From a virus, in IMG/VR virus record IMGVR_UViG_3300046507_000667, positions 1 through 64,000 of that record: 64,000 nucleotides of DNA; one strand, 5' to 3'. Under the pieces are notes generated by a model, which worked only from the letters and a program-made list of their open reading frames with translations, was not told the origin of the DNA and searched no databases. Position 1 is the stretch's first letter; each line of letters begins with the position of its first letter. Both the position numbers and the translations under genes were made by a program. Below, piece by piece: positions 1 through 64,000 of this stretch.

Positions 1-84
1 TTCAGTCTGTGCATCTGTAAATACATTGCTAAATGTAGCTAAAGTAGAAGCAATCGACGCATTAGGAGAGATTGGTGCTGGCAT
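1..84 (-). CDS. hypothetical protein, cut by the window edge
   Basis: Only the first 28 codons are present; the gene continues beyond base 1. It starts with MPAPISPNAS and is rich in Ser, Thr and Ala. The ATG lies directly after the TGA of the upstream gene, so it is probably translationally coupled to it. The start of a polar, low-complexity N-terminus fits a virion protein, but this is a guess and no family is recognised. Confidence 0.6.
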   Translation of the reverse strand, partial: MPAPISPNASIASTLATFSNVFTDAQTE

Positions 85-85
85 A

Positions 86-499
86 TCACTGCTCGTCTAG
101 ATTGATTTTACGATGATGATCTTCATCCTTCTCTTTATCTTCATGATCAGGATATTTGCCTTCTAGAGCATTGAATGTCTTGACCTTAGCCTTGAGCATA
201 CTTAATACTTTAATTTGAGCACGTAACTCTTTGCAACGATCTTCATCAGACGGCTTAGTTTCTTTCAAACCATCTTGAGCTTTCTGACGGACATTATCAA
301 TCTCAGTGAGAAGTTCAGTCTTATCGCTATGAGATTTAATATGCTTTGCACGTTCAATAAGCTTATCAGCTTGAGTAAGTGAGAAGTCTTTGTATGTCTT
401 AGTGACCCAATGTTTTAGGTCTTCAATCTTATCTGCAAAGAATCCTTTATCCTCATCTTCAGTGAGCACTTCCTTTTTGAGTTTAAGAAAAATTGTCAT
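86..499 (-). CDS. small charged coiled-coil-like hypothetical protein
   Basis: 137 residues starting MTIFLKLKKEV. I prefer this start over an upstream one because an AGGA ribosome-binding site lies just before it and the longer version would run back into the preceding gene. The protein is rich in Glu, Lys and Asp, with long helix-forming stretches and an acidic/His C-terminal tail. It lies between two other minus-strand genes with almost no spacing, so it belongs to one operon. No enzymatic motif is visible and no family is recognised. Confidence 0.7.
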   Translation of the reverse strand: MTIFLKLKKEVLTEDEDKGFFADKIEDLKHWVTKTYKDFSLTQADKLIERAKHIKSHSDKTELLTEIDNVRQKAQDGLKETKPSDEDRCKELRAQIKVLSMLKAKVKTFNALEGKYPDHEDKEKDEDHHRKINLDEQ

Positions 500-500
500 G

Positions 501-1070
501 TCAAATCCTGTAAAGGGTAACTCGGAAAATGTCAGCGAAATTATCAATGTGTACTGTCTTTTTTGCAAAGACCTGCACTGATCCAATTTCAGAACCGTCA
601 GTACCGATAGTTAAACTGTTTAAAATATTTAAATCATTTTTATTTTTAAAATCTTCTCTAAATTCAATACACATAATAAGTTTAATTCTTTTATTAATTT
701 TAATCTTTAAAGAAGTATTTAAAGAATATACTTTACCTTTAATAAAAGTTTCATATCTTTTAAAAATTAAAGTGTTTAATAAATAAATTAATTTATTTAA
801 AAATTTATTTTTAAATGTATTAATATTAAAAAGACTACCAAAAATATAAGGAGTTGTAATAAATTGTGCTAAAAGTGCAAACTTACTTACAGTTCCTACT
901 TGAGCAAAAAGCTTTACAAATTCACCATCAAATGTATAATCTTTAAGCCCACTATCAATTTCAGAAATTGTCTTTTCTGGAAAGCAATTGTATAGCTCTT
1001 CATTGAAATCAATGGTGATGTCGCCATTGTTCACAAGACTTTTTAAATCTGAATATGTTAACGGAGTCAT
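501..1070 (-). CDS. hypothetical protein with an unusually AT-rich middle
   Basis: 189 residues starting MTPLTYSDLKSL. The middle third is dominated by Lys, Asn, Ile, Leu and Phe codons, and the DNA from about 600 to 860 is markedly more AT-rich than its surroundings. The ends of the gene have normal composition. A hydrophobic patch (residues about 65-85) could be buried or membrane-associated, but is not a clear transmembrane helix. The gene sits directly upstream of the 86-499 gene. No family is recognised. Confidence 0.65.
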   Translation of the reverse strand: MTPLTYSDLKSLVNNGDITIDFNEELYNCFPEKTISEIDSGLKDYTFDGEFVKLFAQVGTVSKFALLAQFITTPYIFGSLFNINTFKNKFLNKLIYLLNTLIFKRYETFIKGKVYSLNTSLKIKINKRIKLIMCIEFREDFKNKNDLNILNSLTIGTDGSEIGSVQVFAKKTVHIDNFADIFRVTLYRI

Positions 1071-1107
1071 GATTTTCCTTAGAAGCTTACGTTATGATTC
1101 TACTATT

Positions 1108-1815
1108 TTAGTTATTGATGACTGTTTTTGCAAAATAATCATTGAATGGCAAGAAGATATGATCGGTAAGTTGAATAAATTCAAAACCTTCATCTTTAGT
1201 TGCCTTTGCTTTTAGTTCCTCTTTATATTCATCACGAGCTTGATAGTGAGCATTTGAACCTTTAATTTCGATGATAAGATTCAGTGATGGAATATAAAAA
1301 TCTGGTAGATAGAATGATGCTACATCACCCTGTCGATAGTAAATAGTTGGTGCTGGAGCAAAGCATTGTGAATTGAATTTATAAACTACCTCAAGATACT
1401 TGAGAAAATCATATTCATAATCACCTGTAACACGAGTTACATCGCCATTATTCCATACATAGTCCTTCGAAATTGAACGACTATCTAACATTTTCTTTTG
1501 CTGCTCTGGATCATCTAGAATATGGTATTTACCATACTTAGCTAGCATCTTCTTCTTAAAGTCTTCACGATATTGAAGGCGCTCTTCTTCATTAGCAAAG
1601 CGTTCATAACGTTCAGTTACTTCATTCCAAGGCGTCGGTTTTCCAGAAAGCACAGACCTACCTTGTGTCTTTTTATATTTCAGATTGAAATAAAGACGTG
1701 AAGGTGACATATCGTCTGAAAGTAGGTTTGGATACTTTTCTTCAATATAAGCGTACATCTGTGCCTTAGTTGAAAACTTAGCCTTATCCAAGGGGAACAC
1801 AAATTGTTTTGCCAT
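1108..1815 (-). CDS. PD-(D/E)XK nuclease-like protein
   Basis: 235 residues starting MAKQFVFPLD; an upstream TTG start is possible but has no better support. Residues 171-186 read PDFYIPSLNLIIEIKG, the classical PD-(D/E)XK nuclease core with Asp172, Glu183 and Lys185. The Glu-containing helix near 133-142 may supply the remaining acidic residue. The core is followed by HYQARDEYKEE, as in many Vsr-like and phage nucleases. It could be a recombination, homing or head-completion nuclease; T4 gp4-like proteins have been suggested to carry this type of fold. The N-terminal half has no recognised domain. It is the first gene of the minus-strand group and faces the lysis genes. Confidence 0.6.
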   Translation of the reverse strand: MAKQFVFPLDKAKFSTKAQMYAYIEEKYPNLLSDDMSPSRLYFNLKYKKTQGRSVLSGKPTPWNEVTERYERFANEEERLQYREDFKKKMLAKYGKYHILDDPEQQKKMLDSRSISKDYVWNNGDVTRVTGDYEYDFLKYLEVVYKFNSQCFAPAPTIYYRQGDVASFYLPDFYIPSLNLIIEIKGSNAHYQARDEYKEELKAKATKDEGFEFIQLTDHIFLPFNDYFAKTVINN

Positions 1816-1907
1816 GATTTTATATGAGAGTTGCAATATAGTATTATAAAGTTGTTAAACAGTTAATTAGTTTGTAACTTCTCTTCTTTTTGCAAAGGAC
1901 TTATATC

Positions 1908-2309
1908 ATGCTTAAAATCGCACTATCATTTTTACATAACCTAGTAGGTAATCTTAGGTATGTACTACTCTTACTAGTCATTGCATTTGCTGGATACTAT
2001 ATCCATTCTTATATCAAGACTAGTGAGAAAAACCAAATCATCAGTGAAAATAACATCGTTTTGAAGAATACAGTTACCTCGAATGCAAAAGCAGACAAAG
2101 CTAAAGCCGAGATTACTGTGGTTCAAAGTGATGCAGTCTCCGCTACTATCGCTACAGCTAGTGATATTAGAAAGAAGACTGACATAGTTAAGAAAGCTAA
2201 TGAAGCTATTAGCACAAATCAAAAAGTATCAAATGATACTGTCAATGCAATTCAAGCATTATCAGATCAATTTGATGAAGATGTAGCTAATCTACCAGAC
2301 CTAAAATAA
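1908..2309 (+). CDS. putative inner-membrane spanin subunit (i-spanin-like)
   Basis: 133 residues starting MLKIALSFLH after an AAAGGAC ribosome-binding site. One N-terminal transmembrane segment (about residues 17-35) is followed by a charged, helical, coiled-coil-like periplasmic region. This is the topology of Rz-type inner spanins, which join an outer-membrane lipoprotein to fuse the membranes at lysis. The call rests on topology plus the nearby lipoprotein gene at 2745 and the membrane protein gene at 2320. Spanins are too divergent to confirm by eye. Confidence 0.5.
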   Translation: MLKIALSFLHNLVGNLRYVLLLLVIAFAGYYIHSYIKTSEKNQIISENNIVLKNTVTSNAKADKAKAEITVVQSDAVSATIATASDIRKKTDIVKKANEAISTNQKVSNDTVNAIQALSDQFDEDVANLPDLK

Positions 2310-2319
2310 GGAAAAGACC

Positions 2320-2742
2320 ATGACACCAATTCCATCAGTAGCTACTTATATGCTAGCTGAAACTCTAATACTTCTAGTAATTTTTCAGCTAAAGCACCTT
2401 GTTGCTGACTATATTTTCCAAACTAAATACATGCTTGGAAAATTTAAAGATACTAGTTGGGTTCTTCCTTTATCAGCCCATGCATTGGTTCATGGATCAA
2501 TCACATTTGCTATCATTGCAAGTTATATTGGAATTTTCAATGGAGTTCTAATTGGCTTGATTGATTTTATAATTCACTTTGTAATTGATCGTCTTAAAGT
2601 CATTGCAAGTCGTAAAGTTACTATTGATAAACCGAAATTTTGGATTGCTTTAGGAGTAGATCAAATGTGCCATCATTTGACTCACTATAGCTTCATATTC
2701 ATTGTCATCTGTAATAAATACAGTCACTTCTTGGTAAAATAA
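2320..2742 (+). CDS. DUF3307-like polytopic membrane protein in the lysis cassette
   Basis: 140 residues. Three or four hydrophobic segments are visible. The N-terminal region contains QLKHLVADYIFQTKYM, which resembles the conserved start of DUF3307 phage and bacterial membrane proteins. His residues in the other segments (HALVHGS, IIHFVIDR, CHHLTHYS) fit that family. The gene starts 10 bases after the putative inner spanin and ends 2 bases before the putative outer spanin. A holin-like or lysis-related role is suggested by position only. Confidence 0.55.
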   Translation: MTPIPSVATYMLAETLILLVIFQLKHLVADYIFQTKYMLGKFKDTSWVLPLSAHALVHGSITFAIIASYIGIFNGVLIGLIDFIIHFVIDRLKVIASRKVTIDKPKFWIALGVDQMCHHLTHYSFIFIVICNKYSHFLVK

Positions 2743-2744
2743 TT

Positions 2745-3092
2745 ATGAAAACACTTCTTAAGGTCACCATCGCATTAGCTGTTATTTATCTTCTTACTGG
2801 TTGTGGAATCTTCCAGTCAAAAGTACCTGCTCAAATAGTTGCTAAAGAAAAACTAACAGTAGTTCCACTAGATAAGAATCTTTTTAGTTGCCCAAAACCA
2901 CAGCCTGTAAAGTCTAAGTTTACTAATCTGGCAAATAAAGAAGTTTACGAAAAGGAACTAGACGCCGCCTTCAATGAAGCCTATGCTGCACAAGTTCAAT
3001 GTTATAAGTCAATGGTAAATATTCAAGTTACTTATGATAAGACTGCTGCAAAGATTCTTGAAGCAAATCAACCTGACACAGCAAAAAAGTAA
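2745..3092 (+). CDS. putative outer-membrane lipoprotein spanin (o-spanin-like)
   Basis: 115 residues. The N-terminus is a lipoprotein signal: MKTLLK, a hydrophobic stretch, then the lipobox LTGC with Cys20 as the lipidated residue. The mature part is polar with several Lys/Pro residues and two further cysteines. A lipoprotein next to a single-pass membrane protein with a helical periplasmic domain is the usual arrangement of a two-component spanin pair. Its presence argues for a Gram-negative host. An unrelated lipoprotein function is possible. Confidence 0.55.
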   Translation: MKTLLKVTIALAVIYLLTGCGIFQSKVPAQIVAKEKLTVVPLDKNLFSCPKPQPVKSKFTNLANKEVYEKELDAAFNEAYAAQVQCYKSMVNIQVTYDKTAAKILEANQPDTAKK

Positions 3093-3098
3093 TTTATT

Positions 3099-5009
3099 AT
3101 GCAGATTGCACAAGAAACGTTTAGTGTTGTCGAAGATATTGTCAACTTTATCTCGCTTCTTGTCTTTAAAGATGAGCAAGAAGCAGATAAGCAAGAGACT
3201 CAAGAATCTGCTGCTGCAGCGGCTACATATCTTTCAGCAGTATTGAAAACTGATGGTAATACTGAAGCTCAACGTGCTGTCATTATTAAGACATACGTTG
3301 AAAAGAATAAGTATTACAAATGGTTATGGCGTAAATATGGTGTACCTTACTACACTTCTCGTCTAGCTAAAGACTTAGATATTGTATATCAGCCCACTGC
3401 AGTATTTACATCTAAACCACTCCTACAGAATTACCGCTCTCTATATAAAGAGTGCTTAACGTATTTCTATTTTACTTCCTATTCCAAAGCATTGGAAGGG
3501 CAAGATAATTATCGTAATCTAGCACTATACATTATCAATCTTATGGCATTCATTAAGATGATTCATGTACAACTAGAAACTCCTTACGATATCGATTTGA
3601 TGAATGAGAACCAACTAGATAAGTTCATGATGAACTTTGGTATCTCATATTTCCGTCGTTTCCCTATTTACTATAAGCAAAATCTTGCTCGTAGACTTAA
3701 TACTCTAATTTCAGAGAAGGGTACTGACCGAGTCATTACTGATATCGTCAATGTCTTTGGATTCGATAACGTTGAGCTACATCGATACCATCTAGTACGT
3801 GATGTCACCGATCCAAAAAATAAGTTTAATAGTATCATTACTAAGCCTAAATTCATTAGTCATAATATTGCTCTACCTTCATTGGCAGTGGCTATTAAAA
3901 CTAATCAGTACAAGGTATGGAATTATAATTCAGTAGTTGATGATGATCCTACATGGCAAGCTGATCCAAATGAAGTAGCTTCATACAATTTTGATCATAT
4001 TCAAACTAAATACTTCTCAGTTGAATCCAACTTTGAACTATTTAAAAGTGCAATGGATACTACATATCTATTGAATGTCATTAAGGAAGTTCGTAGAGAT
4101 TATTCAGCTAGAGATAAGATGACGATCTATCTCACTAATATCTCTAACCTTCCTATCAAAATTGAAGATTTGATTCTTACTTTACAAGTACTAAGCTTGA
4201 TGTATCATGGTGTACAAGATGTAATCCAATATGATCTAGATAATATTGGTGACATTTATATGTACAATATTCATGACAGTTTAGTCGAAACTAAGAAATC
4301 ATTCAATACTGATGATGCTTCAGTTCGTGAGACAGTAATGCTCACTGATATGGATAGTGTAAATAGTTTTGGTTTTACTGATACTAATGCTTTACATAAG
4401 CAAGGTAAAAAGGTCCGTTCATATTATGAAGATCTTTTAGAATCAACTACAAAGTATCCTAAATTTAAAGCTCTTGTAGATTTATACAAGTTTAAATTCA
4501 TCCAAAAGTATAATAATAGTGTATTTAAACCATATGCTACTTATACTGACTATATCAGAGCCAATAATAAAGACCTTGGTACTTACCTTCAAGCTATCAC
4601 TGATATTGTAAGTGACACTGATCGTAAAGATGAAATTGAACGCCAAATTGTATATCTAACAGATGCTGTTAAAAATGCATTAGGTGATAATACTCTTGTA
4701 TTTGATAATGATGCTACTGACATTATGGCTTCATATATCCGTGAAGTAGTGGATGTATTCAAAGCATATACAGTAATGCTAAAAGATATGAAAGTATCTA
4801 TTCTTGTCAAAGATAAGACTGTATATAAGCTTATTGATGATTACTATTTCCATGCACATATGGAATGGACTGACAGAATTCCTGATTTAAGTGATGCTAT
4901 CAATCCTATGCATGGAAAAATGGATGCTTATAGAAAGAAAGGATTTATGTGGCGTGATTATGTACGAGTAAATGATTCTTTTACTATTAATCATGTAGAT
5001 TACTCATAG
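3099..5009 (+). CDS. large virion-type protein, possibly baseplate-associated
   Basis: 636 residues. The region around residues 190-235, including RLNTLISEKGTDRVITDIVN and a following FGFDNVELHRY, resembles a pattern seen in phage baseplate proteins ('KGT..ai..if..fGi..v'). The rest is rich in aromatic and Asp/Asn residues, as in structural proteins. It is followed after 50 bases by another virion-type gene. It starts 6 bases after the spanin lipoprotein gene, so the lysis and structural genes share a transcript. No catalytic motif is visible and the family assignment is uncertain. Confidence 0.55.
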   Translation: MQIAQETFSVVEDIVNFISLLVFKDEQEADKQETQESAAAAATYLSAVLKTDGNTEAQRAVIIKTYVEKNKYYKWLWRKYGVPYYTSRLAKDLDIVYQPTAVFTSKPLLQNYRSLYKECLTYFYFTSYSKALEGQDNYRNLALYIINLMAFIKMIHVQLETPYDIDLMNENQLDKFMMNFGISYFRRFPIYYKQNLARRLNTLISEKGTDRVITDIVNVFGFDNVELHRYHLVRDVTDPKNKFNSIITKPKFISHNIALPSLAVAIKTNQYKVWNYNSVVDDDPTWQADPNEVASYNFDHIQTKYFSVESNFELFKSAMDTTYLLNVIKEVRRDYSARDKMTIYLTNISNLPIKIEDLILTLQVLSLMYHGVQDVIQYDLDNIGDIYMYNIHDSLVETKKSFNTDDASVRETVMLTDMDSVNSFGFTDTNALHKQGKKVRSYYEDLLESTTKYPKFKALVDLYKFKFIQKYNNSVFKPYATYTDYIRANNKDLGTYLQAITDIVSDTDRKDEIERQIVYLTDAVKNALGDNTLVFDNDATDIMASYIREVVDVFKAYTVMLKDMKVSILVKDKTVYKLIDDYYFHAHMEWTDRIPDLSDAINPMHGKMDAYRKKGFMWRDYVRVNDSFTINHVDYS

Positions 5010-5059
5010 CCAACAAACCTTTAGAATTTATAGCTTTCAATAACTATCTTGGATATATA

Positions 5060-5752
5060 ATGATCGAATTTTTAGATGAACCAAGGATTATGCGTCTGGA
5101 AGATCAGATGCTAATGAAGGATATGGCTGGTAGTAAGCGCACCAAAAACTTCATTGTAGTTCGTTCACCACGTACAGGTGAAATTCTTTGGACTAGACAC
5201 AATCTAGTAGTTAATGGTGGTCGTGAGTTTACACTCCGTAAGCTATTTAATATTCCTTATGCTGGTGAAACTGCAAGTCAACTTTGTAGTCGTAAGGTAG
5301 CATTCTTTGGTATTGGTTCAGGTGGCACTCCTGTAGCTGATCCATTTATGCCTATCGCTCCAACTCCAGCAGATTCAAAGCTAAATAATGAAGTAGCTTT
5401 CCGTTCAGCTACAACTACTGCTCCATTAACTGATACTGAATTAGGTCTATATAACGACCAACGTTCAGATGGTACTGGTGGCTTCTTATATTATAAGAAA
5501 GCCTTCACTGATATGGAGCTAGTACTAAATACTAATACTGATGAAGATTATGTCCATCTAACTCTTGATATTTCAGATTTAGATGCTCGTGGCGCACTTA
5601 TTAGTGAACTTGGATTATTCACCGCAATGAATAATTCTACTACAAATACATGGTCCAATTATCAACTATTTACTCGTATTACCTTCCAAACTGAACCAAT
5701 GTCAATTGACACTAGTAAAGGTTTGAATATCGATTACTACGTATATGCCTAA
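5060..5752 (+). CDS. virion-type protein, probably tail or baseplate
   Basis: 230 residues starting MIEFLDEPRI. It contains the stretch ILWTRHNLVVNGGREFTLRK followed by VAFFGIGSGGTP. This 'N-x-V-V-N-x-G-R ... G-x-G-x-G' layout recurs in phage tail and baseplate-associated proteins. The C-terminal part is strand-rich (LFTRITFQTEP ... IDYYVYA). It follows the 636-residue virion-type gene and ends that plus-strand unit. The exact structural role is unknown. Confidence 0.5.
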   Translation: MIEFLDEPRIMRLEDQMLMKDMAGSKRTKNFIVVRSPRTGEILWTRHNLVVNGGREFTLRKLFNIPYAGETASQLCSRKVAFFGIGSGGTPVADPFMPIAPTPADSKLNNEVAFRSATTTAPLTDTELGLYNDQRSDGTGGFLYYKKAFTDMELVLNTNTDEDYVHLTLDISDLDARGALISELGLFTAMNNSTTNTWSNYQLFTRITFQTEPMSIDTSKGLNIDYYVYA

Positions 5753-5771
5753 GTAAATATAGTATTCTCAT

Positions 5772-5789
5772 GGATATATTATTTTCATG
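5772..5789 (+). promoter_or_regulatory. phage promoter motif (GGATATATTAT-N5-TG)
   Basis: The sequence matches the recurrent AAATATATTAT-N5-TG motif except for GG in place of the first two A residues. It is the first of a tandem pair upstream of the 34-codon ORF and the structured noncoding region. Confidence 0.5.
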
Positions 5790-5848
5790 ATAATGTAATT
5801 CATAGAGAATACTAATAAATATGCAAACCGTATTATTGCAATATTTAT

Positions 5849-5866
5849 GGATATATTATCTAAATG
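5849..5866 (+). promoter_or_regulatory. phage promoter motif (GGATATATTAT-N5-TG)
   Basis: This is the second copy of the motif, 77 bases after the first, with the same GG variation and the same TG spacing. It points at the 5972 ORF and the noncoding region at 6.1-6.5 kb. Confidence 0.5.
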
Positions 5867-5901
5867 CACTTATGATGTTAATAAGAGCCTGAAGTACCGT
5901 A

Positions 5902-5933
5902 CTTAAGCTTAATGAATCACTAGAAAGCTTAAG
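5902..5933. other. perfect 9-bp inverted repeat
   Basis: CTTAAGCTT (5902-5910) and AAGCTTAAG (5925-5933) form a perfect stem with a 14-base loop. It lies between the tandem promoter motifs and the small ORF. There is no T-run after it, so it is not an obvious terminator; it could be a protein-binding site or a 5' untranslated hairpin. Confidence 0.5.
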
Positions 5934-5971
5934 ATATATCCTATTATATTTACGATAAAGAAGCAAAGCTA

Positions 5972-6076
5972 ATGCAATCACAAATCATTGATCTTAGCGA
6001 AGAACAGCAAGCACATACAGTTAATAGCCCGGAAGATGATCGCCGGGATGATGATTGGTGGCAAGCACTTCGTTAA
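5972..6076 (+). CDS. 34-residue acidic peptide ORF
   Basis: A complete short frame from ATG to TAA: starts MQSQIIDLSEEQ and ends DDRRDDDWWQALR. The upstream AAGAAGCAAAG is only a weak ribosome-binding site. It is the only plausible coding frame in the 800 bases between the virion-type gene and the RNAP beta' gene. A small acidic peptide with a WW pair could be an inhibitor-type early protein, but no function can be read from it, and it might be chance. Confidence 0.4.
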   Translation: MQSQIIDLSEEQQAHTVNSPEDDRRDDDWWQALR

Positions 6077-6114
6077 AGATCTATTGATATATAAAAAAGA
6101 TTCATTAGTGTAGT

Positions 6115-6253
6115 AGGATATAGTAGGGTCTCCAGAGTATTGGAGTTATTTGGTTTGCGAGGACCAAAGTAGTAAAATGATTCCGATGCCACGGAGTCTC
6201 GTAGTTGCTGTATCTCTACGAAACTAAGATATTTGCCAACTGTAGTATATCCT
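6115..6253 (+). ncRNA. candidate structured noncoding RNA, multibranch fold
   Basis: Three local hairpins can be drawn: CTCCA/TGGAG (6130-6145), TTTGGT/ACCAAA (6149-6168) and TCGTAG/CTACGA (6199-6221). They are enclosed by a closing stem AGGATATA (6115-6122) with TATATCCT (6246-6253). The strand has no good ORF. The closing stem resembles a tRNA acceptor stem, but there is no T-arm or anticodon arm, so it is not a tRNA. The call is by hand-folding only. Confidence 0.4.
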
Positions 6254-6360
6254 TAGGGGTTTTATTGTAGTACCGAATCCTTCAATGGATTCAGGACCGG
6301 AAGTTTAGTAATACTAATAAATATAAGTGCGCCTGGATAGTCATAGGCAACTAATGGGAA

Positions 6361-6397
6361 GACTAGCTACATCGTAATTGATACATCGTAGACTAGC
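6361..6397 (+). repeat. mirror-ordered pair of direct repeats
   Basis: GACTAGC (6361-6367) and ACATCGTA (6369-6376) are repeated in reverse order as ACATCGTA (6383-6390) and GACTAGC (6391-6397). Both are direct repeats, not inverted ones, so they do not form a stem with each other. They lie inside the noncoding stretch between 6077 and 6562. Their role is unknown. Confidence 0.5.
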
Positions 6398-6400
6398 AAA

Positions 6401-6467
6401 AATGCTTTAAAGTGCAGGGTATATAGGAGTGATCTGTAGAAGTCACCCATATATCAAAAATAGCATT
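6401..6467 (+). ncRNA. second nested hairpin of the noncoding region
   Basis: AATGCT (6401-6406) pairs with AGCATT (6462-6467) and encloses a longer imperfect stem, 6421-6432 with 6443-6454. With the upstream multibranch fold and the terminator at 6494 it may be one transcript of about 600 bases starting at the tandem promoters. It could equally be the 5' leader of the RNAP beta' gene. I see nothing else in 6254-6360 except the hairpin GAATCC/GGATTC (6275-6292) and a weak GCCT/AGGC stem (6331-6348). Confidence 0.35.
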
Positions 6468-6493
6468 GTGTGGTAGACGTGATCAAAATTTGG

Positions 6494-6522
6494 TCCTGAA
6501 GATCCTATATGGGTCTTCAGGA
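6494..6522 (+). terminator. hairpin terminator before RNAP beta' C-terminal gene
   Basis: TCCTGAAGA (6494-6502) pairs with TCTTCAGGA (6514-6522). The long T-run is about 15 bases further on (6541-6550). It would end the noncoding transcript or attenuate transcription into the RNAP gene. Confidence 0.6.
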
Positions 6523-6562
6523 TTAATTCTGTTTGCTTCATTTTTTTTTTATAAGAGAAATT

Positions 6563-7978
6563 ATGGCTGATACTGATATCGAAAATCAAGAGAATACGGA
6601 TATCGCCACTGAAGAGCAACCTAAACCACCAAAAAGAATTGATCCAAAAGATCTTAATTCGGTATTTAGTTTGCTTGAATCCGATATTACAAAATCATTC
6701 TTGATGGAAATGTTTGCAGTAAATGGAGATGCTGATGATGCAATAGTACCTCCAAATACTCCTATCAAGATTGATCCAAAAGTAATTCCTGAAGGTAGTC
6801 CGATTACTCAGTTTAAGAATTACAAAGATTTGGTTGGTAAGGAAACTACCATCGGCCGGATCATAGTAAATTTATTCATTTTTGGTATTTATGTCCACTT
6901 TGCTAAAAAAGAAGGTGGCATTGCAGATTATCCACTATATCCATTAGTCAACTTTGTTGATGCAGCTTTTGATGCTAAGACAATGAAAAATGCTGACTCT
7001 AATATAGTTAAACTCTATATCAATAGTCAAATAGATCACCAAGTTCTAACTGATTATATTGATAGATTGCAGTGGTTAGGTTATACATCCGCTATCTTTA
7101 CTTTACCTAGTCTTGATCTTAAGACTATTGTACCTGATGAAGAAACTACAAGAGTCAAGAATAAGCTTATTGCAGATAACCGAGATGCTATTGAAAATAA
7201 AGACGTTCTTAAATTCACTGAAATTGAGAATAAGGTTCTTGATGTAGCATCAGAAGAGCTTACTAAAAAGGGTGCCACTGGTAAATTCATTTACGATAGT
7301 GGATATAATGGATCGTGGAGTAACAACTATAAAGTTACATCAGTTTTCCGTGGAGTTGCTACGAAGACTGCAGATCCAAATGCTTTTGAAATTTGCTTAT
7401 CTAACCTTACTGAAGGTGTATCTAAAGAAGATATTCCTGCCCATGCTGACTTGGCTGTTCAAGGTGCAGCAGGTCGTGCTATTGACACCCAAAAGGGTGG
7501 TTATCTAAATAAGATCTTTATTAATGCATTCTCTGGTGTAGTTGCAGATAAAGAAGGTTCTGATTGTGGATCAACTAGAACAATTGATGCCATTATCACT
7601 AACAAGAACTATGATAACTACAAGTTTAGGTATATCAAAGAGGGTAGTAAATTAGTTCGTCTAGACGATGATAATAAAGACAAATATCTTGGCAAAGTAA
7701 GCAAATTTAGAAGTCCGATGTTTTGTAAGACACAAAAAATTTGTAATCATTGCCTAGGTGATATGTTCTATGTGATGAAGATTGAAAATATTGGTATGCA
7801 CATTGCCCGTATTTCAACTCGAATCATGCTATTGTCAATGAAGGCATTCCACAATATGGCTCTTAAACCTACAGAGTTTAATCTAAATGACTATGTAGAA
7901 GAAGCATCTGTTAAGATTAAGCCTAGTAAGCCTATTACAGATTCTATCCCTAAACAAGATAGATTTGAATTAACTTAA
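6563..7978 (+). CDS. RNA polymerase beta'-like subunit, C-terminal piece
   Basis: 471 residues starting MADTDIEN; the start is chosen for the AAGAGAAATT ribosome-binding site just before it. Residues 300-318 (QGAAGRAIDTQKGGYLNKIF) match the trigger-loop region of beta', where cellular enzymes have a similar GA..G..DTA.K...SGYL.R pattern. A cysteine group follows (Cys388, Cys394, Cys397). It lacks the DFDGD motif, which is found in a separate gene at 41856. Beta' is therefore split into at least two polypeptides, as in phiKZ-like phages. It would work with the beta'-N and beta-N pieces in this window and a beta-C piece that I do not see here. Confidence 0.75.
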   Translation: MADTDIENQENTDIATEEQPKPPKRIDPKDLNSVFSLLESDITKSFLMEMFAVNGDADDAIVPPNTPIKIDPKVIPEGSPITQFKNYKDLVGKETTIGRIIVNLFIFGIYVHFAKKEGGIADYPLYPLVNFVDAAFDAKTMKNADSNIVKLYINSQIDHQVLTDYIDRLQWLGYTSAIFTLPSLDLKTIVPDEETTRVKNKLIADNRDAIENKDVLKFTEIENKVLDVASEELTKKGATGKFIYDSGYNGSWSNNYKVTSVFRGVATKTADPNAFEICLSNLTEGVSKEDIPAHADLAVQGAAGRAIDTQKGGYLNKIFINAFSGVVADKEGSDCGSTRTIDAIITNKNYDNYKFRYIKEGSKLVRLDDDNKDKYLGKVSKFRSPMFCKTQKICNHCLGDMFYVMKIENIGMHIARISTRIMLLSMKAFHNMALKPTEFNLNDYVEEASVKIKPSKPITDSIPKQDRFELT

Positions 7979-7991
7979 AAAAAAAAATAAC

Positions 7992-8020
7992 CCCTATACC
8001 CCCGTCAAGGAGGTATAGGG
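7992..8020. terminator. bidirectional intrinsic terminator
   Basis: CCCTATACC (7992-8000) pairs with GGTATAGGG (8012-8020), with A-rich sequence before and T-containing sequence after. It lies between the convergent ends of the RNAP beta' piece and the minus-strand gene at 8027. Confidence 0.8.
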
Positions 8021-8026
8021 AATTAT

Positions 8027-8458
8027 TTATTCTACACGATAACCTTGAAAGGTAATCTTAGTAGGTGCAATAAGATCTGCTTCAGTTAGAAGCTTTTTAA
8101 TATTCGATTCAAGAATTGGTCCGTGACTAGAATCCTTTACATTGATAGTAAAGTTGATGCTTGCCTTAGTCAGTAAATCGACATTCATCACACTATTAAA
8201 TAGTGTATGCATCATCTTAATGACATTAGGAATGATTCGTTCGTGACCTAATGCATATTCTCTAAAATGGATAGTTACCGATACTTTCCTATAAGTTTCT
8301 TTAGCTAGATGTAATGCAAAAGTACGAATTGCTTCCGCCTGACTATCTAATTCCATATTGATAGGAAGATCAAACATAAGAAACATACGGAAGTCTTCCA
8401 TAGCATCTTCAATATGAATGATAACACTATCTTTTGTCATATTTGGCATGATACCCAT
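8027..8458 (-). CDS. hypothetical protein, possible member of a small beta-helix-beta family
   Basis: 143 residues starting MGIMPNMTKD, with an AAGGAT ribosome-binding site upstream. A strand-like segment (VSVTIHFREYAL), a hydrophobic helix and another strand (ASINFTINVKD) give the same broad layout as several neighbours between 8.4 and 11.7 kb. It is the last gene of a minus-strand group that starts near 11.2 kb. No known family is recognised. Confidence 0.7.
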   Translation of the reverse strand: MGIMPNMTKDSVIIHIEDAMEDFRMFLMFDLPINMELDSQAEAIRTFALHLAKETYRKVSVTIHFREYALGHERIIPNVIKMMHTLFNSVMNVDLLTKASINFTINVKDSSHGPILESNIKKLLTEADLIAPTKITFQGYRVE

Positions 8459-8466
8459 TTTTATCC

Positions 8467-8874
8467 TTATACATATCCTACTATTGGATCACCATTAATA
8501 GAGCAGGTTTTAGTGAATCCATATAGTAACTGCATGAAGTTATTCCATCGCTGATATAGACTTTCAAAGTCTTTACCCAAGCAATTAATAGTTGATAATC
8601 TTATATTATGATTGAATGAAATTCCTTCTTTTATCTCTTGAACTAGTAACCATTCAAGATGCTGAATAATGCTCATTAGTGAATCGTCATCTTTATGATT
8701 CCATAATGTAATTTCAGTCCAAACATAAGCATTATCCAAATCATCTTTACCTAGCTTAGAAAGATCATCCAAATGAATAAATTTCTTATCCATACATTGT
8801 GCATAATCATCCCATAATGATATTTCGCAGACTATTCTATATTTATCATTATTCAAGATATCGTTTGAAGCCAT
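8467..8874 (-). CDS. hypothetical protein downstream of RNase HI
   Basis: 135 residues starting MASNDILNND. This ATG is chosen because the only earlier start is a TTG with no clear ribosome-binding site. It overlaps the end of the RNase HI gene by 26 bases in another frame, which suggests coupled translation. The centre has the strand-helix-strand layout seen in its neighbours (EITLWNHKDD ... HLEWLLVQEI ... IRLSTINCLG). No function is recognised. Confidence 0.7.
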   Translation of the reverse strand: MASNDILNNDKYRIVCEISLWDDYAQCMDKKFIHLDDLSKLGKDDLDNAYVWTEITLWNHKDDDSLMSIIQHLEWLLVQEIKEGISFNHNIRLSTINCLGKDFESLYQRWNNFMQLLYGFTKTCSINGDPIVGYV

Positions 8875-9592
8875 GTCTAATTTTCTCGTCAATATATGGA
8901 AGAATGATCTTTACATCATCTTTCGCCGACGTAGAGATATTGAATGGATTGAAAGTACAAAGAGGACGATCTTCATAATTGATGTTATCTTTCAAGAAGC
9001 TAAATCCTGATACTAGATCATAAAGTCGGTCTGCTGGACTTGGTGTATTACCTTCTTTAATATCTAAGAAATGCTCTGTTTCTTTGTAAATATTCTTAGC
9101 GTATGACTCAGTAGCAATTTTGTCACAAGCTTCATTATATTGAATACCTGAATGACCTTTATACCATTGAAAGTCTAGCTTAGTAATGGTAAATTCTTCT
9201 TGAAGACGTCTACGAATAGCATAGAATGCCTTCCAGTAACCCATATTGGAGATAGGTTTACCGGTATTATTAGTCCATCCTTTCTTAGCCCAATTCCACA
9301 TCCACTCATTGTTACCCTTGACAGTATACTCTGAATCAGAGAATCCTCGGATACGAAAGTGAGTCTCTTTTTTATTGTAGTCAGGAAATGTAAGCTTTAG
9401 ATAATGGTAAATATAGAAAAGTGCCCATAAAGCAGAACCTGCTTCCATTTGCTGATTGGTAGTTTCATGTGATGTAATTTGACCAATATGCATTAGTTGC
9501 TTATCAAAATATGTCAAAATACCACCACCACCTGGTCCTTGTTTCTTATTGGCACCATCAGTGTGAAACTCAATCAAATGTACTGTTGCCAT
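8849..9592 (-). CDS. rnhA: ribonuclease HI
   Basis: 247 residues. The N-terminal 165 residues are a type 1 RNase H domain with every catalytic position in place: Asp12 in FHTDGA, Glu50 in MEAGSALWAL, Asp86 in GFSDSEYTVKG, His147 in WYKGHSG and Asp157 in NEACDKIA. It would degrade the RNA strand of RNA-DNA hybrids, for example primers during phage replication. The roughly 80 residues after the domain are an extension with no recognised fold. Its 3' end overlaps the next gene, and a terminator stem lies upstream of its start. Confidence 0.9.
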   Translation of the reverse strand: MATVHLIEFHTDGANKKQGPGGGGILTYFDKQLMHIGQITSHETTNQQMEAGSALWALFYIYHYLKLTFPDYNKKETHFRIRGFSDSEYTVKGNNEWMWNWAKKGWTNNTGKPISNMGYWKAFYAIRRRLQEEFTITKLDFQWYKGHSGIQYNEACDKIATESYAKNIYKETEHFLDIKEGNTPSPADRLYDLVSGFSFLKDNINYEDRPLCTFNPFNISTSAKDDVKIILPYIDEKIRHGFKRYLE

Positions 9593-9629
9593 GATTTTCC
9601 TAAAAAATATTATTATTTATATGTAGATT

Positions 9630-9656
9630 CCTATACCTTCACTTGGAAGGTATAGG
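9630..9656. terminator. intrinsic terminator
   Basis: CCTATACC (9630-9637) pairs with GGTATAGG (9649-9656) around CTTGG. It separates the 9664 gene from RNase HI on the minus strand. Confidence 0.7.
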
Positions 9657-9663
9657 ATTTCTA

Positions 9664-10143
9664 TCAGAATAATGAAGTTGGTTCTACACCAATAATTAAT
9701 GATTGACGTGCTTTAATTGCAGCAGCATCACCATACATAATACCAAACTGAGTTGGAATCTTAGTACGGATACCATTAATTACTAACTCAGGCATTGCGA
9801 TATTTGGGAAAGTATCTATACCAACACGGCATTGAATAAATACTTTACTATTTGAAAAGTCACCTGTGGTAATCTTATAAAAATTCTCAAGGCACTTAAC
9901 AAGTGTATTTAAGAATTTATTTTCATCACCATAATTGTAACTAAAGACCCAAGGTGTAACTGACATTGCATAAGGGTTGATCACATTCTTCATAAACTCA
10001 GCATCATAGTCTTTACTGACATCGATAACAAAGTTTTTATCTACACTTACTGCAGTTTTAATTGTTTCATTAGTACGAGTACTAATGATATCCTGTGGTT
10101 CTAAAAGCTTATATGAAAAGCTTACTGTACCATTTGTGCTCAT
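9664..10143 (-). CDS. hypothetical protein, possible small beta-helix-beta family
   Basis: 159 residues starting MSTNGTVSFSYKLLEP, with a weak upstream ribosome-binding site. The middle (TPWVFSYNYG, then an amphipathic helix with NTLVKCLENFYKI, then KVFIQCRVGID) matches the layout of adjacent genes. It is followed by a terminator on its own strand. The sequence has no catalytic motif that I recognise. Confidence 0.7.
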   Translation of the reverse strand: MSTNGTVSFSYKLLEPQDIISTRTNETIKTAVSVDKNFVIDVSKDYDAEFMKNVINPYAMSVTPWVFSYNYGDENKFLNTLVKCLENFYKITTGDFSNSKVFIQCRVGIDTFPNIAMPELVINGIRTKIPTQFGIMYGDAAAIKARQSLIIGVEPTSLF

Positions 10144-10172
10144 GATTGCTCCTAGATATAATATTTATTTGT

Positions 10173-10643
10173 CTAGTGATTGATCACTTCACCCGGTCCT
10201 GGTTCTCTTATCTTATAAGTAAAACCAAAATTAAATTCTTGAGTAGGTTGATCACCTAATAAGGTCAACTCATCAAAGACCTTTTGACGAAATGCAGTCC
10301 AACTGTCCATATGAGTAGGAATTGCAAAACTAAGATTCAAAAGAGTTTGAGTATCTGGATTAATCCTTTTAATTTCTTCTTTAAAAGAAATCATTAGCAT
10401 TACCATTTCAAGGGTATATTGCTTCAAGAAATAAGCTTGTGTGCTAATGCTAATATCAATCATCATACCATAGTATTGATCATATACTACATATGGCGGA
10501 GTTCGATGACCTTTTCTTAAACTAGTACAGCATAAGACCTTCTTAAAGATATCCCTTATTTGTTTCCTATCAAGAATAAAATTATCGACATTAGGAAAGC
10601 CAATGATTTCTTGACTATCAAGACCTTGATAGATCAAATGCAT
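10173..10643 (-). CDS. hypothetical protein, possible small beta-helix-beta family
   Basis: 156 residues starting MHLIYQGLDSQ. Its ATG begins one base after the upstream gene's stop, so the two are coupled. It shows strand MMIDISIST, a long hydrophobic helix and strand LLNLSFAIPTH. It ends with a Gly/Pro-rich tail. No family is recognised; it probably works with its neighbours. Confidence 0.7.
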   Translation of the reverse strand: MHLIYQGLDSQEIIGFPNVDNFILDRKQIRDIFKKVLCCTSLRKGHRTPPYVVYDQYYGMMIDISISTQAYFLKQYTLEMVMLMISFKEEIKRINPDTQTLLNLSFAIPTHMDSWTAFRQKVFDELTLLGDQPTQEFNFGFTYKIREPGPGEVINH

Positions 10644-11180
10644 TTAGAACTCCAAGTATGGTACTGGTGTAGTACTACTTTGATTATAAGTAATAATAGC
10701 TAAATGAATACGAGCTTTTGGATGTTTGAAATCAAGACCCAATACATTATTAGTATCTTTTAAGAATCTAAAGATTTCATTTGATTTATCTTGAGCATAC
10801 TGCCAAAGTAGATCTCTATCATCAAGCATAGTTGCTTGTACATATAGGTATAAATTAAAATGAATAACTTCTAAATTTTCAGAAAATACTGATTGAGGAT
10901 ATTCTTGACCTACATCATAGGCTATATTAAGTAATCTATGAAGAAAAGCTAGAAAATTAGTAGGTTCTTTATAGATATCCTCATAGAAAGTACCGATACG
11001 AATTGTACTCTCGGCATGAATTACGGTTTTCTTACCAATAACAGCTGGATCTTTTTCAGCAGCTACTAAGAATTCACTTTGAATTTTTCTTTTGACTTCT
11101 TTATATTCAACTTCATTTAAATTGAAGTCATTTGGATATAGTGCCTTTTCAGCATAATGATGTCGTGAACCAATAATCAT
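10644..11180 (-). CDS. hypothetical protein, first gene of a minus-strand unit
   Basis: 178 residues starting MIIGSRHHYAEK. A strong promoter motif lies 23 bases upstream of its ATG. The layout is strand (STIRIGTFYED), helix (NFLAFLHRLLNIAYD), strand (LEVIHFNLYLYVQ) and a C-terminal strand (RIHLAIITYNQ), like the genes downstream. No known family is recognised. Confidence 0.7.
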   Translation of the reverse strand: MIIGSRHHYAEKALYPNDFNLNEVEYKEVKRKIQSEFLVAAEKDPAVIGKKTVIHAESTIRIGTFYEDIYKEPTNFLAFLHRLLNIAYDVGQEYPQSVFSENLEVIHFNLYLYVQATMLDDRDLLWQYAQDKSNEIFRFLKDTNNVLGLDFKHPKARIHLAIITYNQSSTTPVPYLEF

Positions 11181-11202
11181 TTAATACTTCTCCTTATTAC
11201 AT

Positions 11203-11220
11203 CATTAATATAATATATTT
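11203..11220 (-). promoter_or_regulatory. phage promoter motif AAATATATTAT-N5-TG
   Basis: The minus strand reads AAATATATTATATTAATG, an exact match to the consensus. It lies 23 bases before the 10644-11180 start codon and is back-to-back with a plus-strand copy at 11247. Confidence 0.75.
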
Positions 11221-11246
11221 ACAATCCGTCATTAAAAATTCTTTAT

Positions 11247-11264
11247 AAATATATTATTTTAATG
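11247..11264 (+). promoter_or_regulatory. phage promoter motif AAATATATTAT-N5-TG
   Basis: AAATATATTATTTTAATG is an exact match to the consensus. It lies 42 bases before the ATG at 11306 and forms a divergent pair with the motif at 11203. Confidence 0.75.
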
Positions 11265-11305
11265 CTGTAAATAATATTTTAACTATTAAGGAAGGCTATA
11301 CAAAG

Positions 11306-11701
11306 ATGACTGTTACTGCAGTAGTCGCTGAGTTAGAAACACTAATCCGTGATATCAATATTAATACACGGTTCTTAAAATCCTTAGAAGTTACATTAGT
11401 TGATCCGCTCGCTGGAGATAGTCGTGTTAAGGCCATTAAGATCTCGTACACTCTTTCACCTTCTAAATTCTTTCTGCTTGAGAATCTTCAAGTCTTCTCC
11501 TTTATTATTGAATCAGAATATTTCTCGCAAACGGACTATAGTAATATACTCAGAACATCAGAATTCCGTTGCGAATATCCAGGATCCAATTGCTTTGAAG
11601 ACGACATCTGCAAAAGTCTATTCTTTGAAGCGATGAAAGTTTGTCGGAAAGTATATCAATTGTATGAAAGCGAATTGATTACTGACGATGAAAAAGAATA
11701 A
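11306..11701 (+). CDS. hypothetical protein under its own promoter motif
   Basis: 131 residues starting MTVTAVVAELETLI with an AAGGAAGG ribosome-binding site. It is a single plus-strand gene between two minus-strand groups, with a promoter motif before it and a terminator after it, so it is a stand-alone unit. The layout (strand VKAIKISYTLS, helix, strand FSFIIESEYF) resembles its neighbours. It has an acidic C-terminus. Function unknown. Confidence 0.75.
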   Translation: MTVTAVVAELETLIRDININTRFLKSLEVTLVDPLAGDSRVKAIKISYTLSPSKFFLLENLQVFSFIIESEYFSQTDYSNILRTSEFRCEYPGSNCFEDDICKSLFFEAMKVCRKVYQLYESELITDDEKE

Positions 11702-11716
11702 ATTGTAAAGTTAAAA

Positions 11717-11746
11717 CCCCTATACCTTCTTTCGAGGGTATAGGGG
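11717..11746. terminator. bidirectional intrinsic terminator
   Basis: CCCCTATACC (11717-11726) pairs with GGTATAGGGG (11737-11746). It lies between the convergent 11306 gene and portal gene, and an AT-rich T-run follows at 11762. Confidence 0.8.
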
Positions 11747-11770
11747 AATAGTAAAATATCTATTTTTTTT

Positions 11771-14700
11771 TTATACTTCTTCTTCTTCACCTGAACCATC
11801 ATCCATACTTTCATCACCACCCATATCAGGTTGTGCATTAGCTGGATCATTAGTTTTGGTAATGGTTTCCTTTAATGATGCTTTAAGGAATGCTACCTTT
11901 TCAGTATCTACAAGTGCATTAAAGTCATCCCAATCAAAGTTGGTAATATACTTTTCTAGCATACCTTGTTTCAGTACACCAATAAATGCTTCATGCTGAT
12001 CATCAGGAATACCCTTAACCTTCAAGTTTTGTGTCAATGAATCAAGCAATGCAGAAACGTTATTAATCATTTCTGTAAGATTGGTCATATTCAAGCTTGA
12101 TGGTGATGGGAAAACGATACTGATATTATTTAGATCAAAATTAATGATATCTGCTGGATTATTCTTAGCTTCTTCACTTTGATCAGAACTATCACGTTCA
12201 TTTGATTTATACTCTAGATCATATAGACGACGTAAAAGTTTAGTATATCCTTCACCTAAAATACCTTGCTCAGAAATAATGTCTCGAATAAATCGACTAT
12301 TTTGCATTGAAAGAGTCTTTGCAAAATCAACATTCTCAACTTCTGTCAAATAGGATGAAGGAAGACCAATACCAGAAAAGATATTATTGCTTAACCAGTT
12401 TAAGAAATCATCATCAAGATTTTTAGCTGGCTGTGCATCAATATTCTCAAAAGTAACAGGCTTTTCACCATCTCTGGTGTAGTTTGTATGAATAGTTAAT
12501 TCATAATACTTATATTTTCATATAAGATCAGACTATATCTTTACCCTATAAATAGAGTATTTTCTGTTTCCATTTCACTTGAAATGTACATTATAGTCGT
12601 TGAACGTTCCTCTTAAGAGGCTTCGCTGCTGATCACCTTCATCATTACATGTTAAGGACTTCCAGCAATTAAGAAAATTTAACCACGACAGATGGTTATT
12701 TACCAAAAATTTCACTTAAACGTTCTTCAATATTTTCAGTATAGATGATACGATGTAAAGTAATTCCATTATCTTTACAAAAATTGTCTTTTACTGAATT
12801 ACGTTTAATACTTTCACTAAGATTATGGCCTGTAAATGCCTTAGATGTTTGAAAGTGCTGTTTACCATCGAATTCAATTAAGAAATATTCTGTATCCGAT
12901 ACATGTATTGCAAAATCAAAATAGAGTTTCCTATTTTTATCTGATTTACAATTATCAAAATAAACTTCAGTATCAAAAGAAATTCCATTATTTCTTAAAA
13001 ATTCTTCAATAGTTTTAACTCCTTTAGATACTTTAGGCAATTTACCCATATTACACTGTGGGCAACGCCTATTATCTAAAAATTTTATTGGAGCTACACT
13101 ATATTCATGGCCACATACATCGTGCCTAATTTTAATCTTAGTATCATTATTATAGTACTTCTCTAAAAAAGTATATTCAGAAGCATTTGGAAGCAATTTT
13201 ACTTGTTCTTCAAATTGCTCAGGTGTTTTTGCTCTGAGCTTATGAAGTTTCTTATACTTACAAGTAAAGCATCCACCTTTATTCTGAAGAAGGTCATTTG
13301 GACGAGACTCAAATTCATTACCACAAATAGTATGTCTAAATAAAATCTTGACATTATTTTTGATATATGTACCTAAAGCTTCGTACTCTGTACCCCACTT
13401 TTCTTTTAAAGTGTTGCAAAAATCTTCATGTGAAATTTTCTTTGGTATAGCATGTAAAATAGTAATTAAACTTATTTACATGTTATTTTATCGTGGGAAT
13501 GTAATAGTCGTTAAATTCACCTACCACATTCAAGATAGTCTGCATATCTAGATTATGTACACCGGTAATTTCCTTAGACTTTAAGTCACGGACAACCTGT
13601 TGTACAGATGCTGATGCATCATTATTTAATCCGATATCTACATATACTGCACGCTTATCTGCACCACGTAGTACATTCTGCATTAGAATAGTAACTAGTG
13701 TAGCAATATAAAGCTTTGCAAAGAATAGAATATTGTCAAAAATTGATTGACCACGATTGATATGAATAACTTCTTCAGGTTTTAAATAGACAATACGAAT
13801 CTTTTCATTACCTGTAAGCTTCTTAATAGCTAGACCTGAATAGATTGCATACTTCAATGTCTCATTCTTACGAAGAAGCTTAATATTTGAGTCTCTGCTC
13901 ATCTTATTTGCAAAGACATTAGCAATGAACATTAGACGTGCATCATCTACAGCATCAAGCTGTGGTGAACCATTTGGATTTTCAGCCTTAGCTTGATTAC
14001 CCATACGGTTATTACCATCCATACTGATATCATTACGAGCCATTACCATATTTTGAAGAATGGAACCATTGCCGCCTGATTGTGTAGCTGCTGGCATAAA
14101 GGTTACATTGTCTTCTGAGTCTTGACTCTTATCTGAAGGAAGTACTGTACCATCTGGATCAATTTCAACGATATCAAGATGGATATAACCTAGTACATTA
14201 CCATCAAATTCTAATGGTACAATATTAGCTGGATTGACACGCTTAAAGATAGGACGTTCACGACCACCTACAGGAACATCTTCAGGAGTTACCTTTCCAT
14301 CTTGCGGAGCACCCTTATTCTGTTGAGCAACGTTATTTTGCATAACAGAAGTAGGATCAACTCCAAAGAAGTTCATATTTACATCTTCAGATAAAGATGA
14401 AATTTGACTATGTTCCGCAGCAAGATGGCTAGAATTACCAATAATAAAGTGCTCTTGTAGAAATGTATCTACGTTTTTAAGTGCATCTGGAACTTTACTA
14501 CGATCAATACCAAATGCTTCTTGAACACCTTCAGATAACCACTTAGAATAATCTGATTCAGTACGCTGTGATGCTTCTGTAGACCATTCACTACCTTCCA
14601 TAAGACGTTTATCTTTGTCTGAAAGAATAGTAGTTAGTTTTTGATAAGTTCTTAATGGTTGCTCTCCAGCATGCTCAGAAAGCATCTTCTTGATCTGATC

Positions 14701-15387
14701 ATTCATTGATAGAGCTAAGAAGAATAACTTACCATTCTTAAGAAATGCTGTTACATCTTCTTTTAGCTTTTTATTGATATTATGATCAACAAGAAGTTTC
14801 TCAATACGTTCACGAATTACTTTTTGATCTTCTTCAGCTACACCTTCAGCATTAATATGGATCGATAAAGAATCTTTCGTAAAATCATCTGGAGAAATGA
14901 TTGTATTGGCAATTGTAGTAAGAGCTAAACGCATTTTAGGAATGATCTTAATGATCATATTGTAGGTAGCAATTGCATCACCTACTTTACGACGATTAAG
15001 GTCAATCATACTAGAAAGCTGTTGTTTATTGCTTGTTAGTACTTCATTTTTAATAGCATCTAGTTCTTTCTTAAATTTCTTACCATTCATACGACGCTGT
15101 GCAGCACCACTCTTTTGAGCTAGAGTGATCATTGTATCAGTAACTTCAACGTTATTTGTTGGATTACCTGCACTAGCGAATTGACCTAAAATCTTTGTGA
15201 TATTTAGGTCAATTTTTTGAGTAAGCTTCTTAGTTTTATCAGCTAGATCTAGATCATCATTATCCATCTCTAGCTGTTTTCTTTGAATCTTTTTTGTAGA
15301 ATTGTCAAATCTATCTTGCAGCTTTCTACGTGCTGAAGGAGAAATTGGACTAGTAAAGATACTATTGTCCTGATCCTTATCTGCCAT
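11771..15387 (-). CDS. portal protein, two exons split by a group I intron
   Basis: Exon 1 is 15387-13490 and exon 2 is 12473-11771; joined they give 866 residues. The reading frame is restored as DYYIPTI joined to DGEKPVTFEN. The part around KRAVYVDIGLNNDASA, the following EFNDYYIPTI and the later NIFSGIGLPSSYL match the core of T4 gp20-type portals (FYvDvG ... wlP ... L.iP..yl). The portal forms the ring at the head vertex through which DNA passes. The length is well above T4 gp20 and closer to portals of giant phages. The acidic, Asp/Glu-rich C-terminus ends next to a terminator. Neighbours 15400-18041 are probably head or neck proteins. Without splicing, translation would stop 2 codons into the intron. 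Confidence 0.75.
12474..13489 (-). ncRNA. group I self-splicing intron in the portal gene
   Basis: The core at 12500-12675 (minus strand) has the conserved order TTAATTGCTGG, ATCAGCAGC, GTTCAACGACTA and ATATAGTCTGATC, followed by a CTTATAT-GAAA-ATATAAG hairpin, as in the other two introns of this window. The 5' exon end CCACGAU pairs perfectly with the guide GUCGUGG at 12689-12683, including the U-G pair at the splice site. The last intron base is G at 12474. The endonuclease frame sits in the P1 loop, between the 5' splice site and the guide. Confidence 0.85.
12696..13475 (-). CDS. intron-encoded homing endonuclease, Vsr-like type, start codon unclear
   Basis: The frame is open for 259 codons, but no ATG, GTG or TTG occurs in its first 93 codons. 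The first ordinary start is a TTG at 13196 (166 residues), and it lies after conserved sequence. The N-terminal part has repeated zinc-finger-like units (FRHTICGNEFESR ... CFTC; IRHDVCGHEYS ... CPQC). The C-terminal part carries the catalytic-looking IEFDGKQHF. It is clearly homologous to the protein encoded in the RNAP intron. The stop codon lies 7 bases before the P1 guide. The missing start suggests decay or use of a rare start such as ATT. Confidence 0.6.
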   Translation of the reverse strand: MSLITILHAIPKKISHEDFCNTLKEKWGTEYEALGTYIKNNVKILFRHTICGNEFESRPNDLLQNKGGCFTCKYKKLHKLRAKTPEQFEEQVKLLPNASEYTFLEKYYNNDTKIKIRHDVCGHEYSVAPIKFLDNRRCPQCNMGKLPKVSKGVKTIEEFLRNNGISFDTEVYFDNCKSDKNRKLYFDFAIHVSDTEYFLIEFDGKQHFQTSKAFTGHNLSESIKRNSVKDNFCKDNGITLHRIIYTENIEERLSEIFGK

Positions 15388-15399
15388 ATCGATTCCTTT

Positions 15400-16455
15400 T
15401 TAGACTTTTACTTGAAGCGTATTTGTAACTAGTGCCAGTACTTCGTTAAATAAACTTGTAAGCTGTGCAATAACACCCTGAAAAGTTACTAGAGTGTCTC
15501 CATAAGGACTAGTTAGAGCTAAACCATTGTTAGCTTTATACGTCAATGCTACTTTATTCTCAAAGAATAAGTATGTAAAGAGGTCAGTCAAATTGTATTT
15601 ACTGATATTATCGGAATTGGTAGTAGTCACTACGTCATCAGCATATACCGCTAGTTCAGTATTATTGTAACCACGACCTTTGATATTTAATTCAAAAATC
15701 CTTGAAGTTAAATAGTCATCCAATAGCTTTGAATAAGGTTGATAGTTAATAAGACTATGAAAAAATACTAGATTATCTGAAAATGTAGATGAATTACCTG
15801 AATAATCTACAATGAATGAAGCTAATTGATCATTATTGAATGTAGCAAATGGTTCCATTAAATAGGCCCACACTGCTTTCAATACTGTAGCACTTCTTCC
15901 AGTAATACTAGGATCAATAGTCCAGCTAGGTAATAATGCTGATACATCTGTGACATTATGAGTAGCTAATAAAGAAGAAGTTACCTTTTGATAGAATTCT
16001 TCCTTAAATGATGTCTCATTATCATAAATACTACCATTGGCTAGACCATATTCAACATATGGCGCTGATACTGTCTTAAGAGGTACCAACTCATCATACA
16101 TTGTAGTATTTAGCCAATCACTATAACCTGAGTAAAAACTCATTAATGGGGTTGGCTGACTATCTGTTCCAAGTAACCATTGTCTTGCATTGAAAGTCGT
16201 TGGTGTACCTGATGTGTCAGTAGAAGTATTGATCCTGTCATATAGATCAAAAAAATCCTGAATCGCTTGGTCATCTAAAATACTCATATTAGCTAGTTGA
16301 CTCAAATTAATTTGTCTAAGATAAAGCATAGACATAATTCGTTTGAAATTATCAACGTTGGTTAATGAATATAACTTAGAAAACACTAGGAAGGTCTTTG
16401 GAGTTACAAACCGATCTAGATAACTTTGTAAGTCACTATTGGAAATGGTTGTCAT
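15400..16455 (-). CDS. virion-type protein next to the portal
   Basis: 351 residues starting MTTISNSDLQ. Its ATG overlaps the stop of the upstream gene (ATGA) and it ends 13 bases before the portal start. The protein is polar, rich in Ser, Thr, Asn and Tyr, with no signal peptide or catalytic motif. Composition, length and style resemble the upstream gene (SDLQSYLDRF versus TDLDAYLSTL near the N-terminus). The two may be diverged paralogues, for example head-to-tail connector proteins, but this is inferred from position. Confidence 0.65.
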   Translation of the reverse strand: MTTISNSDLQSYLDRFVTPKTFLVFSKLYSLTNVDNFKRIMSMLYLRQINLSQLANMSILDDQAIQDFFDLYDRINTSTDTSGTPTTFNARQWLLGTDSQPTPLMSFYSGYSDWLNTTMYDELVPLKTVSAPYVEYGLANGSIYDNETSFKEEFYQKVTSSLLATHNVTDVSALLPSWTIDPSITGRSATVLKAVWAYLMEPFATFNNDQLASFIVDYSGNSSTFSDNLVFFHSLINYQPYSKLLDDYLTSRIFELNIKGRGYNNTELAVYADDVVTTTNSDNISKYNLTDLFTYLFFENKVALTYKANNGLALTSPYGDTLVTFQGVIAQLTSLFNEVLALVTNTLQVKV

Positions 16456-17498
16456 GATGTGGTCGCAAATTGAGTTGCAGTCTGAGATTGGACGTTAGCT
16501 TGGAATAGCTGATAATTAGTAAAGAAGTTAATAAGTGCATTATATGTACTTACTTCAGTAGCAATTAGTTTCGAATCAAAGAATGCAGAACCATAAATCT
16601 TTGTAAATAATACATAGCGTAGAAATACTACCTTACGGAATGCATTGATAAAATCAGCTTCATTAGCAATTAAAGCCTGATTAAAAATAGACTGCCAAGA
16701 ATAGTTTGGATCAGCCATCAACCTATTGATGGTAAAAGTACCATCTTTTGTTGTATCATTTGCATAATCCGTAGCCATTTCCTTAGTGAATGATGTTATA
16801 TTATCAACATAATTCTCATAGATGACATCTAGAAAGGATTTACGGTAAATATAGCCATTAATAGTATCAAAGCCACCCTTGATAGGAATAGTACCTTCAT
16901 TTGAATAGACAAAATAGCTATTATTAGTAGCTGTTGTCAATGCATTCATTAAAGGACTAATATCAAGATTGAAAGATGCCTTAATCTCAGAAATATTATT
17001 TTTGGCAGCAGCTAATAGTGTTTGAGCTACACTACCATTTACTAAAGCCATATAATTAGTACGTACAATATTGACATCATAGTACGAACCTGGAATGATA
17101 TTCAATGTGTCAAAAATAATCTGTGTACAAAACCGAATTGCTGATACACTTCGACGAGTAATACGTAGTCCAGCATTAGCCATCTGATCTTTTTCAAATT
17201 GGATCCAAGTTGGAAATGCTTTAATCTTATTTCGGTAGTAAGTATATTTACTAACTAGAGTATTTTGTCCATTTTCTACAGAGGTAATGAGTAACTTCAT
17301 TGACTCATTACTAATAGGCATTGTATATAGACTATTAATCTCTAATTGACCATATACTAGATAGTACATGATAGTATTGAGAATACTAGTATCTATAGTA
17401 TTAAGTGCTGCAATTACTCGTTTGATATCAGGATTTGTCATATCTAAAGTAGATAGATACGCATCTAAATCCGTTTTATTTACTAGAACTTGTGACAT
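16452..17498 (-). CDS. virion-type protein in the portal operon
   Basis: 348 residues starting MSQVLVNKTDLDAY, with an AAAGGA ribosome-binding site. The N-terminal half is helical; the whole is rich in Asn, Thr and aromatic residues. Length and N-terminal pattern resemble the 15400-16455 product, and the genes overlap by 4 bases. No known family is recognised. A neck or head-completion role is suggested only by the adjacent portal. Confidence 0.65.
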   Translation of the reverse strand: MSQVLVNKTDLDAYLSTLDMTNPDIKRVIAALNTIDTSILNTIMYYLVYGQLEINSLYTMPISNESMKLLITSVENGQNTLVSKYTYYRNKIKAFPTWIQFEKDQMANAGLRITRRSVSAIRFCTQIIFDTLNIIPGSYYDVNIVRTNYMALVNGSVAQTLLAAAKNNISEIKASFNLDISPLMNALTTATNNSYFVYSNEGTIPIKGGFDTINGYIYRKSFLDVIYENYVDNITSFTKEMATDYANDTTKDGTFTINRLMADPNYSWQSIFNQALIANEADFINAFRKVVFLRYVLFTKIYGSAFFDSKLIATEVSTYNALINFFTNYQLFQANVQSQTATQFATTS

Positions 17499-17507
17499 AT
17501 AAATCCT

Positions 17508-18041
17508 TTAATATGACGAAATCGGCTTAGTCGATAGTAAATCAGAAAACACTAACTGGACTTGCTTTACATCATCCATAGACAGATTTGCTACATTCAA
17601 CTCTTGAATGACTTCTTCATTCATGATTGGTAGAATTGAATTAATCTGATCTTGGGTAAGAGTCTGTCCAGTAAGCTTTGTAAAGTTCTCAGCAATGAGA
17701 GTTTGCATCGAAGAAATATCAGGCCTAAACATGACATTTTCTTTAATAACTTCTCCACCAAATAATCTAGCTGATAGATTATCTTTCATATTCTGAGCTA
17801 ACTGTTCATCAGTAAGACCAATTCGTGCATCAGTATTCTTATCGCCAAATCGATTATACTGTGCATCATTAGGTAGTAGCTTTCTGGTATCTTCAATATC
17901 TAGAGTACCAGCTAGAATTTGTTGCATAAGCGGTTTATAGTCAGAAATATCTGACCTAAGTAACGCTGCATAGAGATCAATATTAGTCGAATCAATAGGC
18001 AAAGCGTCAAATTGTTCTTTAAGTAAACTGATACTAGGCAT
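17508..18041 (-). CDS. hypothetical helical protein, first gene of the portal operon
   Basis: 177 residues starting MPSISLLKEQFDAL. It is almost entirely helix-forming with regularly spaced Leu/Ile, and has repeated short units such as 'D.ad..q.l..ei'. It is followed by the virion-type genes and the portal. A terminator stem lies upstream at 18127. No consensus promoter motif is seen before it, so late expression from another promoter type is likely. No family is recognised. Confidence 0.65.
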   Translation of the reverse strand: MPSISLLKEQFDALPIDSTNIDLYAALLRSDISDYKPLMQQILAGTLDIEDTRKLLPNDAQYNRFGDKNTDARIGLTDEQLAQNMKDNLSARLFGGEVIKENVMFRPDISSMQTLIAENFTKLTGQTLTQDQINSILPIMNEEVIQELNVANLSMDDVKQVQLVFSDLLSTKPISSY

Positions 18042-18126
18042 GTTTTATCCTAATGCTTTAATTAATTTCTTGTTATAGCCTTATTTCTTTTGAAAAATAT
18101 ACAAAAAAGAAAACGAAGTAGAATAG

Positions 18127-18159
18127 AACCCTATACCTTCACTTGGAAGGTATAGGGTT
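18127..18159. terminator. intrinsic terminator
   Basis: AACCCTATACC (18127-18137) pairs with GGTATAGGGTT (18149-18159). It ends the 22-18 kb minus-strand unit just before the portal operon. Confidence 0.8.
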
Positions 18160-18170
18160 ATCTAACTTAC

Positions 18171-18335
18171 TTATTTATCAGAAGATAATTTCTGCCATGA
18201 TGGTGAACCATAATAATGAATGGTAAAATCATCAGACATATGATTCATGAAATGATGTTCTTCTCTGGTACATGTAGTACCATCGGCCCATTCAAAAATA
18301 TCTTCAAGATCTGGTGTTGGTATTGAATTATCCAT
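18171..18335 (-). CDS. small hypothetical protein (54 residues)
   Basis: A complete frame starting MDNSIPTPDLED, rich in His, Asp and aromatic residues (FEWADGTT, EEHHFMNH, IHYYGSPSWQ). Its ATG overlaps the stop codon of the upstream gene (TAATG), and its own stop is followed by a terminator. Both support a real last gene of the operon. No family is recognised. Confidence 0.7.
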   Translation of the reverse strand: MDNSIPTPDLEDIFEWADGTTCTREEHHFMNHMSDDFTIHYYGSPSWQKLSSDK

Positions 18336-18685
18336 TACTGGTTGGTCACATAAAAATCAAATTCTTCCTGTCGAATGACATTGATTTGTGTTACAAATGG
18401 ACCAGCGCCTTCATAAGCATCATTAATACTAGATGCACGAGGCAGATCAATATCAAGCCTTCCTCGGAATGGTTTGATAATCTGAATTGATGCAAGGTTA
18501 TGATACAGATTACGTGGGAAAGCTGTCTTCCAAGCATCAGCAATTTGGAAACGAACTGCGGAACCAGTATGAGCTTGAAGCATTAGCTCAATATTGTATC
18601 GTTGTTCCATAATTAATTCCTGGAATTTACGATAGCCTTCTTCATCAAAAGCTTCTAGCGCCACTTCTTGAACAACGTTTTCCAT
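18335..18685 (-). CDS. hypothetical protein
   Basis: 116 residues starting MENVVQEVALEAFDEE. The N-terminal half is helical and acidic; the C-terminal half is strand-like (IQIIKPFRGRLDIDLP ... FVTQINVIRQEEFDFYV). It is linked to both neighbours by start/stop overlaps, so it belongs to one translationally coupled unit. Function unknown. Confidence 0.7.
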   Translation of the reverse strand: MENVVQEVALEAFDEEGYRKFQELIMEQRYNIELMLQAHTGSAVRFQIADAWKTAFPRNLYHNLASIQIIKPFRGRLDIDLPRASSINDAYEGAGPFVTQINVIRQEEFDFYVTNQ

Positions 18686-18900
18686 TAGTCTTCTACCTTT
18701 ACAAGATTGATTGCTGGAGGCATTTCGATTACTTTCTGCTCACTAAATACTTGATCCATCTTGTTGTGCCAATCCATAGTATCAAATGGATGTACTACAA
18801 CTTCGGAATAATCATTGATATCTTTATTTCCACGGAAATAAAGCTTTCCACAAGGAAATTCAAGAATATCTTTTGGATCTACAGGTCTTACTATGTCCAT
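18685..18900 (-). CDS. small hypothetical protein (71 residues)
   Basis: It starts MDIVRPVDPKDILEFPCG and is strand-rich (GKLYFRG, EVVVHPFDTMDWHNK). The start lies 2 bases after the stop of the HxD...H protein gene, and the end overlaps the next ATG by one base. It is one of a run of tightly packed small accessory genes with no recognisable family. Confidence 0.7.
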   Translation of the reverse strand: MDIVRPVDPKDILEFPCGKLYFRGNKDINDYSEVVVHPFDTMDWHNKMDQVFSEQKVIEMPPAINLVKVED

Positions 18901-18902
18901 TT

Positions 18903-19517
18903 TTAAGCTTCCAATTTAACTCGTTTGTGTCGACCAATACGATCGTATTGAAGCATATAAGGTACCCCGTTCCTATCAAGCTTATACTCTCGATCGGTTT
19001 CTACTCGAATATCATGAAGTGAAAAGCCTTCTATGATATAAGGACGGTTACTTTCTTTTCTTTGATTATCATTTGTAAGCATGAAAAAGGGCAAAACCGC
19101 CTTCTCTTTTTCACGTTGGTTCTCAAAGGAATGTTGAATATGGTCGTCGAAAAGAACTGTATCGAAGCGAGCAATATTATGGTGCATGTATGCACCATCA
19201 TAAATAAACTCACCTTCCGCATTATTCATAAAGAAAGTAAGACCTGTTGTATTAGAAAATTTATCTGTATGAGATCTTACACCATTAGGATGACAGATCA
19301 TAAGATTAAAGAATCCATCTGTCAAACCAAGTCTATCTGGAATCAAAGTTACATCACTTTCAGCAATTTCTTGATTAAGTTGGATGCTGTAATGATGCTT
19401 AATATCCTTATCATCATCCTGATACCACATATTCTGAAATAATGCACCGATATAATTACGGATTTGCATCATTGAAAATACACGGATTTCTGATTTACGG
19501 AAAATAGGATAAGACAT
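18903..19517 (-). CDS. putative Fe(II)/2-oxoglutarate oxygenase-like or cupin-like protein
   Basis: 204 residues starting MSYPIFRKSE. Residues 83-85 are HTD and His129 lies in DDHIQHSFENQR, giving an HxD...H metal-binding pattern about 45 residues apart, with Arg135 shortly after. That is the spacing and order of the double-stranded beta-helix oxygenases. Intervening strands (GLTFFMNNAEGEFIYDG, RFDTVLFDD) fit the fold. If correct, it could hydroxylate a protein or a nucleotide. A non-catalytic cupin is the main alternative. Confidence 0.45.
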   Translation of the reverse strand: MSYPIFRKSEIRVFSMMQIRNYIGALFQNMWYQDDDKDIKHHYSIQLNQEIAESDVTLIPDRLGLTDGFFNLMICHPNGVRSHTDKFSNTTGLTFFMNNAEGEFIYDGAYMHHNIARFDTVLFDDHIQHSFENQREKEKAVLPFFMLTNDNQRKESNRPYIIEGFSLHDIRVETDREYKLDRNGVPYMLQYDRIGRHKRVKLEA

Positions 19518-19550
19518 AGTATAAGATTTATGTAAGTTAGAATAAACTAC

Positions 19551-19748
19551 TTAGTATTGTAGTTCTACATCATCCTCATCTTCCTGAATACGACGGAAGT
19601 CATTAGGAGTAAGATTACGAACGTTACGATTAAAATCTGATTTAGTTTTAGCTTTCGCACCACGGTTCTGTTCTTTTTTAAAGCCCTTCGACAGACGAGC
19701 ATCTTGATCTTGAACGTTCTTATTTGGTGCAATGATTTCTTTAGCCAT
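19551..19748 (-). CDS. small basic/acidic hypothetical protein (65 residues)
   Basis: It starts MAKEIIAPNKNVQDQD. Residues 20-50 are strongly basic (Lys, Arg, Asn) and the C-terminus is acidic (QEDEDDVELQY). The composition suggests a disordered protein that could bind nucleic acid or another protein. It lies in the run of small minus-strand genes. No family is recognised. Confidence 0.65.
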   Translation of the reverse strand: MAKEIIAPNKNVQDQDARLSKGFKKEQNRGAKAKTKSDFNRNVRNLTPNDFRRIQEDEDDVELQY

Positions 19749-19811
19749 TTCAGTATTACAGTAAATTTTTTATGAAGTTTTATGGAAAAATGTTTACTAC
19801 TAAATCAGTTG

Positions 19812-20042
19812 TTATTCTGGATCTACTACAGAGAATTCAATTTCATCATGCTTAATCAGAATCTGATTAGCAGGGAAAAGCTGTTGAAGAGTACTATACA
19901 AATGCGTAAAAGCAAGACTATCTTTATTAGTAGCCATCTTAGTATACTGTTCTTTTGGAACAGATACTACAAGAACTTGACCCGGTTCAAGTTTAATCTT
20001 TGAAACTTCTACTTCAATCACTTTAAGCTGTGCTTCAGTCAT
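19812..20042 (-). CDS. small hypothetical protein (76 residues)
   Basis: It starts MTEAQLKVIEVEVSKIKLEPGQVLVVSVPKE in outline: a strand-rich N-terminal half (KVIEVEVSKI, GQVLVVSVP) then helix and strand. It overlaps the end of the upstream gene by 8 bases. Lone small gene products of this kind are common in phage accessory regions. Function unknown. Confidence 0.65.
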   Translation of the reverse strand: MTEAQLKVIEVEVSKIKLEPGQVLVVSVPKEQYTKMATNKDSLAFTHLYSTLQQLFPANQILIKHDEIEFSVVDPE

Positions 20043-20403
20043 TTGATGATCCTTTACCTAAACCTAAACCAATACGATCAAATCTTTCTTGCAAACGTTC
20101 ATCACGTTCTTTCTTTGTAGCACGCCAGTATTCATGATTAAATAGTGCGGTAGCTGTTTGGCTTACTTCACTTTGGCTAACTGAAGTCTTATTCACTGCA
20201 TCAAGTGCAACAATAGCATCATCTGGATCATTAAATTCAATAACTTCAGTAGTCAGTGCTACTGCTGGATGATTTACTGTTTTTTCATTACCACTCCAAT
20301 AAGATTGAGTAAATCCTCTTATTGATGTAGTGACAAGAATTCTAAAACGATTCCCATTAATATGGGTAGTTTTATTAGTCGCAGTTATTTGCTGATATTC
20401 CAT
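20035..20403 (-). CDS. hypothetical protein
   Basis: 122 residues starting MEYQQITATN; the ATG is preferred to an upstream TTG because GAAGG lies 6 bases before it. The N-terminal half is strand-like (GNRFRILVTTSI) and the C-terminal half is helical and charged (ATKKERDERLQERFDRI), ending in a Gly/Ser tail. Coupled to the genes on both sides. No family is recognised. Confidence 0.65.
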   Translation of the reverse strand: MEYQQITATNKTTHINGNRFRILVTTSIRGFTQSYWSGNEKTVNHPAVALTTEVIEFNDPDDAIVALDAVNKTSVSQSEVSQTATALFNHEYWRATKKERDERLQERFDRIGLGLGKGSSND

Positions 20404-20405
20404 AA

Positions 20406-20618
20406 TCAACCTTCTATATGAATATGATTGTGTGACTCATTGAAATTAGCTTGCAAAATATTGAAAAGATCAATTAATCCTTTATTTTGCTTATAAAATT
20501 CAGATTCATGAAGCTTCATTGAACCACCAGCTAAACGAAGAATACCATTAGTAATCTCCATTGCTGCTTTTCGATCAATATCAAGCTTAATCTTTTCAGT
20601 TGTGCTTTTGATGGCCAT
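20406..20618 (-). CDS. small hypothetical protein (70 residues)
   Basis: It starts MAIKSTTEKIKLDIDRKAAM and ends in the His-rich NFNESHNHIHIEG. It is mostly helical. It overlaps the upstream zinc-ribbon-like gene by 23 bases and ends 2 bases before the next start. Function unknown. Confidence 0.65.
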   Translation of the reverse strand: MAIKSTTEKIKLDIDRKAAMEITNGILRLAGGSMKLHESEFYKQNKGLIDLFNILQANFNESHNHIHIEG

Positions 20619-20799
20619 TTTTCTTATTCAAATTAATACGGCATAGATATGAATCATGGATTCTAACACCTTTAGAATCTATAAATACTTTAGATTCTGG
20701 AGTGATTTTTCCATAACATACTGGACATCTAACTTCCATCTCTTCTTTCTTAAGAAAAGATTTTTTACTAAAGTATTTTATAAGATTCTTAATCATCAT
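20596..20799 (-). CDS. small CxxC protein with hydrophobic N-terminus (67 residues)
   Basis: It starts MMIKNLIKYFSKK; this ATG is chosen because it overlaps the stop of the upstream gene (AATGATGATTAA), a typical coupled start. A CPVC motif at about residues 25-28 and a later Cys (DSYLCRI) suggest a partial zinc-ribbon or redox pair. The rest is basic. No family is recognised. Confidence 0.6.
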   Translation of the reverse strand: MMIKNLIKYFSKKSFLKKEEMEVRCPVCYGKITPESKVFIDSKGVRIHDSYLCRINLNKKNGHQKHN

Positions 20800-21016
20800 T
20801 AATATCAGTACAAGTATACTTTTTATTCTTGTTAGAATCAATCTTCATAGCTTTTACTTTAAGTCTTTCACAAAAAGCTAGAGTTCGAGTATCTACGATT
20901 TCTACAAGCTCACCATGAGTATCTTGTACAAAAAGAAACCCATGTTCACTGATTAAATTGGCATGGGCAAGTACGGAATAACAGAAAACCCAAATACCAA
21001 AGAGAATCTTATTCAT
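20789..21016 (-). CDS. small secreted hypothetical protein (75 residues)
   Basis: It starts MNKILFGIWVFCYSVLAHA, a typical signal peptide with likely cleavage after AHA. The mature part contains two further cysteines and a basic C-terminal half (KVKAMKIDSNKNKK). The ATG overlaps the stop of the upstream membrane protein gene. A periplasmic location is expected. The function is unknown; small exported phage proteins can act in lysis inhibition or superinfection exclusion. Confidence 0.65.
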   Translation of the reverse strand: MNKILFGIWVFCYSVLAHANLISEHGFLFVQDTHGELVEIVDTRTLAFCERLKVKAMKIDSNKNKKYTCTDINDD

Positions 21017-21293
21017 CTTCGCAAAACATTCCATCAAATCCAACGAGGAAAATTAACCAAGTGAAGTTCCAAAATCTTCTTTCAAAGATATTGCGTTTTG
21101 CCATAACTGCACTTGGAATCATATCGAATACAACTACTAATGGAAAATATAGACACCAAAGAGGGCATCTAATAAGATCAGTTTTAATACGAATAATTCG
21201 CTGACCTACAAAATTTCCATGAGTAGATAGGATAATCAATCCGAGGATGATCCATCCATAGTATCGTCCAAAGAAGTCATAATATCCTGACAT
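21009..21293 (-). CDS. small membrane protein overlapping its upstream gene
   Basis: 94 residues starting MSGYYDFFGRYYG. Three hydrophobic segments are visible (GWIILGLIIL; CLYFPLVVVFDMI; FTWLIFLVGFDGMF). A strong AAGGAG ribosome-binding site lies 5 bases before the ATG, inside the 3' end of the upstream gene. The 58-base overlap in different frames therefore looks genuine. It is probably an inner-membrane protein of unknown role. Confidence 0.65.
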   Translation of the reverse strand: MSGYYDFFGRYYGWIILGLIILSTHGNFVGQRIIRIKTDLIRCPLWCLYFPLVVVFDMIPSAVMAKRNIFERRFWNFTWLIFLVGFDGMFCEDE

Positions 21294-21712
21294 ACAATCT
21301 CCTTGACAATGTCCTTAATAACTTCTTGATGAATAGCTAGCATAGTGGTAATAAGACCTTTAGTCATCTTCTTACCATTGCCGAAGTATTCAGCATAATA
21401 TCCATTCATCCATTTGAGGCATTTATCGATAGCATCAAAGTTATGAATTAGATACAGATTAAATTCTGGATAACGATCAATATATTTATTAGCCAATTCC
21501 AAAGTTTCTTCTTCTGGAAGTGGGTCTCCGCCTTCTGCAATGAAGAGAAGGATAAGTTTGTGAAGCTCAGATACATCTTTACGCTTCTTAATCAAGTCCA
21601 TTTTACATACTTGCGCATAGTGTTCACCTGCAGCAAAGATCTGATCAATCTGCTTTTCCATCAAAGTCGGATCTTGACTAACTGAAGCGAGTGCATTTTC
21701 GTAGAGCAACAT
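21236..21712 (-). CDS. hypothetical helical protein
   Basis: 158 residues starting MLLYENALASVSQD. It is almost all helix with a C-terminal acidic/Ser tail (SLDDTMDGSSSD). The last 58 bases also encode the start of the next gene. No motif is recognised. Confidence 0.7.
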   Translation of the reverse strand: MLLYENALASVSQDPTLMEKQIDQIFAAGEHYAQVCKMDLIKKRKDVSELHKLILLFIAEGGDPLPEEETLELANKYIDRYPEFNLYLIHNFDAIDKCLKWMNGYYAEYFGNGKKMTKGLITTMLAIHQEVIKDIVKEIVCQDIMTSLDDTMDGSSSD

Positions 21713-21746
21713 GGTAGGTCTTAGTAGAGTTATTAATTAAGGGATA

Positions 21747-22004
21747 TTACAAAATATTCAATGGAAAATACTTACGTTCATTTTCCTTTTGGCGTGCTGC
21801 TTTAACACGAGCTACTGCTTCTTCTGCATCATCCTTATGGATATCCCATACCAAAGGATCTGGATGAAGACGATTGAATCGAATTCCATCTCCACAGAAC
21901 TTATAATCACCGTCAAACTGTTTGTCAAAATACTTATAACCAACAGAGTGAGTTAAACCTGCCGAACGAGCTAAAAGATTAGCTAGGTTGATATAGTCTG
22001 ACAT
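21747..22004 (-). CDS. small hypothetical protein (85 residues)
   Basis: It starts MSDYINLANLLARSAG. The centre is aromatic and Asp/Gly-rich (KYFDKQFDGDYKFCGDGIRF) and the C-terminus is a charged helix. It follows a 55-residue membrane protein gene and is the second gene of the unit driven by the promoter motif at 22206. No family is recognised. Confidence 0.7.
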   Translation of the reverse strand: MSDYINLANLLARSAGLTHSVGYKYFDKQFDGDYKFCGDGIRFNRLHPDPLVWDIHKDDAEEAVARVKAARQKENERKYFPLNIL

Positions 22005-22007
22005 GGT

Positions 22008-22175
22008 TTAAATAAGATGGAAATGAATATGTACAATACGAAACATGATACCGATCATCAGAAACCAACCAATGAATCTCCATTGTTTAGGAAATTTATT
22101 GTCGCTACCTCCCATATTCAAAGTAAGAATACAGAAAATAATAAGGCACATAACGAGGATAAGAGTATTGGTCAT
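22008..22175 (-). CDS. small two-helix membrane protein (55 residues)
   Basis: A complete frame starting MTNTLILVMCLIIFCIL and ending HIHFHLI. Two transmembrane helices are separated by a short polar loop (NMGGSDNKFPKQWR). A promoter motif lies 31 bases upstream and the next gene starts 3 bases after its stop. This is a better explanation of the stretch than the plus-strand frame at 22017-22211. It could be an inner-membrane accessory protein; function unknown. Confidence 0.65.
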   Translation of the reverse strand: MTNTLILVMCLIIFCILTLNMGGSDNKFPKQWRFIGWFLMIGIMFRIVHIHFHLI

Positions 22176-22205
22176 GATAACTTAGAAGAGTTATTTAAGG
22201 TACTT

Positions 22206-22223
22206 CAATAATATAATATATTT
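22206..22223 (-). promoter_or_regulatory. phage promoter motif AAATATATTAT-N5-TG
   Basis: The minus strand reads AAATATATTATATTATTG, an exact consensus match. It is directly upstream of the small membrane protein gene and downstream of a terminator, as expected for the head of the 22-18 kb unit. Confidence 0.75.
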
Positions 22224-22249
22224 ATAAAAAGACAATTGATTTTAGATAT

Positions 22250-22276
22250 CCCTATACTCCTTATGAGAGTATAGGG
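22250..22276. terminator. intrinsic terminator
   Basis: CCCTATACTC (22250-22259) pairs with GAGTATAGGG (22267-22276). It ends the unit 24.6-22.3 kb and is followed on the same strand by a new promoter motif. Confidence 0.8.
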
Positions 22277-22282
22277 AATCTT

Positions 22283-22447
22283 TTAAATAGAATAAGTTCG
22301 TTCTAGCATTTCATTCGTCACACGAGAATCCCATGCTTTCTGTTCATATTCTTTTTCTCTTTCATTAAGCCTATTTACAAAAGCTTCAACTTGTGCTTCA
22401 GTAGGTTGAAAATTCTTTGCAGCTTCAATGAGTTCACGGACATTCAT
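22283..22447 (-). CDS. small helical hypothetical protein (54 residues)
   Basis: A complete frame starting MNVRELIEAAKNFQPTEAQ, charged and helical throughout (VNRLNEREKEYEQKAWD). Its ATG overlaps the TGA of the upstream Gp49/66-like gene, and a terminator follows its stop, both supporting a real gene. No family is recognised. Confidence 0.7.
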   Translation of the reverse strand: MNVRELIEAAKNFQPTEAQVEAFVNRLNEREKEYEQKAWDSRVTNEMLERTYSI

Positions 22448-23118
22448 GTATTCTCAGTATCCATTGTTGGATTGAGGCCTGCCATTGCTAATGCAGTTGG
22501 ATCAAAATGATGCTGTTGATCAGCTACAGAGGCATATCGACTAGCACTATGATCAGTACCGGGATCGCTAAAAGAATGCGAATGTACTAGCTCTCTATTT
22601 GGGTCATAAAGAGAATTACTATGACCTGGATCAATTAGATTATGGTGATGAATAAAACCACCATCAGCTAGCATACCCATACCAGCTTCATCTACAGGAT
22701 GTTTAAGATGTTCAGCCATAGTATGTACTTTCTTATTACTATAAGTAATTTCAGAAAGTCGAACACGGCTTAATTCTGCTACACGGCGTGCTTCAGCTTC
22801 AGTCTTCTGGATCTCTTGCCAACGACGTTCAGCAAGTAAATAGCCTTCGAAAGCCCAGATTTTATCAAATGCTTTGCGATATGCCCATTCATTACCAATG
22901 ATAGGATTAAAGTTTGCTGGATCTACGCAAGCTGAAATACCTTCAAAAGTAAAGCCATTTTCCATTGTGATAATACAAATTGTCATTGTAGTATCAGGTG
23001 GATTAAAATAATCGATCTTTTGGATACGATCCTTAATAGAATCTTCTGTTACACGAGGTGCAGGTGATGCATCGGTTAATTCTTGTAGATCATTGTCACT
23101 CATTAATTGGGACATCAT
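22444..23118 (-). CDS. N4 Gp49/Sf6 gene 66-like protein
   Basis: 224 residues starting MMSQLMSDND with a TAGGTGAA ribosome-binding site. Residues 40-100 (TICIITMENGFTFEGISAC, DPANFNPIIG, YRKAFDKIWAFEGYLLAER) match the phage N4 Gp49/Sf6 gene 66 family, whose function is not established. In that family the domain usually makes up most of the protein. Here it is followed by about 115 residues, first helical then His/Asp-rich (IHHHNLIDPGHSN, HSHSFSDPGTDHSAS). The His-rich tail could bind metal. Confidence 0.7.
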   Translation of the reverse strand: MMSQLMSDNDLQELTDASPAPRVTEDSIKDRIQKIDYFNPPDTTMTICIITMENGFTFEGISACVDPANFNPIIGNEWAYRKAFDKIWAFEGYLLAERRWQEIQKTEAEARRVAELSRVRLSEITYSNKKVHTMAEHLKHPVDEAGMGMLADGGFIHHHNLIDPGHSNSLYDPNRELVHSHSFSDPGTDHSASRYASVADQQHHFDPTALAMAGLNPTMDTENT

Positions 23119-23186
23119 TTCACCTAAGAAGTTAGTTGTTTGTGTTACTGCTAACTATGGGTTACTTTAGATGTCCCTTTGGCAAA

Positions 23187-23564
23187 TTACAAGTCAGTGA
23201 TACCTAAAAGAGACTTTAATGTATTCATCTCAACTTGCATATCTTCTCGCAATTCTGAAATGCATTTATTTTCAAAGAAACCTGTGCAAATAGCATCTAG
23301 TCTTTTAACTGATTCAATTACCGGACTATTATATCGACCTAGATTTTTAATCTTCTCAAAAGTTTCAGCATTCCATCCATTATCTGGCAATGACGGAGGT
23401 TCTTTAGGAAGAGGCTCAATCCTATCATCCTTATTCTTAATTACAATAACATCATTCAGACTAAGGCTTTCTCTAGTAATGATACCAATCTTTTTATTAC
23501 CGGGTTTTTTACCACCGGGTTTGGGAGATCCTGGACCTCCAAGGCGTTTACCGTAAATACTCAT
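23187..23564 (-). CDS. hypothetical protein with Gly/Pro/Lys-rich N-terminus
   Basis: 125 residues starting MSIYGKRLGGPGSPKPGG; the start is chosen for the AAGGA site just upstream and avoids overlap with the preceding gene. The first 30 residues are a Gly-Pro-Lys-rich disordered segment and the rest is helical with two cysteines. A 10-base A-run lies before the ribosome-binding site. No family is recognised. Confidence 0.65.
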   Translation of the reverse strand: MSIYGKRLGGPGSPKPGGKKPGNKKIGIITRESLSLNDVIVIKNKDDRIEPLPKEPPSLPDNGWNAETFEKIKNLGRYNSPVIESVKRLDAICTGFFENKCISELREDMQVEMNTLKSLLGITDL

Positions 23565-23589
23565 TATATAATCCTTTTTTTTTAAATGA

Positions 23590-24609
23590 TCAAACAAACC
23601 GTTTCCAAGGAAGTCCTGATCCGAGGGCATTAGATGTAAATTTTCGAGTATATTCGTAAGTAATTCCGTCGTTCTTAAATTCCAAGCTCATCTTATCAAA
23701 TTCTTCACAATACTTTTCCCAAATACCACGGCTTTGATGTGGCTTACCCCAATTAGAGTCAGCTACTACACCATGATCTTCTAGGATATTTTGTGCATGA
23801 ATCTTCCACCTTTCCCATTGCTTCCATTCTTCACCAGTCTGAAAGAACCAGCAAGCAGGATTTTGAGCAGTTTTAATGAAACCTGCAATGAGACTTACTG
23901 TTTCCAATAGTTCTCGAATAGTCAATAGATCATCTACTCGATTATCGGTAATATTGATTGAAAGAGTACGAAGTTCACAAGCTACAACAGTACTACCTTC
24001 TAATTCTCTAGCAGCTTTAACGAATACTCCACCACGACCTTTCTTACCAAAGCTTCCACTTAGATGTGGATTATTAAGGTTATTGAGGCAAGTGTAAATT
24101 CGATTCTTATTACCCCAAAGCATCTCTAGAAGCAATAGCATATAGTAAACATCTTCAGATTCTTGTACATCACCTAAAGTAAGATGTAAACTGTGCTCGC
24201 CTTTTGGAAGAAGATCAATATGACGTAAAAGATTAATTTGATCTAAAAGAATATACACATCATTTACTGGAAGAAATGCAAACTCCCAATACCCATCTTG
24301 ACCTTTAGGAAGACCCATCTTTTGAGTTTTAAGAAGGGTTGGAAGAAGGTATTTATCTTCTTCAATAGCAATTTCTTTGGAAATACGACCTTTAGTATCA
24401 AAGTCTCCATTCTTATACTCTCCAGTTGCAATATATTTCTTATAAAATTCTGGAAAGTAACTACTAAAGTTAACTTCAATTTCTGCACCAATACTTGCAA
24501 CACCACGCCAATTTTTACGTTCAGAAAGACTACCAGCATTCGGAGCCAATTCAAAAAGACGATTCAAGAGATATTTAGCTTTCTTATCAAATTCAGTATA
24601 ATTATTCAT
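23590..24609 (-). CDS. putative amidoligase-like protein
   Basis: 339 residues starting MNNYTEFDKKAK (an upstream TTG is less likely). Three spaced motifs, IGAEIEVNFSS, DGYWEFAFLPVN and GEHSLHLTLGD, resemble the G-x-E-x-E, D-G-x-x-E and H-x-H blocks of the amidoligase family (COOH-NH2 ligases with a glutamine-synthetase-like fold). In that family they bind metal and ATP. If correct, it would ligate an amine to a carboxylate on a small molecule or protein. The C-terminal third (WFFQTGEEWKQWERW) is not recognised. The assignment is by eye. Confidence 0.4.
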   Translation of the reverse strand: MNNYTEFDKKAKYLLNRLFELAPNAGSLSERKNWRGVASIGAEIEVNFSSYFPEFYKKYIATGEYKNGDFDTKGRISKEIAIEEDKYLLPTLLKTQKMGLPKGQDGYWEFAFLPVNDVYILLDQINLLRHIDLLPKGEHSLHLTLGDVQESEDVYYMLLLLEMLWGNKNRIYTCLNNLNNPHLSGSFGKKGRGGVFVKAARELEGSTVVACELRTLSINITDNRVDDLLTIRELLETVSLIAGFIKTAQNPACWFFQTGEEWKQWERWKIHAQNILEDHGVVADSNWGKPHQSRGIWEKYCEEFDKMSLEFKNDGITYEYTRKFTSNALGSGLPWKRFV

Positions 24610-24642
24610 TGTGCTATGCAAAAAGAAATTAGAAGAATTATT

Positions 24643-24675
24643 TATAGGGAATAGCCTCTTCGACTATTCCCTATA
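24643..24675. terminator. intrinsic terminator
   Basis: TATAGGGAATAG (24643-24654) pairs perfectly with CTATTCCCTATA (24664-24675) around a 9-base loop. It separates the 24682 gene from the amidoligase-like gene. Confidence 0.8.
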
Positions 24676-24681
24676 TTTTAC

Positions 24682-24981
24682 TTAAGCGGCAATTGCTTGT
24701 TCCATATTCATTGCAGCTTTAGCAATTTCAATTACTCGATCAATCATCACTCGCTGGTTGTAATTTACGATTCCAACAACAACTGGTTCTGAAGTCTTAC
24801 CATGATGAGTTTCTTCTTCAGCTTTATACCAGAAAGTGCCAGTAGGCTGAATATCTTTAAAATAAAATACTTGAATTTCACCTTTGAACCCACGGGTATG
24901 ACTATCGATACGAATAGCTTCATTATTCTTATTAAAATAAACGCCTTTAAATGCCACAATTGCATCAGATTTCTTAATCAT
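24682..24981 (-). CDS. hypothetical protein, paralogue of the 25296 product
   Basis: 99 residues starting MIKKSDAIVAFKG; the ATG overlaps the stop of the upstream small membrane gene. The pattern KGVYFNKNNEAIRI followed by EIQVFYFKDI and FWYKAEEE recurs in the product of 25296-25523 as EGIRFNDKGEVVRI, EVTFYYKPVD and WYIGMEKI. The two are likely duplicates two genes apart. Strand-rich small domain; function unknown. Confidence 0.7.
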   Translation of the reverse strand: MIKKSDAIVAFKGVYFNKNNEAIRIDSHTRGFKGEIQVFYFKDIQPTGTFWYKAEEETHHGKTSEPVVVGIVNYNQRVMIDRVIEIAKAAMNMEQAIAA

Positions 24982-25105
24982 TTTGATACTCTTTCTCGTT
25001 TTTAAGAATAGTGTCCCAATCAGGTTCGGTAGTGAACCATTCATACAGCATCCATCCTAATCCAGCTAGAATTAGGATTGCTACAATACTCCAATGATTT
25101 ATCAT
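24974..25105 (-). CDS. small single-pass membrane protein (43 residues)
   Basis: A complete frame starting MINHWSIVAILILAGLGWML followed by YEWFTTEPDWDTILKN and a short acidic/basic tail. One transmembrane helix at residues 6-21. The ATG overlaps the stop of the lipoprotein gene and its own stop overlaps the next ATG, so it is embedded in a coupled operon. Function unknown. Confidence 0.7.
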   Translation of the reverse strand: MINHWSIVAILILAGLGWMLYEWFTTEPDWDTILKNEKEYQND

Positions 25106-25299
25106 TGTTGAATAGGTTGTGTCATGCCAGTTGATGCTTTTGGAATAGGTTGCTGCTTAGGTACAATCATTAAACCACCAGTAGTAGCTCGTACATCTGG
25201 CTGATCTAGATTTGTAGGGTTTTTATTATCATTAGGATCACTACCACCACAAGCAGTCAGTACAATACCAAAGACAATTAGAGATAATGCAGTTTTCAT
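25102..25299 (-). CDS. small lipoprotein (65 residues)
   Basis: MKTALSLIVFGIVLTACGG is a lipoprotein signal with lipobox LTAC and Cys17. The mature part is short, polar and Pro/Asn/Gln-rich. It is in an operon with membrane proteins, but away from the lysis genes, so it is less likely to be the spanin. Small outer-membrane phage lipoproteins can act in superinfection exclusion; this is conjecture. Confidence 0.7.
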   Translation of the reverse strand: MKTALSLIVFGIVLTACGGSDPNDNKNPTNLDQPDVRATTGGLMIVPKQQPIPKASTGMTQPIQQ

Positions 25300-25523
25300 T
25301 TTTGTGATATTGATAAAATATGGTCAATCTTTCCTTTATCTAGGAAGGATACAGGACCAAATTTAAACATTTTTGTTTCAGAACCATTATAAATCTTTTC
25401 CATACCAATATACCAATCGATTGAATCTACTGGCTTATAGTAAAAAGTTACTTCAGTATCTGTACGAAATTTTTCAATCCGAACTACTTCACCTTTATCA
25501 TTAAAGCGAATTCCTTCGGACAT
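25296..25523 (-). CDS. small hypothetical protein, paralogue of the 24682 product
   Basis: 75 residues starting MSEGIRFNDKGEVVRI. Strand-rich, with the same arrangement of motifs as the 24682-24981 product. It ends with a start/stop overlap with the lipoprotein gene. Function unknown. Confidence 0.7.
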   Translation of the reverse strand: MSEGIRFNDKGEVVRIEKFRTDTEVTFYYKPVDSIDWYIGMEKIYNGSETKMFKFGPVSFLDKGKIDHILSISQK

Positions 25524-25527
25524 TTGA

Positions 25528-26046
25528 TCACCTTACATGCATGTAAGCTGAACTATTGAGAGCAGCATCGATACGAGGACCATTAGCTGGTACTGTATCA
25601 TGCATACCTACTTGCATTTCAGGCAAGCTACTAATTGTATCACGGTATGCTACATCAAAAGCTGCTTCATTCTTCACCTTTTGTGCCCAATAGATCTCAG
25701 CCATGATATCTTCTGGAACTGCATAATCTTCAGCAGTATCAGTAAGAATCTTTACATGTGCAAGATCTGCTACACATACAGGCTTACGCTTTTCTAAAGG
25801 TACTTGTGCGAGTTGAAGAATACTGACTAAGTATTGCTGATAAACAAGATATGGAATCTTACCAGTAATACATAGACGCTTATAATTCAAATATTCTAAA
25901 TAGATATTTGTAAGCACTGATGAATTACTAAAATCTTTTGGCACATTAATTGTCGCTGAAAGAATTTCTTGACGCAATTGTACAAAGTGAAGGATTTCTT
26001 CTGCTTGATTAGGATTATCCATGATATTCTTAAAATGAAATGCCAT
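25528..26046 (-). CDS. hypothetical protein with hairpin-borne start codon
   Basis: 172 residues starting MAFHFKNIMDNPNQ. Mostly helical in the N-terminal 110 residues, then Ala/Pro-rich. The start codon lies in the 3' arm of an 8-bp hairpin (26066-26041 on this strand) whose loop contains AAGAAAGG, the likely ribosome-binding site. Translation may therefore respond to folding. No family is recognised. Confidence 0.7.
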   Translation of the reverse strand: MAFHFKNIMDNPNQAEEILHFVQLRQEILSATINVPKDFSNSSVLTNIYLEYLNYKRLCITGKIPYLVYQQYLVSILQLAQVPLEKRKPVCVADLAHVKILTDTAEDYAVPEDIMAEIYWAQKVKNEAAFDVAYRDTISSLPEMQVGMHDTVPANGPRIDAALNSSAYMHVR

Positions 26047-26066
26047 AACCTTTCTTGATTATGGCA
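26041..26066 (-). promoter_or_regulatory. hairpin over the ribosome-binding site of the 25528 gene
   Basis: TGCCATAA and TTATGGCA form a perfect 8-bp stem. On the minus strand the loop is TCAAGAAAGG, which carries the ribosome-binding site, and the ATG is within the 3' arm. The same hairpin could also act as a terminator for the gene upstream (26076-27233). Confidence 0.55.
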
Positions 26067-26075
26067 TTGATTTAT

Positions 26076-27233
26076 TTAGTTTGAGAGATTATGAAGAAAA
26101 TTTTTAAATTCACGAAGATTCATTAATACTGGACCTGGCTTACGATATACGCCACCAAGCTTTGATGAATCTAGGCGATATTTTTGTGCAGCTTCATTAG
26201 GATCACAAAAGAAACTTTTTGGATCTTCAAATTCTTCATGATCCATTCCACGGTAAATATCTTCTTGAGTGAAAGTTTTACCAGATTGACGAAGTGTTTC
26301 AATAGCTTTTAATGCTGATTGAATTCCACCAAGAAGAATATCATCATCCAACTTTTCTACTTTCTTTTTTACAGGAGCTTCAATCATAACATGATACTTT
26401 ACACCATTTACAAGAAAATGACTAAATCCTGCAGCATCTACTTCATAAATATCAGCATAAATATCATTCCAACGAACTACTGGTACTTTTTGAAAAAGGT
26501 CAGCATACTCTGAAATAATTTCAGCGATCTGCTTAAGATTCGCAGCATGTGCTTTTTCAAGAATACTCCGTACAGCTTCTACTGGAGTATTTTTCATCTC
26601 CCAATAAATCTGTCCGTTAGTTTCCATTAGTGATTGAAGAATATTAGTCTTTTCTTTTTGTGTGGTTGCACGAACGCTATGATACAATTTAGCAAGAGCC
26701 GATGCTTGATAGATGATTGTCTGAAGTTTTACATCAGACGTATGAACTTCATTCAATAAAATATCATCACGATTGATGATACTATTGTAATGGTCTTGCT
26801 CATCTTTAAGTTGCTTTGCAATATTTTTAGCAGAAATAGACAAATTATCTTGCTTAGCTTTATCAGCCCAAGTCTGAATAACCTTTAGACTACTAAGTTC
26901 CTCAGTAAAGTCAAGAGGCTGAAACTTTACAGTTACATTAACTGGTTTTGCTTCAGGTTCAATCTTTCGACCATTAGGCTCACTGATAGTTGAAGTAGCC
27001 TTACAGCAAGAATTATTACGGCGGCAAATATCTTCATGATGGCATGACTTACCATCACCACAGGATACATGCGGCATATCACTCTTACTACCAGTATGAT
27101 GAATACCGATAGTTTGATAAAGATCAGCTAGAACTGTATTCGGAATCATCATATTGTGGCGCTTGAATACACATTCAATAGCTTCTGCAGTACGAGCCGA
27201 AACAGGATGGAGTACAATAGTTTTATTAGTCAT
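26076..27233 (-). CDS. hypothetical protein with Cys/His-rich segment
   Basis: 385 residues starting MTNKTIVLHPVSAR. Residues 54-80 form a Cys/His cluster (HVSCGDGKSCHH, ICRRNNSCCK) that could bind zinc. The centre is helical; the C-terminal 60 residues include YRGMDHEEFEDP and a Leu-rich end. It is the largest gene in this accessory run. No catalytic motif or family is recognised. Confidence 0.65.
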   Translation of the reverse strand: MTNKTIVLHPVSARTAEAIECVFKRHNMMIPNTVLADLYQTIGIHHTGSKSDMPHVSCGDGKSCHHEDICRRNNSCCKATSTISEPNGRKIEPEAKPVNVTVKFQPLDFTEELSSLKVIQTWADKAKQDNLSISAKNIAKQLKDEQDHYNSIINRDDILLNEVHTSDVKLQTIIYQASALAKLYHSVRATTQKEKTNILQSLMETNGQIYWEMKNTPVEAVRSILEKAHAANLKQIAEIISEYADLFQKVPVVRWNDIYADIYEVDAAGFSHFLVNGVKYHVMIEAPVKKKVEKLDDDILLGGIQSALKAIETLRQSGKTFTQEDIYRGMDHEEFEDPKSFFCDPNEAAQKYRLDSSKLGGVYRKPGPVLMNLREFKNFLHNLSN

Positions 27234-27236
27234 GAT

Positions 27237-27419
27237 TTATTTAAGATAATCTCGAAGAAGGTAAGACAGATTGCAGTTGGTATCAACCTTGACTGCATTT
27301 TTAGGTTTATGTATATTATGAACTTGATTACTATTCCAAGCTAATCTCATTAATTCAACATGTTCTTCTAATAATTTTTCTGTGCGAAAATTCTCTTCTA
27401 GCCACTCATCAAATGTCAT
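27237..27419 (-). CDS. small hypothetical protein (60 residues)
   Basis: It starts MTFDEWLEENFRTEKLLEE, an acidic helix, and ends with SYLLRDYLK. The ATG overlaps the stop of the zinc-finger-like small gene upstream, and its stop is 3 bases before the next start. The first residues resemble the short 'FDEWLEENF' segments found in various phage small proteins. Function unknown. Confidence 0.65.
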   Translation of the reverse strand: MTFDEWLEENFRTEKLLEEHVELMRLAWNSNQVHNIHKPKNAVKVDTNCNLSYLLRDYLK

Positions 27420-27577
27420 TTCTTCTCCACGGGAATATCACCATATTCCTCGTCTTTTTCATGCTTACAATGATTACATTTGACTCGATTAAAGATGACC
27501 ACAGTTGGATCATCTTCACTTACTTCGATACGAGTCCATTCATGTGTGCAAAAAATAGTTTTTACTAGTCCGAACAT
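27416..27577 (-). CDS. small Cys/His protein, possible zinc finger (53 residues)
   Basis: A complete frame starting MFGLVKTIFCTHEWTRI, with a second cluster KCNHCKHEKDEE. Two C-x(1-2)-H/C pairs about 25 residues apart suggest a single zinc-binding site. The stop overlaps the next gene's ATG. Similar tiny zinc-ribbon proteins are common in phages, with no fixed function. Confidence 0.7.
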   Translation of the reverse strand: MFGLVKTIFCTHEWTRIEVSEDDPTVVIFNRVKCNHCKHEKDEEYGDIPVEKK

Positions 27578-27587
27578 GAGTATTTAT

Positions 27588-28385
27588 TTAGTTATAAGTA
27601 ACTGTCATACCATGAAATGGTTTAAATTCATAGTTCTTTCTACGGTTCTCACCATAATTATCAACGGCTTCATTGATATTACCATCATTGAAACCATCTT
27701 GAGTTTCCATGAAAGATGCACCAGTAAAGAAACTACGACGTGCTTCTTCAGCAATAAGATTTTTAAGATCATCAATAGACATAGTTACCATTGTCTTAGA
27801 ATTTGATGTTCGAAGTCCATTATTATGAGGAATCGTAGAAGAGTCGGCATATTGCTCATTACTATCAAGCTCAAGATCGCCCATACCTTCTAGAGCTTCA
27901 TCATCATTATTGCTATTATTAACCCATTGCTCATCATCATCTACACCATCAGCAACTGGCTTAATTTTCTCTTGTGAATTCCACCAACCCATATATTGCT
28001 TTACTAGATGACTATTAAATTCATCATAGTATTCTTTAACAGCAGCTACAAATTGAACATACTTCATTGGTGTATTAAATTGACCACCATCCCATACTGA
28101 CAACCATTCCCATGTATGGGCCATAATATCTTCACATTTTTGAGTTACATGTTCTGGTGATTTATAATTATCAAACTCTTTTTGAATCTCATATAGATCA
28201 TCATAAGTTTCTAGCATGAAAATACATAGTTCACGCCATGAATGTGTTGTAAGAAACTTATTGCCTAGGACACATGCAAGTACATGTCCTAAGCCATGAA
28301 AACGTTCATTAAAACGACGACGAAGCGTACTATCAGATACTTCACGATGTGGCTTTTTAGCTTTGTTTTTGTGCTTAGTAATCAT
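27588..28385 (-). CDS. hypothetical protein
   Basis: 265 residues starting MITKHKNKAKKPHREV, a basic N-terminus. The middle has helical, aromatic-rich sequence (EWLSVWDGGQFNTPMKYV) and an acidic linker (GVDDDEQWVNNSNNDDEALE). The C-terminal part has RRSFFTGASFMETQDG. It overlaps the upstream gene by 11 bases. No family is recognised. Confidence 0.65.
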   Translation of the reverse strand: MITKHKNKAKKPHREVSDSTLRRRFNERFHGLGHVLACVLGNKFLTTHSWRELCIFMLETYDDLYEIQKEFDNYKSPEHVTQKCEDIMAHTWEWLSVWDGGQFNTPMKYVQFVAAVKEYYDEFNSHLVKQYMGWWNSQEKIKPVADGVDDDEQWVNNSNNDDEALEGMGDLELDSNEQYADSSTIPHNNGLRTSNSKTMVTMSIDDLKNLIAEEARRSFFTGASFMETQDGFNDGNINEAVDNYGENRRKNYEFKPFHGMTVTYN

Positions 28386-28779
28386 TATTCATTTCCTCGT
28401 GACTTAGCATACATGAATAGTTATCATTATGCAGGTTATACACCATTCGATTCAGTTCATACTTGATATTATTAGGAATATCATAGATGCCACTATATTT
28501 TTCAATAGCTTGAACTGTCGCTTCTTTATTAGCTTGCTTGCCTTGGTTTCGTTTAATCCAATGCCAAACTGATTCTAAATATGATGCAAGGTACAACATC
28601 TGTTGAGAAGTACCATTAATGTATTTCTTTGTCTCCACCAAAGCTTCTGGATAATACTCTAAAAGCTTTTGAATCCGTAGGTATTCTTGTATATCATCCA
28701 TCCACTGATTTTGAGTGGTGAAAAGAGCAAGAAGTCGTACTTCATCATTAGGTAGTGCTGTCTCGACCGATAGATCCAT
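28375..28779 (-). CDS. hypothetical helical protein
   Basis: 134 residues starting MDLSVETALPNDE. This ATG is preferred to one at 28812, which would lie inside a terminator stem. Helical throughout, with a Trp-rich stretch (YLESVWHWIKRNQG). It heads a small unit after the terminator at 28808. No family is recognised. Confidence 0.65.
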   Translation of the reverse strand: MDLSVETALPNDEVRLLALFTTQNQWMDDIQEYLRIQKLLEYYPEALVETKKYINGTSQQMLYLASYLESVWHWIKRNQGKQANKEATVQAIEKYSGIYDIPNNIKYELNRMVYNLHNDNYSCMLSHEEMNNDY

Positions 28780-28807
28780 GATATTATTATCTCGAAGTTT
28801 AATAAAC

Positions 28808-28836
28808 CCCATTTCCCCTAAATAAGAGGAAATGGG
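28808..28836. terminator. intrinsic terminator
   Basis: CCCATTTCC (28808-28816) pairs with GGAAATGGG (28828-28836). It lies between the genes at 28871 and 28375 on the minus strand. Confidence 0.75.
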
Positions 28837-28870
28837 TATTTATTAGTTCGCTTTATTAATGATTCGTATA

Positions 28871-29047
28871 TTACCTTGAAACTTTAAGGTGATTTACGAG
28901 TTGATCTAAAATGGACTTCTTTTCTTTGTATTCGTCTGTTTTTTCGTATTCTTTTGCAAGACGAATATCTCGTTCTAGTACTTTACCACCAAAGTACCAA
29001 AATACTAGTACGATGATCCCTATCATTCCAATACAAAGAAATTCCAT
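28871..29047 (-). CDS. small single-pass membrane protein (58 residues)
   Basis: It starts MEFLCIGMIGIIVLVFWYFGG, one transmembrane helix, followed by a charged coiled-coil-like cytoplasmic tail (AKEYEKTDEYKEKKSIL). The ATG overlaps the stop of the zinc-finger-like gene upstream by one base. Function unknown. Confidence 0.65.
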   Translation of the reverse strand: MEFLCIGMIGIIVLVFWYFGGKVLERDIRLAKEYEKTDEYKEKKSILDQLVNHLKVSR

Positions 29048-29244
29048 TAAGCTGCTCTCGGTACATGTTCGATACAATACATATTTTCATTACTACCATA
29101 ATGTGGTCCAAGCTTAGTACCGCAAGTATCACAATGTGGCAATGCATCACAACAAGATTTATTAAAATACTCTGTTACAGGCACAAGGCCCAATCCATGA
29201 AACACTTTAGCAAAAGGTTTTTGAATATTAGATGGAAGTTGCAT
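29047..29244 (-). CDS. small zinc-finger-like protein (65 residues)
   Basis: It starts MQLPSNIQKPFAKVFHG. The C-terminal half holds HCDTCGTKLG and, 12 residues later, YCIEH, forming a C-x2-C ... C-x2-H site, with an extra CC pair before it. This is a typical treble-clef or ribbon-like zinc site. The gene overlaps the following membrane protein gene. A nucleic-acid or protein-binding role is likely but not specific. Confidence 0.65.
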   Translation of the reverse strand: MQLPSNIQKPFAKVFHGLGLVPVTEYFNKSCCDALPHCDTCGTKLGPHYGSNENMYCIEHVPRAA

Positions 29245-29345
29245 AATAGTCTCTTACTTAATTATTGATAAACTAAGTTCTTATGAGGATACAACACTTT
29301 CCTAATGTATATTTCTTGTTGTGGTGCTTTTCAGCTAATTACTAG

Positions 29346-29669
29346 TTAAACCATTTTACCGTAAATATGATTCAAGTTCATATCAAGCTGTGATAGGTTG
29401 TGTTTACCATAACCACCATTCATATCATATGGTGGCATTTTGCCTTGTCGTTTAGCTTCTCTATTAGCTTCATAACGACGTTCAATTTCAAGACTTGCAA
29501 AAGTAGCACGATCAAATTGAAGTTTAATTTCTTCAGGAGTCATCTTTGCAATCTGATCAAAAAGCTCTTTCTTAGCTTCTTGACGTTGCTCAATGGTCTT
29601 TGTCATAAACTCAGTAAGATTGGTCACAGGAGTGAATCCACGTTGTTTCATTTCTGCAAAGTAATTCAT
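29346..29669 (-). CDS. hypothetical protein
   Basis: 107 residues starting MNYFAEMKQRGFTP. Helical and strongly charged in the middle (RRYEANREAKRQGK), then a Gly/Asn/Tyr-rich C-terminus (YDMNGGYGKHN). The 100 bases between it and the 29047 gene hold no ORF. No family is recognised. Confidence 0.65.
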   Translation of the reverse strand: MNYFAEMKQRGFTPVTNLTEFMTKTIEQRQEAKKELFDQIAKMTPEEIKLQFDRATFASLEIERRYEANREAKRQGKMPPYDMNGGYGKHNLSQLDMNLNHIYGKMV

Positions 29670-29678
29670 TATATTATT

Positions 29679-30236
29679 TCAAAAATTATATGATTGACCT
29701 TCAATAGCACGGCAAATTGCAATAGGTTTACCAAGATATTCATGAAGATTACTGGACCAAATAGTTCGAACACGTTTCAATGCTTCTTTACGAGTTGCAA
29801 AGGTGGTGAGAATTGGTTCAATTTGAGAAGGTACATCACCATCACCCTTCCAATCTGCAATGACAAGCCAAGGTTTTTTGCTGTTAATTTTTTGTAGCTT
29901 GCCATTAATACTAATATAAAGCCATTCAAAATACTTCATTTTAAGACTAAATGGATCAATTTCCATTTGAATATTACCAGTTAATTTTCTATCTTTCTCA
30001 AGCATCAGACTAAAAACAGATGTATCTTTTGAAGAAGGAGTACTAATGATAATACGTGGTGCAGGAAACTTAATACATTCAGAAATTAAACGAGGTGGTT
30101 TATAATTAGGTGTAAGTACAACTGAAGGATATCTTTTTGCAATTGCATTCAGTTCATCAAAGAGTTCTTGATTTAAAGTATCACTTTCAAAATCGCTTCT
30201 TTGTTTTTCAGAAATTGCTTTGATCTCTTTATTCAT
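29679..30236 (-). CDS. hypothetical protein downstream of the polymerase half
   Basis: 185 residues starting MNKEIKAISEKQRSD. A helical N-terminus is followed by strands (KPPRLISECI, PRIIISTPSSKD, WLYISINGKLQKI, KPWLVIADWKG) and a C-terminal helix (TFATRKEALKRVRTIW). The last segment resembles a small alpha/beta domain, but no family is recognised. A terminator at 30255 separates it from the polymerase gene. Confidence 0.65.
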   Translation of the reverse strand: MNKEIKAISEKQRSDFESDTLNQELFDELNAIAKRYPSVVLTPNYKPPRLISECIKFPAPRIIISTPSSKDTSVFSLMLEKDRKLTGNIQMEIDPFSLKMKYFEWLYISINGKLQKINSKKPWLVIADWKGDGDVPSQIEPILTTFATRKEALKRVRTIWSSNLHEYLGKPIAICRAIEGQSYNF

Positions 30237-30254
30237 TTTCTTTATATAAGTAAA

Positions 30255-30282
30255 TCCCTATCCCTCATAAGAAGGATAGGGA
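30255..30282. terminator. intrinsic terminator after the DNA polymerase C-terminal half
   Basis: TCCCTATCC (30255-30263) pairs with GGATAGGGA (30274-30282). It lies 5 bases beyond the stop codon of the polymerase half on the minus strand. Confidence 0.75.
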
Positions 30283-30287
30283 ATTGG

Positions 30288-32216
30288 TTAAATTGCAATA
30301 ATATTGGTTGGTGTTTCGTACTTCTTAGATTTTACAATTGTGAATCCAAGACTATCAAGAATAATATTACCACTTGACATAGTTCTATTAATAATGAAGT
30401 CTGTATCAATCAATGGAATAAACATGTCAGGAATCTTCTTAACTCCAAATGGAATTGAGATTAGACCAAGACCATGCTTTGATAGATCTTCACCATGTTG
30501 CTCAAACAATGCTTCAATTTTCTTACATGCATCTTCTGGTAAATACTCATATAACTCTTCAGAGGATACTTTCTTTAGAGTTAGAATATGCATTGAAGAA
30601 TTTTCATTGATCTGATTGTCCGGAAATAGCGCATTCCAGACTAAAAGACCACGATATGATTGCATTGAATATAAATTAGCATAGTTGCTAAAGTTTTTAA
30701 TAACTGCTGGTGTAAGGAATGCAGTATTGCTATTTTCAACGTCTTTACGAATTTGATTCTCGAACTCAATAAATCGACGATATACACCAATACCATTAAG
30801 AGTCTTAGCCTTAAGAATATCATCCTCAAGAATATCTGTGAAGAATTTCCGTGCAGGTCTAGGAGTTGTTGTCTTTTTGATCTGAATTCCTTTAATATCA
30901 ACGTCTGGTTCATCATAGATGTTACCTTCTTTTGATAATACAAGGCCAGCGTATGATTTCTTGTTTCGTGTTAACATCATACGTAAATAGTGAAACTCGG
31001 ATTTCATATTGATTTTGCTTCGGTCTTCCTCTAAGATATTTAGATTCTTAGTTAACTGCCAGAATACTCGTGCAATAAATTTAGTAATAACGAATGTCAT
31101 TACTGAAATAATAGATGCTTGCTGTTCTTTTGTAACATCTTCCTTCTCAATTCCACCAATATCGAGTACATACTCAAAATATGGGTTCAAATTAAGAAAG
31201 GTTGAGTCAGTATCAGAAATGATAACTGTCTTACGAATTAGCTTTGATACTTTCTCTGATTTATTTGGATATGGATACGGATAGTATACAAAGTATTCAA
31301 ATAATTCATTGAAATATTCTAGTTCATCCTTGATTTCTTCTGGTGGTGCATTTACATCAGGAAAATCATTACGAATGAAATTATCTTTGACGAATTCTTT
31401 AAGTGATGGAAGATTCAATAGTCCAAAGAAATCATTCTTTAGATAGAACTTCTGCATTACTGTAACTGGTAAATCTGTAAAGAATAGTTCAAGTACTTGT
31501 AACTGATTTTCAGTTAAATCAAATTGACATTTTTCTTTATACTTCTCAATAAGCATTTCTGAAGTAATCTCAGGTAGCTCATCAAGAATCATTTCCTCAT
31601 CATATTCTTCTCTACGAATATTTGTAAGGAAATAAAATAGTTCACCAAAGTTTTCAAAGTAATAATTACCACTTAGAAAACCTTCAAATCCAAGAATAGC
31701 ACTAATAATGATCAGCTGACCAGTATATGTAACTGATGGACCTAGATATGGATTAAAGAAAATAAATGATTTTGTACCGAAAGCACCATAGTATGAGTTA
31801 GCTAATACTTTAAGATTCTGTTGCTTTTGATGCAATGAATCATGGATAGCTTGGTCAGCATCATTGATATGCTTGAACATCTCATTCTTAGCTACCTTTC
31901 GTTCTTTTAGTAGATAGTCCAAGAATTTACCGGGAACATTCAGTGCTTGATTACTATTCTTGAATAGTGTATTAAAGCCTGATACAATCGGTTTCTGTTT
32001 ACTACATAGAGTCATCTTTAATAGATCACCCATTGTAGCTGACATCTCAATATTCTTAGCATTATTATTAAGCGTCAAATCCCTATCTTGATATTTGCTA
32101 AGGCAATGTGCTCTTAACTTATCAATATTGATGGATGCAATATCTGTGACCATCACTAATCGATCTAGTACTTCTTGAAAGTACTTTTCGAAAAAAGGAG
32201 ACTTTATTTCTTGCAT
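30288..32216 (-). CDS. family B DNA polymerase, C-terminal half (motifs B and C)
   Basis: 642 residues starting MQEIKSPFFEKYFQ. Motif B is KVLANSYYGAFG (Lys136, Asn140, YYG 142-144), the nucleotide-binding finger helix. Motif C is ISDTDSTF with the catalytic Asp335 and Asp337. There is no exonuclease domain and no motif A; these are in a separate gene on the opposite strand at 35481. The two proteins must assemble to make an active enzyme. The stretch between motifs B and C (about 190 residues) is longer than in T4 gp43. The gene has its own promoter motif at 32286 and ends at a terminator. Confidence 0.9.
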   Translation of the reverse strand: MQEIKSPFFEKYFQEVLDRLVMVTDIASINIDKLRAHCLSKYQDRDLTLNNNAKNIEMSATMGDLLKMTLCSKQKPIVSGFNTLFKNSNQALNVPGKFLDYLLKERKVAKNEMFKHINDADQAIHDSLHQKQQNLKVLANSYYGAFGTKSFIFFNPYLGPSVTYTGQLIIISAILGFEGFLSGNYYFENFGELFYFLTNIRREEYDEEMILDELPEITSEMLIEKYKEKCQFDLTENQLQVLELFFTDLPVTVMQKFYLKNDFFGLLNLPSLKEFVKDNFIRNDFPDVNAPPEEIKDELEYFNELFEYFVYYPYPYPNKSEKVSKLIRKTVIISDTDSTFLNLNPYFEYVLDIGGIEKEDVTKEQQASIISVMTFVITKFIARVFWQLTKNLNILEEDRSKINMKSEFHYLRMMLTRNKKSYAGLVLSKEGNIYDEPDVDIKGIQIKKTTTPRPARKFFTDILEDDILKAKTLNGIGVYRRFIEFENQIRKDVENSNTAFLTPAVIKNFSNYANLYSMQSYRGLLVWNALFPDNQINENSSMHILTLKKVSSEELYEYLPEDACKKIEALFEQHGEDLSKHGLGLISIPFGVKKIPDMFIPLIDTDFIINRTMSSGNIILDSLGFTIVKSKKYETPTNIIAI

Positions 32217-32285
32217 GGAATAGCTTTCCTAAGTTTATTAGTTGTATCTTTATGTTATTCGCTATAAAAATATGGAAGTTCTTGT

Positions 32286-32303
32286 CAATATAATAATATA
32301 TTT
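32286..32303 (-). promoter_or_regulatory. phage promoter motif AAATATATTAT-N5-TG
   Basis: The minus strand reads AAATATATTATTATATTG. It lies 70 bases before the DNA polymerase C-terminal half, and shares its N5 bases with the motif before the unit that contains the N-terminal half (34890). Confidence 0.75.
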
Positions 32304-32444
32304 TCAATTCAATTTTTAATATTAACATAGTAATAGCATTACCCTCATTTATAAATGACAGTAATTATAGTGCTTTGGGACTCAAATGGCCATTTTGGTC
32401 ATGAAGCGCTATCCAAAATAATTTTATCTTTAAAGGTATTTGAC

Positions 32445-32921
32445 ATGTCAAAATCAACACTAGACTTTCTACTAAATGAAGAAGACGACGCATCAGGCGT
32501 AGCTGCTGATGCTGCTGTCAATGGCGATAGCACTGTTACTGATATCGGCGACATCCAAGGTTCCGGTAATGATAACGAAACTCCAGATGCAGACGGCGAA
32601 CTAACCGAAGCTGGTCTTACAACTGGCGATATCGCTCAACTTCGTCAACTAGCTGAAAGCCAAGAACTTATTAGCGAACAGATCAACATCGTTCGTTTAA
32701 ATAAGCAAGCTAAGATTGCTAACCTTACAACACGTTCAGCACTTCTTCTAGCTAAGCGTAAGGGTGATCAGCTATACACCAAGTATGCTAAGCTAAATGC
32801 AGCACGTCTACAAATTCGTGCAATGATCGTTAAGAAGTATGGTGCAAAAGCAGCTTCCTATGCTCGTAAGCTAGTTGCTCATATGAGTACAGCTGCAGGT
32901 GCAGGCGCTCCTAAGAAGTAA
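32445..32921 (+). CDS. hypothetical protein, acidic N-terminus and basic C-terminus
   Basis: 158 residues starting MSKSTLDFLLNEEDD, with AAAGG upstream of the ATG; an earlier in-frame start at 32355 is unlikely. Residues 10-65 are acidic and Gly/Asp-rich, and include ELTEAGLTT, which could be a head-protease site. The rest is a Lys/Arg-rich helix (LLLAKRKGDQLYTKYAKL). The mix suggests a processed, DNA-binding internal head protein. It is followed by a MALFL-family gene. The function is an inference from composition. Confidence 0.6.
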   Translation: MSKSTLDFLLNEEDDASGVAADAAVNGDSTVTDIGDIQGSGNDNETPDADGELTEAGLTTGDIAQLRQLAESQELISEQINIVRLNKQAKIANLTTRSALLLAKRKGDQLYTKYAKLNAARLQIRAMIVKKYGAKAASYARKLVAHMSTAAGAGAPKK

Positions 32922-32934
32922 GTAATTTAATAAG

Positions 32935-32966
32935 ACCCTATACTCCCAAATTAGAGAGTATAGGGT
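32935..32966 (+). terminator. intrinsic terminator
   Basis: ACCCTATACTC (32935-32945) pairs with GAGTATAGGGT (32956-32966), followed by a run of T. It ends the 32445 unit. Confidence 0.85.
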
Positions 32967-33029
32967 TTTTATTTACTTAACTAACACCATAATAGTAAAA
33001 TCCTATTTACAATTTACAAAGGTAAAATC

Positions 33030-33899
33030 ATGGCATTATTTTTAGAATCAGCCCATGCTCCAGTAGCAGATTCTGTTGTTAGTGGTATGTCAATGACTGA
33101 AGCCACTCTTGGTCTAATTGAAATGGCTCAAGAATTTGATTCACTAACAGTTCAAACTTTCTCTGAAGACTTCATGCTACATGAAGAAGCTAAAGAAGAA
33201 GGTAAAATGGACAAATTCAAGGCTAAGTCCAAAGAATTTGTTTCAAAGACTGCATTTAAGCTTAAGCAGTGGATGCAAAAGATTGGTGATTTCATTATCC
33301 ATTTCTGGAATGCATTTAAGCGTAAGTGTGCTGGCCTAGCTGTTCGTGTTGCACTATTCCGTAAGAAAATGGCAGTTCCAAAGCGTGCTGAAGCTGGTCT
33401 TCATGCAATTATGGAAATTGCTAATGAAGGTATGTCGGCAGTTCGTAGCGTAATGAGCAAAGTTGGTACAGAAGGTTTCAATGATGCGGTTGCTTCAGTT
33501 GGTAAGCTCATTGAAAATGCTGGTAAGAAATTTGAATCAGTTGAAAAGGCTGGTGAAGGTACAACTGAAGTACCATTAGGTCCAGTTGCTTCAAAAGCTC
33601 TTCAAACAGCTATGAAGGCTTCAGAACTTTGCCAAGATATCGGTAAACAACTAAAGCGTCATGCCGATTCACTAAAAGCTGACAATGAAGCAGAAGTTGC
33701 ACATGCTCGTAAGGTTGCAGGTGATATGCATCATCTACAAGCTAAGGCTCAAGCTCTTCTAACTCCTTTAGCACCAAAGGTTCTACACTTTATTTCGATG
33801 GCTAAAGCTCAAGCTGAAGCTGCCGGTGTAGATACAAGCAAGTTTGATCAAGCTCATGCAGCAGTTAAGGGCATGGCTGGTGATCATGGTGAAGAGTAA
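33030..33899 (+). CDS. MALFL-family virion-type protein, member A
   Basis: 289 residues starting MALFLESAHAPVADS. The first 50 residues share the family pattern MALFLE, then L..L.E....F, then DF.LHEE, with the three minus-strand members at 51.9-54.6 kb. After this come a basic amphipathic stretch with Trp (FKLKQWMQKIGDFIIHFWNAFKRK) and a long helical, Ala/Lys-rich C-terminal region. A conserved N-terminal module joined to unlike bodies suggests a targeting sequence for packaging in the head, with prohead-protease removal. This role is inferred. Confidence 0.65.
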   Translation: MALFLESAHAPVADSVVSGMSMTEATLGLIEMAQEFDSLTVQTFSEDFMLHEEAKEEGKMDKFKAKSKEFVSKTAFKLKQWMQKIGDFIIHFWNAFKRKCAGLAVRVALFRKKMAVPKRAEAGLHAIMEIANEGMSAVRSVMSKVGTEGFNDAVASVGKLIENAGKKFESVEKAGEGTTEVPLGPVASKALQTAMKASELCQDIGKQLKRHADSLKADNEAEVAHARKVAGDMHHLQAKAQALLTPLAPKVLHFISMAKAQAEAAGVDTSKFDQAHAAVKGMAGDHGEE

Positions 33900-33927
33900 T
33901 CTTCATTAAGTATTAAGCATTAAAACT

Positions 33928-33956
33928 CCCTATACCTCTTTTTAAGGGGTATAGGG
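33928..33956. terminator. bidirectional intrinsic terminator
   Basis: CCCTATACC (33928-33936) pairs with GGTATAGGG (33948-33956), followed by TTTTATTT. It lies between the convergent MALFL member A and the gene at 33964. Confidence 0.85.
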
Positions 33957-33963
33957 GTTTTAT

Positions 33964-34830
33964 TTACTCGCCAATTTCTACATATTTATGGAAGTTATTG
34001 CAATAATATACACCTTCAGATTCTTCTACAACATCGACTTCTTCGCTAGTTACTTCACGAATGACATTGTATTGCTTATCTACGATGTAATATTGTTGAT
34101 CACCTTCAGCATAAAATAGAATTTCACCATCATCATCAACTTCTGAAGTTTCTAGTTCTTCTTCAATTTTAGGCTCTTCCACTATAGGTTGTGGAGTTTT
34201 TCTATGATCCAGAAGAGTATTGTTGACCGGTTCTTTAGTTGCTTCATCTTTCTCAGCAGCTTCTAAACGAGCCAGCATTTTTTCTTCTGATTCTTCTTCA
34301 GTTTCACCAGCATCTCTTTGAATATTACCACCGATAGATGGTAAGCGGACATTAGACTGTAAGAGGAATTTAAGGATTTCTGCAGCAGGAATACCGCCAG
34401 CACCACTTCCGTTTGCTTTGTCCTTTTGAATTTGATTAACAATCTTAAATGCACGATCAAGACGTGACTCTTTAAGATCCTTACCATGCTTAAGAAGACT
34501 TAATTTTAAGTTCTTCATGCTGATAAGGTTTGTAATCTGAGTAGAAATATACATGGGAGAAACCTTTTTAGGTTCTGCAGTTCCCATGCGTCTAGGAGTA
34601 CTAGGCTCATTACCTTCTTGAGCATCCATCAAAGCCATAGTATGTTTACTAGTTCTTTGATAGAGTTGATCAATTTCGGCAATTTCTTTGTTGAGTTGTG
34701 ATTCAACTTCAGCAAAGTCATTATTAGAGAGAATTTCTGTTAAATTACTTAAAGCAATACCAGCAAGAGAATCGTCGTTATCTTGTTGCGAGTTTTCTTC
34801 TTCTGGCGCATCGTGGTCTGTATGGGCCAT
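33964..34830 (-). CDS. hypothetical acidic protein with coiled-coil-like segments
   Basis: 288 residues starting MAHTDHDAPEEENSQQ. The N-terminus and the residue 180-230 region are very acidic. Residues 30-75 and 95-140 are helical. The C-terminal 60 residues have a duplicated strand pattern (EILFYAEGDQQYYIVDKQY, then EGVYYCNNFHKYVEIGE). The layout resembles a scaffold or an internal accessory protein, but no family is recognised. No clear promoter motif precedes it. Confidence 0.65.
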   Translation of the reverse strand: MAHTDHDAPEEENSQQDNDDSLAGIALSNLTEILSNNDFAEVESQLNKEIAEIDQLYQRTSKHTMALMDAQEGNEPSTPRRMGTAEPKKVSPMYISTQITNLISMKNLKLSLLKHGKDLKESRLDRAFKIVNQIQKDKANGSGAGGIPAAEILKFLLQSNVRLPSIGGNIQRDAGETEEESEEKMLARLEAAEKDEATKEPVNNTLLDHRKTPQPIVEEPKIEEELETSEVDDDGEILFYAEGDQQYYIVDKQYNVIREVTSEEVDVVEESEGVYYCNNFHKYVEIGE

Positions 34831-34889
34831 TTTTATGTACCTGCAAAATTCTTGAACTATAAGGATGTTCTTTTTGATTCTTATTTTAC

Positions 34890-34907
34890 AAATATATTAT
34901 TATATTG
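34890..34907 (+). promoter_or_regulatory. phage promoter motif AAATATATTAT-N5-TG
   Basis: AAATATATTATTATATTG is an exact match. It lies 49 bases before the ATG at 34956 and heads the unit that contains the DNA polymerase N-terminal half. Confidence 0.75.
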
Positions 34908-34955
34908 CCATAGAAATATGGTGCTTTTATTCTTATCATTCAAATAAGAGAAATC

Positions 34956-35468
34956 ATGCAGAACACTATTCAAAAACCAATGGATGCAGAAACTTATATG
35001 GCTCGCTGCTTTCTATTTGGAGAGTATAATAAACAGAACTGCGAAAGTAGCTATGAAAAATTAACAGACTTCCAGCTACTTGATATGTTTGATAAAGATC
35101 CAGTATTACTATTTATTGAGACTCTTCGTGGTCCACAAATAAAAGAAAATGGTATTCTATCAGAGAAAGATTGTATTCGTCCTGATTTAGAGAATATCTT
35201 TATGCATGGTGCCTGTGGTCGCTTTGCAATGACACTGTTGTTACTATTTCCAAAAGGAAAGATTGCAAAGCTAAACGACAGTCATCATATTGTATTCTTA
35301 CATTGTGATATTGATGGTACACAATGGGTTTATGACATTCGTGGTCGGCACAAAAGAGATGCGCTTGGTTCGTTCACTATTCTGGATTTAACTCATAAGA
35401 AACATCTCGATCTTATATCAGAATATACAGATAATTACTCAAGTGAGCTTCACGGACCAATTGTATAA
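34956..35468 (+). CDS. putative Cys-His-Asp fold protein (cysteine peptidase or transglutaminase-like)
   Basis: 170 residues starting MQNTIQKPMDAETY, with AAGAGAAATC upstream. The central block GACGRFAMTLLL (Cys87), then DSHHIVFLHCDIDG (His110/111), then WVYDIRGRHK (Asp127) has the order Cys, His, Asp of papain-like folds, with the expected strand and Gly pattern. It could cleave or modify a peptide bond, or be an inactive relative. It is first in the operon with the polymerase N-terminal half. The call is by motif only. Confidence 0.4.
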   Translation: MQNTIQKPMDAETYMARCFLFGEYNKQNCESSYEKLTDFQLLDMFDKDPVLLFIETLRGPQIKENGILSEKDCIRPDLENIFMHGACGRFAMTLLLLFPKGKIAKLNDSHHIVFLHCDIDGTQWVYDIRGRHKRDALGSFTILDLTHKKHLDLISEYTDNYSSELHGPIV

Positions 35469-35480
35469 GGAAAGGATCGA

Positions 35481-37989
35481 ATGTCAGAAACAGTAAAACA
35501 ACTCCTTTTTGCACAAGCAGTAACTAATCACTTCAATGGTAAGACTAAATCTTTCATTGTAGAAAAAGTTAAAAATAAGACTACAGGTAAAGTTAAGAAA
35601 CGTGTAATCTTTGATGAAAATCCAGACTTTCACTTTTATAAGACTAAGAAAGGTCATGAACTGGATTATGCTGCAAAATGTATTCCAGTCGAGAAAGTTG
35701 AACGTATTGACTGTAAGTATAATCAGTTATTTGAACTAATTGCTAAGATTACTCATAAAGAAGAAGAATATGAGCAAATCATTAGTGAGAATAAGCGTTA
35801 TAAGCTAGCAGGTCTTCATAATGATTATAATATCCATCAGTCAGATGTAGTCTTAGATGACTATCTCATGATGAAATGGGCAAGAGAAAATAAAGATGTA
35901 ACTGAACCAATTGCACTTCATAAGGCATATTTCGATATTGAGGTGGATATCATCAATTATGATGGTTTTCCACAACCAGAAGAAGCGCCTTGTGAAGTTA
36001 ACTTTATTTCATATCTAAGTGATAAGAATCTTATTCTAAATTCATATATTCTCTATAATCGTGAGAATACTAGTATGCGTGAATTCCTACGCAAAGCTAA
36101 AATGGATAAAGAAACTAATTCACTAGATACTGCTTTAGGTAATGAATGGGCATTAAAGGTACTGGAAGAGCATTTCACAGAACCAAATCCTAAGTCAAAA
36201 TCATCAAAGCCACTAAAGGGTCTATGTGTACGAGTCTTTACAAGTGAGCAGGAATTAATCAAAGCTTTCTTTGATGATGTTCATGAAGACAAACCTGATT
36301 TCTTAGGCGGATGGAATAGTCACTTCGATATTCAGACTATTAAATCTAGGCTTGAAAATCATTTAGATGAAAAAGCAGTCAATTTCTTTTGCCCTTCAGA
36401 CTTTCCATTTAAGAAAGTGGATATTCGAAAAGATGAGCATGCTATTGACGTGTCAGATAGAGCGCATGAATTCTCTATCTCAGGCTACACTATCTTCTGT
36501 GACTTATTGTATTACTATGCTTCAATTCGAAAGACTAGTAAGGGTAAGAAAGAATCATGGAAGTTAGGTGATATTCTTCTTGAAGAACTAGGTGAATCTA
36601 AGTTCGAATATGAAGGTTCGATTAAAGATGCAGCATACATGAATTATGAGGCATTCTTAATCTACTCACAGATTGACTCATATCGTCTATATCAGCTTGA
36701 AGAAAAGAATGGCGACGTTGACCTTCTATATGGTATGTCATTGCTTACACATACCCGAATTGAAAAGGTTATGCGTAAGACGATTTCACTGAAGAACCTA
36801 GCAACAACAATGCTATTTGATAATGGTTATGCACTATGTAATAACCATAATAAGTTTATCAAGACCGGAGAGAAGAAGAAATTCCGGGGAGCATTAACCA
36901 TAAGTGCTCTTTAAATATACTTAATTGCTGGAAAACCCTCTGCTAAAGGGCAACTAGCAGCTATTTGATCTGCCAAGGTCACACAGAAAAGGTACTACAT
37001 GAAAGAGATCATTTTTAATGATTGGTTGAAATCATTTCTTGATTATGAAATTGATTTCAATGCAGTTAAACCAACACTCATCCGTTTATATGAGGGTGAT
37101 AAATCCTTTGAAGATTTTACAATCTCATATAGTATGAAAAAGGGAGTAATTCCTAATTTCACTATTCGAGAGGATGAATTAAATGGTGTAAAGGGTATTG
37201 TTTTACAAAAAGCAAATCGCCGATCTACTCGACATGTATTTTTACAAGATTTACCGTATAAAGTACGTGCTGTGGAATATAATAAGAAAAGTATGCTATG
37301 GCGTCTTGATCTTTATTATAAAAAAGAATTGTATTACTATCCTAGTGGTGAACGTCGTTATGATCATCGACTTCATTTAGATGGTATCAATGATAATGAT
37401 GAATATTGCTTTTCATATATTCCAAAGCAGTATGAAGCATTTAGTATTATGAAAGGATTTATCGATCCATTGATTATTGATAAACCTAGAGAGAAAGGTC
37501 CAGCTCAAATCAAAAAGAAAGCAGATCAAAAATTCACGAAACGACCCTTGGCGATTAAGTAGTTCAACGACTATTATGTACATCTCAAGTGAGATGGAAA
37601 CAGTATACTCTGATGATATAGTCTGATCTTATGTGAAAGCATAAGTAGGTAGATTAACGACCTACCGACAACACGATGTTGTGGCAAACCCTAACCTGAT
37701 TGCAAAGGTTGGAATTGAGGTTAATGGTTCTAAAACTCATAATATTTTTGAAAATGTAATTGACGAAGACTTGGCTTCACTATATCCGTCTATTATTCTT
37801 TCATCTAATATTGACTCTGAAACTATGATCGGCAAGATCTTAGCTGAAGATGATGATGAGTATTTAGGGCTCTTCGGTGAAATGATTGCTGAAGCTGATT
37901 TAGTATCTATTGGTAATCATTTTCTAAATCTACCATCTTTTGAAGATGTTGTAGAAAATATTGGCGATTTCCTTCTGGAAGAAGCATAA
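35481..37989 (+). CDS. family B DNA polymerase, N-terminal half (exonuclease and motif A), two exons
   Basis: Exon 1 is 35481-36894 and exon 2 is 37676-37989; joined they give 575 residues. Exonuclease motifs are present: Exo I with Asp152 and Glu154 (FDIEVD), Exo II with Asp283 (NSHFDIQTI), Exo III with Tyr395 and Asp399 (YSQID). Motif A is DLASLYPSI with catalytic Asp503. The splice restores FRGAYVVANPN, a typical family B sequence. The protein ends about 70 residues after motif A; motifs B and C are in the minus-strand gene at 30288. It starts 12 bases after the Cys-His-Asp gene, and its stop overlaps the next ATG. Confidence 0.9.
36895..37675 (+). ncRNA. group I self-splicing intron in the DNA polymerase gene
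   Basis: The 5' exon end GAGCAU (36889-36894) pairs perfectly with the guide GUGCUC at 36904-36909, with U-G at the splice site. The core has TTAATTGCTGG, CAACTAGCAGC, GTTCAACGACTA and ATATAGTCTGATC, then a P9-like hairpin CTTATG-TGAAAG-CATAAG. The last base is G at 37675. The ORF is in the loop between the second and third core elements (P6), unlike the other two introns, where it is in P1. Confidence 0.85.
36999..37562 (+). CDS. intron-encoded protein of unrecognised family
   Basis: 187 residues starting MKEIIFNDWLKSF, with AAAAGG before the ATG. It is inside the polymerase intron. It has no FDGKQHF motif, GIY-YIG, LAGLIDADG or clear HNH signature, although RRYDHRLHLDGINDND has His and Asn in an HNH-like order. 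Strand-rich centre (VRAVEYNKKSMLWRLDLYYK) and a basic C-terminus. By position it is probably a homing endonuclease or a splicing-helper protein. Composition is AT-rich, and the frame is intact. Confidence 0.65.
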   Translation: MKEIIFNDWLKSFLDYEIDFNAVKPTLIRLYEGDKSFEDFTISYSMKKGVIPNFTIREDELNGVKGIVLQKANRRSTRHVFLQDLPYKVRAVEYNKKSMLWRLDLYYKKELYYYPSGERRYDHRLHLDGINDNDEYCFSYIPKQYEAFSIMKGFIDPLIIDKPREKGPAQIKKKADQKFTKRPLAIK

Positions 37990-38321
37990 TGTATAATAGT
38001 AAAGGTAAAGTAGAGATTTCTCAGAATAATAGAGTTATTGTAGAATCTGATGGTAAGACAGTAACTGTAGTAGAACCATTTAAATTCCCTGATCTCTCAA
38101 AACCTCTCGAAAAACCAAGAGATAGAAAAAGCAATTATACTAATCGTGTAGTAACTATGCGACCAGTAACTCCAGTAGATGCTAGACATGGCACTGATGC
38201 AGAAATCCAGATTGGTACTCTTCGAGTAGGTCTGTCTGGAAAGGAGTTTATGGACGTATTAACTACTATGCAGAGACATCTTGCAGATAATCCAGAATTA
38301 CTAATTCTAGCAAAGAAATAA
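37989..38321 (+). CDS. hypothetical protein coupled to the polymerase half
   Basis: 110 residues starting MYNSKGKVEISQNNRV. Its ATG overlaps the polymerase stop codon (TAATG). The N-terminal part is strand-like (RVIVESDGKTVTVVEPFKF), the middle basic (EKPRDRKSNYTNRVVTMRP), the end helical. No family is recognised. Coupled translation suggests that it works with replication, but this is inferred. Confidence 0.65.
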   Translation: MYNSKGKVEISQNNRVIVESDGKTVTVVEPFKFPDLSKPLEKPRDRKSNYTNRVVTMRPVTPVDARHGTDAEIQIGTLRVGLSGKEFMDVLTTMQRHLADNPELLILAKK

Positions 38322-38331
38322 CGATTAAATA

Positions 38332-38360
38332 GGTGATACAAGAATAAATCTTGTATCACC
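38332..38360 (+). terminator. intrinsic terminator
   Basis: GGTGATACAAG (38332-38342) pairs perfectly with CTTGTATCACC (38350-38360), followed by TTCTATTTTT. It ends the polymerase unit. Confidence 0.8.
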
Positions 38361-38386
38361 TTCTATTTTTCTTATCGAGTGAAAAA

Positions 38387-38737
38387 ATGGATCTGATTAA
38401 ACGGAATTTTATTGATCTGCCGCCTTGCAAGAATACAATGGTTGAATTACCAGATAATCATCCACTTCGTCTAGCTGTAAAGAAGCTTGCTCTTAATGGT
38501 AAGACGATGACCTTTTATCCTGAACTACCAGAAGTTGAGAAAATTGTATTTGCTATCTTTTGGGATGGCTCTTGTGGTATTGTAAAGTATACAGGTGCTT
38601 GGACATATAAATTAGTATCTGGTGGCTATATCAATAAAATGCCTATTGCTTGGTGCAAAGCCACAGAGACCAGTAAGTTCACCGAGAAGCAGCTTGAGTT
38701 CGTTTATCAATTGAAGAACTTATATCAAGACAGATAG
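38387..38737 (+). CDS. hypothetical protein
   Basis: 116 residues starting MDLIKRNFIDLPP; this ATG is chosen because the earlier in-frame start lies in the terminator. Strand-rich with several aromatic residues (VFAIFWDGSCGIVKYTGAWTYK), then a C-terminal helix. Followed by two small genes. No family is recognised. Confidence 0.65.
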   Translation: MDLIKRNFIDLPPCKNTMVELPDNHPLRLAVKKLALNGKTMTFYPELPEVEKIVFAIFWDGSCGIVKYTGAWTYKLVSGGYINKMPIAWCKATETSKFTEKQLEFVYQLKNLYQDR

Positions 38738-38763
38738 GCTTAATTTTAAATGGAATTTGAAAC

Positions 38764-38910
38764 ATGTCAACACAAGTTAATGCTGAAGAAAACGGTCTAA
38801 ACGAAACTGAATTAGACGCACTCTTTGATCAATTTTGGGCTGTAGAAGGTCCAAAGGTATCAGATGCTTTAGATAAGTTCTTTGCAGAAACTCGTAAAGA
38901 GGTTCAATAA
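38764..38910 (+). CDS. small acidic helical protein (48 residues)
   Basis: A complete frame starting MSTQVNAEENGLNETELDAL and ending DKFFAETRKEVQ. Its stop overlaps the ATG of the next gene, so the two are coupled. No family is recognised. Confidence 0.65.
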   Translation: MSTQVNAEENGLNETELDALFDQFWAVEGPKVSDALDKFFAETRKEVQ

Positions 38911-39128
38911 TGGCTTGTGGACTTTGTGGTTGTGAAGGCATTCATGCTTGTATCGGTCATAAACCTGCTCCAATGACAGAAGAACAAAAAACTGCTTTAG
39001 ATAGATTATTTAGAAATTTTGATCAAGATCAGCAGATGATTGAAGAATTAACTGTTGAACAACTTACAGCTATTAAAAAGGCATCGGGCATAGATCAAAG
39101 TAATGTAAATAATATTGATCCTTTTTGA
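38910..39128 (+). CDS. small Cys/His protein (72 residues)
   Basis: It starts MACGLCGCEGIHACIGHKP, with four cysteines and two histidines in 17 residues, which suggests a compact metal site. The rest is an acidic helix. It overlaps the end of the 48-residue gene and precedes a promoter motif. Function unknown. Confidence 0.65.
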   Translation: MACGLCGCEGIHACIGHKPAPMTEEQKTALDRLFRNFDQDQQMIEELTVEQLTAIKKASGIDQSNVNNIDPF

Positions 39129-39140
39129 AATAAATATTAC

Positions 39141-39158
39141 AAATATATTATTAACTTG
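39141..39158 (+). promoter_or_regulatory. phage promoter motif AAATATATTAT-N5-TG
   Basis: AAATATATTATTAACTTG is an exact match, 41 bases before the ATG at 39199. The 39128-39199 gap holds nothing else. Confidence 0.7.
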
Positions 39159-39198
39159 ATACACTTGTATCTTAACTTCTAATAGATGTGGGAGCTTC

Positions 39199-39927
39199 AT
39201 GGCCACAAGAAAAGAAAAAACAGATGATGAATTGCGTCATTCACTTTTGAATGATATCAATCAGATTCTCAAAAACTATGAAGTATATTCTTATAACCTT
39301 GCTAACGATGTATTTTATGGCAAGTTTGCTGGTTTCAATTTTAAGTATCGTGACTTTGGAACTGAAGGTTTTCTCTCAAGTGTTAATTTCAGTATCACCG
39401 ATGGAAAATCACTCTTCAGTGCACTAAAGACAGTTGATAAAGTACGTATGATTCGTAATGAGAACGATAAGACTGCTGAACCGCAGAATTCCGTTCTTTC
39501 AATTATTGATGATCATTCGAATCCTATTCCGTATCGTGAATCGGATTTCAAGATTAAAGGTGCAGTAGGTTTGTCTCTTAACCTACAAGATGCAACATTA
39601 AGATATAATGATGAAGTAGTAAAAACTGGACAATTGTTTCCAGAAGATATTACTGGAGCCGTGCGAGGTTCAGATAATGATCATTCATTGATCTTTCTGA
39701 ATTTCACAACTGACTCTATCATTATTCGGTCAAGCAAGACGGATCTTGATACCAAACAACCGTTCTTGATTACCGATAAAAAGACCTTCTTGAAGATTAA
39801 GCATGGCAAGAAGGAGGATTACTATTTCGATATTAAATTCCTAGATAATTATACTAAGATTTATATCCGATATGGTACTGATGCACGTATGCTAACATTG
39901 TTTGCAAACGGAATCTTTAAGTTCTAA
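39199..39927 (+). CDS. hypothetical protein next to SSB, strand-rich
   Basis: 242 residues starting MATRKEKTDDELRHS with GGGAG upstream. Repeated strand-like segments (VFYGKFAGFNFKYRDFG, VGLSLNLQDATLRYND, SLIFLNFTTDSIIIRSS, KIYIRYGTDARMLTLFANG) give an all-beta appearance. Being directly upstream of an SSB-like gene, a sliding-clamp-like or DNA-binding role is possible. The clamp idea is based only on length, fold type and position. Confidence 0.6.
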   Translation: MATRKEKTDDELRHSLLNDINQILKNYEVYSYNLANDVFYGKFAGFNFKYRDFGTEGFLSSVNFSITDGKSLFSALKTVDKVRMIRNENDKTAEPQNSVLSIIDDHSNPIPYRESDFKIKGAVGLSLNLQDATLRYNDEVVKTGQLFPEDITGAVRGSDNDHSLIFLNFTTDSIIIRSSKTDLDTKQPFLITDKKTFLKIKHGKKEDYYFDIKFLDNYTKIYIRYGTDARMLTLFANGIFKF

Positions 39928-39985
39928 AAGAACTATCAGCCTTAAATTCACATCTCTTATCCTAACTAAATAAAGGAAGCCTATC

Positions 39986-40831
39986 ATGGCATTTACAAAA
40001 AAAGGTAGCGGCAACGCCGAAGGTCGTCAATCCCGTCCACAAGCAACATACACAAATGCAGATTTTTCATCATATGATGGTCTGTTTAGTGCATTGAGCT
40101 TTATGCTCATCAATCAAAGCACCACACTTCAACTAGCCCCTATTGATCCAGCAATGATCGGTAAGCAGCCTAAGAAGGGTGAACGTGTCTATGATTATGA
40201 CAATAAGCTTACTGTAATGCTTAATGCTCCATTTGCAATGCAATTGCAAAAGGCATTCGAGTATATTACTGATCCAGAATTGGATGCAGAAGTTACTCAA
40301 ATTACAGTTAGTACTGGCGTCGAAGGTAATTCTCGTGCTGTCACAATCTTCCGTCCGGGTGCAGTAAAGCTAAAGGTTGCTGGTAAGTCAACACAGTTTG
40401 ATGAAAACTATCTCATGAAAATTGAGATCACCAAAGATGGCGATACCACTCGTGCATATCATGTAATGCAGAATTCTGTTATTACATTCGGTATGAAGAA
40501 TGCTGAAGGCGTTAAAAGTGAAGATGAAGTAACAATCGAACACGACATCGAGATTATTAAGCAAGTATGTCAGCGTGTTATTGACACTGCTCTTGGTCTT
40601 TCACGTCATGGCGCTACTCAAGCTGTTCGTATGAATGGTGGTGGTAGCAGCCCAGCCCGTAAGAAGAATGCCTTCCAAGGCGTTGAAGAGGGCGAAGATG
40701 ATGGTGGTAGTGATGGTGGAGACAGCGAAGAAGAAGATGGTAATACTTCTAAGAATGGTAAGAAGCAAGCTGTAAAATCTACTCTTGCTGCTGAATTCGG
40801 TGAAGGTGAAGACGACGATATTCCCTATTAA
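39986..40831 (+). CDS. single-stranded DNA-binding protein-like, C-terminal tip DDDIPY
   Basis: 281 residues starting MAFTKKGSGNAEGRQS with AAGGAAG upstream. The N-terminal 200 residues are strand-rich with a basic start. Residues 235-281 form a long acidic, Gly/Ser/Asp linker that ends in DDDIPY. Bacterial SSBs end in DDDIPF, the tip that recruits partner proteins. No OB-fold signature can be confirmed by eye, so the N-terminal domain may be unrelated to bacterial SSB. It would coat single-stranded DNA during replication with the two-part polymerase. Confidence 0.65.
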   Translation: MAFTKKGSGNAEGRQSRPQATYTNADFSSYDGLFSALSFMLINQSTTLQLAPIDPAMIGKQPKKGERVYDYDNKLTVMLNAPFAMQLQKAFEYITDPELDAEVTQITVSTGVEGNSRAVTIFRPGAVKLKVAGKSTQFDENYLMKIEITKDGDTTRAYHVMQNSVITFGMKNAEGVKSEDEVTIEHDIEIIKQVCQRVIDTALGLSRHGATQAVRMNGGGSSPARKKNAFQGVEEGEDDGGSDGGDSEEEDGNTSKNGKKQAVKSTLAAEFGEGEDDDIPY

Positions 40832-40861
40832 TATTAAATAAAGGGAAGTAGTAAATAACAT

Positions 40862-40892
40862 ACCCCATAAGGTCTTAATGATCTTATGGGGT
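40862..40892 (+). terminator. intrinsic terminator
   Basis: CCCCATAAG (40863-40871) pairs with CTTATGGGG (40883-40891) and is followed by TTTTTGTTTT. It ends the SSB-like unit. Confidence 0.85.
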
Positions 40893-40931
40893 TTTTGTTT
40901 TACCTTATAATTTTTAAATAAAGGATTGGTT

Positions 40932-41765
40932 GTGCTTAAGCAAACTGACGATAATACGTTTGTCATCAATAATGGTGGTTCAGTACGTAGTAACAATCTG
41001 AGTTTAGCAGGTGCATCATCTAAGAAGACTAAGTTTGTATTGGCAGTAGACTATGATGAAGTCATTGTTAATATCAATCATAAATGGATGCAGAAGCTGT
41101 TGAAAGATGAAGTGATTAGTAATTACTTCTCGCCAGAGCATCGAATTGTAGCTAATCTAGAAGCAAATCTTCGTACAGACTACGATGTATTTAACTGGCT
41201 TGGTATCAAGCATGGCGCTCCAGAATTTGAACGTGGAATGAGTTTGTATTTTAATGATCCTAAGTTCTATAGTAAGCTAAAGCCAACTAAGTACTTTGAA
41301 TCGATTTATCAAGCTCGTCACTTCTTTAGTGAAATTCATATCATTACTAAATGTGGTGAAGATCTTGATGCACCATGTAATATTGATAAGAAGCGCCAGA
41401 TGGCTTTCCTATTCCGTAATTTTGACGGAATTAAGCTAGGTTTTCACTTCATCAAGAGTTCAGAATCTAAAGCACAATATTTCAAGCAAAAAGGTATTAA
41501 GTTTGATTCCTTTGTGGATGATGCACAATCCAATATGCTTGACATGATCAATGTATTCAAAGATGAATTTAATTTTGAAGCATTGATGCCATTGTATTGC
41601 TATAACTTCCTGACTCCTCAGAAGATTGATCCTGCATGGATTCATGATGGTCGAAACCAATTCCGGTTCTTCCATAATCTTGAGAGTTTGAATACTCAGC
41701 AAATGGGTCAAATTGTTAAAGAACTAGAAGCAAAACAGGCTGAACAGATGCTTGTAGCGGCATAA
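40932..41765 (+). CDS. HAD-superfamily hydrolase-like protein
   Basis: 277 residues starting with GTG; AAAGGA lies 6 bases before it. Residues around 35-42 read LAVDYDEVIVNI, the D-x-D of HAD motif I. IITK near residue 140 fits motif II. A Lys and FVDDAQSN near 190-195 fit motifs III and IV. The overall order matches 5'-nucleotidase and phosphatase members of the HAD fold. It could dephosphorylate nucleotides or a nucleic-acid end. The C-terminal 80 residues have no motif. It follows a terminator and may have a separate promoter. Confidence 0.6.
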   Translation: MLKQTDDNTFVINNGGSVRSNNLSLAGASSKKTKFVLAVDYDEVIVNINHKWMQKLLKDEVISNYFSPEHRIVANLEANLRTDYDVFNWLGIKHGAPEFERGMSLYFNDPKFYSKLKPTKYFESIYQARHFFSEIHIITKCGEDLDAPCNIDKKRQMAFLFRNFDGIKLGFHFIKSSESKAQYFKQKGIKFDSFVDDAQSNMLDMINVFKDEFNFEALMPLYCYNFLTPQKIDPAWIHDGRNQFRFFHNLESLNTQQMGQIVKELEAKQAEQMLVAA

Positions 41766-41775
41766 AAATTGTCAT

Positions 41776-41803
41776 GGGCTAATGGGAGAAATTCCATTAG
41801 CCC
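41776..41803 (+). terminator. intrinsic terminator before RNAP beta'
   Basis: GGGCTAATGG (41776-41785) pairs with CCATTAGCCC (41794-41803). A 10-base T-run follows at 41823 before the RNAP gene. Confidence 0.75.
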
Positions 41804-41855
41804 AACAATCTTTTAGACAGTCTTTTTTTTTTGCTTCGTTAAAGGAACACATGAA

Positions 41856-44634
41856 ATGAATTTAGATGTGTTAAATATTGACGACTTTATTAAGGTTAAT
41901 GGGATTAAGCAAGTATCTTCACCATTTATCTTTGCTGCAGATAAAACACCTGATCCAGAAGGTATCTTCTCATATGATATTTTTGGTCGAGTTGGTTCTG
42001 TAGCTCGTAAAGTCAATTATGGTTATGTGGATCTTAAACGAGAGTTTATTCATCCATTCGTATACAATATCTTGCAATCAGTTTATCGTAATCTTCCTCT
42101 GATTATTTCAGGTGATAAATACGTTAAACTTGGTCCAGATGGTACCATTCTCAATGCTAAGGACGATGATCCTGAAGGTCAGACAGGTATTGACTTTATT
42201 ATTGATAATTGGGAAAAGATTTCTTGGGAATCAAAATCTTCTACAGCTAGTCGTGAAAAGAAGTTAGCTATTCTTAGTGATTTTTCACGCAGTGAAATCT
42301 TCGTTACTAAGTGGCTAATTATTCCTGCAATGTATCGTGATATTAATTTACATTCACAAGATACAGGCAAGATTAGTATGGATGAAGTTAATTCATTTTA
42401 TAATAAGTTAATTAATCTTACAAATTCTGAATCAATTACTTTTGCTTCAAGTACTAATACTCAGTCTGCAGTGCAGATGAATCTAGTAGATATTCATAAC
42501 TATTTAACAAAGAAACTTTCAGGTAAGCGTGGTGTTATTCGTCAAGCTGTTATGGGTAAGACTATTGACCATGCAGCAACAAACGTTATTTCTGCACCAA
42601 GGTTCAATGATGAACACTATAAGAATCAGCTAGTACCTTATAACTATATTGGAATTCCATTGTATGTTATTTGTGCTACATTCTATCCATATTTCTTAAA
42701 ATGGATGGAAGATTATTTTTATGGTATTGAACAAAATGCTGAATTCGTATTCGGTGGTCAAGTATATGACTCCAGTATGGCCGCTAATGTAGTCAATTCA
42801 GAATCTATCCGTAAATTGATTACTGCTTACGTTAAAGATAAGACAAAACGTATTCGTACTGCACCATTTTCACTTAATAAGACAAATAGAAAGCTACAGT
42901 TCCGTGATGCTATTATTAATTTCCGTGACTATACTCTAACTGATCTTTTATTTGAAGCTGCAGAGCAAATTGTTAGTAATAAGTTAGTCCTTAGTACTCG
43001 TTATCCTGTTACTGGTTCAGAATCTATTATTATGAACAAAGTACGGATTTTAACTACAGAAGAAACTATTGATATGACACCAAGGCTTCGTACCCTTAGT
43101 GAATCAGCTAAGTTTCAATATAGTAAGTATCCAAGCTTCCCATATGATAGTACTGGCGCGGTTATTGCAGATCATGTACGTTGGATTGATTCCCTAGTAC
43201 CAAATAACTCCTTCCTAGCTGGTATGGGTGGTGACTATGACGGTAGTTTTGCAATAAATTTATAGATTGTGCTAAAATGGGTGGTGATTAAACAAAATCA
43301 TAATTTGTATATAGGATTATGATTATGGCAAAAGCACTAACTCTAGCTGAATTTCAAGAAAGGATTTCAGCAAAATATGACAATGAGTATTCATTAATTT
43401 TCTTCAAAGCACTAGCAGTTAGAGCTCCTATCATTCTTAGACATAGTTGTGGACATGAATTTGAATCTACTTTTCAATCATTTGTAAATGATTCTAAAGG
43501 TAAATGCAAAGTATGCTATTTACAAACTAGTAAAGGAAGACAAAAAGCTCTTACTGAAGATGAGTTAATAAAAAGGCTTATTAATACTGAATATAACTAT
43601 ATATCAGGATTTATTAATACTAAGAAGAAAGCTTTATTTAGACATAGCTGCGGACATGAATTTGAATCTCTACCAAGAGATATTTATAGTAATAAGTCAG
43701 GCTGTCCAAAATGTGCTAATAAAAATAGAGGTAAATATCAAGTTAATAAAAATTATTTAGAATTACTACTATCTGTTGAAGATGGTAATGAATATAAATG
43801 GTTAGATAAGTTTAGGGATAATAAAACACTTACGCTTATTAAACACTTAACTTGCAATAATGAATATAAAGTTCGTCCAAATGATTTTCAACAAGGTTAT
43901 CGTTGTCCATTTTGTTCTGAAAAATTTCCTACAGAATCAAAAAGTGTTAAGCACATAATAAAACGTCTTACCGAATTAAATATTTCTTTCGCTAGAGAAT
44001 TTACTGATTCTAGATGTCGTTTTAAAAATGTGCTTAGATTTGATTTTGCTATTGATTTACCAGATAGCAGGAAACTTTTAATAGAATTTGATGGTAAATA
44101 ACATTTTCATCCCTTAATTAATGAAGATGTATTTGAACTTCAAATTGAAAGAGATTTAGTTAAGAATCAGTTTTGTAAAATATACTCTAAGGAGTATGTA
44201 TTAGAAAGAATTTCTTATAAAGAAAATGTAGAAGATAAATTAGTTGAAATATTATTAAAACACAATCTTGTAGAGTATTGCCGTCATTAAACTCTCTTAA
44301 TTGCTGGAAACCCTTAAATGGCAATCAGCAGCGAATCTTTTTATGAAGAACGTTCAACGACTATTATGTACTTATCAAATGATAAGGAAACAGAGAGCAT
44401 CGAAAGATGAAGATATAGTCTGGTCTTATATGAAAATATAAGTATGATAGTGTAATAAACTATCGCAACACTAAGGATACATTCCGTATTATTGGCCTAT
44501 TCACTCAAGAAGCTAATGATGAAGCTAAAGGTATTATGGAATCACCATTAAATTTCATTGACCCATCAGGCAGTTTAATGCGTGGTGTAGGTCGTGAAGC
44601 AGGTCTAGCTTTATATATGCTTACAAAGAAATAA
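41856..44634 (+). CDS. RNA polymerase beta'-like subunit, catalytic piece, two exons
   Basis: Exon 1 is 41856-43244 and exon 2 is 44476-44634; joined they give 515 residues. Residues 30-45 (GIFSYDIFGRVGSVARK) match the beta' N-terminus. SGKRGVIRQAVMGKTIDHAA matches the conserved beta' region with GKR.D. The splice restores GGDYDGDTFRIIG, the Mg-binding NADFDGD motif with all three Asp. AAAGGAAC lies upstream of the start. Splicing is essential, because the unspliced product would end before the third Asp. It would combine with the beta'-C piece at 6563 and beta-N at 45927. Confidence 0.85.
43245..44475 (+). ncRNA. group I self-splicing intron in the RNAP catalytic motif
   Basis: The 5' exon end AUGACGGU (43237-43244) pairs perfectly with the guide GCCGUCAU at 44280-44287, including U-G at the splice site. 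The core TTAATTGCTGG, ATCAGCAGC, GTTCAACGACTA and ATATAGTCTGGTC follows. The P9-like hairpin and the GATAGT/ACTATC stem come next, and the last base is G at 44475. The endonuclease frame fills the P1 loop; its last codons overlap the guide. Sequence similarity to the portal intron is high in the core. Confidence 0.85.
43319..44290 (+). pseudogene. intron homing endonuclease, Vsr-like type, with an internal stop
   Basis: The frame starts MIMAKALTLAEFQ and runs to a TAA at 44099-44101, then stays open for another 62 codons to a second stop at 44288. Three zinc-finger-like units (LRHSCGHEFEST, FRHSCGHEFESL, IKHLTCNNEYK, each with a CxxC) precede the catalytic motif. The motif reads IEFDGK, stop, HFHP, where its portal relative has IEFDGKQHFQ. 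A CAA to TAA change would explain it. The product would lack the C-terminal 62 residues and the catalytic His. Suppression of the stop is the alternative. Confidence 0.7.
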
Positions 44635-44640
44635 AGATTT

Positions 44641-44668
44641 CCCTAACCTTCTGAAAAGAGGGTTAGGG
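44641..44668 (+). terminator. intrinsic terminator after RNAP beta'
   Basis: CCCTAACC (44641-44648) pairs with GGTTAGGG (44661-44668). It lies 6 bases after the stop and before a new promoter motif. Confidence 0.8.
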
Positions 44669-44688
44669 AGTATCTATAGCCTTCATGC

Positions 44689-44706
44689 AAATATATTATA
44701 TTAGTG
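44689..44706 (+). promoter_or_regulatory. phage promoter motif AAATATATTAT-N5-TG
   Basis: AAATATATTATATTAGTG is an exact match, 42 bases before the ATG at 44748. Confidence 0.75.
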
Positions 44707-44747
44707 TAGGATTGTATAACACAAATTGATTATAATAGGATTAGATT

Positions 44748-45044
44748 ATGCCTAAGAAGACAAAGGCATCTGCTCCGTTAGTTATGGGCAATCCCCTTAA
44801 ATTCTATAGCGACGATATCTATCTTGAAAAATATGAGCAAACTTTACTTCCAAGATTAATTCAAGGTTTCAATAATTATGGTGAAGCATTAAAAGCGCAT
44901 TCTGAAATTTCAGGAGCTATGATTGTAGCAATTTTTGATAATAATGGTAAAGTATCAGCAAAACCGGTAGCTGGTCATTGTCATAAATTTCCTTATTTCA
45001 GAGAGTATGCTTTGCTTATGTTGGAACCAAGCCAGTCATTGTAG
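44748..45044 (+). CDS. hypothetical protein (98 residues)
   Basis: It starts MPKKTKASAPLVMGNPL, with TAGGATTAG upstream. A basic N-terminus, a helical middle (LLPRLIQGFNNYGEALKAH), then strand and a His/Tyr-rich C-terminus (GHCHKFPYFREYA). It is the first gene of a promoter-motif unit. No family is recognised. Confidence 0.7.
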   Translation: MPKKTKASAPLVMGNPLKFYSDDIYLEKYEQTLLPRLIQGFNNYGEALKAHSEISGAMIVAIFDNNGKVSAKPVAGHCHKFPYFREYALLMLEPSQSL

Positions 45045-45099
45045 TAAATTAGGCTAAAAAATATAAATATTCAGTGAATAGGCATTTGGGGGCTTCTTC

Positions 45100-45135
45100 A
45101 TGTCTAGCACTAACCATTTTTGTATCTTGGGGTAA
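45100..45135 (+). CDS. possible 11-residue leader peptide
   Basis: ATG to TAA, 12 codons: MSSTNHFCILG. TTTGGGGG lies just before it. Its stop lies in the ribosome-binding region (GGGGTAAGCC) of the 45141 gene, so its translation would couple to or block that gene. Short, and may be chance. Confidence 0.35.
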   Translation: MSSTNHFCILG

Positions 45136-45140
45136 GCCAA

Positions 45141-45707
45141 ATGGTGAGACCTATTTCATCTCTTTCATGGAAGGCGAAACTTGAACTGTTAAAGTCTAGA
45201 CTCCATGTAACAAACAGGCAGTTGTCGAAGATTCTTGACGTTCAGTCCAATCTGCTGGAGAAGTATTATATGAGTATTACTCCAACGGAAGAGGTAGGTC
45301 TTAAGATTGATGAAGCGCTAAAAACCTTTCACAAGGACTATCGCAAGGTCAATCTGATTGTAATACATGAATCTTATATGGCACGTGAAGATCTTGACGA
45401 TCTAATGCGCCAAGTTCACAGAGAAGGATTGCTCAATGAATATCATATAATTTCTTCCTCCAAAGAAGAAATGAAAGATGAAGCAATTGTGAACAACACA
45501 GGTGACATTCGTATTCGAATTCATCGTGATCCAGATCTGAACCAACGTCAAGTTGATCAGTATTTTGCGATTATTGTGATGAATATGATATGCCGCATTC
45601 AACCTCAGAATGTGGGATCTGTGTCCATCCTTGCCGATGCCAAGCAATTTCGTCCTTTGTGTGAATTTATATCAAAGGACTATGGTATCACCTGCTCGTT
45701 CGTTTAA
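45141..45707 (+). CDS. putative HTH-containing regulator
   Basis: 188 residues starting MVRPISSLSWKAK; GGGGTAA lies before the ATG, and an upstream TTG start is less likely. Residues 14-40 (LELLKSRLHVTNRQLSKILD) resemble the first two helices of a Cro/CI-type HTH. The C-terminal 130 residues are alpha/beta (VNLIVIHESY ... YFAIIVMNMICRI ... VSILADAKQF) and not recognised. If the HTH is real, it may regulate transcription of this region. Confidence 0.35.
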   Translation: MVRPISSLSWKAKLELLKSRLHVTNRQLSKILDVQSNLLEKYYMSITPTEEVGLKIDEALKTFHKDYRKVNLIVIHESYMAREDLDDLMRQVHREGLLNEYHIISSSKEEMKDEAIVNNTGDIRIRIHRDPDLNQRQVDQYFAIIVMNMICRIQPQNVGSVSILADAKQFRPLCEFISKDYGITCSFV

Positions 45708-45710
45708 TGG

Positions 45711-45752
45711 ATAACTATGTCTCAAACCAGTAATGGTAAGGGGCATAGTTAT
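45711..45752 (+). terminator. intrinsic terminator
   Basis: ATAACTATG (45711-45719) pairs perfectly with CATAGTTAT (45744-45752). TCAATTTCTTTTTT follows. It ends the regulator-like unit. Confidence 0.65.
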
Positions 45753-45768
45753 TCAATTTCTTTTTTGT

Positions 45769-45786
45769 GAATATATTATCTTTGTG
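45769..45786 (+). promoter_or_regulatory. phage promoter motif variant (GAATATATTAT-N5-TG)
   Basis: GAATATATTATCTTTGTG differs from the consensus at the first base only. It is 141 bases before the RNAP beta-N gene. A TATAAT-like box follows at about 45858, which might be a host-type promoter element. Confidence 0.6.
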
Positions 45787-45926
45787 AAAGAAAATCTTAA
45801 TATAAATAAAGAACTTCTAGGAAAATAATTTTTTCACCTATAGTTTCTAATCCATGTTATAATAACGGTTCTGAGTGTTATTTTTAACATAAACTTAGAC
45901 CTAATCAATAAGGAACGGACATTAAT

Positions 45927-47435
45927 ATGCCAATTGGATCGATTCAAAGTGCATTGGTTTCAGCATTCCAAGACGAAAATCCTGAAACTTTTAATGAAGA
46001 CCTCATCTATATGCGCCATAAAGAACGCGCATCATTGCATGACTACTTCAAAGATGTATTTGCATCACTGAAGCTTCAAGGTATTACATATCTTGAAAGT
46101 CGCACTATTACTGATGAATCTGAATTCGAGAAGTATGTACCAAAGCGTACAAAGGCAATTGAAGAAAATCGGATGGACTTGATTGAAGCTAAGTTCCTCC
46201 TTGAATTTGAAGGTGAAAAGAAGGAAACATCAATCCATCTTTTCTTCCCTAAGCTAGTAGATGATTTCTTCTTTTATATCAATGGTAATCGCTACTTTGC
46301 TATTTATCAGATTTCAGATCGTAACTTTTATTCAACTCGTACAGGTCTCTTCCTTAAGACTCTATTGATGCCTTTGGGTCTTCAGTTTAGGAAGTCTGAA
46401 TTTGAGACTCTTGAAGGTACTCATTATGAAGGTAAAGAATATGTGCTAGACTTCTTCAAGACAAAGTTCCAAAACTTTGATGCATTGAAGAATATGTTCT
46501 ATTACTTCTTCATTAAGTTTGGAGTAACAGAAGCAATTGATATGATCTTTGAAAATACTGAAGATTTTACCAAGGTAGCATTGGTAGATGATGCAGATGA
46601 AATTGAAGGTTATGAAACAATTGAACTCCGTAAAGATCTATTCATCAAGTTCTATAGCAATCCAGGACAGAATGAGCAGAACTATATTAATCTGGTTGCA
46701 ACACTAGTAGCTGCTCTTAAAGGTATTCGTAAGACATCTATTACAGATAATGAAGACTATTGGAAGCGTAAGATCCTTAATAGCCCTACAGCAAAGCTTA
46801 CTAAAGCTGACAAAGCACTTATTAGTCTTGAACGTGTTCTTGATGAACGCACTAAGCGGAATCTTAAGGAAGTTACTGATCCAGCATACAAGCAAGATGT
46901 ATATGGCTTGATTCGTTGGATGACTTATAACTTTGAGAATCTTTATAATATTGATACAGTCGATATCTACAATCGTCGTCTGCGTCTATATGAATACATG
47001 CTGTATCCTCTGCTAATTAAGTTTTCAGATGCATCATATCGTATTCTTAATAGTCGTAACCTTGATTTGAAACGTTTAGAAACGGTATTTTCTAATATCG
47101 GCCCTATGTTCATCATTAAACGTTTGATTACTAACGAACTTTTCCGTTATAATAATGCTACGTCAAGTCTTGAACTATTCAGTGCGGCACTTCGTTGGAG
47201 TTCAAGAGGTTCTCAGTCTCTTGGTTCGTCTGGTGGTAGTATTACCATCAAGTATCGTGCTGTCCATCCTTCTTACCTTGGTGTCGTTAGCCTTAATGCA
47301 GCAAGTGCATCAGATCCTGGGATGACAGGTACTTTGGTACCAATGTCAAAGAATGTTGATACCATGTTCTTTGAACCAGATGCTCCTCAAGATATTTATA
47401 GCCATTCAGTAGATGCGATGTTGGGAGTTGAGTAA
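45927..47435 (+). CDS. RNA polymerase beta-like subunit, N-terminal half
   Basis: 502 residues starting MPIGSIQSALVSAFQD with AAGGAAC upstream. FFFYINGNRYFAIYQI matches the FIINGxERVxVSQ region of beta. Near the C-terminus RAVHPSYLGVVSLNAAS and the following GMTGTLVPM match the VHxSHxGRICP...E..NIGL region. It ends there, so beta is split as in phiKZ-like phages. The C-terminal half was not seen in this window. A hydrolase or DNA-binding role other than RNAP is unlikely given both motifs. Confidence 0.8.
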   Translation: MPIGSIQSALVSAFQDENPETFNEDLIYMRHKERASLHDYFKDVFASLKLQGITYLESRTITDESEFEKYVPKRTKAIEENRMDLIEAKFLLEFEGEKKETSIHLFFPKLVDDFFFYINGNRYFAIYQISDRNFYSTRTGLFLKTLLMPLGLQFRKSEFETLEGTHYEGKEYVLDFFKTKFQNFDALKNMFYYFFIKFGVTEAIDMIFENTEDFTKVALVDDADEIEGYETIELRKDLFIKFYSNPGQNEQNYINLVATLVAALKGIRKTSITDNEDYWKRKILNSPTAKLTKADKALISLERVLDERTKRNLKEVTDPAYKQDVYGLIRWMTYNFENLYNIDTVDIYNRRLRLYEYMLYPLLIKFSDASYRILNSRNLDLKRLETVFSNIGPMFIIKRLITNELFRYNNATSSLELFSAALRWSSRGSQSLGSSGGSITIKYRAVHPSYLGVVSLNAASASDPGMTGTLVPMSKNVDTMFFEPDAPQDIYSHSVDAMLGVE

Positions 47436-47530
47436 CATTTAGATAGTTGTGCTTTCCGTCTGATGCTAATTCAAAGTAATTTAGCTAAGAATGTGGCGGC
47501 GCACTCTATCCTCCTAAGTATTTCTCAAAA

Positions 47531-47556
47531 TCCCTTAACCCTAAAAGGTTAAGGGA
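47531..47556 (+). terminator. intrinsic terminator after RNAP beta-N
   Basis: TCCCTTAACC (47531-47540) pairs with GGTTAAGGGA (47547-47556), followed by TTTTTGTTT. The 95 bases before it hold no gene. Confidence 0.85.
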
Positions 47557-47591
47557 TTTTTGTTTACATCTATTTTTTATAGGATTTTAAG

Positions 47592-48629
47592 ATGAATGAC
47601 GATGTATTAGCTATCTCTAATGGTCTAAAAATTAAATACCTTGAGATGAATAAGCTAATGGAGGATTGTACATTTTCAGAAGGAATTGAAACCATCGATA
47701 TCTATATCGACTCTAATCAATTCTTTGCATTCATGCGTCAAGAGCATACTAAGGCTGTTGCAGATAAACTGATTAAAAGTAAAGACTCAGTATCTCCAGC
47801 TATTGCTTTCTTTAATCTCTGTGGACATTATCGAAACTACTTTAAGACTGTTGGAGTAAGTACTCGATTCTTTCTTATTCATTCTGTTGGTGATACTATC
47901 AAATCAGGTATCTATTCAGATTGGAATAAGGAAATCACTGAAGGTTATACTGATCTAAAAGGTAAGAATTACGTTGATTTTGTAGTACTAAAACGTATTC
48001 GTCCAATGGCTGAATTTCTTAATGATGTATATGTCATTAATTCAGTTGATGTATGTCATACTACATTTCCTTTCATTCTAAATGAAAAGAAAGAAAATAG
48101 AGCCACATTTATTTTATCTAATGATAAACGTTTTCTTCAATATACTTATCTATTAGATAAATGTGCTGTTATGCGTCCTTCAGCAAAGAACTATCGACTA
48201 GTAGAAGCAAGTGATATATTCAACTATATTCAAGATAAATTGAAGAATCAAGTTGAACTTACTTGTCATTATCTAATTCCATATCTAATGCTTGTAGGAA
48301 ATAAGAGTATTGATCCAATGGATGATAGTGTAAAGACTGCTAGTAAAGCTGTAAAGTATCTTGCTAATGGCCCTAAGATCGAATGGGATACTTATGATAA
48401 TCCGGAACTTCTCCGAGAAATCATGGGTAGCTTTGTAGATGAAGAAGATGATATCCCAAATACTTTAACTTTATTTGATGTACCTACTTTGGTGCAGAAA
48501 GTTGAGTTTTTAGATGCTTGGAAGACTCATATTCGGAATCAAGTTCAATCTACTCCATCAAAGAAATCAGCATTCGAGCTAAATGCCGAATTCTTTGAAG
48601 ATGAAATCAACTTGTCCATGCTCTATTGA
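47592..48629 (+). CDS. PIN/FEN-like domain candidate
   Basis: 345 residues starting MNDDVLAISNGLKIKY. IDIYIDSNQFFAFMRQEH near the N-terminus and TFILSNDKRFLQYTYLLD near residue 180 resemble the first Asp block and the S-x-D-x-D-x-x-Q block of PIN/FEN nucleases. Between them CGHYRNYFKTVG fits a helical clamp region. It may be a 5' nuclease for Okazaki processing. It is also next to RNAP beta-N and might instead be an RNAP accessory subunit. Only motif evidence. Confidence 0.4.
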   Translation: MNDDVLAISNGLKIKYLEMNKLMEDCTFSEGIETIDIYIDSNQFFAFMRQEHTKAVADKLIKSKDSVSPAIAFFNLCGHYRNYFKTVGVSTRFFLIHSVGDTIKSGIYSDWNKEITEGYTDLKGKNYVDFVVLKRIRPMAEFLNDVYVINSVDVCHTTFPFILNEKKENRATFILSNDKRFLQYTYLLDKCAVMRPSAKNYRLVEASDIFNYIQDKLKNQVELTCHYLIPYLMLVGNKSIDPMDDSVKTASKAVKYLANGPKIEWDTYDNPELLREIMGSFVDEEDDIPNTLTLFDVPTLVQKVEFLDAWKTHIRNQVQSTPSKKSAFELNAEFFEDEINLSMLY

Positions 48630-48661
48630 TATAGAACAATGGGTTAGTTAAAAATTCAAAT

Positions 48662-48692
48662 GTCCTAAAGATCCTTATTGGGTCTTTAGGAC
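48662..48692 (+). terminator. intrinsic terminator
   Basis: GTCCTAAAGA (48662-48671) pairs with TCTTTAGGAC (48683-48692). A T-run at 48708-48716 follows, directly before the next start. Confidence 0.8.
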
Positions 48693-48720
48693 TACTCTTT
48701 ACTCTTCTTTTTTTTTGATT

Positions 48721-51700
48721 ATGGATAATATTGCAGCCGATTTAAGCCTTAATAGTTATCCGGGTGCCGATTATACTATTCCTCCTACATCAGGTAAGCA
48801 GGATCGTAAATCAGCAAATCTTAGTGCAGCTGATCAAGATAAGCTAAAGTCATTATTAGATCAAACTAATAAGGCATATGCTACTTGGCAGTCATGGATT
48901 CCTACATATCAGTTTAGTATTAAAGAAACCACTCGCTTAATGAGTGGTAATACTACTTTACAGAATGCACAAGCTCAAGCAGAAAACGATATTCAAGTAG
49001 CTAAACTTGATAAAGCTATTACAGTTGCTACGCGTCTTAATAGTGAGATGCAAAAAATATGTGATCCGAATGATTTGTACTCGGTTAATGTAGAATTTGG
49101 TGACTATTCAGATATCTATCCTTATAATAGTCATTTTAAAGAATATTTAGAAACTATTAAAGCTATTCAGCCACAAGTAGCAAATATTAAGAATAGCGCT
49201 CAACCAGTAGCTAAAGAAACTACTATTGCTGCAGCTACTGATAATGGTAATCCAAACGCTCCAGATATCACTGTGGCTACTGTAAAATCTGTAACTATTC
49301 CGATTCATCCATTTGAAAAGATCATGTATCAGATTTCAATGAATATGATCATGCCCGGAGCTACAGATATTCAGATTGATCAGTATATTCAGGATATGCT
49401 TTATTCTATTGATTTTGATAAGCATGCAATGCCTATTTTATCAGTAGGTATGAGAGTACCATACGCAGTTATTGCTTCAATTAAAGATCACTTTGAGAAT
49501 ATTACTTGGAGGTGGTCTGTTAGTAAGATTGCTAAAATATCAGATAAGAAAGAAGTCCAAGATTTTGCAATTCCCGAAGTTATCTTTGATAATGTGGAAC
49601 TAACAGCAATCGATCCTGATTTCAATGCAGTTAATCTTAATAAAGATACGGCAAGTAGACCAGAAGGTGCAATACCTACATATCCATTAAAGATTGACTT
49701 CATTATGAAGAAAGACAATCTTGCTAGTTCACATCAAATGGCAAGAATCTTTAATAATGTACGTATGATGGATATTCTTACTTTCTTATGTAATGCACTT
49801 AAGAAAGATAATCCTGATCTAAGTTTCACTATTACTCCACCTGATAATCAAAAGGTATATGAGCAAGTAATAATGGAACCATCTACATTTACACAAGCTA
49901 TTAATAACTTACAAGATCGATATGGGTTATATCGTTCTGGAGTTAGAGTATCACTTAGTTCAAATACTCAAGTAAGTGCAAATCCAGATACACAAGTAGC
50001 TAACTCTACTAGTGATGTACCAGAAAAGAAAGTAACGAAAAGTTACGTTACTATTACTGATAAAACTGGTACTGCACCAGCTACAGGTGCATTTTCTAAT
50101 GTACTTATTGAGATAGTAGATACTCGTAATACTGATAATCTTGGATATGAAAGTGGTTCATGGCTTGATAAAGATTCAAAGACATTAGTAGTTAGATCCA
50201 GTAAGCCATATTCTATCAATAAGAATAATTCAGAACGTTTGAGTAATGGTGAGAATATGCGTGTTCTCCATAATAGCTCAAATTTTCATGCTCGTTCTGT
50301 TTGTGATGCAGTAACTAATGTAGTTGGTTCACAACGTCTGTATAAGCATCCATATGATAATGAGTATGCTTTATCACAAGTACAAACAGCAGTACACGAA
50401 AAGACTCTACAAGTAGGTATTGAAGTAGCTGATATTGATATCTTTACATTTTCAGATAATCTTAATTATTATCTAAAATTCTATTCAGCAGATGATACTA
50501 CTGCATCAGGTACTTATCGTATTACTAATGCTCAATTTTTACTTCGTGATGGTAATTCTGGACCTAAGAATGCTATAGAGACTTCAGGTAAGTTTATCTT
50601 TACAGATATTCCACCTCTTAAGCAAGATGGTAAAGTAATTGAACGTCCTACTTATGAAGCACGAGTAAATACAGCTATTAAAGAAACTACTACAAATGCT
50701 AACTCTACTGGTACAGTACCTATGCCAACTACAGCAGTTGGTCTATTTGGTATTCCAGTGGCTCCTGCAGGTAATTCAGTTAGCAAAGCAATTGATTCAG
50801 CTAAATCTGGTATAAGTGGGGCATTAGCTACGGCTAAGGCTGCTACTACTGCAGTTAATAACACTATTACATCCGCTGTTAAGAATGTAGAAAATGCAGT
50901 ATCTGACACAGTTAATTCTGGTTTGGATCAAGTAAATAGTGGAGTTAACACTGTTAAAGCTTCTGTTGGTAGTACTTATGATAGTGCTTTAAGTAATATT
51001 AAAACTTCCGTTTCTCCTATTACTGAATCAGCATCAAAGGCTTTAGGTGATGGTAAAGATGTGATTGTTAAAGGTATGGGTGAGGCAGGTTTTAATGTTC
51101 CATCTACTGTACCTACATCAAACTTTCCAGTTCCAGCTGTACTAGGTGGAGTTGCTGCGGCAGCAGGAGTTACAACTATGATGAAGCTACGAGCATTAGT
51201 TCAGCCCAATAAAGTAGCAGCTACTTCAACAATTGCAGCAAGTACTAAGGTATACCAATTTAGACCTACATTTACTAATCGTAAAGATTATAATAATAAT
51301 GTAGTACCTGATACTATTGCTGATAACTATAATATGTCAGTACATATTCAATTTAAAGATGTATATGATTGTGTAACTGGTACTGATATTAATGCAGCAA
51401 ATGCAATGATGCAGAATTTTCCATCATTCATCTATGCTCAAAAGTTTTCAAATGAAATTCTTGATCCAATTATAGAGAAGTTTGGTAAATTCAACTATAG
51501 TAATGGTAAATTGCTTAGATTTTATAAGTATTCAGTTCCTGCACTAGATGGATTGGCCAGTCAATCATTAGTAGCTCTTTCAGCAGATTTTGTGCCTACT
51601 AGTGATATCGGTGATTCATTGTGTTCAGCATTACTCTGGATTGCTATTAATAGTGGATTAGACTTCGACCAATTGATTCTAGAAGGTGATGGAAATCAAT

Positions 51701-51864
51701 GGAAGTTTATTCACATTGGTAGACAGCTTAATGGAACTAATCGAAAGCAAGTTCTATTAATGCCTAATACTAGTGCAAATACTAACTTTTATCAGATTGA
51801 TCCTACAGTAATTGGTCATGAATCTCAGATCTATTACAAGAACTATAAATCTTTAATTAACTAA
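48721..51864 (+). CDS. large tail protein with degenerate M15-type peptidase domain
   Basis: 1047 residues starting MDNIAADLSLNSYPG. There is no ribosome-binding site; a T-run precedes the ATG. Residues about 700-790 are low-complexity Ala/Ser/Thr/Val (linker or coiled coil). Residues about 895-1030 match an M15 D-Ala-D-Ala carboxypeptidase: SQSLVALSADF aligns with SQH..G.AADI and FDQLILEGDGNQWKFIHIG with FDQLILEF...WVHVS. Asp956, Glu988 and His998 are kept, but the zinc His is Ser949. The domain is probably inactive and may bind cell wall as part of a tail or baseplate. Confidence 0.65.
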   Translation: MDNIAADLSLNSYPGADYTIPPTSGKQDRKSANLSAADQDKLKSLLDQTNKAYATWQSWIPTYQFSIKETTRLMSGNTTLQNAQAQAENDIQVAKLDKAITVATRLNSEMQKICDPNDLYSVNVEFGDYSDIYPYNSHFKEYLETIKAIQPQVANIKNSAQPVAKETTIAAATDNGNPNAPDITVATVKSVTIPIHPFEKIMYQISMNMIMPGATDIQIDQYIQDMLYSIDFDKHAMPILSVGMRVPYAVIASIKDHFENITWRWSVSKIAKISDKKEVQDFAIPEVIFDNVELTAIDPDFNAVNLNKDTASRPEGAIPTYPLKIDFIMKKDNLASSHQMARIFNNVRMMDILTFLCNALKKDNPDLSFTITPPDNQKVYEQVIMEPSTFTQAINNLQDRYGLYRSGVRVSLSSNTQVSANPDTQVANSTSDVPEKKVTKSYVTITDKTGTAPATGAFSNVLIEIVDTRNTDNLGYESGSWLDKDSKTLVVRSSKPYSINKNNSERLSNGENMRVLHNSSNFHARSVCDAVTNVVGSQRLYKHPYDNEYALSQVQTAVHEKTLQVGIEVADIDIFTFSDNLNYYLKFYSADDTTASGTYRITNAQFLLRDGNSGPKNAIETSGKFIFTDIPPLKQDGKVIERPTYEARVNTAIKETTTNANSTGTVPMPTTAVGLFGIPVAPAGNSVSKAIDSAKSGISGALATAKAATTAVNNTITSAVKNVENAVSDTVNSGLDQVNSGVNTVKASVGSTYDSALSNIKTSVSPITESASKALGDGKDVIVKGMGEAGFNVPSTVPTSNFPVPAVLGGVAAAAGVTTMMKLRALVQPNKVAATSTIAASTKVYQFRPTFTNRKDYNNNVVPDTIADNYNMSVHIQFKDVYDCVTGTDINAANAMMQNFPSFIYAQKFSNEILDPIIEKFGKFNYSNGKLLRFYKYSVPALDGLASQSLVALSADFVPTSDIGDSLCSALLWIAINSGLDFDQLILEGDGNQWKFIHIGRQLNGTNRKQVLLMPNTSANTNFYQIDPTVIGHESQIYYKNYKSLIN

Positions 51865-51867
51865 TAA

Positions 51868-51898
51868 TCCCCCTAACCCTCGAAAGAAGGTTAGGGGA
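51868..51898. terminator. bidirectional intrinsic terminator
   Basis: TCCCCCTAACC (51868-51878) pairs with GGTTAGGGGA (51889-51898), followed by TTTTATT. It lies between the convergent tail protein gene and MALFL member B. Confidence 0.85.
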
Positions 51899-51903
51899 TT
51901 TTA

Positions 51904-52791
51904 TTAGGCCTTACGAATTTTAAGACCATTCATAAAGTCTTGGATTGCTCTTAATTCTAAATGAACAATCTTGACCATGAGACTATTGATATAAGCAATA
52001 TGATTAAGCTTGTCATGGATTGCGGCAATATCATGATGTGCTGTCGGATCATCTGCTTTAACCTTATCTACTTCAGCTTCAGTAGCTCCTACTCGATGAA
52101 CTAATGAGCCAAGCATTTGCTTATATTTGTCTTGATCACTCTTTAGATCACCAATGATACGTGCAAATAATTGCAGTGAAAATTTAACGGTACCATCAAT
52201 TTCTTTGGTCTCATCATAATCTGCAATAAGATGAGCATATTTCTTGCCCATATCATCAACTGTATCTTCTACAGACTTTTTCTTTTCAGCATAAGAAGTT
52301 ACTGGTACTTCATCTAATGCTGTAATTAGATCATTTAATTTAGGTACATTGTCTCTTGAGAATGGACGAATCTTCTCATAATTTTTGACAATACCTTTTT
52401 TACATTCTGCTTCAAGCAGTTCTTTTTCTAGCAATACTGATTCTTCTAAACTACCACCTGATTTCCAACGCTTTTCAACAATAAGCAGGTGAGCTAGAAT
52501 TCTAATCATTGTTACAATGATTGCATTCCATACACGCTTGAGAGTTTCGAGGAACTTTCGAATGAGACTCTTTACACTCTCAATAAATTTGGAAATTAGG
52601 CTGACTTTGGCTTCTTTCTGCTCATTCTCAGAAAGAATATTTGCTGATACGTGTAATTGGTAATCTTCATGTAGAACTGAAATCATACAGTCCGACATAC
52701 TCTGGGTGAATTCGCATAAACTTACTAATGCTTCTTCAAGAGTGACTACTTCTACTTGCATTTGTTGTTGATTTTCTAAAAATAGCGCCAT
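51904..52791 (-). CDS. MALFL-family virion-type protein, member B
   Basis: 295 residues starting MALFLENQQQMQVEV; AAGGG lies before the ATG, and a longer version would start inside the terminator. Family pattern: ALVSLCEFTQS, then VLHEDYQLHVS, then the basic amphipathic helix LIRKFLETLKRVWNAIIV. The rest is helical and charged. The C-terminal body is unlike members A, C and D. Confidence 0.65.
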   Translation of the reverse strand: MALFLENQQQMQVEVVTLEEALVSLCEFTQSMSDCMISVLHEDYQLHVSANILSENEQKEAKVSLISKFIESVKSLIRKFLETLKRVWNAIIVTMIRILAHLLIVEKRWKSGGSLEESVLLEKELLEAECKKGIVKNYEKIRPFSRDNVPKLNDLITALDEVPVTSYAEKKKSVEDTVDDMGKKYAHLIADYDETKEIDGTVKFSLQLFARIIGDLKSDQDKYKQMLGSLVHRVGATEAEVDKVKADDPTAHHDIAAIHDKLNHIAYINSLMVKIVHLELRAIQDFMNGLKIRKA

Positions 52792-52814
52792 ATCTAACCC
52801 TTGAAAATAAAAAC

Positions 52815-52840
52815 CCCTAACCCTCGGTAGAAGGTTAGGG
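52815..52840. terminator. intrinsic terminator
   Basis: CCCTAACC (52815-52822) pairs with GGTTAGGG (52833-52840). It lies between MALFL members C and B on the minus strand. Confidence 0.8.
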
Positions 52841-52873
52841 AGTTCATCAAGCAATTAAGTAATTATTAATTAC

Positions 52874-53668
52874 TTATTCCTTCTTTTCTTCTGGTGTATT
52901 TGCTGCACCAGCTTGAACAGCTTGTGAAGCAAGACCAAATAGACGAGTAGCTGCTTGAGCTAGTGTTGAAACACCAGTCTTTTGTGCAACTAGCTTGCCA
53001 TGTTCTTCACCAGCTGACTTCTTGTCGTCTGCTGAAGACTTTTCATCGCTTTGAACCTTCTCAGCTTGAGCAATCATTGCATTGATTTGGGCTTCTGCAT
53101 TCTTTTGCTTAGCGATGACGATTGTCATTGCCTTTTGAATTGCGCCGAGTTCTGAAGCCTTAACTGCAACTGCTTCGCCACCTTGTGCGTCTGCTGCGGC
53201 TTCCTTATCGAAAGCTTCCTTAGCTTCTGCAACTGCCTTTGAATAAGCTTCTGCTGAAGCTGGCTTAGCTGAAACAGCCTTACCTAGCTTGTCAAATGCT
53301 TCTGAAGCCTTGTTTAGACGCTCTAGCTTTGCCTTGTTAACCTTGAGCTTGCCATTTGCGCCAGTGATCTTGGCCCAGAGAGCCTTGAAACGTGCGACAA
53401 CAGCGGCCCATACGCGCTTGATCATTTCCTTGAGCTTCTTGAACATTTCAACTAGCTTTGAACCAGCACGCTTTAGAAGACCAGCCTTCTTTTCTTCAGC
53501 AGCTTCTTCAGTTAGTGTCTTTGATTGCTCATGGATGATGAAGTCAGCACGGAGTACTGATTCATTAAATGCTGCGAACTCTTGTGTGAACTCTAGAAGG
53601 CCGAGAAGGGCTGTGTCTAGTGATACACGTGGAGCTACTTGGGTGCTTTCTTGTAGGAAAAGTGCCAT
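52874..53668 (-). CDS. MALFL-family virion-type protein, member C
   Basis: 264 residues starting MALFLQESTQVAPRV; AAGGA lies before the ATG. Family pattern: ALLGLLEFTQEFAAFN, SVLRADFIIHEQ, LTEEAAEEKKAG, then LKRAGSKLVEMFKKLKEMI with RVWAAVVARFKAL. The C-terminal body is Ala/Lys/Glu-rich helix. LTEE could be a head-protease cleavage site. Ala and Lys codon use is noticeably GC-richer than neighbours, as for highly expressed phage genes. Confidence 0.65.
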   Translation of the reverse strand: MALFLQESTQVAPRVSLDTALLGLLEFTQEFAAFNESVLRADFIIHEQSKTLTEEAAEEKKAGLLKRAGSKLVEMFKKLKEMIKRVWAAVVARFKALWAKITGANGKLKVNKAKLERLNKASEAFDKLGKAVSAKPASAEAYSKAVAEAKEAFDKEAAADAQGGEAVAVKASELGAIQKAMTIVIAKQKNAEAQINAMIAQAEKVQSDEKSSADDKKSAGEEHGKLVAQKTGVSTLAQAATRLFGLASQAVQAGAANTPEEKKE

Positions 53669-53779
53669 GATATGTAAAATCCTTATTTACAAAATTTAGA
53701 AAAATTTAATACGTGGCGGTATTGATGACTAACTTTATGTTTATTAGTTGTCACTCATAACTCGAACGTTCTAACTACA

Positions 53780-54598
53780 TCAAGTTGCTGATTGATCCTT
53801 AGCTAGCCTAGCACTATTACAAATAACGCCAATTACAGGACCAATTGTAGACATTACGAACTGTATAATTTCTTGCTTATGAATTAATTCAGCATGAATA
53901 TTATCAAATCCACTAGGATCTCTTTCTAAAATGATGACATTGGCTTCTTTTTGAATAGTCTCAATCGAAGACTTAAAATGTTTATCAGTTTCAGTAAAGA
54001 AATCTAAAAGCTTCTTAATGAAATCACAGAAATTAGTATCTGCATATACAATACCTTCCTCATCATTTGCCTTTGTAAAGACATCTTTAAGGACTAAAGT
54101 AAGTCTACCAATTTCTTTTCTAGTATCAGTATGAATTTGGTCGTAATTATCTTTCTTAGATACAAAAGTCTTATCGACAAAAGTTGTCGCAGTATTTACA
54201 AGATTTTGAATAGCCTCAAAAATCTCTTTCCTATGAATATAAATACCCTTATCGACAACGGTACGACCTTTTCCTTCATGACTTGTAATCTTTTCATAAA
54301 CTGCCGTGATTTTCTGCTTAATCCAGTTATAGATTCTTAGAAGAAAATCTTTTAATTTCTGGTAAAGTTTCTTAATAGCTTCAAAAGCTTTATTAACAAT
54401 TCCTTTACTTTCATTAAGTACTGTATCTTCAGAAAGAAATGCTAACCTTTCATGGAGAGAAAAGTCAGCGCGCAATACTGATTCATTAATAGCATTGAAT
54501 TCAATATTGGCTTCTAGAAGATCCAGAAATACTTCATGTAATTCAAATACTTGTACTATTTGAGTATCATCTTGTCTGGTTTCTAGAAAAAGTGCCAT
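53780..54598 (-). CDS. MALFL-family virion-type protein, member D
   Basis: 272 residues starting MALFLETRQDDTQI. Family pattern: LHEVFLDLLEANIEFNAIN, SVLRADFSLHER, LSEDTVLNES, then FEAIKKLYQKLKDFLLRI with YNWIKQKITAVYEKI. SVLRADF is identical to member C. The 110 bases between members C and D hold no ORF or clear signal. Confidence 0.65.
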   Translation of the reverse strand: MALFLETRQDDTQIVQVFELHEVFLDLLEANIEFNAINESVLRADFSLHERLAFLSEDTVLNESKGIVNKAFEAIKKLYQKLKDFLLRIYNWIKQKITAVYEKITSHEGKGRTVVDKGIYIHRKEIFEAIQNLVNTATTFVDKTFVSKKDNYDQIHTDTRKEIGRLTLVLKDVFTKANDEEGIVYADTNFCDFIKKLLDFFTETDKHFKSSIETIQKEANVIILERDPSGFDNIHAELIHKQEIIQFVMSTIGPVIGVICNSARLAKDQSAT

Positions 54599-54599
54599 A

Positions 54600-55709
54600 T
54601 TAGATCATTACTGATGAAGTTTGTAAATTGGATAAGGCACGCTTATCTTGATTAGCTTCCATGCGCATTTTGACTTCAGCTTGATCATTAGCATGATTTA
54701 CAACTGTAGCACGACGTTGTGCACCGGCCTTAAATGATTCAAAGTCAGACTTTGTCATGATACGAGCTTTCTGAACACCAATACTTGCTTCAATACCAGC
54801 AGAAATATTCTTATAGATATTGAATGTATAGCGAACTGAATAAATCAGGAAGCGGATTAAATAGACAGGGAATAGGAGAAGATCAGTGAAAGTATTGTGG
54901 GTAACTAGACCAACAATAACGTCAAGAATATTCTCATTAAGCTTCACTTGTTCAACAGCTTGGTCACAAGCTTCAGATAGTGTAGGCTGAAGAGCCTTAA
55001 CTAACGAACCATTGCTAAGACGTGAGCTAATGAAGTTGATATATGTTAGTTGGTTGTCAATTAGACCAGCTGGATATTCAAAGCGAAGGCTTGCAACTGT
55101 AGGAACCTTTGTAGTATAATCAAAATCAGCTTGAATTGAATTTGAATATAGAAGGTCAGCAGATACTTGAATTAGGTATACTGCTAGTTTAAAGAAACTT
55201 GTACCAAGCTTCTTACTATCACCATTTGCTGCTTCAGCTTGAATAATTTCACGCAATTGACGAGCATTCTGAGCTAGAAGACTAATAGCACGCAGGATGA
55301 TACTTGCATTGTGACTATATTCTTGCTGCTCAGGTGATTGTTGACTACCCATTGCATCATTTACTGACATTGATGTCTTTAGAAGACTAATCACTGCAGC
55401 ATTGTACTTTGTACGATTAATGTCGCCTTGAGCATTATCTAGATCTTTGAAGAATGCTAGATCTTCTGATGAAATCTTATCAAAAGTAGAAGCATCAACT
55501 TCATCACTATTAGCAATTAGATCTAGGACGTCTTTACGTGTAGCATTGACGAATTCATTTAAAGCATATTCAGCCCTAACTAGCTTTGCTTCTTTCAAAG
55601 GTAGCTTACGGAAAGCATCCTTATCTACAGCTTCATTGAGGTAGTAAGCTTCAGTATTACGATCTAGCATTGATTCTACTAGAGCGAGTTTGATTGGTGA
55701 ATTTAGCAT
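54600..55709 (-). CDS. virion-type hypothetical protein
   Basis: 369 residues starting MLNSPIKLALVESM. Helical, with LNEA near residue 24, which resembles the propeptide site pattern of the MALFL family, and a hydrophobic region (DLLLFPVYLIRFLIYSV, residues about 275-292) that may contact a membrane. It ends one base before MALFL member D starts, so both share a transcript. No family is recognised. Confidence 0.6.
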   Translation of the reverse strand: MLNSPIKLALVESMLDRNTEAYYLNEAVDKDAFRKLPLKEAKLVRAEYALNEFVNATRKDVLDLIANSDEVDASTFDKISSEDLAFFKDLDNAQGDINRTKYNAAVISLLKTSMSVNDAMGSQQSPEQQEYSHNASIILRAISLLAQNARQLREIIQAEAANGDSKKLGTSFFKLAVYLIQVSADLLYSNSIQADFDYTTKVPTVASLRFEYPAGLIDNQLTYINFISSRLSNGSLVKALQPTLSEACDQAVEQVKLNENILDVIVGLVTHNTFTDLLLFPVYLIRFLIYSVRYTFNIYKNISAGIEASIGVQKARIMTKSDFESFKAGAQRRATVVNHANDQAEVKMRMEANQDKRALSNLQTSSVMI

Positions 55710-55724
55710 TATTTATCCTTAGAA

Positions 55725-56846
55725 TTAACCACGCTGAATGCTGCTAAAGATAGCCTGTAGCTGCTTCTCATTATCTAGTGCAGCAGTACTCGTAACTTGC
55801 ATATCTGAAGGACGATCGCTATCAAAAATGATGAATTTCTTAGCAGGCTCATCAATAATGCAAATAGAAAGAATATTTAGTGAACTAAAGATTCGATGTA
55901 GGCTACCAGCATTAGTTAGAGTAAGTTTATACTCTGATGAAAGGCGATCTGCATCTGAAGAATCAAGAATAATTAAGAAATTCTTAAATTCAGTAATTTC
56001 ATCAAAAGCCTTTGGCCAAATAACACCAGAACGTGATGTAATTTTTGAGAGTACACGGTCTTTTAAAGCCAGTGATGTACGACGATCTGCTTCCTTCATG
56101 ACTGTACTAAGATTTAGTAGTACATCCTTGAAGAAACTTGCCTTACCAGCACGCCATTTGAGATACTGATAGAAATTTTGAGCATTCTTGCTTTGTGCAA
56201 GTGTAGCAATTAGTTCTTCACTATCTACAATAATAACAGTAACACGAACGAAGATGTTAAGCTTGAATTGAACAGCTTGACCATCTGCAGTTGCTACAGT
56301 AAGATTGTATGAATGAAGACTTCCAGGAGACATGAATGTACTTGCTTGACTGGAACCTAGATCAGTATTTTTAGCTGCTGGTTGATCACCATTAGCAACT
56401 ACTGGACTATTATTACGACGACCAGCAGGAGCTTCAGTAAGAGATTGACTAAATTTGAGATTTGAAAAATCAAAATTCTCATGCATACTACCTAGTGCAA
56501 CGTTTGCACTATCAGCTTTAGCAACGATAGAATTTTCTACATCTGGATTGGTAAGATTGCGGCGTAGGAAATCTTTAGCCGATGCAGCATTCTGACCAAT
56601 GTAATCTTGAATGATAACGTCAAGAAGTGTAGCTACCTTTGTCTCAATACCCTTAGCAATACGTGAAAATTGTGCAGGGCTGACATTGTTTGATGCAATC
56701 GCATAGATATTTAATGTATTCTTTGAGGCACGCTTGTTAATATCATTAAAATCATCTTGATCTGTACTTGCATTAAACTTGATTAATGGTAGTACGTTAT
56801 CTCGTACGTAATCAACCGTTTGGGCAATAATTGAAGGAGATGCCAT
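55725..56846 (-). CDS. virion-type hypothetical protein
   Basis: 373 residues starting MASPSIIAQTVDYV. The N-terminal 100 residues are helical; residues 130-180 are Ser/Asn/Pro-rich linker (SLTEAPAGRRNN); the C-terminal part is alpha/beta (FVRVTVIIVDSEEL ... FLIILDSSDADRL ... LSICIIDEPAKKFIIF). It is the first gene of the minus-strand structural unit. The 209 bases upstream have AT-rich stretches but no consensus promoter motif. Confidence 0.6.
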   Translation of the reverse strand: MASPSIIAQTVDYVRDNVLPLIKFNASTDQDDFNDINKRASKNTLNIYAIASNNVSPAQFSRIAKGIETKVATLLDVIIQDYIGQNAASAKDFLRRNLTNPDVENSIVAKADSANVALGSMHENFDFSNLKFSQSLTEAPAGRRNNSPVVANGDQPAAKNTDLGSSQASTFMSPGSLHSYNLTVATADGQAVQFKLNIFVRVTVIIVDSEELIATLAQSKNAQNFYQYLKWRAGKASFFKDVLLNLSTVMKEADRRTSLALKDRVLSKITSRSGVIWPKAFDEITEFKNFLIILDSSDADRLSSEYKLTLTNAGSLHRIFSSLNILSICIIDEPAKKFIIFDSDRPSDMQVTSTAALDNEKQLQAIFSSIQRG

Positions 56847-57055
56847 TATATATCCTATTGGTTTTAGTGTAAGACGAAACTCAGTTCTAAATCATTGTTA
56901 TTTTTAAGCATGAGAAAGATCTATGATAGACTTATATTTTTAAAACCATCTAACTAGTTAAATTAATGCTTTTAAGGATTAAGGTAAAATCATTAAACAT
57001 TTTATATTGAAACATCATAATAATTAAATTTTTCTATTAAAATAAGATCTTTAAT

Positions 57056-58075
57056 ATGGCTAACTTATCCAATGCAAGCTCAGGATATCAAGATGTAAAT
57101 ACTCTTGATACCGCCATAGATAGAAGATATAGGGAATTTCAGGATTTCTTTCCTGATCGTAGAGCAATCAATGACCCTTTGGTCACAGGTTATAACTACA
57201 TTTTCTTTACATCTCCAGATCTATCACTGACTCAACAGAATTTCTCAGGTGCTTCTAATTCAGACACAGGTCTGCTATTAAGTAAGAATCAGTCATTTTT
57301 AAAGCTTCCGGGCGGAGGGGATAGTATTTATAATGATAATATCATTCAAATGCTATCAGGTAACTCTGGTACCTTCATGAAGCCTTTTACCAATAGAGCT
57401 ACCTCATATCCAGCTAATTCGGATCAATTAGGTACTCTTGATTATGCTGAGACATGGACTCACCATAAAATGACTCTTGGTACGACTACTAGAGATACCA
57501 AGATTGCAGGTAATTTTAATATGTCTTTTCTAGAAGATGGTGATCTTACTATGTGTAAGAGCATTAAACTATGGATGGACTATATTGAAGCTATCTTCTA
57601 TGGTGATGCTATTAGCGCTTATGCAACTCTAGAAGATCTTGACAATGCTAAAAACGGTTTTATCGATTACTACAGTAGCGCTTATATGTTCGCTACTAAG
57701 CCTGATGGCCGAACTTTATCTTATTGGTGCAAGTATACAGGTTTGTACCCTACTTCTGTTCCGTGGGATGTCTTTCATACTAACGATTCTTCTCCAAACG
57801 TAGTATCTGAAGTTAGTATTGATTTCCAGTTCGTCTATAAAGAAGATATGTCCGTTGCTGCATTACGTGACTTCAATCTTTTAGGGCAAGAAAATAAGGC
57901 TCTTCTCATTAATCCGACTGGTAGTTTCTATGATGACAATTCGGTAGATATCGGTGGTAGTAATTCCTCACCAAATATTACCAAGTCTATAGATAATCTA
58001 GGAAACCCGGTGTATACATTACACTTTGCCGATTTCCATGATGAAGCTACAAGTGGCGGATATAACGAAAATTAA
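57056..58075 (+). CDS. virion-type protein, possible tail or baseplate component
   Basis: 339 residues starting MANLSNASSGYQDVN. DPLVTGYNYIFFTSPDLSL, then FTNRATSYPANSDQLGTLDYAETWTHHKM, split over strand-rich repeats, and the later MDYIEAIFYGDAISAY resemble jumbo-phage baseplate-type proteins. The last 60 residues are Asp/Ser/Asn-rich. The ribosome-binding site is weak. Directly upstream of the baseplate-like gene at 58088. The role is inferred from position and composition. Confidence 0.55.
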   Translation: MANLSNASSGYQDVNTLDTAIDRRYREFQDFFPDRRAINDPLVTGYNYIFFTSPDLSLTQQNFSGASNSDTGLLLSKNQSFLKLPGGGDSIYNDNIIQMLSGNSGTFMKPFTNRATSYPANSDQLGTLDYAETWTHHKMTLGTTTRDTKIAGNFNMSFLEDGDLTMCKSIKLWMDYIEAIFYGDAISAYATLEDLDNAKNGFIDYYSSAYMFATKPDGRTLSYWCKYTGLYPTSVPWDVFHTNDSSPNVVSEVSIDFQFVYKEDMSVAALRDFNLLGQENKALLINPTGSFYDDNSVDIGGSNSSPNITKSIDNLGNPVYTLHFADFHDEATSGGYNEN

Positions 58076-58087
58076 TAAAGGTTTACT

Positions 58088-60667
58088 ATGGCACTTACTC
58101 GTATTATTGCTGAGTCAGAAACAGTATTCCAAGAAAGAGCATTAGAAATTGCACAAAACTTCTTTGATGTTTCAAGTACATCACAATTGAAGATTGGTAG
58201 TTTCGGCTATGTCACTGGTCTTGCTTCACACATTATGCGTGATAGCACATTTCACCGTGATATGCTTTACAATGAATTCTTTCTTGTATCAGCAAGTCTT
58301 AATAGCACTCTTTATAATTGGGCTAAGACTCTTGATTATCCAATCAATTTAGCTACTCCATCACGCTTTCCAGTAGCTATTAAGTTTCCTATTTCAAGCA
58401 TTGAAGCAGCAGCTACATTGACTTCTAGTGGTATTTCAAGGGTATTCAATATCCCAAGAACTACTAAGTTCGATGTAGGTGGTTATTCATTTATGCTACC
58501 ATATGATGTAAATATTCTATTTACTCGTGGAGCTAATAACCAGCTATCAATTACTGGAACGTATGATTTTTCGATTACAAACTATTCAGATTCATCAATT
58601 ACAACTCCTTATCTGAAAACAATGCTTACAACTGAAAATGGTATTGCTTATGCTACCATTGCAGTTACATTATTTCAGTTAGATTATAAGCAGTGGATTT
58701 TCAATATTGCATCCAATGATTCACTAGATGCAGGTATTATTGAGCAAAACTATGGTTCAAATCTAGTTAGCTTTAATTCATTCTATAATCCAAATACAGT
58801 ATCAAATAATTCATATACTCCATTGGAAATGATTTTCAATGAAGTATCGCTTCCAACTACAAACCAGTATTGTTACTATACATTAATTAGTGATGATACG
58901 ATTCGTCTTTATTTCTCTAATGCTGCAAACGATTTTCGTCCTGCATACAACTCTAAAGTTGGTATTGAGACATTCACTACTCTAGCTGAAGGTGGCAATT
59001 TCACTTATAGTGGTGCAATCTCTATGCAAGGTACATTGAGTGCATTACCTTTTACAGTAGCTAATATTTCATCAGCTGCTACTGGTGGTGTGAGTATTTC
59101 ATCATTTAATGATACTCGTATTGCCCTAATGGAAAAGCTTCGCACTCGTGATAGCTATATTACTAGCTATGACCTTGAAAGCTTCTTTAAGACAAATCGT
59201 AAAAAGAATTTTACTACAAATACTGATTTTTCAGTTGTAAAGCTTCGTGATGATATCTTCCGTCGTCAATATACAGTGTATATTAATCAGAGGAATGCAA
59301 ATAACGAAGTAGTTCCAACTAATACAGTTGACCTTAAGCTTTCTATTGATGATATTGTCAATATGGATTACCGAATCAAACCCGGTACTCTAGTCATCTA
59401 TGATAGAACTTTAGGTCGTTATCGTATTCTTCAGGATTCAGAACTTCCAGAAGTATATCTAACATCATCTGATCAATATCTGTATTCAGTACCACTTCTA
59501 TTGAATTTTGATTTTAAGGAATTTCCTAAAGTAGTTCCTTATCTTACAAACTATTCAAAAGATTCAGCGCTAACGTATCATTCATACAATACTCAAATTC
59601 CATATGAGATTGTGATTAATACACTGACTCTTACTAGAGATACACTGAATAATCCTGATTATTTTGCACTTACATGTGATTTGAATACATCTGCTGTTAA
59701 TCTAGATGATATTCTTATTCGTGCAGTATTAATGCAAGATAATAAGATCATTGGCTATGCTGATATGCAACGAGGTGCTAATACTTCATCATATTCATTA
59801 GCTATTCAGACAAGTGATAAGTTTGATTCAGATGGATATTTCTTACTTGAAAATTCATTTAAGAATATAGCAGATGGCTCAGTACAATCTACTACAGCTA
59901 TTAATGGTGGATACAATGTACGTCTAGCAGTTCTAATTAAGAATTCGGCTATCAATTCAGAAGTTACAAATGCTCTGTATGATAATATGCCAGACTTACA
60001 GAACTATACACTAGTAGCAGAGCTAGATACTCAAGATACATTTACATTTGCTGAAGATCTTTCAGAAATCATGTATTATGGTCTAGATATTCGTCAAGCA
60101 ACTGGTGAAATCACTATTAAGAAAGTGCCTTTAGTTGGTTCACTATTTTATTTGAATGATTATCAGAATGCGCAGATTATGAATGACTTCTACCAGAATC
60201 TTATGGTAGCAAAGAATATGTCAGATCAGCTAGAAAATAATACAAGTATTGATGTCAAGTATTTTAATACTTGCGGTATCTCAAGGTATTTTGAATCAGA
60301 TACTATTGATTTAAGATTTAAACTTAGTATGGCACTTAATGTGTCACCTAATAAGACTCTTACTAATTCAATTAAGAATTCAATTGTATCATTTATTGAA
60401 GCTTGTAATGATGCTTCAGATAAGCAATTTGCATTCTCTAATCTGATTAAGAAGCTTGAGACTGACTATCAAGAGATTAAGTATATCAAGTTCTTCTCTA
60501 TCAATGGTGCAAATATTCAGAGTATTACTCAAACTCAGTATCTGGATACTGTGACTGAGCAACTACCCTTAGATTATGTACCAGAATATCTGACAGTCCG
60601 AAAGATTCTTCCTACAGATGCAACTCTATCCGACTTTGATTACGATATTCAAATTGATTTTATTTGA
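58088..60667 (+). CDS. putative baseplate wedge protein (gp6/J-like)
   Basis: 859 residues starting MALTRIIAESETVF, 12 bases after the upstream gene with AAAGG before the ATG. Middle segment IRLYFSNAANDFRPAYNSKV with the following EGGNFTYSG fits the 'v.F.....G..P..gs.v.v.y....G..GN' pattern of T4 gp6 and P2 J-type baseplate wedge proteins. The N-terminal 120 residues are helical, also as in that group. It would assemble the baseplate that attaches to the host. No T4-specific motif is certain. Confidence 0.5.
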   Translation: MALTRIIAESETVFQERALEIAQNFFDVSSTSQLKIGSFGYVTGLASHIMRDSTFHRDMLYNEFFLVSASLNSTLYNWAKTLDYPINLATPSRFPVAIKFPISSIEAAATLTSSGISRVFNIPRTTKFDVGGYSFMLPYDVNILFTRGANNQLSITGTYDFSITNYSDSSITTPYLKTMLTTENGIAYATIAVTLFQLDYKQWIFNIASNDSLDAGIIEQNYGSNLVSFNSFYNPNTVSNNSYTPLEMIFNEVSLPTTNQYCYYTLISDDTIRLYFSNAANDFRPAYNSKVGIETFTTLAEGGNFTYSGAISMQGTLSALPFTVANISSAATGGVSISSFNDTRIALMEKLRTRDSYITSYDLESFFKTNRKKNFTTNTDFSVVKLRDDIFRRQYTVYINQRNANNEVVPTNTVDLKLSIDDIVNMDYRIKPGTLVIYDRTLGRYRILQDSELPEVYLTSSDQYLYSVPLLLNFDFKEFPKVVPYLTNYSKDSALTYHSYNTQIPYEIVINTLTLTRDTLNNPDYFALTCDLNTSAVNLDDILIRAVLMQDNKIIGYADMQRGANTSSYSLAIQTSDKFDSDGYFLLENSFKNIADGSVQSTTAINGGYNVRLAVLIKNSAINSEVTNALYDNMPDLQNYTLVAELDTQDTFTFAEDLSEIMYYGLDIRQATGEITIKKVPLVGSLFYLNDYQNAQIMNDFYQNLMVAKNMSDQLENNTSIDVKYFNTCGISRYFESDTIDLRFKLSMALNVSPNKTLTNSIKNSIVSFIEACNDASDKQFAFSNLIKKLETDYQEIKYIKFFSINGANIQSITQTQYLDTVTEQLPLDYVPEYLTVRKILPTDATLSDFDYDIQIDFI

Positions 60668-60721
60668 TATCAACATTCTCTTAGTTAGCATATAGAAACC
60701 AACTTTTACACAGGAATTGCT

Positions 60722-62254
60722 ATGTCAAAGTATACAGAAAGATTGGCAATGCGTCGTAAGGGTCTTCAAGAAGCTGGTCGTGAACGTGCTGAAAAGTTAC
60801 TTACAGAACAGACACAACTTCAAGAAGATTCACACGCAAAGTCATTCGTTCCACGTCGCAGTAAATTGCGCAATAGCTTTAATCAGCGTCAACGTGAGCT
60901 AAACGAAAGCCATCGCGATCGTATGCACATGTTTATTGCTGAAGTAGTTAAGCAAGCTTGTCCAGTAGATCTCTCACATGTACCACTTGAAGAAATGGTA
61001 CATCAGATTGCTGAAGTCCGTGAGACATTCAAGTCAGTCATTACAGAGAATCCAGATATTTGGCAAACACCTATTCCAGATGCAGGTACTAAGACAGCTG
61101 TAATGTCTCTAGGTAATGCCAATGGTGATTGTACTGCTGTTGATATGATCAAAGCAATGGGTACAGTATGTGCTCAGTTTGATAAGCTTGGTCGTACACA
61201 GACAGGCTCAGAAGCTAAAGATACAATTATCGGTGCTGCTAATTTCATGGATACCTTTATTGCTAAGGGTAATGATGAACATGCAATCTTCACACCACAA
61301 TTTGAGCAATTCCGTCAATCACTAATGGGTAGCCTTGCTGACAATGCTCGTAGCAAAGTCGTAATGTCCATTAAACAAGATCGTGAAATTGCAAGTCAAA
61401 AGCAAACTATCGTTGAAAATTGCCTAACAGAAGATGTACAAGGTATTGCTCGTGTTAAGTTTGAAAAAGAAGTAAAAGATCTAGACGCTCGTCCAAATAT
61501 TCTTCGTGAAGTATTCAATAGTGTCAAGCTCTTTAATGAGCATGAAACTGGTGATTCACAAGACTATATGAATGAAACAGTCTTTAATCTTACAGTTCTA
61601 GAAGTTCTTAATGAACTAGGTGAAGTCAAGGGCAAAGCTGATGACATCTGCTTACAACTTCGTAAGGATCGTCGCAGTTTTTTAAATGAAGGCCATGGAC
61701 GTTATTGGGGAGGTGCTTTTAAAGATGCAGTTACTTTTAAGCATGTAGGCAACTCCATGGCTTCTCTTTTCTCAGGTATTGCAAGCAATATCAAACGTAC
61801 TCATGAAATTGTAGATAGTACTATTTCATGGCTAGAAGATGAAAAGAAAAATAGTCATTTTGATTTCAAAAAGATTGATGAAAGCCATCTTAAGAATTTT
61901 TTTATCCATCAAGATAAAGCAGTTCATTGGCGCTTTTATTTTCTTTTAGATGATACTAAATTTGAGCAAATCAAAAAAGGTATTTCTAATGAAGGTAAAG
62001 ATACTGGGTGGTTTGATTTTTCATATAAGCCAGATGTCCTTGGTCCAGTAGTTCGTATTGCTGGTAATAAGTCAGTAGATGCATTTATTAGCCTAGCTAA
62101 GAAGTATAAAGCTCGTGCTGATGAGATTGCAGGACTTATTAAGAAAGATCCACGTAATGCTAAGGCAGTTAAACATGAAATGAAGATTGTTGCTGCAGGT
62201 GCAATGGATTTTGATTTAATGGTTAAAAACCTAGTACGTATGGCAGCAGTGTAA
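60722..62254 (+). CDS. hypothetical virion-type protein, charged and helical
   Basis: 510 residues starting MSKYTERLAMRRKGL; AGGAAT lies before the ATG. The first 65 residues are very basic and polar (RRSKLRNSFNQRQREL), with LLTEQTQLQED and LNES that could be head-protease sites. The rest is helical, with two Gly/Asn-rich stretches. It ends at a terminator. No family is recognised. Confidence 0.6.
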   Translation: MSKYTERLAMRRKGLQEAGRERAEKLLTEQTQLQEDSHAKSFVPRRSKLRNSFNQRQRELNESHRDRMHMFIAEVVKQACPVDLSHVPLEEMVHQIAEVRETFKSVITENPDIWQTPIPDAGTKTAVMSLGNANGDCTAVDMIKAMGTVCAQFDKLGRTQTGSEAKDTIIGAANFMDTFIAKGNDEHAIFTPQFEQFRQSLMGSLADNARSKVVMSIKQDREIASQKQTIVENCLTEDVQGIARVKFEKEVKDLDARPNILREVFNSVKLFNEHETGDSQDYMNETVFNLTVLEVLNELGEVKGKADDICLQLRKDRRSFLNEGHGRYWGGAFKDAVTFKHVGNSMASLFSGIASNIKRTHEIVDSTISWLEDEKKNSHFDFKKIDESHLKNFFIHQDKAVHWRFYFLLDDTKFEQIKKGISNEGKDTGWFDFSYKPDVLGPVVRIAGNKSVDAFISLAKKYKARADEIAGLIKKDPRNAKAVKHEMKIVAAGAMDFDLMVKNLVRMAAV

Positions 62255-62261
62255 TAAGTAT

Positions 62262-62292
62262 CCCTTAACTCTCTTTACTGAGGGTTAAGGGG
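62262..62292 (+). terminator. intrinsic terminator
   Basis: CCCTTAAC (62262-62269) and GTTAAGGG (62284-62291) form a stem extended by CTC/GAG, followed by TTTTATTTTT. It ends the 57-62 kb unit. Confidence 0.85.
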
Positions 62293-62338
62293 TTTTATTT
62301 TTCCAACAATTCCTTAGTTTTCAATAGGAATTTAGAAT

Positions 62339-63511
62339 ATGTCAAGAATTCTCCTAGATACATATGGATCTTTGATTCATACTGCAGTAAACGATAAACC
62401 TAGATTAACTAAATTTATCACTCATATTGAGAAGTACTTTGATAAGAACCATGCTATCGTTTTTGATCAAGGACCAACTAAGAAATTACTATTTGCTAAT
62501 AGTGATAAGCAAGTAGTATATGATTTTCTCGGTATGTCCGATAAAGATGTAGCTGATGTAAAGAAAGTTATTAAGACAGTACCTACTATTTACTCTAAAG
62601 GTATTATGCTTAATGACCCATTCGTCATCTTATCAGTATATATTGTACGTGAACTTCATGTTCAAAAGCTTGTTAGACAGCGTGATTTAGTTCTTATGTA
62701 TTTAGCATTTAAGAACTATTCAAGCTCTCAGAATAAGTTCTTCAAGTATGGTGCTAATGAACAGGTTATGGCCTTTACTTTGAATAATCTATCAGATAAG
62801 TTCAAATATAAGGTATTAAAGAATAACTATGCTGTACTTAAAGATACAGTAATGAATTCACACATGACATATGAAAAACTGTTAGAAACTGGCACAGATG
62901 ATATGCCGCCAATTTACTATATTCAGTTACATAGTCGTGTCAATAAGATCATTCGTAATATTGCTGGGGAGTATTACACAAACTATAATGAGAAGCGTTA
63001 TATCAATTCAGTTAAGACCTATGATGAAGAATCAGGTGGACTTATTGATTATGAAAATTCTTCTGCTCTTATTAGTGGTTTAGCTGAAGGTACACTAAGC
63101 TATTTTCTAAGCTCTTCTGTCAATATGAATCTTGTAAAGACAGTATCTGAACGAAATTCTATTCCTTCTAGTACTGTATTTCAGGCTCTTAATGCTATTA
63201 AGAAAGAAGAAGATCCTTTAGTAATCCAACTAATGATTACTAAGATTCTAACGATTATCTATGATGATAATCCAGATCTTTTAGGACGAGTTTGTTCACA
63301 AGACTTTGCAATTAATGCTATTAAGCAATTGTCAATTTCTAATACAACTAATCCTAATCTTATTGAGCTAAAGAATATTCTTGATAAGTGGCTAATGACA
63401 TACAATATTAAGTATGCACAGACACAACGATTAGCTACTAAGATGGCTTATCGTAATGCATTATATAGCTACTTTGTATATATTCTTATTCTCAATAAGT
63501 GTAAGAGTTAA
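62339..63511 (+). CDS. hypothetical virion-type protein
   Basis: 390 residues starting MSRILLDTYGSLIHTA, weak ribosome-binding site. Largely helical, rich in Lys, Asn, Tyr and Leu. It ends 8 bases before the next ATG with AAGGAATA as the ribosome-binding site of that gene. No signal peptide, catalytic motif or known family. Confidence 0.65.
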   Translation: MSRILLDTYGSLIHTAVNDKPRLTKFITHIEKYFDKNHAIVFDQGPTKKLLFANSDKQVVYDFLGMSDKDVADVKKVIKTVPTIYSKGIMLNDPFVILSVYIVRELHVQKLVRQRDLVLMYLAFKNYSSSQNKFFKYGANEQVMAFTLNNLSDKFKYKVLKNNYAVLKDTVMNSHMTYEKLLETGTDDMPPIYYIQLHSRVNKIIRNIAGEYYTNYNEKRYINSVKTYDEESGGLIDYENSSALISGLAEGTLSYFLSSSVNMNLVKTVSERNSIPSSTVFQALNAIKKEEDPLVIQLMITKILTIIYDDNPDLLGRVCSQDFAINAIKQLSISNTTNPNLIELKNILDKWLMTYNIKYAQTQRLATKMAYRNALYSYFVYILILNKCKS

Positions 63512-63519
63512 GGAATAAT

Positions 63520-64000
63520 ATGCTCATTAATTCATTAGAAGAAGCAGGTATTATTAGGCAAGAGTATAAACCTACTCTACTTGAAGCGGTATATAAGAGA
63601 CATCCAGTTCTTATTCAATGTGAAAAACTACTAGATCAATATATTCAAAAAGTAACTTCACCATTAAATGCTAATTTCTTTGATAGCGAAAAGATTCTTC
63701 AAGAAGTTCAGACTTTACTAGGAAAGCATTTTGGATATAGCGAGTTAGTTATTTCCAACCAACGGTTTTCATTTGGTAGACAAACTGAAACTACTGTCTA
63801 TAAGGATGGTAATACTGTAACTGGTATTGAATCTAAAGAAGTAGTTAACTTTAGAACAAACTTCAAGAATATTGATGCTCATACTTTTAAGTCTATTTCA
63901 GTACAGAAATTAAATCCTTTTGTAGATGACTTAGATATATATGAAAATACAGGCTATAATATTCGATATAAGCCTGGAATGAATTCATTCAATCTTATCC
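63520..64000 (+). CDS. hypothetical protein, cut by the window edge
   Basis: 160 codons starting MLINSLEEAGIIRQEY, open to the window end; AAGGAATAAT precedes the ATG. Helical at first, then strand-rich (VVNFRTNFKNIDAH). In operon with the 62339 gene. No family is recognised. Confidence 0.65.
   Translation, partial: MLINSLEEAGIIRQEYKPTLLEAVYKRHPVLIQCEKLLDQYIQKVTSPLNANFFDSEKILQEVQTLLGKHFGYSELVISNQRFSFGRQTETTVYKDGNTVTGIESKEVVNFRTNFKNIDAHTFKSISVQKLNPFVDDLDIYENTGYNIRYKPGMNSFNLI

What the first reader, a model, noticed from the sequence alone, without database searches (positions are those of the whole stretch)
30288..37989. DNA polymerase split into two divergent genes between motifs A and B
The plus-strand gene at 35481 has all three exonuclease motifs and motif A, then ends. 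Motifs B and C are in a minus-strand gene starting at 32216. The pieces read away from each other, 3.3 kb apart, with four other genes between. Neither can be active alone. Split gp43 genes are known to me from some T4-like Aeromonas phages, and split PolB from an archaeon, but divergent orientation on opposite strands is unusual. It implies inversion or transposition after a split and assembly in trans.
Basis: partly seen in the sequence, partly recalled or inferred. Interest (0 to 1): 0.85.

Follow-up and report, generated by a model that had tools for sequence, protein, structure and literature searches.

The report
Jumbo-phage DNA polymerase in two genes
A giant phage encodes its DNA-copying enzyme as two separate proteins from genes pointing away from each other; this is the normal, already described arrangement in phiKZ-related jumbo phages, and the only extra here is a likely self-splicing intron inside one of the two genes.

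Summary
The split is real but not new. G000 (249-kb virus record) holds one family B polymerase in two genes: an exonuclease + motif A subunit (+ strand, 35481-37989) and a motif B + C subunit (- strand, 30288-32216). No other PolB, PolA or PolIII-alpha was found. It lies in a second exon (37679-37989) behind a 784-nt group I intron (36895-37678) with an orphan 187-aa ORF. The spliced product is 574 aa and reads KFRGAFVANPN through the junction, like intron-free relatives. Divergent orientation is no recent inversion: Yersinia phage phiR1-37 has the same divergent pair around the same two genes. AR9, BpSp, Staphylococcus jumbo phages, LPJP1, phiKZ (gp082/gp050) and 79 IMG/VR loci share the split; spacing and strand vary. 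The literature calls it the "split subunit DNA polymerase" (Cornelissen 2012, cited in PMC5105663 and PMC5694885; AR9 in PMC5312081). Most likely the two proteins assemble in trans into a T4-like polymerase; assembly was not tested here, but knock-down of either phiKZ gene impairs infection (PMC12571901). New member of a known kind.

The parts
30288..32216 (-). Catalytic subunit gene of the split family B DNA polymerase, 642 aa, motifs B (KVLANSYYG) and C (SDTDS)
   Evidence: Pfam PF20286 4.8e-51, PF00136 1.1e-14; phrog_2927 2.7e-103; phiR1-37 g167/g164 43%, AR9 gp152 33%
35481..36894 (+). Exon 1 of the exonuclease/motif A subunit gene (exonuclease motifs I-III)
   Evidence: PF03104 5.6e-13; phrog_3011 2e-54; phiR1-37 g170 47.5%
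36895..37678 (+). Group I intron, 784 nt
   Evidence: RF00028 32 bits, E 3.2e-6, below gathering score; P1 GAGCAU/GUGCUC with U.G at the 5' splice site, 5-bp P10, terminal G; 87% identity over 76 nt to the 3' end of the insertion in the polA gene of Enterococcus phage Pumpjack, homologous terminal G
36999..37562 (+). Intron ORF, 187 aa, orphan
   Evidence: No match in PHROGs, phages, plasmids, IMG/VR, GTDB contigs, PDB or elsewhere in G000; only weak sub-threshold Pfam hits
37679..37989 (+). Exon 2 of the exonuclease/motif A subunit gene: motif A (DEDLASLYPSII) and the conserved tail of the subunit
   Evidence: PF00136 0.0025; phrog_3011 1.4e-8; alignment A3
32355..32921 (+). Homologue of phiR1-37 g168 (virion protein), conserved neighbour
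   Evidence: blastp 41%, 9e-29; phrog_26909 virion structural protein
33964..34830 (-). Homologue of phiR1-37 g169, conserved neighbour
   Evidence: blastp 30%, 1.6e-23

Best explanation
This is the replicative DNA polymerase of a phiR1-37-like, phiKZ-related jumbo phage. It is an ancient split-subunit family B enzyme. The N subunit (574 aa after splicing) supplies the 3'-5' exonuclease and the palm strand with motif A. The C subunit (642 aa) supplies fingers (motif B), the rest of the palm (motif C) and thumb. The two fold together in trans into one T4 gp43-like active site. A group I intron with an orphan ORF interrupts the N gene between the exonuclease domain and motif A and must be spliced out. 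Shown: the two genes, complementary motifs, shared split point, intron boundaries by anatomy and comparison, shared gene order with phiR1-37. Inferred: self-splicing, heterodimer assembly, activity.
For: Single PolB in 249 kb, no PolA/PolIII-alpha. The N profile maps to RB69 gp43 residues 81-438; the C profile maps to RB69 705-769 and to Tgo 453-562 around motif B: no overlap. Catalytic motif residues conserved in 14 N and 19 C sequences. AlphaFold: C pLDDT 88.5; N relative L032 pLDDT 79.3 with low confidence around the motif A strand; both hit RB69 gp43 best. phiR1-37 g167/g168/g169/g170 have the same order and orientation. Same split in AR9, BpSp, SA1, S6, Madawaska, LPJP1, phiKZ gp082 + gp050 and JD-Fnp1, 79 IMG/VR loci. 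Literature: PMC5105663, PMC5694885, PMC5312081, PMC12571901 knock-downs of phiKZ 050 and 082. Intron.
Against: Physical association and activity were not tested and no complex could be modelled here. The Rfam intron match is below the gathering score and its 5' half is misplaced over the ORF, so the 5' core rests on consensus matches. No intron-free sibling of this exact phage is available. C-subunit TM-scores to RB69 are low (0.3-0.43).
Confidence: 0.94

Rival explanations
1. The two pieces are decayed remnants of one or two polymerases and the phage replicates with a host enzyme.
For: The + strand piece is broken by in-frame stops before motif A.
Against: Catalytic motifs intact in both pieces; both subunits conserved at similar length across relatives; the break coincides with a group I intron whose removal restores the relatives' sequence; no other polymerase in the genome.
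Confidence: 0.02
2. A recent local inversion or transposition split a contiguous gp43 gene in this phage.
For: Divergent orientation 3.3 kb apart; T4-like phages have contiguous gp43 (general knowledge).
Against: phiR1-37 shares orientation and neighbouring genes; no relative examined has a fused gene; phiKZ and JD-Fnp1 are split at the same place.
Confidence: 0.02
3. The polymerase is made without splicing: exonuclease piece and motif A piece are translated separately, giving three polypeptides.
For: Each piece is an ORF with a possible start codon.
Against: The insert has group I anatomy and a 3' end homologous to another phage's polymerase-gene intron; intron-free relatives have one continuous gene; a 102-aa motif A peptide would begin in mid-fold.
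Confidence: 0.03

Closest known systems
Yersinia phage phiR1-37 g170 / g167-g164 (AJ972879)
   Same: Same two subunits (47.5% and 43% identity), same divergent orientation, same two genes between (g168, g169)
   Different: There the C gene, not the N gene, is interrupted; the window has two further ORFs between the genes
phiKZ-related split subunit DNA polymerase (OBP; SPN3US gp18/gp44; phiKZ gp082/gp050)
   Same: Same split between motif A and motif B, two separate genes
   Different: Very divergent sequence (about 20%); phiKZ genes on the same strand, 35 kb apart
Bacillus phage AR9 gp132 (exonuclease and partial catalytic domain) / gp152 (catalytic subunit)
   Same: Same subunits and split point
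   Different: Genes on the same strand about 15 kb apart, no intron in them
Staphylococcus phage Madawaska exonuclease and catalytic subunits
   Same: Split polymerase with exon junctions annotated in both genes
   Different: Different insertion site in the N gene; genes on the same strand
T4/RB69 gp43
   Same: Fold and motif order of the combined enzyme
   Different: Single gene and polypeptide

Membership tests
phiKZ-related split subunit family B DNA polymerase | Exonuclease and motif A on one gene, motifs B and C on another | tested here: met
phiKZ-related split subunit family B DNA polymerase | C subunit belongs to divDNApol (PF20286) | tested here: met
   4.8e-51
phiKZ-related split subunit family B DNA polymerase | Only replicative polymerase, in a jumbo phage with its own multisubunit RNA polymerase | tested here: met
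   RNAP beta subunit at 41856-43265
phiKZ-related split subunit family B DNA polymerase | Subunits bind each other and polymerise DNA | not testable with these tools
   needs bench work
Group I intron | P1 with U.G at the 5' splice site, P10, terminal G | tested here: met
   3' end homologous to the Pumpjack polA insertion
Group I intron | Catalytic core recognised by RF00028 | tested here: inconclusive
   32 bits, E 3.2e-6, below gathering score 50; only the 3' core placed convincingly
Group I intron | Self-splicing in vivo or in vitro | not testable with these tools
   needs RNA
Homing endonuclease (intron ORF 36999-37562) | Match to a known homing nuclease family (HNH, GIY-YIG, LAGLIDADG, Vsr-type) | tested here: not met
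T4-like split gp43 (Aeromonas phages) | Pieces closest to T4-like gp43 | tested here: not met
   Best relatives are phiR1-37, AR9 and other jumbo phages

The most novel reading that the evidence does not exclude
The orphan intron ORF could be an undescribed homing nuclease or splicing helper, so that assembly of the polymerase is gated by splicing of the motif A exon.
Probability: 0.1. Interest if true: 0.35.

Novelty: new member of a known kind. Interest (0 to 1): 0.15.

Why it matters
It adds a well-resolved phiR1-37-like member to the split-subunit polymerases, and the profile search places motif A of phiKZ itself on gp082, away from motifs B and C on gp050. A recent overview described the group 1 enzyme as merely lacking a fused exonuclease. 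One active site built from two proteins is easy to test, but the split itself is known.

Tried and rejected
Single-sequence pattern scan of IMG/VR with the C protein found nothing; the alignment query found 79 loci. A first intron model ending at G37681 gave RGALANPN, one residue short of relatives; ending at G37678 gives RGAFVANPN, a 5-bp P10 and the homologous terminal G. Rfam on 12 kb missed the intron; a short stretch found it. The N scan of IMG/VR returned mostly T4-like or other polymerases outside this group. Trans-splicing considered and rejected: both N exons lie in order on one strand.

Full report
Observation. The - strand ORF 30288-32216 (642 aa) carries motif B (KVLANSYYG) and motif C (SDTDS) and matches divDNApol PF20286 (4.8e-51) and DNA_pol_B PF00136 (1.1e-14). 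The + strand ORF 35481-36914 carries the family B exonuclease domain (PF03104 5.6e-13) but stops before motif A. Motif A (DEDLASLYPSII) is in a separate ORF, 37681-37989. Between them lies a 187-aa ORF (36999-37562). The C and N genes are divergent and 3.26 kb apart with four ORFs between. The rest of the 249,347-base record has no second PolB, no PolA and no PolIII-alpha. The record may be incomplete, so absence elsewhere is not absolute.

The intron. Joining 36894 to 37679 gives a 574-aa protein reading KFRGAFVANPN, matching phiR1-37 (KFQGAFVLDP), AR9 (KIKGAFVANPN) and intron-free IMG/VR relatives. The 5' exon GAGCAU pairs with GUGCUC (P1, U.G at the splice site), the 3' exon UUGUG pairs with CAUAA (P10), and the intron ends in G. 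Rfam finds RF00028 at 3.2e-6, below its gathering score. A 76-nt stretch up to the intron's last base is 87% identical to the 3' end of the insertion in the polA gene of Enterococcus phage Pumpjack, ending at the homologous G. Joining the Pumpjack exons at the corresponding sites gives a standard polA motif (SNPNLQQQP; my reading of the sequence). The genome has five group I intron matches above the Rfam cut-off and more below. The intron ORF has no relative in any collection searched.

Comparison. phiR1-37 has g167 (-, C subunit, itself interrupted before g164), g168 (+), g169 (-) and g170 (+, N subunit). Window 32355-32921 is homologous to g168 (9e-29) and 33964-34830 to g169 (1.6e-23). The divergent arrangement is therefore most simply inherited. 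AR9, BpSp, SA1, S6, Madawaska and LPJP1 have the same two subunits with other spacings and strands. Madawaska is annotated as exonuclease and catalytic subunits with exon junctions in both. In 79 IMG/VR loci the C subunit is a stand-alone gene or one broken by insertions. In 13 loci the N gene lies within 10 kb: divergent in 7 (L030, L039, L057, L067, L075, L091, L094), co-directional in 6 (L032, L058, L065, L066, L082, L083), some being near-duplicates; L039 is phiR1-37. No fused gene was seen. N-gene interruptions in BpSp, Madawaska, LPJP1 and L083 are at other sites.

phiKZ. PHIKZ050 aligns with the C subunit along its length and shows no motif A. The N profile finds PHIKZ082 (3.1e-26, with the motif A region at 0.0025), which reads IADLDIVSTYPNV. 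JD-Fnp1 also matches (2.6e-64). The split between motifs A and B is thus shared by the phiKZ-related phages examined.

Structure. N maps to RB69 gp43 81-438 and C to later regions. AlphaFold models of C (pLDDT 88.5) and of an N relative (79.3) both match RB69 gp43 best. Low confidence at the motif A strand of the lone N subunit fits a need for its partner, or a thin alignment there (inference).

Literature. The phiKZ-related split subunit DNA polymerase is named in PMC5105663 and PMC5694885, crediting Cornelissen et al. 2012 on phage OBP (that paper itself was not read). AR9 gp132 and gp152 are described as partial and catalytic polymerase subunits in PMC5312081. PMC12571901 lists both phiKZ 050 and 082 among knock-downs with phenotypes. 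PMC7824862 notes only that the group 1 enzyme has no fused exonuclease.

Verdict. Ordinary for this phage group, with a correction to the finding (group I intron before motif A). New member of a known kind.

Noticed in passing
window 11771-15387 (-): A gene for a virion structural protein (phrog_3004, weak portal match) is interrupted by a group I intron (12509-12752, 84.5 bits) carrying an HNH endonuclease ORF (12696-13196).
   Followed up: partly
window 41856-44500 (+): An RNA polymerase beta subunit gene is followed by an HNH endonuclease ORF (43319-44101) and a group I intron core (44243-44442, 81 bits). The endonuclease reading frame appears to continue past its stop at 44099-44101, so it may be truncated.
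   Followed up: partly
G000 outside the window: 65382, 72871, 105854, 173352-174451, 186426: Further group I intron matches, some below cut-off; the genome is intron-rich.
   Followed up: no
L088, L090, L091, L094, L095: The C-subunit gene is interrupted at the motif C codons (about residue 335) in several IMG/VR relatives, and near motif B (about residue 132) in others: repeated insertion at catalytic codons.
   Followed up: no
L082 9917-13782: C and N genes are adjacent, co-directional and overlapping, in the order C then N.
   Followed up: no
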